Positions 1 to 47,555 of a DNA stretch of 47,555 nt are shown here, piece by piece; position 1 is the first letter of the stretch, and each line of letters starts with the position of its first letter. Origin of the DNA: an uncultured SAR86 cluster bacterium (GTDB lineage: Bacteria; Pseudomonadota; Gammaproteobacteria; Magnimaribacterales; Magnimaribacteraceae); assembly GCA_938048695.1 (NCBI GenBank), contig CALIUO010000007.1:1-47555 (forward strand), read 5' to 3'. The notes beneath the pieces are model-generated. The model saw only the letters and a list, made by a program, of their open reading frames with translations, was not told where the DNA came from and did no database searches. The translations under genes and the position numbers were made by a program.

Positions 1-936
1 GGAGGTTCGAGTGGAGGCGAAGGCGCTGCAATAGCATCAGGCATGAGCCCTTTTGGTATAGGCAACGACATTGGAGGTTCATTGAGAAATCCAGCTTACT
101 GCTGTGGAATTGCTTCTCTTAAGCCTTCCATTGGAAGAATACCTTTCGTAAGAACTATTGATGGATTCAAGGATTTTGGCATAGCTGCTGCTTTTCTTAC
201 TGATGGCCCTATGGCCAGATCTGTCAAAGACCTTAGATCGGGACTGCTTACTATGGCAGGAAGGCATATTGAAGACCCTCAATCTGTGACCGTTCCTTTT
301 GAAGGTCATATACCTCAAAAACCCAAGGCAGCACTGGTAACTAAGTTTGAAAATCATACTATTCATTCTGCCAACGTGAAGGCAATTGAAAAGGCCGGAA
401 AAATATTATCTGATAAAGGCTGGGAAGTGGAAGAAGTCGATGCACCTGAAACAGAAAGGGTTTACGAAATATGGCATAAGGTACTCAATAGTGGCATGTT
501 AGATGAAATGCCTGAAGAAGCCTTTAAACCTGAAACTGCAGATTACTTGCGCCGTTTTGAAAAGCAGTTCCCTCAAAATGATATGACTTTGGACCAGGCT
601 TTACTTGAAAGGAGAAGACTTAGAAGATTGTGGTCAGCTTTCTTAACAGACTATCAAGTATGTATAGGGCCTACATGGGCAAATCGTCCTTGGCCAATTG
701 ATACAGACCTTGATCCAGATATTGGAATTCAAACCTTAAAAGAAAGTTTCATTTTTATATCTCCTGGAAATTGCCTAGGACTTCCTTCTGTGGCATTGCC
801 TATGGAAGTTCATGATGGACTGCCAACGGGCATCCAAATATATTCGGAGCTATATAGAGAAGACCTATGTTTAGCTGTTGCGGAAATGATACAAGAAGAA
901 GTTCCATGCCCTACTCCTATTGACCCTGTATCTTGA
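1..936 (+). CDS. Amidase signature family hydrolase, 5'-truncated by window edge
   Basis: This is the C-terminal part of an amidase-signature enzyme, a family that hydrolyses carboxamide bonds with a Ser-cisSer-Lys triad. The frame is already open at base 1 and begins in the glycine/serine signature GGSSGGEGAA. The cis-Ser is the codon at bases 7-9. The nucleophile Ser is at bases 79-81, in GNDIGGSLRNPA. Their 24-residue spacing equals that of fatty-acid amide hydrolase (S217/S241). The catalytic Lys would lie upstream, outside the window. The first in-frame ATG (base 43) is internal and is not the start. The gene ends 35 bp from the convergent helicase gene. The family is clear, but the substrate cannot be told. 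Confidence 0.93.
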   Translation, partial: GGSSGGEGAAIASGMSPFGIGNDIGGSLRNPAYCCGIASLKPSIGRIPFVRTIDGFKDFGIAAAFLTDGPMARSVKDLRSGLLTMAGRHIEDPQSVTVPFEGHIPQKPKAALVTKFENHTIHSANVKAIEKAGKILSDKGWEVEEVDAPETERVYEIWHKVLNSGMLDEMPEEAFKPETADYLRRFEKQFPQNDMTLDQALLERRRLRRLWSAFLTDYQVCIGPTWANRPWPIDTDLDPDIGIQTLKESFIFISPGNCLGLPSVALPMEVHDGLPTGIQIYSELYREDLCLAVAEMIQEEVPCPTPIDPVS

Positions 937-971
937 ATAAATTTACACAGCTTTCAATAGTCTTTTTAAAA

Positions 972-2255
972 TTAGGTCTTTAAGTAATTTTTATGAAAAT
1001 CAATAATGTCTGGATCAACAAGAGCATCTGAAACTTTCAGTTCTCTTTGCAAATGCAGTGAATTTAAATTTTTACACCTACTAAGAGCTACGTAAGCTTG
1101 TCCAGTTGCAAAAGCTCCTGAACCTAAATCAACAGAGCAACTTTCTAATGTCAATCCTTGAGATTTATGAATTGTTACTGCCCAACCTAACTTAATAGGA
1201 AACTGCTTAAAAGATGAAATAACCTCTTCTAAGACCTCGTCTGAATCTTCATCATAGGTAAAACGAACTTTATTCCATTCTTCTCTTTCTACCTTGTGAG
1301 TCTTATTGTTTATTTTGACCTTTATATTTTTTTTCTTTTTATCCAAACATTCTGACACTGTACCCAGAGTTCCATTAACCCATCTACCTTCAGGATCGTT
1401 TTTTATGAACATTACGTTTGCACCTACTTTTATTTTTAGTTCCCTGGGAGCGGGCAAGTCATTCTCGTTGAGATCGCCTGATTCTTTGGACTTTATAACC
1501 TCTTCTTGTCCTTCGATGTGTCCAAGCTTATATTCATTTAGCTCTTCTGCTCTCTTCTTTCGGGACGTCAAGGTCATATAGAAATCTGACTCGAGAGTTG
1601 GATCAAAGCAGTTAGAGTTGATCTGACTGATTGTAGGCTCTAGATCTTTTCCAATACGTATATTATTTAGAAGTTCACAGAATTTCTGATCTTCTTCTTG
1701 TCTAAAGGATTCCGTAAGCTCAAAGAAGTTAATTGCTTTCATTTCCTTAAAAGAATGGGAATCAAAGAAATATACTGAATCATATTTCTCATAAATTATC
1801 CGCTCTTCACTCTCCTTGATAATGGGAGGAAGTTGAAAAAGATCACCGCAAGCTAACACATGAACTCCCCCAAAAGGCTCTTCCGAGTTTCTATGGATTT
1901 GAAGAGACTGAGATATAGCATCCAGCATTGGAGCTCTGACCATTGATACTTCATCAATGATTAATAGTTCAAGATTTCTTAATAATTTAACGAATCTTGG
2001 GTCTTTAGATTTTGTGATGACAGGAATAGTATCGAAACCAATTCTAAATGCTGAATTGATTGTAGTCCCTCCTATATTTAAAGCAGCTATACCTGTGGGT
2101 GCAACCACTATCTTCTTCAAAGAAAGTTGGTTTTTTACTCTTTCAAGAAGAGTTGTTTTTCCAGTCCCTGCTGCTCCCGTAAGAAAAATAAATTGTTGAT
2201 CTGAATCTTCAGACAGTAGATCTATTATCTCATCATGAACTTTATCAAAAGACAT
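972..2255 (-). CDS. PIF1/RecD-like superfamily 1B DNA helicase
   Basis: A 427-residue ATP-dependent DNA helicase of the PIF1-like type. Visible motifs are Walker A GAAGTGKTT (about residues 27-35), Walker B IIDEVSMV (about 100), motif III GDLFQLPP (about 140) and a C-terminal VTIHKSQGLTLE with VALSR (about 360-395). It is short and carries only the helicase core. AAGG lies 7 nt before the ATG. The gene follows rmuC by 9 bp on the same strand, so the two are probably co-transcribed, which would fit a shared role in replication-fork or recombination work. It lacks the extra domains of E. coli RecD, so it should not be called recD. Confidence 0.9.
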   Translation of the reverse strand: MSFDKVHDEIIDLLSEDSDQQFIFLTGAAGTGKTTLLERVKNQLSLKKIVVAPTGIAALNIGGTTINSAFRIGFDTIPVITKSKDPRFVKLLRNLELLIIDEVSMVRAPMLDAISQSLQIHRNSEEPFGGVHVLACGDLFQLPPIIKESEERIIYEKYDSVYFFDSHSFKEMKAINFFELTESFRQEEDQKFCELLNNIRIGKDLEPTISQINSNCFDPTLESDFYMTLTSRKKRAEELNEYKLGHIEGQEEVIKSKESGDLNENDLPAPRELKIKVGANVMFIKNDPEGRWVNGTLGTVSECLDKKKKNIKVKINNKTHKVEREEWNKVRFTYDEDSDEVLEEVISSFKQFPIKLGWAVTIHKSQGLTLESCSVDLGSGAFATGQAYVALSRCKNLNSLHLQRELKVSDALVDPDIIDFHKNYLKT

Positions 2256-2264
2256 ATAAAACCT

Positions 2265-3149
2265 TTAAGAATCAAGCTTATCCATGTTATCGATAGCTCG
2301 CTGCATCTGTCTTTCTCTTGTTGAATACTCATTTATAGATTTCTGTAAGCCGTCAACTTTTTTCATTAGATCCTCAGTAGAGCCGCCGAATTTTTCAAAC
2401 TCTTTTTTTAATTTACCGAATTCATTCATTATTTCTCCAGCCCTCTCATTGAGAGCAAGGGTTCTAAAGCCCATATGCACGCTTATGAGATATGCTGCAA
2501 GAGAATTAGGTCCCATGATCAGGACACGGTAATCACGAAATATAGATTCTCTAATATTATCTAGCGTATCTATTATCTGCATCAAGCTCTCGCTTGGTAT
2601 ATACATAACTCCCAAATCAACTGTAATGCCTGACTGAATATACTTTTCTTTTATATCTGATGCGTCTTTCAGCACATGCCTTCTAATGTCATCCTTAGAC
2701 TTCTTTACTAATTTCTCATCACCGCTTTCACTAGCATTTAGGTAATTGTCAAATAGTGCAGAGGGAAATTTGGCGTCGATAGGCAGGACTAAACCTTCTG
2801 GTAGTTTTACAGTGAATTCAACTCTTCTGCCACTTCCTGGTATAACTTCCGCATTAGTTTCATATTGATTTGGATGGAATATATCTTTGATTATTGATTC
2901 AAGGGACCATTCACCGAACTTCCCCGCAAGTGTTCCTCCAGACAAATACCGATTTAGTTTTGTAAGTGGTTCATTAAAAGATTGAATATCTCTTGAGAGC
3001 TCGCCTATAGAGGTTCTCTGAATCTCCATGGAATTATCTATACCTTTTAGAAAATCTTGAGAGTCATCTTTGCTCTTTCCTCCTCTAAATGTATTAAAGA
3101 AGATTAGGCCTAGAATTGAGACTAATAAGACAACTATCAAGATATCCAT
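2265..3149 (-). CDS. rmuC: RmuC-family DNA recombination protein
   Basis: A 294-residue RmuC homologue, a family with a nuclease-like fold linked to limiting recombination at inverted repeats. Residues 2-20 form a hydrophobic N-terminal anchor (ILIVVLLVSILGLIFF). A charged helical stretch follows, then the conserved core with the recognisable segments GKFGEWSLE, PGSGRRVEFTVKLP, LPIDAKFP and IMGPNSLAAYL. E. coli RmuC is much longer (about 475 residues), so this is a short version lacking most of the N-terminal coiled coil. It is encoded immediately upstream of the PIF1-like helicase. Confidence 0.9.
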   Translation of the reverse strand: MDILIVVLLVSILGLIFFNTFRGGKSKDDSQDFLKGIDNSMEIQRTSIGELSRDIQSFNEPLTKLNRYLSGGTLAGKFGEWSLESIIKDIFHPNQYETNAEVIPGSGRRVEFTVKLPEGLVLPIDAKFPSALFDNYLNASESGDEKLVKKSKDDIRRHVLKDASDIKEKYIQSGITVDLGVMYIPSESLMQIIDTLDNIRESIFRDYRVLIMGPNSLAAYLISVHMGFRTLALNERAGEIMNEFGKLKKEFEKFGGSTEDLMKKVDGLQKSINEYSTRERQMQRAIDNMDKLDS

Positions 3150-3184
3150 TGATACAGACTAAGAGTAAGTATACAAAAAATCAA

Positions 3185-4504
3185 TTAGCTAGATAATTCA
3201 TCATAGGTTTTTTGATATCTTCTTTGAGATATCCAGAAAAACATAGTTGCGATAGGCAAAACAAATCCGCCAGTTAATGAAACTGCCAAACCTAACTGGG
3301 CGGCATCTTGAATGATGAAATCAGTAAAAAAAGCTGTTATCTGGGGTCCAAGACTTAATCCAAATGCCATCATCAAAAAGGCATGCACAGCTGCCATCTG
3401 TCCTTTGACCTCATTACTTGATATTCCACTTACAGCCAATAAACCCAAAGGGGCAAAAGAACTTATAAAAAATAAATATACAGCTATCAAAATCCATGAA
3501 ATTACTAGGCTCTGTACAAGTGGGGCGAAACATATTGCAGGCATTGCAAAGATACAAGCATACATAGCAGTCCTTATAGGGGCATCAGAGTGACCTCTTG
3601 TTCTTAAATAATCAACCGTAGCTCCTGAACAAATCGTTCCAAGTATGGAAGAAATTATGGTTATTATTCCTAGAGTAAAACCTACCTCTGTCAAACTCAA
3701 GCCGTAGGTCCTGACCATCATTGATGGCGCCCAAAAGGTAAAAGAATAAAAGATAAGTGCCATGAATATGAGGCCACCAAACATGGGAAATAAGGTTGAT
3801 TTATTCTGTTTCAAATGAGAAAAAATATTGACCTTTTTTGTGTCATCAAACTGTTTTGATAGCCCTAAACGCCTTGGCTCATGCAACAAAAAGGCAGCAA
3901 TAGATATTAAAATACCCGGTATTCCAACTACTAAAAAGGTTGCTTGCCAGGGTTTGAAATAGCCAATTCCTGGGATAGTTATGCCACCTATATCTGTAAG
4001 ATAATCAATAAGATAACCACCGCCAATTAAAGTAGTACCTATACCAATATAAACTCCCGCAGTAATTATTCCCATGGGCTTACCTTGTTTATTTTGCGGA
4101 AAGTAGTCACTGACCAACGATACACTCACAGGTGCCATTACCGCCTCACCTACCGCTACCCCAATCCTAGCTCCAAATAATCTTCCAAAGCTATTAGCGA
4201 GACCTGCCAGTGTCGTCATTAAAGACCATACAAATATACCTGTGCCGAGAACGTTTACCCTTTTATATCTATCCACTGCGTAACCAATAGGTAGTGCCAT
4301 AATTGCATAAAAAATTGAGAATGCTGCACCTCCTAGAAGAGCTATCTGTGAATCATTCAGACTGAAATCTTGTTTTATGGGTTCGACCAACATTGCCGGT
4401 ATCTGTCTATCGATAAAAGCAAATACTTGAGCAAGAGTCATAACGGCAACTGCCGAATAACCTGCCCTTTGACTAGGGTATTTAGAGATATTAGATTCAT
4501 TCAT
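3185..4504 (-). CDS. Major facilitator superfamily transporter
   Basis: A 439-residue integral membrane protein with about 12 hydrophobic segments. The MFS loop 2-3 motif appears as GYAVDRYKRVNVL, and the cytoplasmic mid-loop is charged (about residues 210-235). The N-terminal DRQIPAMLVEPIKQDFSLND resembles the hexuronate/spinster-like MFS group that exchanges organic anions or lipids. The substrate cannot be read from sequence. The gene lies 67 bp downstream of tRNA-Gly on the same strand. A purine-rich AGGG stands about 8 nt before the ATG. Confidence 0.92.
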   Translation of the reverse strand: MNESNISKYPSQRAGYSAVAVMTLAQVFAFIDRQIPAMLVEPIKQDFSLNDSQIALLGGAAFSIFYAIMALPIGYAVDRYKRVNVLGTGIFVWSLMTTLAGLANSFGRLFGARIGVAVGEAVMAPVSVSLVSDYFPQNKQGKPMGIITAGVYIGIGTTLIGGGYLIDYLTDIGGITIPGIGYFKPWQATFLVVGIPGILISIAAFLLHEPRRLGLSKQFDDTKKVNIFSHLKQNKSTLFPMFGGLIFMALIFYSFTFWAPSMMVRTYGLSLTEVGFTLGIITIISSILGTICSGATVDYLRTRGHSDAPIRTAMYACIFAMPAICFAPLVQSLVISWILIAVYLFFISSFAPLGLLAVSGISSNEVKGQMAAVHAFLMMAFGLSLGPQITAFFTDFIIQDAAQLGLAVSLTGGFVLPIATMFFWISQRRYQKTYDELSS

Positions 4505-4530
4505 ACTTCAACCCTTTATTCATCTCTCCC

Positions 4531-4544
4531 ACGTCCTGAGACGT
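4531..4544 (-). other. Small hairpin in the tRNA-Gly to MFS spacer
   Basis: ACGTC-CTGA-GACGT is a perfect 5-bp stem with a 4-nt loop, lying between the tRNA-Gly 3' end and the MFS start codon. No T-tract follows it on the minus strand, so it is not an intrinsic terminator there. It may mark processing of a tRNA-mRNA transcript or may be chance. Confidence 0.3.
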
Positions 4545-4571
4545 AGTGCGGGTTTTATGAAGGGGGGAACT

Positions 4572-4645
4572 TGGAGCGAGATACGAGAATTGAACTCGTC
4601 TCTCAACCTTGGCAAGGTTGCGTAATACCACTATACCAATCTCGC
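4572..4645 (-). tRNA. tRNA-Gly (GCC)
   Basis: A 74-nt cloverleaf with CCA encoded. The acceptor GCGAGAT pairs with ATCTCGC and the discriminator is T. The anticodon stem CAACC/GGTTG closes loop TTGCCAA (anticodon GCC). The T-arm is ACGAG-TTCAATT-CTCGT. It is a single tRNA on the same strand as the MFS gene that follows it. Confidence 0.97.
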
Positions 4646-4729
4646 TTAATTTGACTGACCAATGTGCTCAGCAGGCACAAGTATACACGAAAGATTTTTT
4701 AAAACTCTAGGTTCTTTTGTCATTTGTAG

Positions 4730-5242
4730 TTACTCGGGCTTATACACTTCTTTAATGCCCAATCTGGCCTTAACCTCCCCAGCTTTCATATTTGACTCCC
4801 AAACTTCTTCGATTAATCTATCGAGAATGTCTTCTGTTTTTTTATAATCTTGTCGAACAGCTAGTCCTAAGCCGCCTATCAAAAAAGTCAAGAAGCCGAG
4901 TCCATAAACAAACTCATTATCAGCATTATTTAAAAGAACCAAACCAAAAATTGTTAAGAAAATCACAAAGAGTATTGGTGCTAATACAATCAATCTATTA
5001 TTACTATGAAGAAGGTTTATTTCATAAAATTTATCATTAGCAGACTTAAGCTCAATTATTGCTTCAATATCCTCACGAACTTGATCAGAAGAATATCCAC
5101 CTACATTATTCATGTGTTCCAATATGTTTTTAACAACTTCTTTATATTCCGCATTATCAAGAGGCTGATCTGGCGGAGAAAAACCCTTCTCTTTGAGTTT
5201 TTTAAGGAACACTGCACGCTCATTCTTAGCTTTCTTCTTCAT
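4730..5242 (-). CDS. Small membrane protein of unknown function
   Basis: A 170-residue protein that I do not recognise. The N-terminal 80 residues are hydrophilic and lysine/glutamate-rich. Two adjacent membrane segments follow (about residues 85-105, LIVLAPILFVIFLTIFGLVL, and 112-130, FVYGLGFLTFLIGGLGLAV), then a charged C-terminal tail of about 40 residues. This suggests a helical hairpin with both ends on the same side. It lies 12 bp downstream of the MatB-like gene on the same strand and is probably the last protein gene of that operon. Confidence 0.75.
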   Translation of the reverse strand: MKKKAKNERAVFLKKLKEKGFSPPDQPLDNAEYKEVVKNILEHMNNVGGYSSDQVREDIEAIIELKSANDKFYEINLLHSNNRLIVLAPILFVIFLTIFGLVLLNNADNEFVYGLGFLTFLIGGLGLAVRQDYKKTEDILDRLIEEVWESNMKAGEVKARLGIKEVYKPE

Positions 5243-5254
5243 GTATAGTCTCCG

Positions 5255-6763
5255 TTAATTGTTCGTTTCCTCATTATAAATATCTCTGAGAATATTTTTT
5301 TGAACCTTGCCCATCGCATTTCTTGGTAAATTTTCTACAAAGTAAATCGACTTTGGTACTTTAAATCCTGCCATATCATCTTTAAGAGTAGAAATGAGAT
5401 CTTCATCAGATAGAACGCTTTCTTTTTCTAGGACTACAATAGCCACTACTCTCTCACCCAAATCATCATCCTCTAAACCTATAACGGCTGACTCTTCAAC
5501 CCCTTCTAAGCTATCAATCAAACTTTCAACTTCTTTAGGATAGACATTCAGACCTCCTGAAATAATCATATCTTTAGTTCGACCAACTATCGATAAGTAG
5601 CCATCTAAATCGATGAAACCTTTATCTCCGGTATTGAAATAATTATCTGCCGTAAAATCTTCCTGAGTTTTTTTAGGAAGGTTCCAATAGCTATTGAATA
5701 CGCTGGGTCCTCTAACTTGAATATTTCCTATCTCTTGTGCAGAGAGAATATTTGATTCGTCATCTACGATCCTTATATTTAGATCAGGAAGGGGTATCCC
5801 CACTGTTCCGGACTTCCTTTCTCCATCTAATGGATTTGAACAAATTATATTTGTTTCGGTCATACCGTATCTCTCCAGTATGTAATGATTAGTTTTCTTC
5901 AAAAATTTATCAAAAGTATCTTCTAGAAGAGGGGCTGAACCAGATATAAATAGCCGAATATTTCTGACAACATCCTTATCTAGGTTTGAGTGATTCAAGA
6001 GCCTTGTATAGTAAGTAGGAACTCCCATCATGACTGTACATCTTGGCAGGAGATCAATTGCCTGATCTGTATTAAAGGAATCTGTCCACAAAACTTTAGA
6101 GCCTGATAAAAAAACACATCCTAGCGCTACAAACAAACCATGGACATGATAGATTGGCAAGGCATGTAGCAACACATCTTCCTTATTAAAGCCCCAAGCC
6201 TCTTTCAATGCTTTCGCATTAGACCCAATATTTCCATGAGTTAACATGATCCCTTTTGGCTTACCTGTGGTTCCTGAAGAGTACAATAAAGCGGCTACAT
6301 GATCAGACGAGCAATCCACAACCTCATGATCGCCCTCTTTTTTTATACCTTGGATAGATTCCTTGTCTTCAGAATCGATTGTAAAAATATTCTTAGGGCT
6401 TTCAGTTATATCTAATGCGGAAAGGTTTGCATAATTTCTTTTGTCACATATAAATATTGAAGGTTTAGCATCCTCCAAGAAAAAAGATAATTCTGTCTCT
6501 TTATAGGCGGTATTCAGTGGATGAAATATTAAATTAGATCTAAGGCAGGCAAGATATATAAAAATTACTTCAGGAGACTTGCTAACTTGAATAGATACTC
6601 TATCTCCCGCTTCTAACCCTAGCGCCTCGAATCCACTTGCATATTGTGCAGACTGCTCTTCTAACTCCCTGTAACTAATTTTAGATCCATCAATATTTTC
6701 AATGAAAGTACTCTCTAGGGCTTTTGGAAAACCTTCTCTGTATGCTAGGTACAGATTCCCCAT
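5255..6763 (-). CDS. MatB-like acyl-CoA synthetase (malonyl/methylmalonyl-CoA synthetase type)
   Basis: A 502-residue ANL-superfamily ligase that activates a carboxylic acid through acyl-AMP and transfers it to CoA. The P-loop is YSSGTTGKPKG (about residues 163-173). Other motifs are ALPIYHVHGLF, GVPTYYTRLL, GSAPLL, ERYGMTETN, FNTGDKG and the hinge/C-terminal ISGGLNVYPKEVE with the catalytic Lys in NAMGKVQK. The HVHGLF, GVPTYYTRLL and YGMTETN stretches match the MatB/ACSF3 malonyl-CoA synthetase group better than FadD-type ligases. The substrate assignment is therefore inferred from motifs. It lies 8 bp downstream of an SDR gene and is probably co-transcribed with it. Confidence 0.87.
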   Translation of the reverse strand: MGNLYLAYREGFPKALESTFIENIDGSKISYRELEEQSAQYASGFEALGLEAGDRVSIQVSKSPEVIFIYLACLRSNLIFHPLNTAYKETELSFFLEDAKPSIFICDKRNYANLSALDITESPKNIFTIDSEDKESIQGIKKEGDHEVVDCSSDHVAALLYSSGTTGKPKGIMLTHGNIGSNAKALKEAWGFNKEDVLLHALPIYHVHGLFVALGCVFLSGSKVLWTDSFNTDQAIDLLPRCTVMMGVPTYYTRLLNHSNLDKDVVRNIRLFISGSAPLLEDTFDKFLKKTNHYILERYGMTETNIICSNPLDGERKSGTVGIPLPDLNIRIVDDESNILSAQEIGNIQVRGPSVFNSYWNLPKKTQEDFTADNYFNTGDKGFIDLDGYLSIVGRTKDMIISGGLNVYPKEVESLIDSLEGVEESAVIGLEDDDLGERVVAIVVLEKESVLSDEDLISTLKDDMAGFKVPKSIYFVENLPRNAMGKVQKNILRDIYNEETNN

Positions 6764-6771
6764 CTATATTA

Positions 6772-7551
6772 TTAACGGGCAGTTTGTCCGTCATCTATCT
6801 TGATACAAGTCCCAGTGACACATTCTGAAGAAGGAGAAACTAAGAATAATAGAGTGGAGTCCATCTGCTCAGGTACGCATATTCTTTTTCTTGGAAGTCC
6901 CTTACTTACATCCCCTATTCTTTCTAGCATGGCATCCGCCATCTCTGAATGAAATATTCCTGGAGCTATAGCATTTACATTAATGTTGTGCCTCGCCCAT
7001 TCAACAGCTAAAGATTCAGTCATTCGGACAATGGCTGATTTAGTAGTTGAATATAAAACTGAAGCCGATGTGGGACTTATATTAAAAGCCGCCATTGAAG
7101 CAATATTGACCATCCGACCTGATTTTTCAGCTTTAATAAGTCTTCTAGCAACTTCGTTCGATAGCAGATAAGGTCCAACAAGGTTCGTATCGACAACTCC
7201 GTCGATTAAAGCATCATCTTGTTTGATAGCCCATTGGGCATCTACCATTCCTGCATTATTTACAAGTGTATTTATTAATCCAAGTTGATTTTCTACCACA
7301 TCAACAGCATTTCTTATGCTGTCTCTGTCTTGAACATCAAGGGGTACGACTGCGCATTCTCCGCCTTCATCACGAATTTCTTTCTCTAAAGCCTCTAATT
7401 TCTCTACTCGCCTTGCAGCTAGAGCGACTTTAGCTCCGCACTTTGCCAGTACTTTTGAAAATCTATATCCAAGACCAGAAGAAGCGCCAGTTACTAAGGC
7501 CACTTGATCAGATAGGTCTACTGAAAAATTAGGTGTGTCAAAATTGCTCAT
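6772..7551 (-). CDS. Short-chain dehydrogenase/reductase
   Basis: A 259-residue classical SDR, an NAD(P)-dependent oxidoreductase. The cofactor glycine motif TGASSGLG is near residue 20, NNAG near 97 and the catalytic YSTTK near 168. SDR-typical NVNAIAPG and a C-terminal VTGTCIKIDDGQ are also present. An Arg-rich AARR after the second strand (about residue 43) suggests NADP(H) preference. It is the promoter-proximal gene of the leftward SDR, acyl-CoA synthetase and small membrane protein run, and is divergent from folE. The substrate is unknown; the pairing with a MatB-like ligase hints at acyl-chain metabolism. Confidence 0.92.
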   Translation of the reverse strand: MSNFDTPNFSVDLSDQVALVTGASSGLGYRFSKVLAKCGAKVALAARRVEKLEALEKEIRDEGGECAVVPLDVQDRDSIRNAVDVVENQLGLINTLVNNAGMVDAQWAIKQDDALIDGVVDTNLVGPYLLSNEVARRLIKAEKSGRMVNIASMAAFNISPTSASVLYSTTKSAIVRMTESLAVEWARHNINVNAIAPGIFHSEMADAMLERIGDVSKGLPRKRICVPEQMDSTLLFLVSPSSECVTGTCIKIDDGQTAR

Positions 7552-7638
7552 TTGCTCTCCATTATTTTTTATTAGTTCATAATTTATATGTACTAGAGAG
7601 ATAAATCTATAGTCTAATTTTTTTTTAAATTCTTGATG

Positions 7639-7644
7639 TATAAT
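7639..7644 (+). promoter_or_regulatory. Candidate -10 box for folE
   Basis: A perfect TATAAT lies 17 nt before the folE ATG in the folE/SDR divergent gap, with no convincing -35 at 16-18 bp. Transcription from it would start near base 7651, leaving an 11-nt leader that begins at the AGAGG ribosome-binding site (7651-7655). Confidence 0.4.
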
Positions 7645-7661
7645 TATTTCAGAGGTAAATT

Positions 7662-8252
7662 ATGAGTGAAGAAAGGAATCAAAAGCCATCAAGGGAAGAA
7701 GCCGAAGCAGCCGTAAGAACTCTTATTGCATGGGCTGGAGACGACCCCACCAGAGAGGGCCTTATAGAAACCCCCAAAAGAGTAGTGAAATCATACGAAG
7801 AATTTTATGAAGGCTACGACAAAAATCCAAAAGAGATATTGTCTAAGGTATTTGAAGAGATTGAAGGATACGATGAAATTGTTTTAGTTAAAGATATACC
7901 ACTTCAATCACATTGCGAACACCACATGGTTCCAATTATTGGTAAAGCTCATGTTGGATATCTTCCAGATCAAAGAGTGGTGGGATTGAGTAAATTAGCA
8001 AGAGTAGTAGATATGTTTGGTAAGCGACTCCAAACTCAAGAAACAATGACAGCTCAAATAGCAGATACTATTAATGATGTTCTTAAACCAAAAGGGGTTG
8101 CTGTTGTGATAGATGCGGAACATCAATGCATGAGTAGCAGAGGTATAAACAAGCATGGCTCTAGTACTATCACTAGCAGAATGATAGGTGTTTTCAGAGA
8201 AAATCAGAAATCTCGTATGGAATTCTTGAACTTGATCTCTAATAAATTATAG
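7662..8252 (+). CDS. folE: GTP cyclohydrolase I (FolE type)
   Basis: A 196-residue enzyme converting GTP to 7,8-dihydroneopterin triphosphate, the first step of tetrahydrofolate synthesis. The zinc/catalytic region SHCEHHMVP, the [11 protein letters not shown] helix, the QTQE motif and the second ligand site EHQCMSSRG are all present. Length and motifs are typical of FolE1. AGAGG lies 6 nt before the ATG. The gene is divergent from the SDR and 71 bp upstream of the monooxygenase gene. Confidence 0.97.
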
Positions 8253-8323
8253 ATAAGTTTATAACTTCATATTTGAGTGAATTTCTTTAGCATTTAAATT
8301 AACATTAATACGAGGGGTAAGAT

Positions 8324-10207
8324 ATGGCAGTTGAATTAGATAGTATTGATTTTGATCCAGATTTTTTAAGAAAAAAATATAGAGAAGAAAGAGATAAGCG
8401 TCTTAGACAGGACGGTAATGAACAGTACCAAGAGGTAAAAGGTGAATTTTCTTATTTTGTAGAAGATCCTTATATTGATGAAGAAATCAAACGCGAAGCG
8501 ATCAAAGAAGATGTTGAAGTTGTAATCATTGGAGGTGGTTTTGGTGGAATGCTTGCAGGCGCAAGATTAAGAGAAGCTGGCATTGATGATTTTAAGATCA
8601 TAGAAAAAGGTGGTGATTTCGGAGGCACGTGGTACTGGAATAGATACCCAGGAGCTTCTTGTGATATAGAGTCATATATTTATTTCCCACTCTTAGAAGA
8701 AACAGGTTTTGTACCCAAACAAAAATATACAAACGCTCCAGAAACTCTGGAGTATTGCAAAGTCATTTGTGAAAAATTTAAACTTTATGACAATGCATGT
8801 ATGCAGACTGAAGTTACTTCCACTAACTGGGATGAAGAATCTCTAAGATGGACGGTAAAAACTAATCAAGGTGATGAATTAAGAGCAAGGTATGTAGTTC
8901 ACTCAAATGGACCTTTAAATAGACCGAAACTACCTGCTATCAAAGGAATAAATGACTATAAAGGGCACACCTTTCATACCAGTCGTTGGGACTATGCTTA
9001 TACGGGTGGATCGTCTCACGGAGATTTGACCAACCTTAAAGATAAGAAAGTAGCTATCATAGGAACGGGTGCGACAGCGGTTCAGTGTGTGCCTCATCTA
9101 GGGGCGTCAGCAGAAAAATTATATGTGTTTCAAAGAACTCCTTCATCTATAGATGTTAGGAATAATCAACCAACAGATCCTGATTGGATTTCAACTCAAC
9201 CAAAAGGTTGGCATGACAGGCGTAGAAAGAATTTTGAGACGCTGCTAACTGGTGGCATGGTGAAAGAAGACCTTGTTTCCGATGGATGGACTGAGGCATT
9301 CAGATTGCTATTCGGTAATCTAAGAAATAAAGCTCCTTCAAAGCTGAAAATGGCAAGTTGGGCACTATCAGGAGTCTTTTCTCCCAAAATGTACAAGGCA
9401 GGATTTAAATCTTACATGACAGATAAAGTTACAGAAGCCATGGACTTAAGGAATGCAATGCAAATGGCAGACTTCCAGAAAATGGAAAAAGTTAGAGCAA
9501 GAGCTGATGAGGTTGTAAAAGATAAGGCAACAGCCGAATCATTGAAGCCCTACTACAATCAATTTTGTAAGCGTCCTTGTTTCCACGATGAATACCTTAA
9601 AACCTTTAATAATCCTAATGTTGAACTCGTTGATACAGATGGAAAGGGTTTAGAAGAAATAACCGCGGAAGGTATCGTATTTGAAGGTAAGTTGTATGAA
9701 GTGGACTGTATAATTTTTGCAACTGGATTTGAAGTAGGAACTGACTATAGCAGAAGAGCTGGATATCAAATCCACGGCTCTGATGGACTGACTGTTTCCA
9801 AAAAATGGGAAAATGGATTGGCTACATTTCATGGCATGCATAGCAGAGGCTTTCCTAATTCTTTCTTTTTTGGCCCTGCTCAGTCAGGCTTTACTGCAAC
9901 ATATACATACTCGCTTGATGAACAAAGTATTCATTTAGCTCACATACTTAAAGTTGCTAAAGATAAAGGGGCTACACGCATAGAAGCTTCCCAGGAAGCA
10001 GAAGACCAATGGATTCAGACAATTATAGAAAAGGCGAGATTAACTGCTGAATTCCAAGAGAACTGCACTCCTGGATACTACAATAATGAAGGTAAAGTAA
10101 ATCAAACCCCTCAAAATAATACTTACGGAGGTGGTCCAATAGAATTTTTCTCTCTTATGGAGAAGTGGAGATCTAAAGGAAACCTAGAAGGCCTAGAACT
10201 GAGTTAA
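8324..10207 (+). CDS. Flavin-containing Baeyer-Villiger-type monooxygenase
   Basis: A 627-residue FAD/NADPH monooxygenase. The first Rossmann motif GGGFGGMLAG is near residue 68. The type I Baeyer-Villiger fingerprint appears as YKGHTFHTSRWD (near 215), the second Rossmann GTGATAVQ near 247, and the FATGFEVG motif near 467. The roughly 60-residue N-terminal extension and the length resemble the longer BVMOs acting on cyclic or aromatic ketones. It would insert one oxygen from O2 next to a carbonyl to give an ester or lactone. GAGGGG (8312-8317) stands 6 nt before the ATG. The substrate is unknown. Confidence 0.92.
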   Translation: MAVELDSIDFDPDFLRKKYREERDKRLRQDGNEQYQEVKGEFSYFVEDPYIDEEIKREAIKEDVEVVIIGGGFGGMLAGARLREAGIDDFKIIEKGGDFGGTWYWNRYPGASCDIESYIYFPLLEETGFVPKQKYTNAPETLEYCKVICEKFKLYDNACMQTEVTSTNWDEESLRWTVKTNQGDELRARYVVHSNGPLNRPKLPAIKGINDYKGHTFHTSRWDYAYTGGSSHGDLTNLKDKKVAIIGTGATAVQCVPHLGASAEKLYVFQRTPSSIDVRNNQPTDPDWISTQPKGWHDRRRKNFETLLTGGMVKEDLVSDGWTEAFRLLFGNLRNKAPSKLKMASWALSGVFSPKMYKAGFKSYMTDKVTEAMDLRNAMQMADFQKMEKVRARADEVVKDKATAESLKPYYNQFCKRPCFHDEYLKTFNNPNVELVDTDGKGLEEITAEGIVFEGKLYEVDCIIFATGFEVGTDYSRRAGYQIHGSDGLTVSKKWENGLATFHGMHSRGFPNSFFFGPAQSGFTATYTYSLDEQSIHLAHILKVAKDKGATRIEASQEAEDQWIQTIIEKARLTAEFQENCTPGYYNNEGKVNQTPQNNTYGGGPIEFFSLMEKWRSKGNLEGLELS

Positions 10208-10210
10208 TCA

Positions 10211-10708
10211 TTGTATAAACTCCAAATTCTCGAAGAGCCTTATTCATCTTCTGATCTAGAAGAAATCTGGGCAATAAATCAAGAAAATATTCCTGAAGTT
10301 GGGAGTGTTCAAGACATCGAACGTCTAAAAAAACTTATTGATTGGAGCAGTCACGTAATTGTGGTTAGAGATAAGGAAATTGCTGGTTTCATTCTATTGA
10401 TGAGAGAGGGTAAAGATTATGACTCTCTCAACTATGATTTTTTTAACTCCAAAGACTATCCTTTTTTATATGTAGATAGAATAGCCATTAAAGATGGCCA
10501 TAGACGCAAAGGGCTTGGTCGGATGATATACGAAAAAACCATTAATCTATCTCAGGAGTTGAACGTAATTACCTGCTGCGAAGTAAATACCATCCCCAAA
10601 AATGGTCCGTCATTGGCATTCCATGATAGTTTTGGATTCCAAGAAGTTGGAACAAAGGACTACGAGGATCACAGTGTTGTTTACTTGACTCGGTCTCTGT
10701 CCTCTTAA
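10211..10708 (+). CDS. GNAT-family N-acetyltransferase
   Basis: A 165-residue GNAT protein that transfers an acyl group from acyl-CoA to an amine. The acetyl-CoA-binding segment is VDRIAIKDGHRRKGLGRMIY (about residues 91-110), with RRKGLG as the pyrophosphate-binding signature. NGPSLAFHDSFGFQEVG follows as the C-terminal motif B. The only start that keeps the N-terminal strand is a TTG three bases after the monooxygenase stop, and there is no clear ribosome-binding site, so translational coupling is likely. The stop is interlocked with that of the convergent EamA gene. Confidence 0.88.
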   Translation: MYKLQILEEPYSSSDLEEIWAINQENIPEVGSVQDIERLKKLIDWSSHVIVVRDKEIAGFILLMREGKDYDSLNYDFFNSKDYPFLYVDRIAIKDGHRRKGLGRMIYEKTINLSQELNVITCCEVNTIPKNGPSLAFHDSFGFQEVGTKDYEDHSVVYLTRSLSS

Positions 10709-11577
10709 GAAGCTGTTTCGTCTTTAAAAAAGTTTACTAGCCCTACTCCAGTAATAATCAGTAGACAACCAACTAACATTGTTGAGGTTATAGCCTCATC
10801 AAGAAATAAATTAGCCCACAACATTCCGGAAACCGGAACAATTAAAACTACTGTAGAAGCTTTGACAGGTCCAACTCTTTTAATCAAAACAACATAACCC
10901 ATATAGGCCATACCTGTGCATAAGAATCCAAGAAGGAAAACACTAAATAAGACTTCACTGGAATGGTCCAGATTCAATCCGCTTTCTAAGAAAGTAAATG
11001 GAAAAACTAGAAATGTAGCTACAAGTAGAGTCATGGAAGCTAAATAAGTAGCATCTATCTCTTTAGACTTAAAGATAAAATTAGAACTAAACGCGTAAAA
11101 GAATGAAGCCAGGAGGCACAAAATAAGAGCAATTAAAGAGAATTCTAAGGACTCATATCCAACAAATATTATTAGTCCAATCATACCAATAAAAATACCA
11201 ATTAATTGAGTCCAGTTTGAACCTAATTTAAGCCAGAGACTGGCGATAATAAAAGCAAATAAAGGTGTAGTTCCATTTAAAACCGACATAGTTCCGGCAT
11301 TTAGTTCTATAGCAGCTTTGGAAAATAGATAAAACGGAACAGAGGCATTGATAAGCGCCAAGAAAAGAATTGAAGGGAAATCTTCTTTAATATTTTTTAA
11401 GTGTTCTTTGGTTATGAAAAAGGGAGTTAGTAATAATGAAGCTATCAAAAGTCTTGAAAAAACTAGAGTAATTGGACCAACTTCTGGGGCCGATATCTTG
11501 ATAAATAAAAAAGAAGCTCCCCAAGCAATACCTATGGCAATAATTAAAGACCAGTCTATAACTGAATTCTTATTCAT
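10705..11577 (-). CDS. EamA/DMT-family transporter
   Basis: A 290-residue membrane protein with about ten hydrophobic helices in two similar halves, as in drug/metabolite transporters. Recognisable features are the start WSLIIAIGIAWGASFLFIK, the conserved IALNAGTMSVLNGTTPLF-like region around residue 90 and the C-terminal half repeat around VLIVPVSGMLWANLFLDEAI. It probably exports a metabolite or amino acid, but the substrate cannot be inferred. It lies 27 bp downstream of the TauD-type gene on the same strand. Confidence 0.9.
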   Translation of the reverse strand: MNKNSVIDWSLIIAIGIAWGASFLFIKISAPEVGPITLVFSRLLIASLLLTPFFITKEHLKNIKEDFPSILFLALINASVPFYLFSKAAIELNAGTMSVLNGTTPLFAFIIASLWLKLGSNWTQLIGIFIGMIGLIIFVGYESLEFSLIALILCLLASFFYAFSSNFIFKSKEIDATYLASMTLLVATFLVFPFTFLESGLNLDHSSEVLFSVFLLGFLCTGMAYMGYVVLIKRVGPVKASTVVLIVPVSGMLWANLFLDEAITSTMLVGCLLIITGVGLVNFFKDETAS

Positions 11578-11604
11578 TAATTTTTTATTTCTTACTAAAG
11601 AAGC

Positions 11605-12471
11605 CTAGTAAGGTCTGTCTCCGATAATAGTGACTCTTTCTACTTTTCTTACATTAGGCCAGTAATCAGAATTTGCATAATGTTGGCAGGCTCTATTGTC
11701 CCAAAAAGCAATCGAATTCTCCTGCCACGCAAATCGACATTGGTATTCAGGAATAGAGGCTCTTGAATATAGATATTTTAACATTTGTTGAGACTCATCC
11801 GGATCCCATCCTTTGATGTATTGTGTAAAGGCTGCATTCACATATATGACCTTTTTCGAAGTGTCGGGGTGAGTTCTAATGACAGGATGTTCCGGCATCG
11901 GATATTCCCGATTAAAGGCTTCGATCTCTTCTTTAGATTTTCCCTCATGTATCAGTCTATTTCTAAAATTAGCGAAATCATGAACTGCTATTGCCCCTTC
12001 TAATTTTTCTTTCACTTCATCGCTCAAACCGTCATAAGCTGCATACATGTCAGCAAAAAGAGTATCGCCTCCATGATCAGGCTTCTCAATCATTCTTAAA
12101 ACAGAACCTAAAGATGGTTTAAGTCTCCAAGTAACATCTGAATGCCAGGTATTCTCCCTACCCTTACTTTTTTCATTATGAGTAATTACAAGAACTTCCG
12201 GAAAAAGATCTTTTTTTGGCGCAAAGGGGTGAATTTCCAGTTCTCCAAAGTTTTTAGAGAAGTCTATATGCTGCTCAGTGGAGATATTCTGATCTCTAAA
12301 AAAGATGACTTTATAGACTAGAAGTGCTTCATAAATTAGATCTTTTGTCTTCTTGTCTATTTGTTGAGATAAATCGATACCTAAGATTTCACCTCCAATA
12401 GTAGGGCTAAGTCGATTGACTACAAAAGGCAAATCCTTATTTTCAAAACCCTCAGGACTAAAGTCGTTCAT
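11605..12471 (-). CDS. TauD/TfdA-family 2-oxoglutarate-dependent dioxygenase
   Basis: A 288-residue non-haem Fe(II) dioxygenase. The iron triad is visible as WHSDVTW (HxD) and the distal His in NRACQHYA, with a 2-oxoglutarate-binding Arg in the C-terminal RKVERVTI segment. The family hydroxylates taurine, sulfonates, aryloxyacids or similar compounds; the substrate here is unknown. I place the start at the ATG at 12471 because GGGGG lies 6 nt before it. A longer reading to 12501 would overlap the end of the HIT gene and adds ten non-homologous residues. It is the last enzyme of the AhpD-ligase-HIT run. Confidence 0.92.
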   Translation of the reverse strand: MNDFSPEGFENKDLPFVVNRLSPTIGGEILGIDLSQQIDKKTKDLIYEALLVYKVIFFRDQNISTEQHIDFSKNFGELEIHPFAPKKDLFPEVLVITHNEKSKGRENTWHSDVTWRLKPSLGSVLRMIEKPDHGGDTLFADMYAAYDGLSDEVKEKLEGAIAVHDFANFRNRLIHEGKSKEEIEAFNREYPMPEHPVIRTHPDTSKKVIYVNAAFTQYIKGWDPDESQQMLKYLYSRASIPEYQCRFAWQENSIAFWDNRACQHYANSDYWPNVRKVERVTIIGDRPY

Positions 12472-12481
12472 ATTTTTCCCC

Positions 12482-12907
12482 CTACCTATAATCATCAACA
12501 AGCTTCTTTATCTTGTCAATCTCCAATTCAGAGTGATGGCTTTCATAAGGTTTCATCTCGGGATAAGACCAAACTGGATTAGGCCATGCATCATCTGTTC
12601 TATACCTCGCAATTATATGAGTATGCAGCTGAGGAACGAGATTACCCAAACTAGCGATATTCATTTTGTGAGCCTTATAGAGTTTAGACATTTGTTCTAA
12701 TAAGTAATTTGTTTCTGATTGATAGTTAACTTTTTCAGACTTATCTAGTTGAAATAATTCATTTATCTCAGGAACTCTTGGAACAAGGATAATCCAGGGG
12801 AAATTAGAAACATTCATTAGCAAGACTTTGCATAGAGGCATCTCTCCTATCAAAAAAGTGTCACTCTCTAGCCTTGCATCTAGAGTAAATTCCTTTCTAT
12901 TTATCAA
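12482..12907 (-). CDS. HIT-domain nucleotide hydrolase/transferase
   Basis: A 141-residue histidine-triad protein. The active-site strand reads VPQLHTHIIAR, which keeps the nucleophilic and following His of HxHxH but has Gln at the first position. I recall this variant in proteobacterial HIT proteins carrying the same RYRTDDAWP continuation. The start is TTG at 12907, interlocked with the ligase stop (TTGA). An upstream start is excluded, and the next Met (about residue 25) would cut off the first strand. Likely substrates are nucleotide phosphoramidates or adenylates, which would fit clean-up next to an AMP-forming ligase (inference). Confidence 0.9.
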   Translation of the reverse strand: MINRKEFTLDARLESDTFLIGEMPLCKVLLMNVSNFPWIILVPRVPEINELFQLDKSEKVNYQSETNYLLEQMSKLYKAHKMNIASLGNLVPQLHTHIIARYRTDDAWPNPVWSYPEMKPYESHHSELEIDKIKKLVDDYR

Positions 12908-14469
12908 GAGACGTTTCTTTCTTTTCCTTCCCAGTAAGGAGCACGTAAATCCTTTCTAAGAATTTTCCCGGAAGGATTTCTAGGCAATGCATTAATATGC
13001 TCTACCGTTTTAGGACATTTATAACCAGCAATTTGAGTCCTTACATAGGAAATAACTTCTGCTTCTTTAAGAGGTTCGCCTTCTGCTTGAACGATGAAAG
13101 CCTTTGTAGCTTCGCCCCATTTATCATCTGGGATTCCTATAACTGCAGCGTCTGCAATTTTCGGATGACTCAAGAGAGCATTTTCTACTTCTGCAGGATA
13201 AATATTCTCTCCTCCTGAAACTATCATATCTTTCACCCTGTCATGAATATAGAGAAAACCTTCATCATCGAAATAACCTATGTCACCAGAATAGAACCAA
13301 CCATCTTTTATGGCTTCTTCTGTTGCTTCTGGTCTGTTCCAATAACCTTTCATATTATTAAGGGATTTAATAATGACCTCCCCAACCTCTCCTGCAGGAA
13401 CATCATTATCGTCTGCATCAACAACTCTTAATCCAACATCTTTACCGGCTTTGCCACATGACCTTAGTTTTCCTCTCGAAATGTCATGGTCTTCAGGATA
13501 TAAGAAAGTGATAGCACCGTTAGTTTCAGTTAATCCATAGACTTGCCAAAAATCACACTTCATAAGCTCCATGGCTTTAATTAGTGTATCGTCAGTGATT
13601 GGTGAAGCGCCGTAAATAACTGTCTTTAGTGACGAAAAATCTGTAGTTGCAGCATCAGGATGCTGAACCAAAAATAGTATTACCGCTGGAACGAAAAGAG
13701 CATGCTGAATTTTTTCTTGTTCAATTGATTTAAGAATTAGAGTGGGATCAACTTCTGGAATTATTATGTTCTTTGCACCAGTTACCATGCCGGCAAGTCC
13801 CATATTTGTTCCAGCTACATGAAATATCGGCATACATACAAGATTAATCTCACCTTCATTCATTTCTCGGTACATAGAATCTTCATTCATCAAGAAACAA
13901 CTACTAAAATTATCATTGGTAAGCTGAACCCCTTTTGGATGTCCTGTTGTTCCTGAAGTATAAAGTTGAATTACGTCATCATCCCCTTTACTTTCAAGCA
14001 TAGGATCAACATCTTCATGAGAGTCTCTCCAGGAAGCATAATCTTCCCATTCTTCATGACTCCCCCCTACAGTAATTATCTTTTTAACCGAAGGGATGTC
14101 ATTTTTAATCTCCTCTATTAAGCCAAAGAATTCAGGTCCTACTAACAAAACCTCACTTTTTGAGTCATTTATGATGTAGGCAACTTCAGGAGGTGCAAGT
14201 CTCCAATTGATACCTACAGTGACAGTATTTGATTTGATGGTTCCATATAAGAATTCAAAAAATAAATCAGAGTTTTTACCTAAAAAGGCCACTCTACTAT
14301 CAGGCTTGCAATCTAAACCTATAAGACCTTGAGCAACCTTATTTGCAAATGCATCTAGTTCTTTGTAGGTAGTCTCTTTATCTATAAATTTGTGAGCCAC
14401 ATCGCCACCAGATTCAGCAACTCTCCATCTAAATAATTCTGCCAATGTTTTTTCATATGGTATTTCCAT
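12904..14469 (-). CDS. AMP-forming acyl-CoA synthetase
   Basis: A 521-residue ANL-superfamily ligase. Motifs in order are the P-loop LYTSGTTGHPKGV (about residues 160), CMPIFHVAG, YGASPI, VYGLTETNG, YSGDIG, DRVKDMIVSGGENIYPAEVE and PRNPSGKILRK with the catalytic Lys. It is most like the FadD3/FadD13 medium/long or ring-degradation ligases, but the acid is unknown. The ATG at 14469 is chosen because GGAGGG stands about 7 nt upstream. The in-frame ATG at 14484 would place that ribosome-binding site inside the coding region. It overlaps the AhpD-like gene upstream by 17 bp. Confidence 0.92.
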   Translation of the reverse strand: MEIPYEKTLAELFRWRVAESGGDVAHKFIDKETTYKELDAFANKVAQGLIGLDCKPDSRVAFLGKNSDLFFEFLYGTIKSNTVTVGINWRLAPPEVAYIINDSKSEVLLVGPEFFGLIEEIKNDIPSVKKIITVGGSHEEWEDYASWRDSHEDVDPMLESKGDDDVIQLYTSGTTGHPKGVQLTNDNFSSCFLMNEDSMYREMNEGEINLVCMPIFHVAGTNMGLAGMVTGAKNIIIPEVDPTLILKSIEQEKIQHALFVPAVILFLVQHPDAATTDFSSLKTVIYGASPITDDTLIKAMELMKCDFWQVYGLTETNGAITFLYPEDHDISRGKLRSCGKAGKDVGLRVVDADDNDVPAGEVGEVIIKSLNNMKGYWNRPEATEEAIKDGWFYSGDIGYFDDEGFLYIHDRVKDMIVSGGENIYPAEVENALLSHPKIADAAVIGIPDDKWGEATKAFIVQAEGEPLKEAEVISYVRTQIAGYKCPKTVEHINALPRNPSGKILRKDLRAPYWEGKERNVS

Positions 14470-15070
14470 CTTCTCCCTCCTCATTCCAACCCAAAGGTTT
14501 TAAATGTTTTTCTACGAATTCACTTGGAATATCTTCTAACGAAGTGCCCAAAGTATCATTCCATCTATTTAAGTATCCAAAAAGTGATATTACAGAAACT
14601 ATATCTATAATTTGACCTTTAGAATAATATTTTTTTAAATTATCGAAGTGTTCTTTGGAGCTTAAATTAGGCGCTTTGCCTGCAGCAAAAGCAAGATCCA
14701 AAACTGCTTTTTCTTTTTGACCATAAAGGGGGCTATCTGTGTAGTTTAGAATTTCAGAGATTTTTTTTACACTCACTCCTGCCCTTTCTGCCCCGTGTGA
14801 TGTATGGGCTTGGCAGTATTTACAACCTGACGATAAGCTTGATGCTAATGCTATAAGTTGTTTAGTCTCAAGATCAATTTCCTGAGATTGAAAGATACTA
14901 CGAGCTAATTGTGAAAATGCTATGAGCAATTCAGGTCTCTCAGCCATTAATATATGCGCATTTGGTAAGTACCCCATAAAGGCTTCAACTCCTTCAAATA
15001 AATCATCAAATTTTCGAAAGCTCCCTCTATCAGCATCTCCCAAGAATGATGTTGCGTTTTTGTTATCCAT
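14453..15070 (-). CDS. Carboxymuconolactone decarboxylase/AhpD-like protein
   Basis: A 205-residue AhpD-superfamily protein. The core has the redox pair and histidine in SSGCKYCQAHTSHGAERAG (CxxC, about residues 82-85) and a helical C-terminal half, as in peroxidase-related alkylhydroperoxidase-like enzymes. Function could be peroxide detoxification or a carbon-carbon lyase step; sequence alone does not separate these. It is the first gene of the leftward operon AhpD-like, acyl-CoA ligase, HIT, TauD, EamA, and is divergent from the fusion protein at 15167. Confidence 0.88.
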   Translation of the reverse strand: MDNKNATSFLGDADRGSFRKFDDLFEGVEAFMGYLPNAHILMAERPELLIAFSQLARSIFQSQEIDLETKQLIALASSLSSGCKYCQAHTSHGAERAGVSVKKISEILNYTDSPLYGQKEKAVLDLAFAAGKAPNLSSKEHFDNLKKYYSKGQIIDIVSVISLFGYLNRWNDTLGTSLEDIPSEFVEKHLKPLGWNEEGEDGNTI

Positions 15071-15166
15071 ATTTATATAAATTTACCTATTTTTTTACGA
15101 TATTTTACTTTTTGTGTAATATCAATGAATAATAACTATAAAAGATAGCTCTAATGGAGAGAATGT

Positions 15167-17440
15167 ATGGAAAATTCAACATCAATTCTAGATAAGTTTA
15201 AACAAAACAAAATATTTAAAGTTATTTCTGGCTATGCCATTGTTGCTTTTATTACAGTGCAAATTGCAAGTTTGGTGAGTGATTCGTTTGGTCTTGGTCA
15301 AGAATTCATGCAAAACGTTATTATTGTCTTTCTCCTAATACTTCCATTTATAGCCTTGGTAGCATGGGCCGCTTCATCAAGGTACAGTACTACAAAGATT
15401 TTAGGTATTACATTAGCTGTCTTGTTTACTGGTTATGGAACAGGAAGTTATGTTTGGGTAAATAATTTTGTTCTTCCTGATTTGAAACAAAAATTACAGC
15501 AGGATGATTATGTAGGTGCATGGGATCAACTAAATCTTCTTAACTCTTTTGCTCCTTTTTTCTATAACTCTGAGAGCATCGACTCAGATATAAGTCTTCC
15601 TGTGTCTCTGAATGTAAATGAAGACGGGGTTGATGTTTACTGGAGACCTTATACAGAAAACAAAGAATATGATTGGAGATATGCTGGCAAGACCCCTCTA
15701 TCCCAAATTAGACTTCCAAAAGGTGTGGTTCACTTAAAATTATCTAAAGAAGGTTTTCATACAAAAGAATTAGTTGAAGCAAATCCGAGTTTTACTTTTG
15801 CAAATCATCCGATTCCTCCCTCCTTCGAGATTTCTAAAATTGAAATGAATAAAGACGGAACTGTACCGGAAAATATGATCGCTATAGATGGAGGACGTTT
15901 TATACCTGCGCTCATCGGTGAAGGCGTTACTGACTATAAGCTGAGTCCTTACTTTATAGATAAATTTGAAGTTAGTAATAAACAATTCAAACAGTTTATA
16001 GATGATGGTGGTTACGAAATATTTCAATATTGGAAAGATATGGAGTTCATTAAAGATGGAGAATCGCTCTCTTGGGAAGAAGCAAAAGAGCTGATGGTAG
16101 ACTCCACAGGAGTCAATGGACCATTATCTTGGGAACTAGGATCGTATAGGAGTGGTGAAGAGAACTTACCTGTAACCGGGATTAGCTGGTATGAAGCACA
16201 AGCCTACGCTAGATATAAGGGTAATATTCTTCCGCCAATGTATCATTGGGCAAAAGCTGCTTTCCCGATAACAGAAATAGCTGCACCTATCTCACCAGTT
16301 CTACTTAAGAAAAGTAATTTTTCAAATAAATCTATCCATGAGATAGGTAAAAGCGGGGTTGGCGCTTATGGAACTTATGATATGGCTGGAAATGTTAGCG
16401 AATGGTCATGGAATATTTTTGGAGGCAGAGGACTGACATTAGGAGGTAATTATAAAGATGCTGCTTACCTTGCTTCTTCAGCTACCCCATCTCCTAGATT
16501 TACACGCTCAGAATTGATAGGTTTTAGGACAGCTCGTCTATTAAATCCTAGAGATCTTAATCCATTTGGTGACCCCATCAATAGACCGGTTCCTAAACCA
16601 GCAAGTTTTTATAAACCTTTTACTGATTCCGAATTTGAATTTTATTCAAGAAATTTTGAGGTTGGATCAAAAGATTTAAATACTAAAGTTGTGTATTTTG
16701 ATGACTCCCATCCTGTTTGGGATAAAGAGAGAGTTCAAATTGATGTTGGTTATGGAAATGAAAAAATGGATATCCTTATTTTTAAGCCCAAAGGAACAGC
16801 TTTTAATAGCCTTGATTCAGTAATTCTATATCCGGGCGCTAATTACTATAGGACTCCACCAGAAATAGATGAAGTGAATCCAGGAGAATATGGATTGGAT
16901 TTTATAATTAAGTCTGGAAGAGCTCTTATATGGCCAGCTTACAAAGGTTCAATGAATAGAATAAGTGATATGAACATTAGCTTTCCTAGAACACAAGATC
17001 ATATGAGATTATTCAGGCAACTCCTGTCAAACTGGACCGTTGACACCTCAAGAACAATAGATTTTTTAGAGAGTAGAGAAGAATTTAATTCAAATATTTA
17101 TTATGTTGGAATGAGTTATGGGGGTCTTTATACAACTCATGTGCTGCTATTTGAAAAGAGGTTTAAAGCTGCAGTATTGTATGTAGGTGGTCTTACACCT
17201 TATATACCCCCTATGTCTGACGGTAAAAATCATCTCCCTAGGATGAAACTTCCCATACTTATGTTGAATGGAAGACAGGATTACTTAGTACCTGAATCTG
17301 CACCTAGATCAATGTATGCATCATTAGGCACGCCCGAAGAAGACAAGAAATTAATTTTTTATGATTCTGGACATTGGCCTTTACCCAGGAATCAAATGAT
17401 CAAAGAAACTTTGTCTTGGCTAAATAAATATAAGGATTAA
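15167..17440 (+). CDS. Membrane-anchored PEGA-like / FGE-sulfatase-like / alpha-beta hydrolase fusion
   Basis: A 757-residue multidomain protein. Residues about 17-100 hold three membrane helices like the anchor of membrane-tethered cyclase/TolB-type regulators. Residues about 145-200 look like a PEGA-type beta module (PLSQIRLPKGVVHLKLSKEG). Residues 237-458 are a formylglycine-generating-enzyme (SUMF1/EgtB/PvdO) fold: MIAIDGGRFIP, FEVSNKQFKQF, PVTGISWYEA, GTYDMAGNVSEW, GFRTAR. Residues about 490-757 form an alpha/beta hydrolase with S650 (GMSYGG), D705 and H736 (DSGHW). No cysteine occurs anywhere, so the FGE copper-binding cysteines are absent. In relatives a protein kinase precedes these modules (from memory); here membrane helices take its place. 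GGAGAG precedes the ATG. Confidence 0.85.
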   Translation: MENSTSILDKFKQNKIFKVISGYAIVAFITVQIASLVSDSFGLGQEFMQNVIIVFLLILPFIALVAWAASSRYSTTKILGITLAVLFTGYGTGSYVWVNNFVLPDLKQKLQQDDYVGAWDQLNLLNSFAPFFYNSESIDSDISLPVSLNVNEDGVDVYWRPYTENKEYDWRYAGKTPLSQIRLPKGVVHLKLSKEGFHTKELVEANPSFTFANHPIPPSFEISKIEMNKDGTVPENMIAIDGGRFIPALIGEGVTDYKLSPYFIDKFEVSNKQFKQFIDDGGYEIFQYWKDMEFIKDGESLSWEEAKELMVDSTGVNGPLSWELGSYRSGEENLPVTGISWYEAQAYARYKGNILPPMYHWAKAAFPITEIAAPISPVLLKKSNFSNKSIHEIGKSGVGAYGTYDMAGNVSEWSWNIFGGRGLTLGGNYKDAAYLASSATPSPRFTRSELIGFRTARLLNPRDLNPFGDPINRPVPKPASFYKPFTDSEFEFYSRNFEVGSKDLNTKVVYFDDSHPVWDKERVQIDVGYGNEKMDILIFKPKGTAFNSLDSVILYPGANYYRTPPEIDEVNPGEYGLDFIIKSGRALIWPAYKGSMNRISDMNISFPRTQDHMRLFRQLLSNWTVDTSRTIDFLESREEFNSNIYYVGMSYGGLYTTHVLLFEKRFKAAVLYVGGLTPYIPPMSDGKNHLPRMKLPILMLNGRQDYLVPESAPRSMYASLGTPEEDKKLIFYDSGHWPLPRNQMIKETLSWLNKYKD

Positions 17441-17727
17441 TTATTATTTTGTATTAAATCAAGCTCTTTAAACTCGTGATCAATACTTAGAGAGATTAGC
17501 TTTCTCCATAAAGGTTCAGATATATTTTTGTCCAAACCGCAAGATTCTCCAAATGTGGTTACTTTAGAAATTACATCTTCAATTCTCTCTTCATCAATAA
17601 TTAAATTTTTATCATTTTTTACTAGGGCCGCCATCTCGACACATTTCTGACGTCTAGCCAATAACATTACCAACTCTTTGTCGAGAAGATCAATTTCTTC
17701 CCTAACCTCTTTCATAGTTAAATCCAT
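17437..17727 (-). CDS. Chorismate mutase, AroQ type (monofunctional)
   Basis: A 96-residue all-helical protein matching the AroQ chorismate mutase domain, which converts chorismate to prephenate for phenylalanine and tyrosine synthesis. The first helix reads REEIDLLDKELVMLLARRQK, with the N-terminal Arg and the following Arg pair in the expected substrate-binding places. A Lys (LVKND) and an Asp/Glu cluster (DEERIEDV) follow. It is not fused to prephenate dehydratase or dehydrogenase. Its stop is interlocked with that of the convergent fusion gene. A role in a non-aromatic pathway such as isochorismate lyase cannot be excluded. Confidence 0.85.
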   Translation of the reverse strand: MDLTMKEVREEIDLLDKELVMLLARRQKCVEMAALVKNDKNLIIDEERIEDVISKVTTFGESCGLDKNISEPLWRKLISLSIDHEFKELDLIQNNN

Positions 17728-17812
17728 ATACTTTTGACCTTAAATTGAAGCTTATTATATAACAGATATTTTTGTTCTTGCCCTTGGGTTTATAAGGTTA
17801 TAAATTAAAACT

Positions 17813-18985
17813 ATGAAAATACTCAAAGAGTTACAAGAGCTTCAGCCCGAAATGCAAAACTGGAGGCGCGATATTCACTCTCATCCTGAAATAGCCTTTG
17901 AAGAACATCGCACCGCTAAGATAGTTGCTGAAAAGTTAGAGAGTTTTGGTATTGAAGTTGAGACTGGAATTGCGGGTACTGGTGTTGTAGGCACCCTCAA
18001 GAAAGGAACTGGAAACAGATCAATCGGGTTAAGAGCAGATCTAGATGCATTGTTAATTCATGAAGCAAATGAATTTCCTCATAAATCTCAAAATCCTGGG
18101 AAAATGCATGCTTGTGGGCATGATGGTCACACCACAATGTTGCTTGGTGCAGCTAAATATTTAGCAGAAAAAGGTGAATTTGACGGGACTGTTAATTTTA
18201 TCTTTCAACCTGCTGAAGAAAATGAAGGCGGAGGAAAGGCAATGATAGATGAAGGTTTATTCGAAAAATATCCTGTCGAATCAGTTTTTGGGATGCACAA
18301 TATTCCTGGAATGCCAGTAGGTTCATTTGCTGTAAAACCTGGCCCTATCATGGCAGCTTTTGACATATTTAATGTCAAAATAATTGGCAAGGGCGGGCAT
18401 GCTGCAATGCCTCAAACAACAATAGATCCTATTATCATTGGCACCAAGGTAATAGATGCTTATCAATCTATTGTGAGTAGATATATTGATCCTCAAGAGC
18501 CAGTGGTATTAAGCGTTACTCAATTCCATGGGGGAGATGCTTATAACGTTATTCCTAATGAGATAGAAATTAAAGGATGTACGAGATGTTTTTCCCCGAA
18601 AGTACAAAGTCAATTAGAAAAACAAATGAGACAAATAACTGAATCTATTTGTGCTGCTTATGGAGCTAATTTTGAATTTGAGTTTGAGCATAGATATCCT
18701 GCAACAATCAATACTGTAGATGAGGCAGAGCTTTCCGGAAAAGTTGCACAGAAAATATCTGGTGAGGAAATGGTTAATCTCTCTCCTACCCCTGGTATGG
18801 GATCTGAAGATTTTGCATACATGCTTCAAGAGAAACCAGGGAGTTATATTTGGATTGGAAATGGAGATGGCGAAGGATCTTGTATGATTCATAATCCAGG
18901 TTATGACTTTAACGATGAAGTTTTACCCATAGGGGCGACTTATTGGGTAGAGCTTGCTGAAACTATTTTAGCTCCAATTTCATAA
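17813..18985 (+). CDS. M20-family amidohydrolase (HipO/IAA-amino-acid hydrolase type)
   Basis: A 390-residue metal-dependent N-acyl-amino-acid hydrolase. The metal-binding elements are the HACGHDGH motif (about residues 98-105), PAEENEGGGKAMI with the catalytic Glu pair (about 134), GMHN (about 159) and a C-terminal IHNPGYDFND. LRADLDALLI and MGSEDFAYM are further family marks. Likely substrates are N-acylated amino acids or peptides; hippurate-type specificity is a guess. There is no Shine-Dalgarno sequence before the ATG. TATAAA (17799-17804) lies 8 nt upstream. Confidence 0.94.
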   Translation: MKILKELQELQPEMQNWRRDIHSHPEIAFEEHRTAKIVAEKLESFGIEVETGIAGTGVVGTLKKGTGNRSIGLRADLDALLIHEANEFPHKSQNPGKMHACGHDGHTTMLLGAAKYLAEKGEFDGTVNFIFQPAEENEGGGKAMIDEGLFEKYPVESVFGMHNIPGMPVGSFAVKPGPIMAAFDIFNVKIIGKGGHAAMPQTTIDPIIIGTKVIDAYQSIVSRYIDPQEPVVLSVTQFHGGDAYNVIPNEIEIKGCTRCFSPKVQSQLEKQMRQITESICAAYGANFEFEFEHRYPATINTVDEAELSGKVAQKISGEEMVNLSPTPGMGSEDFAYMLQEKPGSYIWIGNGDGEGSCMIHNPGYDFNDEVLPIGATYWVELAETILAPIS

Positions 18986-19000
18986 GAAAAATTCAGTTAT

Positions 19001-19522
19001 TTAGCTGTCTAGGGGGTTTGGACCATACTCATTGCCCTCTTCACCTTCAAGCGCCATGAAGTAAATAAAAACGAAAAGTGCCATTATCGCGATGAATTGA
19101 AAAGGAAATATATTAGGCATCAAGCTAGGCACAATTTGGAGACCTACATACCACCAACCCGACTTACCTATGTCATGCAACCTTCTTATTGAAAGCGTTA
19201 TTTGCGGTATAAAAGTGATCATTACCGATAAACCGAACCAAGAAGTCACAAGATAAGTCAATATTTCTCTACTACTCTCCTGGCTGGAGTCTGTATCTGA
19301 TATAACCTTCTCTAGACCTTCGATAGACAGACTCAGTGTGAATAAATAAAGCAATATACAGAAAAGAAAAAAATACCAGAACTGAGATCTACTAGCCCTT
19401 CCAGAGAAACTAAAGTAATTTATGAAAGCAGAGGTAACAGCATCAAAAAAAGTTGCAAATCCAAAGCGAATAAAGCGATAGCAGTAAACTATTGTAGAAA
19501 TGAATATAGTAAGGAAATTCAT
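19001..19522 (-). CDS. DUF805 family membrane protein
   Basis: A 173-residue inner-membrane protein of the DUF805 group. The marks are FSGRASRSQFWYFFLF (about residues 36-51) and RRLHDIGKSGWWY (about 118-130), with four hydrophobic segments and an acidic C-terminus. The family function is unknown. The start codon lies 15 nt after the CCA end of tRNA-Glu on the same strand, and the spacer has no Shine-Dalgarno sequence. The transcript is therefore probably a tRNA-mRNA precursor. Confidence 0.9.
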   Translation of the reverse strand: MNFLTIFISTIVYCYRFIRFGFATFFDAVTSAFINYFSFSGRASRSQFWYFFLFCILLYLFTLSLSIEGLEKVISDTDSSQESSREILTYLVTSWFGLSVMITFIPQITLSIRRLHDIGKSGWWYVGLQIVPSLMPNIFPFQFIAIMALFVFIYFMALEGEEGNEYGPNPLDS

Positions 19523-19537
19523 ATTTATTTGAGAGGT

Positions 19538-19612
19538 TGGTAGCCCGTAGGAGAATCGAACTCCTGTTGCCTGGATGAAAACCAGATGTCCTAACCACTA
19601 GACGAACGGGCC
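19538..19612 (-). tRNA. tRNA-Glu (TTC)
   Basis: A 75-nt cloverleaf with CCA encoded. Acceptor GGCCCGT pairs with ACGGGCT (the first pair is G-U) and the discriminator is A. The D-arm starts GTCTAGTGG. The anticodon stem TCTGG/CCAGG encloses TTTTCAT, giving anticodon TTC. The T-arm is AGGAG-TTCGATT-CTCCT. It sits directly 5' of the DUF805 gene. Confidence 0.97.
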
Positions 19613-19659
19613 GAAAATGGGCATTGTATGGAGGCTAGCTTCTTAGGTCAAATGTATTT

Positions 19660-20574
19660 TTAATCTATAGCATGATCGCTATTAGAAGAACGAACATAAA
19701 CTATACCGGCTACTAAAATTACACTAGCTAAAATTCCTATCCAGAAGGCTTGAGTTGAAAACAAAAGCAAAATATCCGATACATCTACTACTCTTAATTC
19801 TTGATATTCTTTAGGAAAAGAGTCTGCTCTAGACCAAAATCCTATCCTGTTCTCAATGAATTCCAGTACAAGGTTAGTCTTAAAGATAATCCCCTCAAGT
19901 ACTATTAAAATGACTGGTGGGACTATGGCTCCTGCAATGGGTCTTGCTGCATAGGTTCCGGCCAACATTAGCCACAAAAATAGAGGTAAAGACCAAAGAG
20001 ATTGTACCCATAAACTGAATATTATTCTGAACCAATCAGTAAAGATATAAGACCCCCACAACCAACCAAAGGAAACAATGTCATTAGTCGCGAAGAATAT
20101 TGAAGCACTTGTCATAGACACAAGCTGTAACAGAATAATGTAAGGCAAAACCATCAAAGGAACTACCAAGGTTACTGTGAAAACTTTTGAGAGAACTGTT
20201 GTTAAATCAGAAACTGGTAGAGAACGCCAAAAAATTAGACTTCTATCTTTTCTCTCATCAGCAAAAGTAGAAAGACTGTAGGCTAACAATCCAAATCCAA
20301 CAGTGAGTAAGATAGGAAATCCTAGGACAAGTAAACCAGTCCTGACAATATCAATCCTCGATACACTTGAAACTGATTGCATCGCTTGCCTTATCTCTTC
20401 ATCATAATATTCTGTAGAAAAATTGAATTGATCTGTTTGTATATTTGTTCCTCCAAAATATACCGAGGCGATTACCAAACATAAAATAATAGATACAAAA
20501 AATGGTGCATAAACAAAAGCAACTTTATGCTCTTGTATTTCTCTTACAATCATAGCTTTAAGAACCTGGATCAT
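19660..20574 (-). CDS. ABC-2 type transporter permease
   Basis: A 304-residue membrane protein with about six hydrophobic helices, and a large external loop after the first helix (residues about 45-80). FADERKDRSLIFWRSLPVSDLTTVLSK is the conserved cytoplasmic segment typical of ABC-2 permeases in GntR-controlled ABC clusters. It overlaps the ATPase gene by 4 bp, so translation is coupled. The export substrate is unknown; relatives respond to cell-wall stress or antimicrobial peptides. Confidence 0.9.
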   Translation of the reverse strand: MIQVLKAMIVREIQEHKVAFVYAPFFVSIILCLVIASVYFGGTNIQTDQFNFSTEYYDEEIRQAMQSVSSVSRIDIVRTGLLVLGFPILLTVGFGLLAYSLSTFADERKDRSLIFWRSLPVSDLTTVLSKVFTVTLVVPLMVLPYIILLQLVSMTSASIFFATNDIVSFGWLWGSYIFTDWFRIIFSLWVQSLWSLPLFLWLMLAGTYAARPIAGAIVPPVILIVLEGIIFKTNLVLEFIENRIGFWSRADSFPKEYQELRVVDVSDILLLFSTQAFWIGILASVILVAGIVYVRSSNSDHAID

Positions 20575-21446
20575 TGCTGACCTCCTTTCTTAGATGTTTC
20601 CATGATAGCCATAAATAAATCTGCGATTACAGGCGGTCTCACATCTCCAAGCGTAATAAGTTTATCTTTATCAATGTCTTCAAAGAGCATCACTTCCCTC
20701 CCCAACTCAGTTCTCTGATGCATGGGGTTTAAAGATTTAGCAGCATCCAAATAATTTTGATCTGGTCTTAGTTCAAGATATTTTTTATTTATTGATTCAA
20801 TTGAATCCTTCATAACAATCCGTCCTTGATTCATGAATACAGCATCAGACAAAACTCCCTCTATCTCCTCAACCTGATGCGTGCTAATCAAGATAGTCTT
20901 GTCGCCTTCGTAATAGTCTTCGATAAGCTGAGAGTAAAAACCTTTTCTATAAACCAGGTCAAGTCCTAGCGTTGGTTCATCAAGTACAAGTATTTTTGCA
21001 TCAATTGCCATCACTAATGAAAGGTGTAGCTGAACAACCATGCCTCTAGATAATACCTTTATCTTTGAGTAAAGCTTGATGTTTGTTCTCGATAAAATAG
21101 ATTTGCATTTATCAAGATCAAATCCAGGATGGACACCGTCCATATAATCAAGTAATTGCTGAACTGTCATCCACTTAGGCAAAACTGCCACATCAGTTAT
21201 TGAACAGACCTCTTTCAAGAGTTTATGACGATCCTTTCTAGGATCTAAACCCAAGACTTCTAGATTTCCTTCAGTTTTCAAAAGCCCTAAGACAGATTGT
21301 AAAAAAGTTGATTTACCAGCGCCATTAGGTCCGATGAGTCCCATGATTTGACCCTTGCTAATTTCTATATCTATGTTTTGGAGGGCATAACTCTCGTCAT
21401 ACCTTTTAGAAATATTGTTGGCTTTAATAACTACTTCAGTATTCAT
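20571..21446 (-). CDS. ABC transporter ATP-binding protein
   Basis: A 291-residue ATPase subunit. It shows Walker A GPNGAGKST (about residues 38-46), a degenerate signature LSRGMVVQ in place of LSGGQ (about 133), Walker B ILVLDEPTLGLD (about 153-164) and H-loop STHQVEE. The C-terminal 80 residues are an extension typical of ABC-2 exporters. It lies 1 bp after the GntR gene and overlaps the permease gene by 4 bp. LSRGM is often seen in this exporter group, so ATPase activity is expected. Confidence 0.94.
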   Translation of the reverse strand: MNTEVVIKANNISKRYDESYALQNIDIEISKGQIMGLIGPNGAGKSTFLQSVLGLLKTEGNLEVLGLDPRKDRHKLLKEVCSITDVAVLPKWMTVQQLLDYMDGVHPGFDLDKCKSILSRTNIKLYSKIKVLSRGMVVQLHLSLVMAIDAKILVLDEPTLGLDLVYRKGFYSQLIEDYYEGDKTILISTHQVEEIEGVLSDAVFMNQGRIVMKDSIESINKKYLELRPDQNYLDAAKSLNPMHQRTELGREVMLFEDIDKDKLITLGDVRPPVIADLFMAIMETSKKGGQQ

Positions 21447-21447
21447 T

Positions 21448-21792
21448 TCATTTTTTACCCAAGAGTTCGATAAGATCTATTCCTAAGCTTTCTGCCCTTT
21501 TAACCGTATTTGGCCACTCATTGTCTAGAAACTTACTCTTTTCAAGTTTTAAAAGTTCTTTTTTTGCACCCTCAGTGATAAACATACCTAACCCTCTTCT
21601 TTTTTCGACAATATTTAAATCGACAAGTTCTTGGTAGGCTTTCGAGACCGTTAAGGGGTTTACACCTCCTTCTACAGCCATTTGTCTTACTGAGGGAATA
21701 GGATCACCTGACTTTAATACATTGTCGATGATGAGAGAAACTACATGATCTCTAACTTGTTGATATATGGGCTGATCGTTTGTCCACTGCAT
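21448..21792 (-). CDS. GntR-family (YtrA subgroup) transcriptional regulator
   Basis: A 114-residue repressor-type protein. Residues 1-70 are the GntR winged helix-turn-helix (PIYQQVRDHVVSLI, SGDPIPSVRQMAVEGGVNPLTVSKAYQEL). Only a short helical dimerisation tail follows, which defines the YtrA subgroup. It heads the operon for the ABC ATPase and permease, the usual arrangement in which the regulator controls its own transporter. A perfect 9-bp inverted repeat overlaps its predicted promoter just upstream. Confidence 0.94.
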   Translation of the reverse strand: MQWTNDQPIYQQVRDHVVSLIIDNVLKSGDPIPSVRQMAVEGGVNPLTVSKAYQELVDLNIVEKRRGLGMFITEGAKKELLKLEKSKFLDNEWPNTVKRAESLGIDLIELLGKK

Positions 21793-21810
21793 GAAGCAAT
21801 CCTTGAACCT

Positions 21811-21839
21811 AGTGTATTACGTAACTAATACACTTACAA
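21811..21839 (-). promoter_or_regulatory. Operator and promoter of the GntR-ABC operon
   Basis: AGTGTATTA-CGTAAC-TAATACACT (21811-21834) is a perfect 9-bp inverted repeat with a 6-bp spacer, ending 18 bp before the GntR start codon. On the minus strand TTGTAA (21839-21834) and TACACT (21816-21811) are 17 bp apart and would be the -35 and -10. Protein bound to the palindrome would block RNA polymerase, so autorepression is inferred. Confidence 0.75.
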
Positions 21840-21844
21840 CCTTA

Positions 21845-22588
21845 TCATTTCAACTTCTTCTGAATAGTAGCAAAAAATCCTCTAAAAATATTTGCTTCCA
21901 TAACATCTATTTTGCTCCTCTTAAAGAACCTTCTTACCCTCACTAAAAGTTTTCTTGGGTTCTCAGAATCATAAAAGTTAACTTCTTGCATAAGTTCGTC
22001 CATATGATTAATCAGCCTCTCAGTTTGTTCGTTATTAGCAAGATCTACGTCCCAATAATCCTCGTTTCTTTCATTTTCTTTTAAATAAGCAAGCCTTATC
22101 TCATAGGCTAAGATTTGAACAGCCTGTGATAGGTTTAAGGAGGAGTATTCTGGATCTGATGGAATATGTACGTGTAAATTGCACATACCTAACTCTTCGT
22201 TAGTTAAACCCCTATCTTCTCTCCCAAATACAATAGCCACCTCGCCATTGAGGGAACTTTTATGCATTTCTTCAGCAGCCTCTCTCGGACTGAGAACAGG
22301 CCAAGGTATTGTTCTGTCTCGTGCACTTGTTCCTACAACTAATTCACACTTCGAGACAGCATCTTTTAAACTTTCATATACCTCAGCATTTTCCAATATA
22401 TCTTTGGCAGCCTTAGATCTAAATGTTGCTACATCGCTAGGAAATTCTTTAGGCTGAACAAGGGCAAGATTAAGAATACCCATATTCTTTATAGCTCTTG
22501 CTGTAGCGCCAATATTTCCAGGATGAGTGGTTCCAACTAAAACCACTTTTACTGAATTAAGTAAATTATTTTTTCCATCCATGTGCAT
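21845..22588 (-). CDS. trmJ: tRNA (cytidine/uridine-2'-O-)-methyltransferase TrmJ
   Basis: A 247-residue SPOUT-class methyltransferase that 2'-O-methylates position 32 of certain tRNAs using S-adenosylmethionine. The conserved VLVGTTHPGNIGATARAIKN is near residues 15-34, VGTSARDR near 93, VFGREDRGLTNEEL near 125 and IPSDPEYSSLNLSQAVQI near 147. The last two form the deep-knot AdoMet site. The start is either the ATG at 22588 or the one two codons later; neither has a clear ribosome-binding site. It is divergent from suhB, the same arrangement as in many gammaproteobacteria. Confidence 0.94.
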   Translation of the reverse strand: MHMDGKNNLLNSVKVVLVGTTHPGNIGATARAIKNMGILNLALVQPKEFPSDVATFRSKAAKDILENAEVYESLKDAVSKCELVVGTSARDRTIPWPVLSPREAAEEMHKSSLNGEVAIVFGREDRGLTNEELGMCNLHVHIPSDPEYSSLNLSQAVQILAYEIRLAYLKENERNEDYWDVDLANNEQTERLINHMDELMQEVNFYDSENPRKLLVRVRRFFKRSKIDVMEANIFRGFFATIQKKLK

Positions 22589-22635
22589 ATTCTATCAGGG
22601 GAACAGATGCAATATGTTAGGATGCGCATCTAATT

Positions 22636-23445
22636 ATGGAACCAAAAGTAAATATTGCTCTAGAGGCGGCTCGTGCTGGTTGTAAAGAACTGTTAAGTTT
22701 TGCTTATAGACTCGATCAACTTGAAATCAAAGAAAAAGGGCCATCAAATTTTGTAACTCAACTAGATAAAAGAGTCGAATCAATAATCATTGATTCTCTC
22801 AAATCAATTTATCCTAAACATACCTACGTATCAGAAGAAGTTGGAAGATTAGAAGGTTCTGGTAAGGATGTAGAATCAATGTGGGTAATTGACCCGCTAG
22901 ATGGAACGACTAATTATATTCATGGTTTTCCCTATTACGCAATTTCAATTGCATACGTTGAAAAAGGCAAAACTCTGCATGCCCTTATAATTGATGTCGC
23001 TAGGCAAGATGAATTTACAGCTAGTTTTGGTAGAGGAGCATACCTCAATAACAGAAGAATTAGAGTAAGTAAGGCAAAAGATCTTTCAGGAACGTTACTA
23101 AGTAATTCCTCTCACGATACAGATAAAGGCAGAGTCAGACACGATAACATGTCGACTTTTCGTTCTCTTTATTCCAACGGACTAACCATAAGAAGAACTG
23201 GGTCTGCTGCACTTGATATGGCTAATGTAGCAGCAGGAAGGCTTGATGGCTTTTGGGGAAGTGGACTCGGTATGTGGGATATTGCAGCTGGCGGATTATT
23301 AGTTAGAGAAGCGGGAGGCTTAGTAAGTGATTACTTTGGGAATCCAGATTATCTCGAGGGGGATAATATAATTTGCTCAACCAATAAATGTTTTAAACCA
23401 ATGTTGCAGTCAATTAAACCTTATACAACTATAGTAGAGGACTAA
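22636..23445 (+). CDS. suhB: Inositol-1-monophosphatase SuhB
   Basis: A 269-residue Mg-dependent phosphatase; in E. coli SuhB also takes part in the rRNA antitermination complex. The metal-binding residues are visible as SEEVGR, the signature [17 protein letters not shown] (about residues 83-99) and the C-terminal [17 protein letters not shown]. Length and motifs are standard. It is divergent from trmJ with a 47-bp gap, and its stop is interlocked with that of the convergent secF. Confidence 0.96.
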
Positions 23446-24356
23446 GGCAAAGGATTGTCATCAGCGTTTTCAGGTTCCTCTACTCTTAAATGATCTTTAT
23501 TCAATCCCATTATTAGTAGTGCATTAGCTGCTATGTATATTGAAGAGTAAGTTCCAATTACAACGCCGAAAATTAAGGCCAATGCAAAGTTTTTAATTAG
23601 CTCTCCCCCAAGAAAAAACAAAGAAAATAGAACCAATAAGGTAGTTAATGAGGTAATTAATGTTCTTCCTAAGGTTTGATTTAAAGACATATTGATAATG
23701 TCTTTTGTATCATCTGACTCAGCTGATCTTAAATTTTCTCTAATACGATCAGATACAACTATGGTGTCGTTTAAGGAGTAACCAATTACAGCTAAAACAG
23801 CAGCAACTACAGTTAAGTCAAACTCAATTTGGATAAGCGAAAAGATGCCCACAACTATAATTACGTCATGAATCAAGGCTATAACAGCTGCCCCAGCAAA
23901 CATTGATTGGAATCTGAAGGCTATGTATAGCATCATGAAAGCGAGCGCAAGAAGCATTGCCGTACCTCCATCATCCCTAAGTTCACTACCTATCTGAGGG
24001 CCTACGTACTCTATTCTTCTTAAATCTATTTGATCTGCATTATTTGAACCAAGTAAAGTAACAATTTCAGATCCCAGACTATCGCTTACGGTACCAGGTA
24101 ACTTGATCAAGACCTCTCTTGTTGAACCAAAATTAGCTACTTGGGCACCTTCAAATCCCCCATTTATGAGTGTATCTCTAATGACTGAAATATTTGCTTC
24201 TTCAGGATAACTTAGCTCAACTAGAGTACCGCCGGTAAAATCTAAACCCCAATTGAGTTCTTTAAATATTACAGAGCCAATTGATACAACGAGAAAAATA
24301 GAGGAAAAAATGATCGCAATTTTTCTCCAAGCTAGAAAATCTATATTAAAGGTCAT
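23442..24356 (-). CDS. secF: Protein translocase subunit SecF
   Basis: A 304-residue RND-like membrane protein that works with SecD to drive late steps of protein export using the proton gradient. The first membrane helix is followed by the conserved [12 protein letters not shown] (about residues 36-47). A periplasmic domain comes next, then five C-terminal helices containing [19 protein letters not shown] and [16 protein letters not shown]. It overlaps secD by 4 bp and is the last gene of the queA-tgt-yajC-secD-secF cluster. Confidence 0.97.
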
Positions 24357-26203
24357 ATCGATATCCTCTCAAGATCTTTCTTTGAACCATAGACTAAATT
24401 AACGAATGCTCTAGTACCCATAATGGCAGTAAACATTGAAGTGATAATGCCGATAGAGAGAGTGATAGCAAAACCTTTGACTGGACCCGTACCATAAGAA
24501 AGTAAGATAACCGCTACGATAAGCGTGGTTACATTGGCATCCCAAATAGTTAAAAAAGCTCTATTGTAACCAGCATCTATAGCATCTAGAGGCTCTCTTC
24601 CTCTTTTGAGCTCCTCTCTAATTCGAGAAAAAATAAGCACATTTGCATCAACAGCCATTCCCACTGTTAAGACTATTCCTGCGATACCAGGTAAAGTAAG
24701 CGTTGCTGAGAGAATAGACATTATCGCTACCAACAAAACAATATTGAATGTCAAAGCTAAGCTGGCAGCTATTCCAAATATTCTGTAATAAAAAAGTATA
24801 AATCCAAGTACCAGCAAGAGTCCAAGCTGCATGGAAAAAATTCCTGCCTGAATATTATCTGCCCCCAAACTTGGCCCAACTGTTCTTTCTTCGACAAATG
24901 TCATTGGAGCAGCTAAAGCACCAGCCCTCAAAAGTAGAGCTAATTCAGATGATTCACTGGGACTATCTAGACCTGTAATTCTAAAAGTAGTCCCTAAAGC
25001 CGCCCTGATTGTTGCTAAGCTTATAATTTCCTTTACTTCATAGGACTCTTGAACAGGAATCTGTTTGCCCTCTATATCTCTTTCATAAACTGTTCTAGTT
25101 TTCTGCTCTACAAAAAGAACACCCAAACGTTTTCCTATATTACCTCTTGTGGCTCTATGCATCATAGAACCACCTTCACCATCCAGCGTTATGTTAACCT
25201 GGGGTAATCCGTTTTCATCGAAGGATGCTTGAGCTGTCGCAACCTGGTCTCCTCCTAAAATAATAGAATCTTGTAAGAAGGCAGGTGCACCTAATCCATT
25301 TCTATAGGGATATGAAGTTTTTCTAGATCTTGGGGTATCCATCTGAGCCTCTAAATGGAATTCTAGTGTGGCAGTCTTTCCTAAAATATTTTTAGCTTCG
25401 GCTGTATCTTGTATACCGGGCAACTGAACAACGATTCTTTTTTTTCCTTGTCGTTGTACTATGGGTTCGGAAACACCGAGTTCGTTTACCCTATTCCTTA
25501 ATGTTGTGAGATTTTGATCGATAGCATCTGATTCAATTTGTTCTATCTCGATGTCAGACAATGATAATTCCAGAGAATTTATCTCATTAGATATAAGGGG
25601 AAGATTGAACTGAGTATAGTTATCATTTATAAATTCTTCTGCTCTTTCCTTTGATTCAAGATTATTGAATTGCAGAAGGATTGAAGAATCGCCTTGGACT
25701 ATGGCTTGGTTGTATCTAATCTTTTCTTCTCTAAACCTGATTCTCAGATCCTGAAGAGTTCCATTTTGTCTGTTTTTTATTGCAGTTTCAGTATCAACTT
25801 GCATTAAAAAATGAACTCCCCCTCTAAGATCTAACCCCAACTTCATAGGATTGGCGCCGATATCCATTAGCCATTTTGGTGTTGTTGGAGCCAAATTTAA
25901 TGCAATGACCACGTCATTGACTAAGCTCCTCGAGAGGAGATCTTTTAGTTTTAATTGATTTTGATAAGTATCTGTTCTTATCAAGACATAATCTTCCTCT
26001 AATTGGATGGTCGTGCTGATATTCTGATCTTTAATTACTTCCTCAACCCTTTCTGCAAGAAAAGAATCTGCGGATTGAGAACTACTGGTATATGAGATTT
26101 GAACTGCAGGGTCGGGAGCATATAAATTAGGCAAAGAATATACTACCCCAAATCCCAAAACTAGCAGGATAAGCAAGTATTTCCATATGCCGTAGCGTCT
26201 CAT
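24353..26203 (-). CDS. secD: Protein translocase subunit SecD
   Basis: A 616-residue partner of SecF, almost the same length as the E. coli protein. An N-terminal membrane helix precedes [15 protein letters not shown] (about residues 120-134), a large periplasmic P1 domain ([22 protein letters not shown]) and five C-terminal helices with [20 protein letters not shown] (about 520-540). It uses the proton motive force to assist SecYEG-mediated export. It is 3 bp downstream of yajC. Confidence 0.98.
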
Positions 26204-26206
26204 CTT

Positions 26207-26500
26207 TTATATGGACTTTAATGTACCTTTAGGCAAAATCGCTGAGATAGATGTTTTTTGAATCTTGATTTTTGTGTTATCTGCAATAGATAGTTCAATA
26301 TATTGGTCGGTTAATTTAGAAACTTTTCCTAGGATACCTCCTGCTGTGACTATCTCTTCTCCAACCTCTAGGCTGGCCAGCATATCTTGATGAGTTTTCC
26401 TTCTTTTATTTTCAGGGCGTATCATCAAAAAATATATCAAAATCATGAATCCAAACAGTAAAAATAATGTTGGATCAAAAAAAGTTGGTGATTGTTCCAT
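26207..26500 (-). CDS. yajC: Preprotein translocase accessory subunit YajC
   Basis: A 97-residue single-span membrane protein of the SecDF-YajC complex. One membrane helix (about residues 11-27, LFLLFGFMILIYFLMI) is followed by the family signature RPENKRRKTHQDMLASLEVG and a small beta domain. It sits 9 bp after tgt, in the conserved order tgt-yajC-secD. Confidence 0.97.
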   Translation of the reverse strand: MEQSPTFFDPTLFLLFGFMILIYFLMIRPENKRRKTHQDMLASLEVGEEIVTAGGILGKVSKLTDQYIELSIADNTKIKIQKTSISAILPKGTLKSI

Positions 26501-26509
26501 GTCTCTCCT

Positions 26510-27628
<1,119 letters not shown>

Positions 27629-28660
27629 TTAATTGTCTGATTTTCTATTAAGAAGCATGGCATCTCCATAACTATAAAATCTATATGACTTATCTATAGC
27701 ATGTTGATAGGCGTCTCTTATAGTAGCTTCTCCAGCAAAAGCGCTCACCAGCAAAAGTAAAGTTGTTTTAGGAAGATGGAAATTTGTAATAAGCGAATCA
27801 ACAACATTAAACTCAAAACCCGGATATATAAATATATCTGTCTCGCCTTTAAAGGGTTTGATTTCGCCGTATTCTCTGTAGATTGATTCTAAGCATCTAA
27901 GGCAAGTAGTTCCAACACTGATAATCTTAGATTGAGATTTAAGAGTTTTATTGATTTTTTCAGAAGCTTCTTCGGAGAGGTAAATCCTTTCTGAGTGCAT
28001 CTTATGGTCCATAATTTTTTCAGAAGTTATTGGTTTAAAAGTACCTAACCCAATATCTAAAGTAATGGGAACTATTTCAACGCCTTTATCTTTAACAGTT
28101 TCTAATAGATTTTCATCAAAATGCAACCCTGCAGTTGGGGCTGCGGAAGATCTTTCCTTTTCTTTATCAGCATAGATGGTCTGATATCTTTCATAATCAT
28201 TTTGACTTGGGACTCTATTCATATAAGGAGGGATTGGTATTGTGCCATGATCTTCTATTACTTCTTCAACATCACATGAAAATTTTAGTAGGCAGAGATA
28301 TTCTCGCTTTTCAATTACTTCTGCTGTAATTTCTGAATTTGGGATAATCAGCTCATCTCCTAATTTCATTGGCCTATTAGACTTTGTCATTGCCAATGCA
28401 TGATATTGATCTACTTTTCTTTCCAAGAGCACTTCAACTTTTCCTCCTGTTGACTTAGAGGCATCTAATCTTGCCTTGAAAACCCTTGTATCATTAATAA
28501 CCAACAAATCACCTTCATGCAAATATTTTGAAATGTCAGTGAAATTTCTATCGATTAATCCATCATCAACTACTAGTAGCCTACTTGATGCTCTCAGTTC
28601 AGGTGGGTTTTTTGCAATTAAATGCTCTGGTAGATCGAAATTGTAATTCTGTATTTTCAA
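27629..28660 (-). CDS. queA: S-adenosylmethionine:tRNA ribosyltransferase-isomerase QueA
   Basis: A protein of about 343 residues that moves the ribosyl group of AdoMet onto preQ1 in tRNA to form epoxyqueuosine. The family N-terminus NFDLPEHLIAKNP is near residue 7, and later come SSRLLVVDD, VINDTRVFKARL, SAAPTAGLHF and the C-terminal FHLPKTTLLLLVSAF. The start is set at TTG 28660, giving MKIQNYNFDLPEH. The only in-frame ATG upstream (28708) lies inside tRNA-Leu and its extra residues are the tRNA read as protein. ATT at 28666 is another possible start. No Shine-Dalgarno sequence is visible. Confidence 0.93.
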   Translation of the reverse strand: MKIQNYNFDLPEHLIAKNPPELRASSRLLVVDDGLIDRNFTDISKYLHEGDLLVINDTRVFKARLDASKSTGGKVEVLLERKVDQYHALAMTKSNRPMKLGDELIIPNSEITAEVIEKREYLCLLKFSCDVEEVIEDHGTIPIPPYMNRVPSQNDYERYQTIYADKEKERSSAAPTAGLHFDENLLETVKDKGVEIVPITLDIGLGTFKPITSEKIMDHKMHSERIYLSEEASEKINKTLKSQSKIISVGTTCLRCLESIYREYGEIKPFKGETDIFIYPGFEFNVVDSLITNFHLPKTTLLLLVSAFAGEATIRDAYQHAIDKSYRFYSYGDAMLLNRKSDN

Positions 28661-28672
28661 ATGAATATTAGA

Positions 28673-28758
28673 TGGTGCCGAAGGAGAGACTCGAACTCTC
28701 ACACCCAAAGGGCGGGGGATTTTGAATCCCCTGCGTCTACCAATTCCGCCACTTCGGC
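28673..28758 (-). tRNA. tRNA-Leu (CAA)
   Basis: An 86-nt class II tRNA with a long variable arm and CCA encoded. Acceptor GCCGAAG pairs with CTTCGGC. The anticodon stem GGGGA/TCCCC encloses TTCAAAA, anticodon CAA, which reads the UUG codon. The T-arm is GAGAG-TTCGAGT-CTCTC. It ends 12 nt before the proposed queA start on the same strand. Confidence 0.97.
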
Positions 28759-28841
28759 ATATTTAAAAGCATAAAGTAAGTTTAAATTTTACTATGAAAA
28801 GGTAAACTCACCGCAGATAACTTTACAAAATTGAAGAAATA

Positions 28842-31250
28842 ATGAATTTTTACACCAATAGTTTTATTTTTAAGCTATTGAGCTACCTTATTAAACCTTT
28901 CGTTTCTTCCAAGCTAAGGTTTGAAGACCTTGCTAAATTAGAAAAGAATAAAAATATTGTATATGCGCTTGCAAGCGAATCCCTAATAGACCTTGTTGTA
29001 TTAAATGAGCTGTGCAAAAAAAATAATTTAATAAGCCCGCTTGGAAATCTTCCAGATGTAAGTTCCAAAAGATATATTTGCCTAAAGAGTCCAAAATATT
29101 TAATTTCTGAACAAAGGTTTAAGAGACAAAAAACTCATAATTTAGAGGAAATTCTCAGAACTGGAGATGATATTTCTATAATTCCAGTAACATTATCCTG
29201 GGGAAATAGACCTGATAAAGAACAATCATTGTTTAAAATTATATTTTCCCCCTCATGGCGGCCAGCAGGTTCAATAAAAAGAATTTTCAAACTGTTTATC
29301 CATGGAAGAAATCTAACAATTCAATTTGAAAGGTTATTTAATATTCAAGAAGAAATTGAACAGAAAAATTCTATAGAAAAAAATGCTTTAATTATTAGCA
29401 GATATTTAAGGGCTGTTTTTAGAAAATCCAAACAAGCAATGCTCGGTCCTGACATCTCACACAGAAGAACTCTTGTGAAATCACTTGTAAGAAATAAATA
29501 TGTGAGAGAAGAAATTAAAGAATTATCGAACGGTAATTCATCCAGAAAGAAGCAACTCACAAAAAAAGCATATAGATATGCTAATGAGATTTGTTCAGAT
29601 TTGAACTATCCTATAGTGAGTTTGCTTGCTTCTGGATTTACCTGGTTTTGGAATACTAGATATGAAGGTTTGCATACTAAAAACCTTGAAGAAATTAGAG
29701 AACTTTCTAAAGATAATTCTTTAATATTTTTGCCCTGTCACAGAAGTCATATTGACTATTGTGCTTTGACTTATTTACTTTATGAAAATGGTCTTATGGT
29801 CCCACAAGTGGCAGCAGGAAATAATCTTAATCTACCAATAATTGGAGGTATTTTAAGAGGAGCCGGAGCCGTTTTTATGCGAAGAACCTTTATGAGTAAT
29901 GCCTTGTATAGTACTGTTTTCTTTGAACATATTAGGGCTTTAATGACTAGAGGAAACTCAATTGAATTCTTTCCGGAGGGAGGAAGAAGCAGAACAGGCC
30001 TGAGTCTTCCATCCAGACCAGGGCTACTCTCTTTAGTGATCAGAAGTTACGCATCTTTAAAAAATCAAAATGTTAAAATTGTGCCCATCTACATTGGCTA
30101 CGAAAAGATTTTAGAGGGGCAAAGTTATCTTTCTGAATTAGCTGGAGGTAAGAAACAAAAAGAGAGTATTTTTGATCCTTTAAAGGTTTTTAAAGACTTC
30201 AGAAATTATCTCGGAAATGCTTATCTTAACTTTGCTGAACCTATTGATTTAGAAAATTTTTTAAAGGAACATTTAGATGAGTATTCAATTTCTTCTCCAA
30301 AAGAAAAGCCAGAATGGTTACAACAAATAACTAGCCAATTAGGGCAAGATGTTATTAAGTCTATAAATAACTCAGTTGCCGTTACTTCTACCAGCCTTTT
30401 CTCATTAGCCCTTCTTACTTCTTCTACACAAGCTATGAGCGAAGAGGATTTAATAAGTAGAATCAAATTTTTTATGGAATTAATTGAAAATTCCTCTGAC
30501 TACAAAGATGTGTGGATTACTCAAACCGATATAAAAGATATGATAGTAAAAACAGAGAAATTAGGATTTATCACTCCCAACTTTGTTTCTTCTAAGAAAG
30601 TTTACCGCCCTACTTCAGATCAAGTAGCAACCTTGTCTTTTTATAAGAACAACATCGCTCATCTATTTATTCTTTACTCTTTAATTTGTGAATCTGTTAA
30701 ATTTGTTAAGAAGGCCTCTGAAGAAGATATCATCAACTTACTGGTAATGATCTACCCAATCTTTGCAAAAGATTTTCATTTGAAAAAAAATACAATTAAT
30801 TCTGAGGCCATCAGAGACGCTATGAGCATCCTAAAAGGCATTGGTGTAATAGATACTGACGAAGAAGGTGACATTATTCCACCGATAGTAAATAGTCCTT
30901 CCTTTGAAAAATATATAGCTATTTCTAATCTTTGCGAGCCAAGCCTGAAAAGGTTTTATATTGTTATGAGTTCTATATGGAGACAAGAAAAGATAATGAA
31001 GGATGATCTGAAGACTCAATGTAAGGAATTAGCAGAGAAATTGGAGCAGATAGAAGGTTGGCCTTATCCAGAATTCTCAGATAAAGCTAAGTTTGATAAT
31101 TTCGTTTACATTATGAAAGAAACTAAATATTTTAAGGAAGACGAAGAAGGTTATTTATCTGCCTCCAAAATTACAAAACGAGCAAAAAAACTTTATAAAC
31201 AATTTTTTGATGAGAATTTCTTAGAATTCGTCGATAACTTTTCTAAATGA
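28842..31250 (+). CDS. plsB: Glycerol-3-phosphate 1-O-acyltransferase PlsB
   Basis: An 802-residue enzyme (E. coli 807) making 1-acyl-glycerol-3-phosphate, the first phospholipid step at the inner membrane. Acyltransferase block I CHRSHIDY (HX4D, about residue 302) carries the catalytic His and Asp. GAVFMRRTF and the block III FFPEGGRSRTG (about 377-387) follow. The whole family architecture is present, with long helical N- and C-terminal regions. It is transcribed alone, divergently from tRNA-Leu/queA, and its 3' end overlaps the convergent rsmJ by 8 bp. Confidence 0.97.
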   Translation: MNFYTNSFIFKLLSYLIKPFVSSKLRFEDLAKLEKNKNIVYALASESLIDLVVLNELCKKNNLISPLGNLPDVSSKRYICLKSPKYLISEQRFKRQKTHNLEEILRTGDDISIIPVTLSWGNRPDKEQSLFKIIFSPSWRPAGSIKRIFKLFIHGRNLTIQFERLFNIQEEIEQKNSIEKNALIISRYLRAVFRKSKQAMLGPDISHRRTLVKSLVRNKYVREEIKELSNGNSSRKKQLTKKAYRYANEICSDLNYPIVSLLASGFTWFWNTRYEGLHTKNLEEIRELSKDNSLIFLPCHRSHIDYCALTYLLYENGLMVPQVAAGNNLNLPIIGGILRGAGAVFMRRTFMSNALYSTVFFEHIRALMTRGNSIEFFPEGGRSRTGLSLPSRPGLLSLVIRSYASLKNQNVKIVPIYIGYEKILEGQSYLSELAGGKKQKESIFDPLKVFKDFRNYLGNAYLNFAEPIDLENFLKEHLDEYSISSPKEKPEWLQQITSQLGQDVIKSINNSVAVTSTSLFSLALLTSSTQAMSEEDLISRIKFFMELIENSSDYKDVWITQTDIKDMIVKTEKLGFITPNFVSSKKVYRPTSDQVATLSFYKNNIAHLFILYSLICESVKFVKKASEEDIINLLVMIYPIFAKDFHLKKNTINSEAIRDAMSILKGIGVIDTDEEGDIIPPIVNSPSFEKYIAISNLCEPSLKRFYIVMSSIWRQEKIMKDDLKTQCKELAEKLEQIEGWPYPEFSDKAKFDNFVYIMKETKYFKEDEEGYLSASKITKRAKKLYKQFFDENFLEFVDNFSK

Positions 31251-31989
31251 TATTGTAAATATCGAATCGCACCACTTTACCTTTTATAGACCTTGTAGGG
31301 GCTTCATCATCAAGATAACTCATGTGCTTATGTCTTTTGACGATAACTCTAAATTTGGCACAATTTAGGCTCTCCCTTAACAATCCTTTTTGAGCTTCAT
31401 CTGAGGACAAATCTCTCAAGGCTTGCATATGTTTTTTTGCTTTTGATTTCTGAACGCCATAAAACATTGGGTCAATATAAATTAAATCGTATTTTTTTTT
31501 TGATGAATTAAGAAATGTTAAATTATCTGTATTACGAAGGGAAAATTTCTTAGTCAGTTGTTTTGCTTCTCCTGAATAAACATTTTCAAGCCCATCTTCT
31601 AAAAGTGAATACATCCAAGATGCTTTTTCTAGTAATGTAATTGAGCGGCAATGATTTAATTTGGAGATTTCTAAAGAGTCTTTTCCGAATCCTGCCGTGA
31701 CATCAAGACAAGAAAATTGTTTCGGTAGTCCTTTCAGTGCTTTTTTTAGTAACTCATCATTATAGTTTGTGGCCCAATCATCAAAATTTGAAAAGATAGG
31801 TTTTAGGTTTTTCTTTAAACCTTTTTTTAAAATCAGTCTTTCACTTGTACAAACCAAAAAATAATCATTGGAGAAAGAAGCAATATCGTCAATCTTAAAA
31901 TGATCAAATAACTCTAAATTAAGGTTTTTTGATAAGGATAGTGCTTTTTGTTTTAGGCAGGAATGAGAGTAACTGACAAAAAATCTCAT
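31243..31989 (-). CDS. rsmJ: 16S rRNA (guanine-1516-N2)-methyltransferase RsmJ
   Basis: A 248-residue AdoMet-dependent rRNA methyltransferase, nearly the E. coli length of 250. The AdoMet motif CLDVTAGFGKDSLEIS is near residue 94. TLLEKASWMYSLLEDGL follows, and the catalytic IYIDPMFYGVQKSKAKKHMQ is near residue 171. Its start overlaps the uppP stop. It is the terminal gene of the long leftward housekeeping run. Confidence 0.92.
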   Translation of the reverse strand: MRFFVSYSHSCLKQKALSLSKNLNLELFDHFKIDDIASFSNDYFLVCTSERLILKKGLKKNLKPIFSNFDDWATNYNDELLKKALKGLPKQFSCLDVTAGFGKDSLEISKLNHCRSITLLEKASWMYSLLEDGLENVYSGEAKQLTKKFSLRNTDNLTFLNSSKKKYDLIYIDPMFYGVQKSKAKKHMQALRDLSSDEAQKGLLRESLNCAKFRVIVKRHKHMSYLDDEAPTRSIKGKVVRFDIYNII

Positions 31990-32771
31990 CAGATAAATGC
32001 CATCAACAGTATTAGTCCCAGAATAATTCTATAAATTACGAAAGGAAGAAAACCTATTTTATTTATAAATCTTATAAAGAAATCAATAGTGATATAGGCA
32101 ACAATGAAAGACACAAATAGACCCAAAATATTTACATGCGAATATTGAATAAGATAGTTTAGCTCTACAGAGACCAATTGGTAGGCTGCAATAGCTCCTA
32201 TGGTTGGTATTGCCATTAGGAAGCTAAATCTTGAGGCTGTTTTATTATCTAAGCCCAAGAACAAACCAGTAGAAATAGTAATTCCGGATCTAGATGTACC
32301 GGGAATCAATGCAAGAGATTGAGCTAATCCTATTAGCAATGCTTCTTTTATTGTTATTTCATCGACTGTCATTTTCTCGGGAGTTTTGAAAGTAGCTGCA
32401 AATAGAACTACTCCAAATACAATTGTTGTAATGGCTATAATTGCACTAGTACGTAAGAAAGAGTCTATTAGGTCAACTAAAATAAATCCCAAGATTAGAG
32501 TAGGAAGAGAAGATATTATTAATTGCATTAGAAGTTTATTATTCGAAGGCGATCTATCCTTAAAGATTGAAGCAATAATCTCCTTCAAGTCATCTTTAAA
32601 GTAAATACAAACAGCAATTAAAGTACCTAAATGAAGAGATACATCGTAAAAAAGATTTTGGTCCGATCCTAAAAATTCTGATAATAGAATTAAATGAGCA
32701 GAACTAGATATAGGTAGAAATTCAGTCAATCCCTGTATAACAGCTAGATAAAAAGCTTCTAAGTAAGTCAT
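31989..32771 (-). CDS. uppP: Undecaprenyl-diphosphatase UppP (BacA)
   Basis: A 260-residue integral membrane phosphatase recycling undecaprenyl diphosphate to the carrier lipid for peptidoglycan and O-antigen. The two family signatures are QGLTEFLPISSSAHLIL (about residues 14-30) and ALIPGTSRSGITIS (about 155-170). Together they hold the catalytic Glu, Ser and Arg residues. About eight membrane helices are predicted. It overlaps tsaB by 4 bp (ATGA). Confidence 0.97.
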   Translation of the reverse strand: MTYLEAFYLAVIQGLTEFLPISSSAHLILLSEFLGSDQNLFYDVSLHLGTLIAVCIYFKDDLKEIIASIFKDRSPSNNKLLMQLIISSLPTLILGFILVDLIDSFLRTSAIIAITTIVFGVVLFAATFKTPEKMTVDEITIKEALLIGLAQSLALIPGTSRSGITISTGLFLGLDNKTASRFSFLMAIPTIGAIAAYQLVSVELNYLIQYSHVNILGLFVSFIVAYITIDFFIRFINKIGFLPFVIYRIILGLILLMAFI

Positions 32772-33421
32772 TTTATTTTTTTCCAGCTATCTTCGTCATT
32801 CAAGTAAATTGGGAGGAAGTCTTCTGGGTCTGAGAGAATATCATTTTTAAATCTCATACGAGCGATTTCAACTAAGTTTGATGCTTTTGGTAAGATTCCT
32901 TCTAATTTATTAGTTATTTCAGGAAAAAGAGAACAGCCAGGACCCACGAACAGACTGTTATCATCAAAGTCCTCTTGCTTAAATTCCTCTTGAGAGATTG
33001 CTTTGAATGTGGAGTCTATATCTCCATCGGAAAACTTTGATTCAGAGATATATAACTTTTCTAAATTTAAATCTGATATGGCGACAATATTTGATGATTT
33101 GGTTTTATGAAAAGCTTGGATTGCAATTAACTCTAAACTAGAAAGGGTCAAACCTTTTATGTTGTGTGAAAAAGCAATACCCTGTGCCACAGCACATGCC
33201 AATCTTATACCTGTATAAGATCCAGGACCTACTCCTACGGCAACAGCTTGCAAGTCAACGTAGTTCAGCTCAGATTGACCTAGCAGATCCGAAATGACGT
33301 TAAGAAGATTTTCAGTATGTTGCTTTGGAAGACTTTTATGAAAATCAAAGATTTCTTTTCCCTTTCCTAGTGAAACGGAACAAATATCTGATGAAGTGTC
33401 TATTGCGAGAATATTAGTCAA
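32768..33421 (-). CDS. tsaB: tRNA threonylcarbamoyladenosine biosynthesis protein TsaB
   Basis: A 217-residue actin-fold partner of TsaD/TsaE in formation of t6A37 in ANN-decoding tRNAs. The N-terminal ILAIDTSSDICSVSLG and the GVGPGSYTGIRLACAVAQGIA segment (about residues 63-82) are diagnostic. The C-terminal half is divergent, as usual. It abuts adk (stop and start adjacent). Confidence 0.95.
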   Translation of the reverse strand: MTNILAIDTSSDICSVSLGKGKEIFDFHKSLPKQHTENLLNVISDLLGQSELNYVDLQAVAVGVGPGSYTGIRLACAVAQGIAFSHNIKGLTLSSLELIAIQAFHKTKSSNIVAISDLNLEKLYISESKFSDGDIDSTFKAISQEEFKQEDFDDNSLFVGPGCSLFPEITNKLEGILPKASNLVEIARMRFKNDILSDPEDFLPIYLNDEDSWKKIK

Positions 33422-34069
33422 TTAGGTATTAAGTTCTTTGAAGATAGCTTCTGTGACTTCTTTTGGAGAAGCAGTGCCAGAAACCTTTATGTAATCCAGT
33501 TCACTCTGAGAGGATAAATCGGAATAAAATGCAATCAAAGGAGATGTCTGATCAGCATAAACTTTGAGTCTATCCTTTACAGTTTCAGGCTTATCATCTT
33601 CTCTCAAGATAAGCTCCTCTCCAGTAATATCATCTACACCTTCGGTTTTTGGTGGGTTATAAATTATATGATAATTCCTTCCTGATGCAGGATGCATTCT
33701 TCTACCTGACATACGCTCAATTATGTCTTGATCAGGAACATCTATTTCGACAACAGCATCAATATTTACATTTCTCTCAATCAGGGCTTCGGCTTGTGGA
33801 AGAGTTCTAGGAAAGCCATCAAACAGGAAACCAGACGAGCAATCAGGTTGAGATATCCTCTCTTCTACCAATCCGACAATTACTTCGTCAGAAACTAAAA
33901 TTCCTGCATCCATAAGAGATTTAGCCTCTAGACCAAGTTTTGTTCCTGCATCAACTGCTTCTCTCAACATATTTCCAGTTGAGATGTGTGGGATTTTATA
34001 ATTGTCACATATTGATTCAGCTTGAGTTCCTTTTCCTGCCCCTGGAGGCCCCAAAAGAATAATTCTCAT
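33422..34069 (-). CDS. adk: Adenylate kinase
   Basis: A 215-residue long-form kinase catalysing ATP + AMP to 2 ADP. P-loop [10 protein letters not shown] is at residues 7-16, with the AMP site [21 protein letters not shown] with the catalytic Arg, and a lid domain [22 protein letters not shown]. The lid has no zinc cysteines, as in other gammaproteobacteria. It sits between acpS and tsaB. Confidence 0.98.
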
Positions 34070-34071
34070 AT

Positions 34072-34455
34072 CTATTCTCCTATTACAAATGCTGTAGATA
34101 AATTATTGGTATCAGTGATCGAAACATTAATATTTTTAATTTCCAAGCGGTCGGCTATTTTGTGTGTATTGCCAGATAAATGAATGTAGGGTTTTCCATT
34201 TTCATTTCTCAGAATCTCTATCTCTTTTAAAGATACACCTTTCCTAAAACCAAGCCCTAGAACTTTGGAAAAGGCTTCTTTGCAAGCAAAATTATTAGAT
34301 AAATATCTAATTTTTTGAAATTTGTGTGACCTAATTTTCAATTCTTCTTTTTCGCTTGGACCTAATATTTTGTCTTGAAATTTTTGACCATATCTTGAGA
34401 AGATTCTCGCCATCCTATCTTGGTCAACTGAGTCGATACCAATTCCTTTAATCAT
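34072..34455 (-). CDS. acpS: Holo-[acyl-carrier-protein] synthase
   Basis: A 127-residue phosphopantetheinyl transferase that activates acyl carrier protein. The two Mg-binding motifs are [12 protein letters not shown] (Asp near residue 8) and [12 protein letters not shown] (Glu near residue 60). It is preceded by recO with a 1-bp gap. pdxJ, commonly found between recO and acpS in related bacteria, is absent. Confidence 0.95.
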
Positions 34456-34456
34456 T

Positions 34457-35176
34457 TTAATTTTTTGATAAATACTTTCTTATGTTTAAGGTTTTATTGC
34501 CTAGATGAAAATCTAAGGCCTTTCTCATTATAGTCTTTGCGCAATCTCTTGTTGCCTTTTTTTCGAAATTACCATTGCTAAAATTTATTATATCTTCTCC
34601 GGCGAAAAGCTTTTCGGAAGGAATTTTTTCTTCACTGGAAAACCCTCTATCAGGGTTAAATTTGTAACTAACACCTCTTTCTATCTTTCGGTTCGTCTCT
34701 GCATCTCTAGTTAAATCTATTCCGTAGCCCATTTCTTGAAGAAGATTAAGTTCAAAATCTCTTAGAACCCTCTCCAATTCTGAATTATTTGAGTTATTGG
34801 ATAAATTAATGATCAAGTTCTCGTATTGGTTAAATATTTCTTTGTGAGGATCTTCCTTTTCCGTTGCTTTGGTTATTAATTCATTTATGTAAACAATGGA
34901 ATTGAAGGAAATGCTATTGTCTAGTTGGTAGTGATCAATAATTTCCACATTGGACAAGGTTTTGAGGTCATTCTTTCCCGATAAAGTTATAGACAGTTTG
35001 GAGGCAGGGGTTAAAACACTTCTTAATGGACTCTTGGGTCTTTTTGCCCCTTTTGCAATGGCATTTAACCTGCCGTAGGACTGGGTAAAGAAATCAACAA
35101 TAATACTGGTTTCCTGAAATGCTCTTGTATGAAGAACAAATGCAGGCTCCAATGAGATTTTATTTATCAAGGTCAT
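34457..35176 (-). CDS. recO: DNA repair protein RecO
   Basis: A 239-residue RecFOR-pathway protein that helps load RecA on gapped DNA. The N-terminal OB-fold opens with AFVLHTRAFQETSIIVDFFTQ-like sequence and the NAIAKGAKRPKSPLRSVLTP segment typical of RecO. A helical domain follows and there are no zinc cysteines. The start overlaps the era 3' end by 17 bp, in the conserved order era-recO. Confidence 0.94.
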   Translation of the reverse strand: MTLINKISLEPAFVLHTRAFQETSIIVDFFTQSYGRLNAIAKGAKRPKSPLRSVLTPASKLSITLSGKNDLKTLSNVEIIDHYQLDNSISFNSIVYINELITKATEKEDPHKEIFNQYENLIINLSNNSNNSELERVLRDFELNLLQEMGYGIDLTRDAETNRKIERGVSYKFNPDRGFSSEEKIPSEKLFAGEDIINFSNGNFEKKATRDCAKTIMRKALDFHLGNKTLNIRKYLSKN

Positions 35177-36062
35177 ATCCCATAGATGGAAGTAATGACT
35201 CGTTATCAGACCAGCCGCTTTTGACTTTTACCCATGTTTTAAGCATTACTTTTGATTCTAATAATTTTTCTAACTCCTTACGTGACGCTGTACCTATAGA
35301 CTTGAGCATAGAGCCAGACTGCCCTATCAACATTCCTTTTTGACTTTGCTTTTCTACAAAAATTACTGAATCGATATGAATGATCCCTTTCACCTCAGAA
35401 AAGCGTTCTATTGAAACACTGATCCTGTATGGAAGCTCATCACCAAGCCTGTTAATGCAGTTCTCTCGTATTATTTCACTTGCTAAAAATCTTTCAGATA
35501 TATCTGTTACCTGATCTTCAGGATATAAATGACCTCCAATTGGTAACTTTTCATGAATTAGCTTTACTAAGTCCTCAACACCTAAATTTTTTAAGGCAGA
35601 TATAGGGATAATATGACTAAATAAATCTTTCTCACTGAGCTCTTTTATAAAAGGTAGCAAGCTATTCTTTTCTTCAAGCTTATCAACTTTATTGATGACC
35701 AAAATTACTGAAGTTTCATCTGAGATTGAATTAACTCTAGAAAGATCTTCCTCAGTCCAATTTAACTTATCTAAAACATACAAAACAATATCCACTCCTC
35801 GCATGGCGTTTGAAGCTACTTTATTCATGTATCTATTTAGAGCTCTTTTTTGACCTGAATGGAAGCCGGGTGTATCTACAAAAATGATCTGAAATTCATT
35901 GTCAGTTCTTATACCCAAAAATCTATGTCTGGTGGTTTGTGGTTTTCGTGAGGTTATAGCAATCTTCTGGCCCAATATGTTATTTAAAAGTGTAGACTTG
36001 CCGGCATTGGTTTTACCTACAATGGAAACATATCCAGACTTAGTTTTAAGATCCATTTTCAT
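35160..36062 (-). CDS. era: GTPase Era
   Basis: A 300-residue GTPase that binds the 3' end of 16S rRNA during 30S assembly. G1 GKTNAGKSTLLN (residues 16-27), G2 QTTRHRFLG, G3 DTPGFHSGQ, G4 NKVDK and a C-terminal KH domain (VIFVEKQSQKGMLIGQSGSMLKSIG) are in order. The start is ATG 36062 or the ATG two codons later, which has a better-placed GGAT. It overlaps rnc by 17 bp. Confidence 0.97.
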   Translation of the reverse strand: MKMDLKTKSGYVSIVGKTNAGKSTLLNNILGQKIAITSRKPQTTRHRFLGIRTDNEFQIIFVDTPGFHSGQKRALNRYMNKVASNAMRGVDIVLYVLDKLNWTEEDLSRVNSISDETSVILVINKVDKLEEKNSLLPFIKELSEKDLFSHIIPISALKNLGVEDLVKLIHEKLPIGGHLYPEDQVTDISERFLASEIIRENCINRLGDELPYRISVSIERFSEVKGIIHIDSVIFVEKQSQKGMLIGQSGSMLKSIGTASRKELEKLLESKVMLKTWVKVKSGWSDNESLLPSMGYDLDK

Positions 36063-36702
36063 CCATTAAATGAAGCATGTTTATGGCAGCCTGAGACTCC
36101 GATCTTTTTCTTGTTTTTCCTTTGCCTTGACTTGTCATATCCGCCTCTCTGACCAAGCAGGTGGCTTCAAATCTCATAGAATCAGAGCCTGTAGTCTCTT
36201 TTACAGAATAAGTTGGCAATGATTTATATTTCTTTTGAACAATTTCTTGTAAACGTGATTTAGGATCCTTCCACTCATCAATCTCATCAATCTCAAGAAA
36301 ATCTTCTTTGAAGAAATTATCAAGAACTATCTTAGTTGTGGCGTAGTCCGAATCAAGAAAAACGGCTCCTACGAGAGCTTCAAAAGTGTTTCCAAGAATG
36401 GAATTTCCTTCCAATTTTTCTCCCTTACCCAGTTTTATGAAATCGCCAATAGCAAGTTTATATGCAATGGAATTAAGGTTATCTCTGCTAACCATGCTGG
36501 CTTTGTGTCTTGTAAGCTTTCCTTCATCAAGATCGCTGTAAGAATTAAATAATCTTTCAGAGATGTAAAGATTAATTATGGCGTCACCAAGGAATTCTAG
36601 CCTCTCATTATTCTTAGAAGAAAGGCTTTTATGGGTTAGGGCTAAGTCAATCAGACTGATGTCTTTAAAAGAGTATCCAATATTCGAAAAAATTTCCTTC
36701 AT
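36046..36702 (-). CDS. rnc: Ribonuclease III
   Basis: A 218-residue double-strand RNA endonuclease for rRNA and mRNA processing. The catalytic signature NERLEFLGDAIINLYISE is near residues 33-50. A second acidic site lies in NTFEALVGAVFLD (about 107-119). The C-terminal dsRNA-binding domain ends in RKRSESQAAINMLHLM. The ATG overlaps the lepB stop (TAATG). Confidence 0.97.
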   Translation of the reverse strand: MKEIFSNIGYSFKDISLIDLALTHKSLSSKNNERLEFLGDAIINLYISERLFNSYSDLDEGKLTRHKASMVSRDNLNSIAYKLAIGDFIKLGKGEKLEGNSILGNTFEALVGAVFLDSDYATTKIVLDNFFKEDFLEIDEIDEWKDPKSRLQEIVQKKYKSLPTYSVKETTGSDSMRFEATCLVREADMTSQGKGKTRKRSESQAAINMLHLMDENGS

Positions 36703-37685
36703 TATTGAATTTTTTTATTTCTGGAAAGAGTTGGTAGTGACGAGTAAGAAGACCAATGCATCCAAATAAAGTCTGCTTTTCCAATTAAATAATCTTCGGA
36801 GAAATAACCCCAAGCTCGACTATCTAAACTATTGTCCCTATTGTCTCCGATAGCAAGATAGCTGCCGTTTGGAACTTTCCATCTATGCTGCGCATAATCA
36901 CTCAAACCAAGAGTTCTGATGACATGTATTCCTTCATTTAGTGTCTCTTGTATAAGATTTTCATCTGAATCGGATTCTATTAGCTTCTGCTGAATCTTCG
37001 TTCCATTTACCCAAATCTCATAACCTTTAATTTCTACAACATCACCAGGAACTCCGATGACTCTCTTAACAAATTTAACGCCACCAGGCGTACATCTGCT
37101 TTCTTGAAGGCTAGAGAATTTTTTCAAAAAAAGCTGGCTTTCTGCAAGTGATAAATTTGCTAAATCGGGCCTTGCCTCAATTGCTTCGGTGTCACAAAGC
37201 GTATGTGGAGGAATAAAGACCGCCACATCATTCCTTTGAGGAGCATTAAAAGCTGTCAAAAGTAAATGAGAGCCTGGAAACTTCAGCCCATAAGCGTATT
37301 TATTAACCAAAACGAAATCCCCGACTTGCAATCCAGGTACCATCGATCGACTGGGTATCTGATAAGGCTCATAGGCAAACGATCTTATACAAGTTATAAC
37401 GAGAAGTATAAAAAAATAAGACTTACTTTCTTTTCTTAATTCCTCTAGTTTAATGAAACTGCCTAAAATCCAAGCAAAAGCTGCAAATAGAGTGGCAGTC
37501 GCCAGTACCAATCCAAAATCTAAGTTTAATTTAAATACTTGGTAGAGAATGAATAAAGCAACCAAGAACATAAAAGCACTTGTGAAGTCTTTGTATTTAT
37601 TTTGACCATCTCTAACAAACTTGATCCATAAAACAAATCCTAATAATTCAACTAGGATAGAAAAAATTAAGCCAGTAGATAGCAC
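36702..37685 (-). CDS. lepB: Signal peptidase I with an atypical insertion
   Basis: A 327-residue membrane serine protease that removes signal peptides. Box B IPSRSMVPG has the nucleophile Ser114, and box D VKRVIGVPGD holds the general-base Lys207. GDNRDNSLDSRAWG is box E. Four hydrophobic helices precede the catalytic domain, against two in E. coli. Between the Ser and Lys boxes there are about 38 more residues than in E. coli, bounded by two cysteines (C164, C198). The GTG at 37685 is chosen as start because GGAG stands 6 nt before it, just past the lepA stop. The ATG at 37736 would overlap lepA by 50 bp. Confidence 0.94.
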   Translation of the reverse strand: MLSTGLIFSILVELLGFVLWIKFVRDGQNKYKDFTSAFMFLVALFILYQVFKLNLDFGLVLATATLFAAFAWILGSFIKLEELRKESKSYFFILLVITCIRSFAYEPYQIPSRSMVPGLQVGDFVLVNKYAYGLKFPGSHLLLTAFNAPQRNDVAVFIPPHTLCDTEAIEARPDLANLSLAESQLFLKKFSSLQESRCTPGGVKFVKRVIGVPGDVVEIKGYEIWVNGTKIQQKLIESDSDENLIQETLNEGIHVIRTLGLSDYAQHRWKVPNGSYLAIGDNRDNSLDSRAWGYFSEDYLIGKADFIWMHWSSYSSLPTLSRNKKIQ

Positions 37686-37686
37686 C

Positions 37687-39471
37687 TTAATCTCCAACCT
37701 TGAGAACAGATAAAAAGGCATCTTGAGGGACTTCAACTCTACCTATATTCTTCATCCTCTTCTTTCCTTCTTTTTGTTTTTTCTGTAGTTTCATTTTTCT
37801 AGTAACGTCACCACCGTAAAGTTTAGCCGTCACGTCTTTTCGATAAGCTTTTACTGTTTGCCTGGAAATTATTTTTGCTCCAATAGCAGCCTGTATAGCA
37901 ACATCAAATTGTTGTCTTGGTATGACTTCCTTTAAAGCTTCAGTAAATTGCTTTCCTTTAAGATTGGCTACTGTTCTATGGGCCATGTAAGCCAGAGCAT
38001 CTACTTTGTCTCCGTTAAGAAGTATGTCTAGTTTGATGACGTCCGATTCCTCATATCTATCTAAAGAATAATCTAAAGAGGCATATCCTCTACTAACGGA
38101 TTTTAATCTATCAAAAAAATCTACCACTATTTCACTCAAAGGTAAGTCGTAACATAATTCGACTTGACCGCCTACATATCTCATGTTGACCTGCTTTCCA
38201 CGCCTGTCATTACATAATTTCATGACAGATCCTATGTAGGAATCTGGAACAAGAATATTTGCCCTTGCGATAGGTTCCAGTATTGTTTTGATTTTTGATG
38301 TATCGGGCAAAGCACTAGGATTTTCTACTCTTCTCACTTCTTGATCAGTAGTGATTACCTCATAGGCAACCGTAGGTGCAGTAGCTATCAAGTCCATTCC
38401 ATATTCTCTATTGAGTCTTTCTGAAATTATCTCCATATGCAATGTCCCTAAGAAGCCACATCTAAAACCCGCACCTAAGGCTTCAGAATGTTCAGGTTCA
38501 TAATGCAAAGAAGCATCATTTAGGCATAATTTTTCTAGCGCTTCTCGAAAAGCTTCAAAGTCATCTGAATCTTGAGGAAATAAAGCCGCATAAACCTGAG
38601 GATTGACTTCCTGAAATCCCTCTAAATTTTCTGTTCCTGAATTAGCTTTAATAATTGTATCTCCTACTGGAGCGCCTCTAATTTCTTTAATACTTGCACA
38701 GATAAATCCTACCTGACCAGAATGTAGTTCTTGAAGATCAGTTATTTTGGGCGTAAAGACCCCTATTTTGTCTACGGTGTGAGTTTCTTTTCTTGAAAAA
38801 ATTTCTATTTTATCTCCTTTAGCAATTTTACCTTTTACAACCCTAACTAATGAGACAACTCCTAAATAATTATCAAACCATGAATCAATAATGGAGGCCT
38901 GCAAAGGTTCTTTAATTTCAACTTTAGGTGCTGGGACCATCTTAACTACCTGCTCTAAGACTTCCTTAATACCCGTTCCATTCTTAGCACTAATTGCTGG
39001 AGCATCAGAAGCATCAACCCCGATAATTTCTTCAATCTCTTTCTTAATTCGCTCAGGATCAGACTGAGCTAAATCTATTTTATTTAAAACTGGAATGATA
39101 GTGAGACCTTCTTCAACAGCGTTATAGCATGTTGAAAGAGTCTGGGCCTCAACTCCTTGAGATGCGTCCACCAATAGAATTGCACCTTCGCAAGCAGAGA
39201 GAGATCTTGAGACTTCATAGGCAAAATCGACATGTCCAGGAGTATCTATCAAATTGAACTGATAAGATTCTCCATCATCAGATTGGTAATTTAGGTTTAC
39301 AGTCTGAGATTTTATGGTGATGCCCCTTTCTTGTTCCAACTCAAGTGTATCAAGAACCTGAGAGGTCATTTCTCTTTCTGACAAGCCGCCGCAAAGTTCA
39401 ATAATTCTATCAGCTAAGGTAGATTTCCCATGATCGATATGGGCAATGATTGAGAAATTTCTTATATTCAT
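37687..39471 (-). CDS. lepA: Elongation factor 4 (LepA)
   Basis: A 594-residue ribosome-associated GTPase (E. coli 599). G1 [13 protein letters not shown] is at residues 10-22, with [27 protein letters not shown] and NKIDLA following. The LepA-specific C-terminal domain includes [20 protein letters not shown]. The order rpoE...lepA-lepB-rnc-era-recO is the classic one. Confidence 0.98.
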
Positions 39472-39481
39472 TGCATTAGGT

Positions 39482-39499
39482 CTAGCTAATAAAAGCTAG
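39482..39499 (-). other. Hairpin in the degQ-lepA gap
   Basis: CTAGCT-AATAAA-AGCTAG is a perfect 6-bp stem with a 6-nt loop, lying in the 33-bp gap between degQ and lepA. It is followed on the minus strand by ACCTAATGC, not a T-tract, so it is not a classic terminator. It could be an RNA-processing or attenuation element that lowers read-through from the stress operon into lepA. Confidence 0.35.
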
Positions 39500-39504
39500 G
39501 AACT

Positions 39505-40893
39505 CTATTTTGACAAATTTAAACTAAGAATTCTCTTATTTCCGTTCCTTGAGACACCGATGGTGGTATTTCTTTCAACATCCAAATCAGAAAGAACATC
39601 TCTAAACTCATTAACATTTTGAATCTTTACTCTTGCTAGTGAGTAAATAATGTCCCCTCTTCTTATCCCTGACTTGTAAGCAATGCCATTTGGATCAACA
39701 GAAGTCACCATTACACCTTCGATGAATATTCTTTGATTATTTTCAACCTGATTTTCAACAACGATTCCCAAAATATTCTCCTGAGTATCATTGAAAGCAA
39801 CAGCTGGATCTTTGGGCAATTCACCTACAGTTACTTTTATGGTTTTTTTCTTACCGTCTCTTAAAACCATAGCGTTTACTTCAGTCTCAGGCCTAATAGC
39901 CCCAACAGTTAGGGGCAGATCAGAAGAATAAAAGATTTCTTCCCCATCAAAGAACAGAATTACATCTTCTTCTTTCAGGCCAGACTGCTCTGCTGGACTA
40001 TCTTTAATGATCTGAGAGATTAAAGCCCCTTTTGGAATTTCCATATCTAAAGCCTCAGCAAGTTCGCTAGTTATTTCTTGAATGCTGACTCCTAACCATC
40101 CTCTGGCAACATAACCTTTTTCTTTTAACTGATCTGCTACATCCATCGCATAATCTATTGGAATTGCAAAAGATACGCCCATATAACCACCCGACCTAGT
40201 ATAAATTTGTGAGTTAATTCCCACTACCTCACCTTCTAGATTAAAGAGAGGACCTCCAGAATTTCCAGGATTAATTGCAACATCTGTTTGTATGAATGGA
40301 ACATACGTTGAGTCAGAGCCATTGGGTATGCTCCTACCTTTTGCACTTACAATTCCCGAAGTGACTGAGAACCTAAGCTGAAAGGGAGAACCAATAGCCA
40401 CGACCCATTCTCCTACCTTTAGATCTTTAGATTTACCAATTTTTAGAGTTGGTAGATTCTTGGCATCGATTTTTAGTAACGCTACATCAGATCTCTCATC
40501 TGCTCCTATAACCTCTGCCTGATATTCCCTTCTGTCCCCTAAGCTTACAGTTATCTCATCTGCGTCTTCGACTACATGATTGTTAGTCAATAAATATCCA
40601 TCTTCAGAGATAATAAATCCTGAGCCCGTAGACATGACTGGTCTAGTATTCTCTCTGGGTTGAGATGGTCTGGGTTGCTGGCCAAAAAATCTCTCGAAAA
40701 ATTCGTCATATCTAGGATCACCAAAACCTCTTCCGTAAGTATTCCTTTCTTTTACAGTTCTTGAACTGGTGATATTAACAACAGCAGATGACGAATTCTC
40801 AGCTAAATCTGAAAAATTAGGTAACTCTCTTGCTTCAATTGCGCTAAAAAAAGATACAAGCAGGGTCAGCAAAAATATTTTGTTTTTTGTCAT
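39505..40893 (-). CDS. Periplasmic serine protease of the Do family (DegQ/MucD type)
   Basis: A 462-residue HtrA-family protease/chaperone. Residues 1-21 are a signal peptide (IFLLTLLVSFFSAIEA). The catalytic triad is His106 (TNNHVV), Asp136 (SDVALLKI) and Ser212 (NPGNSGGPL). Two PDZ domains follow (starting near GWLGVSIQEI at about 263 and near residue 370). The LA loop is short, as in DegQ/MucD rather than DegP. It lies 5 bp after rseA, so it belongs to the rpoE-rseA operon, matching the algU-mucA-...-mucD order of pseudomonads without mucB and mucC. Confidence 0.95.
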   Translation of the reverse strand: MTKNKIFLLTLLVSFFSAIEARELPNFSDLAENSSSAVVNITSSRTVKERNTYGRGFGDPRYDEFFERFFGQQPRPSQPRENTRPVMSTGSGFIISEDGYLLTNNHVVEDADEITVSLGDRREYQAEVIGADERSDVALLKIDAKNLPTLKIGKSKDLKVGEWVVAIGSPFQLRFSVTSGIVSAKGRSIPNGSDSTYVPFIQTDVAINPGNSGGPLFNLEGEVVGINSQIYTRSGGYMGVSFAIPIDYAMDVADQLKEKGYVARGWLGVSIQEITSELAEALDMEIPKGALISQIIKDSPAEQSGLKEEDVILFFDGEEIFYSSDLPLTVGAIRPETEVNAMVLRDGKKKTIKVTVGELPKDPAVAFNDTQENILGIVVENQVENNQRIFIEGVMVTSVDPNGIAYKSGIRRGDIIYSLARVKIQNVNEFRDVLSDLDVERNTTIGVSRNGNKRILSLNLSK

Positions 40894-40898
40894 TTTTT

Positions 40899-41591
40899 TT
40901 ATTTTAATTTATCAGCAAAAAAATTTGCTTTCTGAAGAATTTGATTTTTTTGGTCAGTAGAAATGTTCCCACTAACCGATAAGACATAAACTCCGGTTCT
41001 GGATTTTATGTATGAAATCTTTGTAGCTTCATTTAACCCTATTTTATTGATTTCTTTAATCGGATACAAACTCACTTTGAAGGTTTCTCCTGAATTAGAA
41101 AATTTATAATTGGCTAGTGTGCCTAGATTATTCGATTCAAAGCCTTGAAGGATAACATCCATTCCAGACACTGAATCATTCAAAACCTGCATTGCTTGTG
41201 GACTTTCTATTGCTTGATTGATCTTTTGAGAAGCAAGATCAGAAAAACTTTCTGTTGTTTGGGGCATCAAAGAGAAGATAATAACGCCAAAACACCCTAT
41301 CAAAGAAGCTAAATAAAATTGATATTGAGGAAAAAGGTTGTTTTTAATTTGCTTTGTTTGGTTTGGTCTTCTTTTTCCAAGCTTAGAATAAAGTGATTCA
41401 GTTATATCTGAATCAAGAAATTCAGAGCTGGGTTTTTCCAATGCTTGTTTGGTCTGATGAATGCTTCGCCAAAATTCTCTGTACTCAGGATTTGACGATA
41501 TTTCGGTCAATATTCTTCTAGTTTCAAAGTCTGAAAGCTCTCCATCAGCCAAAGCAGATATTTTCTCTTTCATATTTTTATTATTATTCAT
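40899..41591 (-). CDS. rseA: Anti-sigma-E factor RseA/MucA-like
   Basis: A 230-residue single-span inner-membrane protein. The cytoplasmic N-terminus has the RseA signature KEKISALADGELSDFETRRIL (about residues 8-28) and a conserved Trp-containing EYREFWRSIHQTKQAL helix that binds sigma factor. One membrane helix lies at about residues 90-110 (FYLASLIGCFGVIIFSLM). The periplasmic part is about 120 residues. Its ATG overlaps the rpoE stop (ATGA), with GAGG 7 nt upstream. It is expected to hold RpoE inactive until DegS/RseP-type cleavage. Confidence 0.9.
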   Translation of the reverse strand: MNNNKNMKEKISALADGELSDFETRRILTEISSNPEYREFWRSIHQTKQALEKPSSEFLDSDITESLYSKLGKRRPNQTKQIKNNLFPQYQFYLASLIGCFGVIIFSLMPQTTESFSDLASQKINQAIESPQAMQVLNDSVSGMDVILQGFESNNLGTLANYKFSNSGETFKVSLYPIKEINKIGLNEATKISYIKSRTGVYVLSVSGNISTDQKNQILQKANFFADKLK

Positions 41592-42196
41592 TTCGTAACC
41601 TCTAAATGTTTTGTCTTATAGGCTTGCTTATATTGCGATATTGCTTCGTCAACAACTTCTCTACCTCGAAATATTCTCGACCTAACCGTTCCCACAGGAC
41701 AATTTACAACCTTAGCTATCTCTTCATAACTTAGTCCATCTAGCTCCCTTAATGTAAGAGCAGTTTTGGTATCTTCCCCAAGCTGATCAATAGTTTCTGT
41801 TATAAGCTTTTTTAGTTGTGAAGCTTGCAATAAGTCTTCGGGAGTGTCGGTATCTTCATATTCAATTTCATAAGTTTGATCTTCTGATATATCGGAACTT
41901 AATAATTCATTCTTTCTCTTTTTTGATACGAGGAAGTTCTTTGAAGTATTGACGGTTATTCTATATATCCAAGTGTAAAAAGAACTATCCTCTCTAAAAG
42001 ATGCAAGAGAATTAAAAGATTTTATAAAAGATTCCTGAACAAGGTCCTCTGCTATATGTATATCTTTCACAAACCTAAAGGCTGTTGATATAAGTCGAGA
42101 TTGATATTTCAATACAAGCAGATCAAATGCTTGATAATCTCCTGCTTTAGCTCTTCTAACGAGCCCTAGATCTATTGCCTTATTTGAAACTTTCAT
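41588..42196 (-). CDS. rpoE: RNA polymerase sigma factor RpoE (AlgU), ECF group
   Basis: A 202-residue ECF sigma factor for envelope stress. Region 2 (FDLLVLKYQSRLISTAFRFV, AEDLVQESFIKSFNSL, FYTWIYRITVNTSKN) and region 4 (LTLRELDGLSYEEIAKVVNC, PVGTVRSRIFRGREVV) are complete. A 30-residue acidic linker separates them. It is encoded first in rpoE-rseA-degQ. A sigma-E-type promoter lies directly upstream in the 36-bp gap to glk, pointing to autoregulation. Confidence 0.96.
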   Translation of the reverse strand: MKVSNKAIDLGLVRRAKAGDYQAFDLLVLKYQSRLISTAFRFVKDIHIAEDLVQESFIKSFNSLASFREDSSFYTWIYRITVNTSKNFLVSKKRKNELLSSDISEDQTYEIEYEDTDTPEDLLQASQLKKLITETIDQLGEDTKTALTLRELDGLSYEEIAKVVNCPVGTVRSRIFRGREVVDEAISQYKQAYKTKHLEVTK

Positions 42197-42207
42197 TTTA
42201 CGTAATG

Positions 42208-42234
42208 ATAGACCATTAAATAAAGATTAAGTTC
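42208..42234 (-). promoter_or_regulatory. Sigma-E-type promoter of rpoE
   Basis: On the minus strand GAACTT (42234-42229) is followed after exactly 16 bp by TCTAT (42212-42208), preceded by GG. E. coli sigma-E promoters have GAACTT-N16-TCTGA or TCTAA, as in rpoHP3 and rpoEP2. Only the last base of the -10 is off the usual form. The -35 overlaps the glk stop codon. Only 11 bp separate the -10 from the rpoE ATG. Confidence 0.75.
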
Positions 42235-43159
42235 ACGAAACGAGTAATTTCTTCGATAATTCTAGACCTCCAACAAAACCTATATTTTCTATATTTACTA
42301 TAGCCAGGGGTATTGATTGCATGAAATCGCCCATAGTCTCACTATCTTCAAAAGTTTTTCTAAATTCTTGATAATCTTCTTCAAGCAATAAAGAGTTAAC
42401 TATGGAGCCTGATAGCAAAACACCACCATTTGCTCCCCAGACTAATGCCATATATCTTAGGTAAGAAGATAAAAGGTAATTGAGGAGGTTAATAACCTGA
42501 AGGCAATAAGTATCCGTCCTGTTTGAAAGTATGTCCTCGCTAGACAGTGCATTGTCCGCATTTTCGGTTAAAGAAGAATAGAAGTAAGTTATACCCTTCC
42601 CTGAGAGGAAATCTTCATAGGTGGGAACTCTCTTAAAATCTGAGATGAAACGATCAATTATTTTTTTTAAATCAGGTCTTAAGATCTTGTCAGATATATT
42701 GATATGTCCCGCTTCGGTAGCAACCACATTGCCGTTTACTATTCCCGCTAAACCTAGTCCAGTGCCAGGTGCAATAAGTATTTTAGCCCCATCAGAAAGT
42801 TTTGGTTCGCCTATATAAGATAAATCTGAAGTCTTGAGACTTGAAATTGCATACCCCTGAAGTTCAAGATCATTAACAACTAGCAAGCCTGCAGAAAAAA
42901 GCTTCCTTCTAGTTTGAGAAATACTAAATTCAAGATTAACATTTACGAAAATAACTTTATCGCCAAGTATCGGTGCGGCTACTCCGATTATGGCCTTATC
43001 AAGATCTTCTAGTTTATGATCTGACATATATTGCAAACAGAGTGATTCTAGTGAATTGAAATTGCTAATTTTATAATTCGCTTCACAAAAAAATGATGAG
43101 CTGTCTTTTGTAACGCAAAATCTTGCGTTGGTTGCACCCAAGTCTGCGATAAGAATCAT
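42233..43159 (-). CDS. glk: Glucokinase
   Basis: A 308-residue bacterial-type hexokinase, ATP + glucose to glucose-6-phosphate. The phosphate-1 motif ILIADLGATNARFCV is at the N-terminus. VVNDLELQGYAI has the catalytic Asp (about residue 92), LIAPGTGLGLAG the phosphate-2 loop (about 129) and EAGHINI the substrate site (about 152). It overlaps sdhE by 1 bp (TAATG). Activity on another sugar is possible, but the whole Glk architecture is present. Confidence 0.93.
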   Translation of the reverse strand: MILIADLGATNARFCVTKDSSSFFCEANYKISNFNSLESLCLQYMSDHKLEDLDKAIIGVAAPILGDKVIFVNVNLEFSISQTRRKLFSAGLLVVNDLELQGYAISSLKTSDLSYIGEPKLSDGAKILIAPGTGLGLAGIVNGNVVATEAGHINISDKILRPDLKKIIDRFISDFKRVPTYEDFLSGKGITYFYSSLTENADNALSSEDILSNRTDTYCLQVINLLNYLLSSYLRYMALVWGANGGVLLSGSIVNSLLLEEDYQEFRKTFEDSETMGDFMQSIPLAIVNIENIGFVGGLELSKKLLVS

Positions 43160-43419
43160 TAGGACTTTTCCAATTGAGAAATTTGAAAATCAAGTATTTT
43201 AGAAATGATTGAATTTAGATCTTCATCATCAAAAGCTTTCTTATTTACTAAAATATCGAATATCTCAATATCCTCGTAGGCCAGCAATTTCCTAAAATTA
43301 TTAATTTCTTCTTCTTCCAATGAAGAAAAATTACTTTCCACAAATGGAATAAGGATGGCGTCTAGTTCCCACAAACCGCGCCTGCATTGCCACAGTATTT
43401 TTTTCTCTAATTCATTCAA
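43159..43419 (-). CDS. sdhE: FAD assembly factor SdhE
   Basis: An 86-residue helical protein that promotes covalent FAD attachment to succinate dehydrogenase. The conserved CRRGLWELD (RGxxE motif, residues 12-20), IPFVESNF and FRKLLAYEDIEIFDILV are all recognisable. It is divergent from ygfZ with only 23 bp between the start codons, a common sdhE/ygfZ arrangement. Confidence 0.94.
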   Translation of the reverse strand: MNELEKKILWQCRRGLWELDAILIPFVESNFSSLEEEEINNFRKLLAYEDIEIFDILVNKKAFDDEDLNSIISKILDFQISQLEKS

Positions 43420-43429
43420 AATATTGCCT

Positions 43430-43435
43430 TATAAT
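43430..43435 (+). promoter_or_regulatory. Candidate -10 box of ygfZ, leaderless geometry
   Basis: A perfect TATAAT ends 7 nt before the ygfZ GTG, with no convincing -35 and no Shine-Dalgarno sequence. Transcription would begin at or next to the start codon, giving a leaderless mRNA. The site lies in the 23-bp gap to the divergent sdhE. Confidence 0.45.
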
Positions 43436-43442
43436 AGTTATC

Positions 43443-44276
43443 GTGGAACAAAGTAGTCTTATAAATCTTGAGTATTTGAGCATACTTGAATTAAATGGCA
43501 AAGGCTCATTTGAACTGCTGCAAGGTCAAATAACGTCAGATATGGAAAAGGTCTCTGAAGACAATTGTGTTTTAGGTTCAATTTGTGATGTGAAAGGCAG
43601 GGTCATAGGTTCATTCATTACTGCTATAAATTCCAAAAAAGTTGATTCATATCACCTAATAGGTGATCAAAAAGTGCTTGAGTTAATCCAGAACGTGCTC
43701 CAAAAGTATCAGCCCTTTTATGATTCCAAAATGTCATTGGAAGTTGGGTATAAATTCTATGGAATCCCAGCTGATTGGCTTAAGGAGAACTTTCCCACCG
43801 CTAATTTAGATAAAACATATGAAAGTAATGATTCATTTTCTAGAATCCATTACCTAGAAAAGAAGTTTCATATAATTTATGCCCAAGATCTGACTGTATT
43901 TGATATCTATGATATTTCTAATGATAAGAACGAATGGAAGTTAGATGAAATAGCGAATTTCAATTACGAAGTTACTTATGATTCTAGCAATAAATTTACG
44001 CCTCATGAGCTTGGGTATCACCTCACATCAAGAGTGGATTTTGAGAAAGGTTGCTACACTGGTCAAGAAATAGTCGCAAGAATGCACTACAGGGCAAAAA
44101 AACTTCCTAACATAATCATCCAAAAAGCAGACAAAGAAGTAAAAGCATTATCAAAAGTTTATGATGAAAATCAAAAACCAATAGGTTTAGTTTTAATGTC
44201 CTCATCAATTGAAGGGGAAAATCACTACCTTCTATCTATGAACAAGAACTACATAGATCAGAAGGTAATTTTTTAA
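43443..44276 (+). CDS. ygfZ: Folate-binding protein YgfZ
   Basis: A 277-residue protein with the GcvT-like folate-binding fold, needed for certain iron-sulfur enzymes such as MiaB. The diagnostic signature KGCYTGQEIVARMHYRA with its essential Cys is near residues 199-215. FELLQGQITSDM (about 18-29) and FTPHELGYHL are other marks. The start is GTG. E. coli YgfZ is about 326 residues, so the protein is somewhat short. Its stop is interlocked with that of ung. Confidence 0.94.
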   Translation: MEQSSLINLEYLSILELNGKGSFELLQGQITSDMEKVSEDNCVLGSICDVKGRVIGSFITAINSKKVDSYHLIGDQKVLELIQNVLQKYQPFYDSKMSLEVGYKFYGIPADWLKENFPTANLDKTYESNDSFSRIHYLEKKFHIIYAQDLTVFDIYDISNDKNEWKLDEIANFNYEVTYDSSNKFTPHELGYHLTSRVDFEKGCYTGQEIVARMHYRAKKLPNIIIQKADKEVKALSKVYDENQKPIGLVLMSSSIEGENHYLLSMNKNYIDQKVIF

Positions 44277-44965
44277 TTACCCTCTTCTTCGGTCCATCGA
44301 ATTGGAGTCTTTCCCACCATGATAAGATAATCATTTGCCTTGGAAAAATGCTTAGAGCCAAAAAAACCTCTATGAGCTGACAAGGGAGATGGATGTGGTG
44401 CATGCAATATTTTATGTCGAGTAGATTCAATAATTGAACCCTTCTTTTGGGCGTAACTGCCCCATAGCAAAAAAACTAAATTAGTTTTTTGATTCAATAT
44501 CTCAATAATTTTATCTGTAAAAACCTCCCAACCTTTATTTGCATGTGAGGCAGCTAAACCTTTTTCTACAGTCAGTACCGAGTTCAAAAGCAATACTCCC
44601 TGTTTTGCCCAAAAAGTTAAATCTCCATGATTGGGTGGAATTTGTTTAGTGTCTTCTTTGATCTCTTTATAAATATTCATTAGCGATGGAGGAATTTTTG
44701 TCTGTCTTTCAACCGAAAATGCGAGGCCGTTAGCTTGCCCCAGTCCATGGTAAGGATCCTGCCCCAAAATCACCAACTTTACATCATTTAAAGGAGTCAT
44801 TTTTAGGGATGCAAAGGTCTTTTCAGTAGAAGGAAAAATAGTTTTTTTATTTACTTTTTCTTTAATCAAGAATTCACGTAAATTAAGCATGTATGGTTTT
44901 GTAAATTCATTTTCTAGCACTTCAAGCCAAGACAAATCCATATTTGGCAGTTTGTTTAGAGTCAT
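44273..44965 (-). CDS. ung: Uracil-DNA glycosylase
   Basis: A protein of about 230 residues (E. coli 229) excising uracil from DNA. The water-activating loop VILGQDPYHG, the LLLNSVLTVE segment, LLWGSYAQ and the C-terminal HPSPLSAHRGFFGSKHFS are all present. The reading frame is open to 45034, but the family begins near DLSWLEVLENE. I take ATG 44965, which has GAG about 5 nt upstream; ATG 44941 is the other candidate. Starting at 45034 would run into the DnaA-box cluster. Confidence 0.94.
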   Translation of the reverse strand: MTLNKLPNMDLSWLEVLENEFTKPYMLNLREFLIKEKVNKKTIFPSTEKTFASLKMTPLNDVKLVILGQDPYHGLGQANGLAFSVERQTKIPPSLMNIYKEIKEDTKQIPPNHGDLTFWAKQGVLLLNSVLTVEKGLAASHANKGWEVFTDKIIEILNQKTNLVFLLWGSYAQKKGSIIESTRHKILHAPHPSPLSAHRGFFGSKHFSKANDYLIMVGKTPIRWTEEEGN

Positions 44966-45324
44966 AAATCTCATTATGATGAATAAATAAAAGAATCGAA
45001 ACTTTCCTAAAAAAAATTTGTTTTTTTTATCCACATTTTCTGTGGATAACTCTTTGGATAACTTACTAGTTTTTTCTTAGGCAGAAAAAATAGGCGACTT
45101 TCAGCGAATTGATCAAATTTCAAACACATTTTAAAATTACTAATAAAAACAATATCTTAAAGAAAATTATGATTATTTTTGTTTACAAGTAAAAAAAAAA
45201 TTGACTATTGACGCTTTTCAGCAAACAGGGATTAAAACTGTGCGTAATTTGAATAAAAGAAAGATTAATTAATAGCTTTAAACCTTAAAAAATAAATCTA
45301 TAAATAAAACAACAACTTAAAAGA
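44966..45324. other. Largest non-coding gap, A+T-rich, between ung and serA
   Basis: About 360 bp without a believable gene. It holds the DnaA-box cluster at 45027-45061, a single GATC near 45111, and two copies of a TTTCAGC motif (within 45093-45109 and 45211-45227). A tandem TTGACTA-TTGACGC lies at 45201-45214. The long A/T stretches could unwind easily. No tRNA or terminator with a T-tract was found, and no open frame with protein-like composition. Confidence 0.6.
45027..45061. repeat. DnaA-box cluster: two perfect inverted boxes plus one near-match
   Basis: TTATCCACA (45027-45035) and TGTGGATAA (45041-45049) are both perfect DnaA boxes, in opposite orientation and 5 bp apart. TTTGGATAA (45053-45061) is a third box with one mismatch. 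The inverted pair could form a hairpin, but on the minus strand it is followed by A residues rather than T residues, which argues against an intrinsic terminator. Confidence 0.7.
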
Positions 45325-46512
45325 TTAACGTATTAATCGAACATTGATTACATTCTCAATCTCTTTAAGTTTTGATATTGACTCTTCATTAACTTCGTTC
45401 TCAATATCTATGAGATTGTAAGCAATGTCCCCTCTGCTGACGTTAGTCATTTCAGCAATGTTGAGGTTTAATTCTCCAAGGGAAGTAGCAATCTGACCTA
45501 TCATAGCAGGTACATTTTTATTGATGATGCTTATTCTAAATTCTGTAGTTCTCTTGAGTTGTACATTAGGAAAATTAACTGAATTTCTTATGTTTCCGGT
45601 TTCGAGAAAATCAACAACTTGATTAACTGCCATGACTGCGCAATTCTCTTCAGCTTGAGCCGTACTTGCACCAATATGAGGTAGAAGTATAACATCTTTA
45701 TTTGTGTTTGCTCTTTTTATAAGTCCAGGAGTAGGAAAATCAGTTATAAAATTTCTTAAACACCCTTTGTCAAGGTACTCTAAAACATCATCAGTATTTA
45801 CTACTTCATGTCTAGCAAAGTTAAGAAGTGAAAGGTTAGAAGCTTCTTTGAATAAATCTCTGTTAATAATACCTTCTGTGCTTGGCAAGGCAGGAATATG
45901 AATTGATATATAGTCACTGACCTTAAATAACTCTTCCATTGAGCTTGCTGGCTGAACTTGACTGGGGAGTTTCCACGCAGCTTCAACGGAAAGTGCTGGA
46001 TCATAACCTACCACTTCCATATCGAGAGCAACTCCCATTCGTGCAACTTTCGAACCTATAGCACCGAGACCAACAACACCAAGAGTTGAGCCCGCAAGTT
46101 CACTACCCTTGAATTGTTTTTTGTTACTTTCTAAAAAAGGTTCAAGGTCACTCATTTGATCCATGTGAACAAGCTCATTTACAAAATCTATGCTTGCGTA
46201 TACATTTCTAGAAGAAAGCATTAGACCCGCAAGCACCAATTCTTTTACGGCATTAGCATTAGCACCTGGAGTATTAAAAACAACTATCCCTTGTTCTGTG
46301 CAGCTATCTACTGGAATATTGTTAACACCTGCACCAGCTCTAGATATTGCTTTCAAATCTGAATTCAAATCATCTTTCGAAAGTTTCGTGCTCCTTACTA
46401 AAACTCCATCAGGGTTATCAGTGTTTTCCTCCAAAGAGCAGTCTGTGCCTTCTAATTTTTCTAGTCCTATTTGAGCTATATTGCTCATTGGCTTAACTGT
46501 AAATTTCTGCAT
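45325..46512 (-). CDS. serA: D-3-phosphoglycerate dehydrogenase, short ACT-containing form
   Basis: A 395-residue NAD-dependent enzyme opening serine synthesis. It has the Rossmann motif GVVGLGAIGSKVARMG (about residues 145-160), LLNFARHEVV with the substrate Arg, VTDFP-like ITDFPTPG and the catalytic His in LLPHIGASTAQAEENCA. A C-terminal ACT domain begins near residue 325 (FRISIINKNVPAMIGQIA). The start is ATG 46512 by family alignment; the frame is open to 46590 but the added residues have no family match. It is divergent from argF. Confidence 0.93.
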   Translation of the reverse strand: MQKFTVKPMSNIAQIGLEKLEGTDCSLEENTDNPDGVLVRSTKLSKDDLNSDLKAISRAGAGVNNIPVDSCTEQGIVVFNTPGANANAVKELVLAGLMLSSRNVYASIDFVNELVHMDQMSDLEPFLESNKKQFKGSELAGSTLGVVGLGAIGSKVARMGVALDMEVVGYDPALSVEAAWKLPSQVQPASSMEELFKVSDYISIHIPALPSTEGIINRDLFKEASNLSLLNFARHEVVNTDDVLEYLDKGCLRNFITDFPTPGLIKRANTNKDVILLPHIGASTAQAEENCAVMAVNQVVDFLETGNIRNSVNFPNVQLKRTTEFRISIINKNVPAMIGQIATSLGELNLNIAEMTNVSRGDIAYNLIDIENEVNEESISKLKEIENVINVRLIR

Positions 46513-46603
46513 ATTAATAAGCTTTATTTTTAAGGCCGCGAAGCTTACCATTAATTGCTTAAATGATCGATAATCTATATAGTCACGCACCTTTTTTAAT
46601 CAT

Positions 46604-47485
46604 ATGAATTATCATTTTTTAGATTTAAACAATTACGATGTAGCAGACCTTGAAAGGATTATCGAAAATTCCATTCAACTTAAAGCTAAGAAAAAAGTTT
46701 CTAATGTTCTGGAAGGTAAGTTCCTGGGTTTAATCTTTGAGAAATCCTCAACTAGAACTAGGGTTTCTTTCGAAGTGGCTATGACTCAGCTAGGAGGCAA
46801 AGCAAGCTTTCTGTCAGTAAATGACCTACAACTGGGGAGAGGTGAACCGATTGAAGATACAGCTATAGTCCTAAGTTCTATGGTGGATGGACTTGTTTTG
46901 AGAACACTTGACCACGAAACACAAATTAAGTTTTCAGAAAATTCCACTGTTCCGGTGATAAATGGTTTAAGTAATAAATCTCACCCCTGTCAGTTACTTG
47001 CAGACCTCCTCACCTTTTATGAAGAGAAAGGATCAATAAAGGGAAGGAAGGTTACATGGTGCGGTGACTTTAATAATGTCTGTTTTTCTTACGCTCAGGC
47101 TGCAGAGCTTTTTGATTTCGATCTTTGGGTAGCTTGCCCCGAAGAATATCTTCCTAAAGAACAGCTAAATTTTAAAAATGTAACTTTCACTCAGTCTATA
47201 TCTGAAGCTGTTAAAAATAGTGATTTAATCTCTACAGATGTTTGGGTTTCGATGGGTGATGAGAACGAATCACAAGAGAGGATAAGAGTCTTTAAAGACT
47301 ATCAAGTTAACGAAAGTGTTCTGGATCAAGCTAAGTCGGAAGTTCTATTCCTGCATTGCTTACCAGCAGTCAAAGGTCAAGAAATTTCACCTACTCTATT
47401 GGATGACCCGAGAAGTAAAGTATGGAAACAAGCTGAGAATAGATTACATGCACAAAAGGGTCTACTTTTAGAGCTTTTGGGCTAG
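46604..47485 (+). CDS. argF: Ornithine carbamoyltransferase
   Basis: A 293-residue enzyme forming citrulline from ornithine and carbamoyl phosphate. The carbamoyl-phosphate motif EKSSTRTRVSFE is near residues 48-59, with HPCQLLADLLT (about 127-137), DVWVSMGDE and the ornithine-site HCLPA (about 250-254). It is slightly shorter than the usual 300-310. No Shine-Dalgarno sequence precedes the ATG. Its stop TAG is interlocked with the stop of the convergent partial gene. Confidence 0.96.
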   Translation: MNYHFLDLNNYDVADLERIIENSIQLKAKKKVSNVLEGKFLGLIFEKSSTRTRVSFEVAMTQLGGKASFLSVNDLQLGRGEPIEDTAIVLSSMVDGLVLRTLDHETQIKFSENSTVPVINGLSNKSHPCQLLADLLTFYEEKGSIKGRKVTWCGDFNNVCFSYAQAAELFDFDLWVACPEEYLPKEQLNFKNVTFTQSISEAVKNSDLISTDVWVSMGDENESQERIRVFKDYQVNESVLDQAKSEVLFLHCLPAVKGQEISPTLLDDPRSKVWKQAENRLHAQKGLLLELLG

Positions 47486-47555
47486 CTCTTCGTTAAAACT
47501 TTTGTAACTGCATCTTTCCATTCAAGGTACCTGTCCTCCACTTCTTCTTCAGGAA
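47482..47555 (-). CDS. C-terminal fragment of an unidentified gene, cut by window edge
   Basis: The minus strand is open from the window end to a TAG at 47484-47482 and encodes 23 residues, ending EVEDRYLEWKDAVTKVLTKS. The acidic-then-helical composition looks like a real C-terminus. The 4-bp CTAG overlap with the argF stop is the same geometry seen at four other convergent junctions here. The product is not recognisable. Confidence 0.45.
   Translation of the reverse strand, partial: PEEEVEDRYLEWKDAVTKVLTKS

Follow-up and report, generated by a model that had tools for sequence, protein, structure and literature searches.

In the SAR86 window (the whole analysed stretch of 47,555 nucleotides), a single gene coding for a 757-residue protein lies in a slot whose border genes were recognized by comparison with related genomes. 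The features of the locus are as follows:

14453..15070, minus strand: gene of the carboxymuconolactone decarboxylase family, left border (slot comparison)
15100..15135, plus strand: upstream block TTTTACTTTT...TGAATAATAA, kept in 7 of 8 alleles and matched once in the window
15167..17440, plus strand: FGE-like/alpha-beta hydrolase membrane protein (757 aa, Cys-free, ATG start)
15212..15463, plus strand: three-helix N-terminal membrane anchor, residues about 16-99 (hydropathy, helices, matches to TPR-protein N-termini)
15677..15763, plus strand: weak PEGA-like stretch, residues 171-199 (Pfam, below cut-off)
15875..16534, plus strand: FGE-sulfatase (SUMF1-like) domain without catalytic cysteines, residues 237-456 (Pfam)
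16670..17437, plus strand: alpha/beta hydrolase (S9/DLH-like), residues 502-757, with Ser650/Asp705/His736 (Pfam and homologue alignment)
17437..17727, minus strand: chorismate mutase type II, right border (slot comparison)

The open reading frame is regarded as real and not as a chance product, since counterparts of 59-71% identity without internal stops occur in other genomes; its coordinates and motifs had been given correctly in an earlier note on this DNA, as judged from the ORF call and an alignment of eight homologues. The Pfam search assigned the central part of the protein to the family of the formylglycine-generating enzyme (FGE) with 82 bits (cut-off 23.3; E 7e-23), the FGE-sulfatase profile (PF03781) being matched nearly full length (positions 5-254 of 255), and the motifs DGGRF, GISWYEA, DMAGNVSEW and GFRTAR are present and largely invariant among the eight homologues; at the sequence level, the family assignment made in the earlier note is thus borne out. 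The C-terminal part exceeded the cut-offs of both matching hydrolase models (DLH, 25.8 versus 21 bits; Peptidase_S9, 25.1 versus 22.6 bits). The Peptidase_S9 match recurred in 8 of 8 homologues, and the triad of Ser650 (in GMSYG), Asp705 and His736 is invariant across them, in agreement with the intact hydrolase described before. Of the PEGA-like module also named there, a weak stretch at residues 171-199 stands, its score (17.4 bits) lying under the Pfam cut-off of 20.8; five of the eight homologues match PEGA at E<0.05 (best 2.6e-4).

Hydrophobic helices are located at residues of about 16-38, 49-70 and 77-98, so that the proposed membrane anchor does precede the FGE domain; hydropathy displays the first two helices clearly and the third more weakly. 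AlphaFold2 models calculated from two-row alignments reached a pLDDT of 29 (full length) and 33 (hydrolase alone) and for this reason were used for the N-terminal helices only, where they agree with a count of three. Lysine and arginine residues precede helix 1 and are found between helices 2 and 3, and the first loop is acidic; together with the hydropathy, this charge distribution suggests an N-inside/C-outside orientation with the large C-terminal part in the periplasm and not, as had been surmised, at the cell surface. For residues 3-71, matches were obtained at the N-terminus of TPR proteins from other Gammaproteobacteria; the anchor is therefore a mobile module.

Formylglycine synthesis by FGE requires active-site cysteines. 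The window protein contains none among its 757 residues, and the count is likewise zero in 8 of 8 full homologues, all of which thus lack the active-site cysteine pair of a functional FGE. Formylglycine synthesis is consequently excluded for the whole family; the refuting observation named in the earlier note, homologues with conserved active-site cysteines, did not turn up, and its statement that copper-dependent formylglycine chemistry is impossible holds. Given a mean cysteine content of 0.87% in the window, a protein of this length should contain about 6.6 cysteines, and zero would be unlikely; nevertheless, the exported and membrane proteins of the window are generally devoid of cysteine. 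Since SecD (616 aa), SecF (304 aa), YajC (97 aa) and a DegP-like protease (462 aa) are Cys-free as well, the absence mainly reflects export and is not odd in itself; after this comparison, and with FGE-type folds lacking FGE chemistry being common, the lack of cysteine was dropped as a distinctive feature. In the genome assembly, which is about 85% complete, neither a second FGE-domain protein nor a clear formylglycine-dependent sulfatase was found; the sole PF00884 match scores far better as type I phosphodiesterase/NPP, so that no client of an FGE is seen.

The protein has a narrow distribution. A scan of genome contigs returned a single relative (L001, a SAR86 metagenome-assembled genome, 70% identity), and the gene also occurs in eight more genomes of the same family, in one case as a fragment at the end of a contig; no genome contains two copies. 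Full homologues were not found in the 26 other genomes of the order or, at the thresholds used, in the 369 genomes of the class and the 398 of the phylum; matches in these two sets covered only the FGE domain, only the anchor, or free-standing hydrolases, and no FGE-hydrolase protein outside the window's own family was encountered. The large FGE-bearing ORFs of G373, G275, G121 and G320, selected from the class-level search, were considered as candidates and discarded, as they gave no sign of the same architecture; by eye, they represent tandem FGE-like domains or EgtB-like proteins. Plasmid records matched the FGE part at low identity and never the hydrolase.

The slot is filled by the FGE-hydrolase gene in 7 genomes and empty in 13 genomes from three genera (including the one-contig genome G005), in which the border genes are direct neighbours and the matches of the decarboxylase-family gene and chorismate mutase lie 32-106 bases apart. 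In two of the seven filled slots, the gene is accompanied by one or two additional ORFs that belong to no known family; G012 alone has in its slot an ORF of 295 aa that lacks a Pfam match (L045, 7993-8880). In G010, the gene is situated at a contig end adjoining chorismate mutase, and in G019 it lies beside the decarboxylase-family gene, with one redoxin-like gene between them and a different right flank. The upstream block may be a promoter or control element of the gene and be carried along with it. The decarboxylase-family gene itself (14453-15070) is 69% identical between G000 and G012, compared with 92-95% for the other neighbours; given this greater divergence, it may have been exchanged too.

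Identities and trees conflict with descent along the genera. G012 is the closest carrier according to its flanking genes (92-95% protein identity), yet its gene copy is only 61.6% identical to that of the window, while the copy of G019, a member of another genus, reaches 70%; between G012 and G029, likewise of different genera, the FGE-hydrolase protein is 87.9% identical and the flanking genes 73-84%. The protein tree pairs G000 with G019, G012 with G029 and G021 with G022, and the AU test rejects the genus clades for it (p 1.7e-6 and 6e-6); conversely, when the four flanking genes are concatenated, the genera come out with 100% support and the pairs of the protein tree are rejected. Based on this conflict (AU p about 1e-6), gene exchange between SAR86 genera is well supported. 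That no genome has two copies speaks against simple paralogy, and differential loss of old duplicates retains a residual probability as the alternative. In G012 and G034 (different genera), about 0.9 kb beside the slot (L045, 7131-7993; L047, 11377-12233), comprising chorismate mutase and an ORF of 178 aa that has no Pfam match, are identical at 95-100% of DNA positions, with flanks of about 77-80%; this stretch either was transferred recently or is an artefact of assembly, the genomes being mostly metagenome-assembled and single loci potentially chimeric.

That the roughly 60% identity between close relatives arose by fast evolution in place, with no exchange involved, might be argued from the very slow flanking proteins (dN 0.03-0.04) and from synonymous sites near saturation; the topology conflict (AU p about 1e-6), the cross-genus pairs that resemble each other more than their own flanking genes do, and a dS of 1.07 for G012/G029 as opposed to saturation in most flanking genes render this reading highly improbable. 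Fast diversifying evolution was rejected on the basis of the trees and of a dN/dS of about 0.06 in the two closest, measurable cross-genus pairs. The FGE domain and the hydrolase are equally conserved (mean pairwise identity 0.70 and 0.68, respectively); variation is greatest in the linker/PEGA-like region and in one loop of the hydrolase (about 601-615), and no loop of the FGE domain proved hypervariable. The low dN/dS indicates a conserved function rather than an arms race, and purifying selection on a working enzyme fits better than an arms-race receptor. This bears on the unlikely scenario of an envelope sensor-effector or a phage- or competitor-related gene, in which the FGE-like domain would recognize a foreign ligand, the hydrolase would act on that ligand or on the cell's own envelope, and alleles would be swapped under frequency-dependent selection. 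Patchy presence, the single slot and swapping between genera are consistent with it, as are the replacement flexible genomic islands of aquatic bacteria that were linked to phage exposure (PMC4033161) and the use of FGE-type domains as variable sensors in diversity-generating retroelement (DGR) and conflict systems; besides the dN/dS and the lack of a hypervariable FGE loop, however, there was no match to a PADLOC defence model, no defence gene adjoins the gene, and no relative was found in viral contigs with search patterns from the N-terminal part only. A broader variant, in which streamlined SAR86 genomes would maintain a slot for a single-gene envelope cassette whose alleles, each an FGE-type recognition domain plus hydrolase, would be interchangeable and swapped between genera as frequency-dependent selection dictates (through phages, competitors or the choice of substrate), is regarded as rather speculative.

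As to the biochemical role, the FGE-like domain could conceivably be catalytic by non-cysteine chemistry, e.g. at an iron site as in the EgtB-like sulfoxide synthases, with the hydrolase finishing the product. The domain does score on the EgtB and SenA models and on EgtB structures, but far below the model cut-offs (65 versus 360 bits for EgtB, 51 versus 420 bits for SenA), and Pfam detected no DinB domain, which provides the iron ligands of EgtB, in the window protein; such a catalyst is therefore considered very improbable. According to the earlier note, related proteins have a Ser/Thr kinase ahead of the FGE-hydrolase pair, and a signalling hydrolase might have descended from such an ancestor by loss of the kinase and gain of a TPR-type anchor. 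The mobile character of the anchor, a module common to TPR proteins, would agree with this descent, which nonetheless appears doubtful: Pfam searches gave a Ser/Thr kinase domain neither for the window protein nor for its homologues, and no kinase-FGE-hydrolase protein was found among the sampled class and phylum genomes.

The explanation favored here, and the probable one, is a periplasmic serine hydrolase that is tethered to the inner membrane, contains an FGE-like binding module and is encoded by a one-gene cassette that is swapped at the slot. Three N-terminal helices would hold the accessory hydrolase at the inner membrane, with the PEGA-like, FGE-like and hydrolase parts facing the periplasm, where Ser650, Asp705 and His736 are predicted to cleave an ester or peptide substrate. 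The FGE-type C-type-lectin fold was described as a general ligand-binding scaffold (PMC5006420), and, formylglycine chemistry being excluded, the scaffold function suggested in the earlier note appears to be the best reading of the sequence: the Cys-free domain may act as a rigid module by which the substrate or a partner is brought into position. Together with its conserved upstream block, the cassette would enter and leave SAR86 genomes and be exchanged between genera at one slot, most simply, as we infer, via homologous recombination through the flanking genes. A domain of FGE fold that is unable to make formylglycine, yet is kept under strong purifying selection beside an intact hydrolase, offers a clean case for studying its role, and the slot represents a small natural system for inter-genus gene exchange in a genome-reduced bacterial group that ranks among the most abundant in the ocean.

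Compared with known systems, the central domain resembles the SUMF1-like/FGE family (PF03781) in sequence family, motifs and near full-length profile match and differs from it by the missing cysteines, the fused anchor and hydrolase and a genome without a clear sulfatase. FGE-type folds without FGE chemistry are common: besides EgtB, SUMF2, the GldK/PorK lipoproteins and the DGR variable proteins TvpA and Mtd share the C-type-lectin fold without formylglycine chemistry (PMC5006420). In contrast to the window protein, SUMF2, GldK/PorK and the DGR proteins have no joined hydrolase, and the latter undergo a retroelement-driven hypervariation that is not seen here. The membrane-anchored TPR proteins of Gammaproteobacteria are alike in the first about 70 residues, i.e. 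the helical anchor, which is followed by TPR repeats in their case and by FGE and hydrolase domains in the SAR86 protein. The FGE-hydrolase fusion is known in kind, as a survey of prolyl oligopeptidase homologues names the formylglycine-generating-sulfatase domain among the fused domains (PMC4522959); with these S9/DLH hydrolases, compared by listed architecture alone, the SAR86 protein has the one-chain fusion in common and differs by its three-helix anchor and PEGA-like part. The replacement flexible genomic islands (PMC4033161) correspond to the slot in their fixed position and in being exchanged between lineages, which was ascribed to homologous recombination in their case, whereas the SAR86 slot comprises a single gene, is sometimes empty and is subject to strong purifying selection. 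The FGE-hydrolase fusion and the non-catalytic FGE folds are thus already known; new and unexpected are the presence or absence of the gene at one slot and its swapping between genera.
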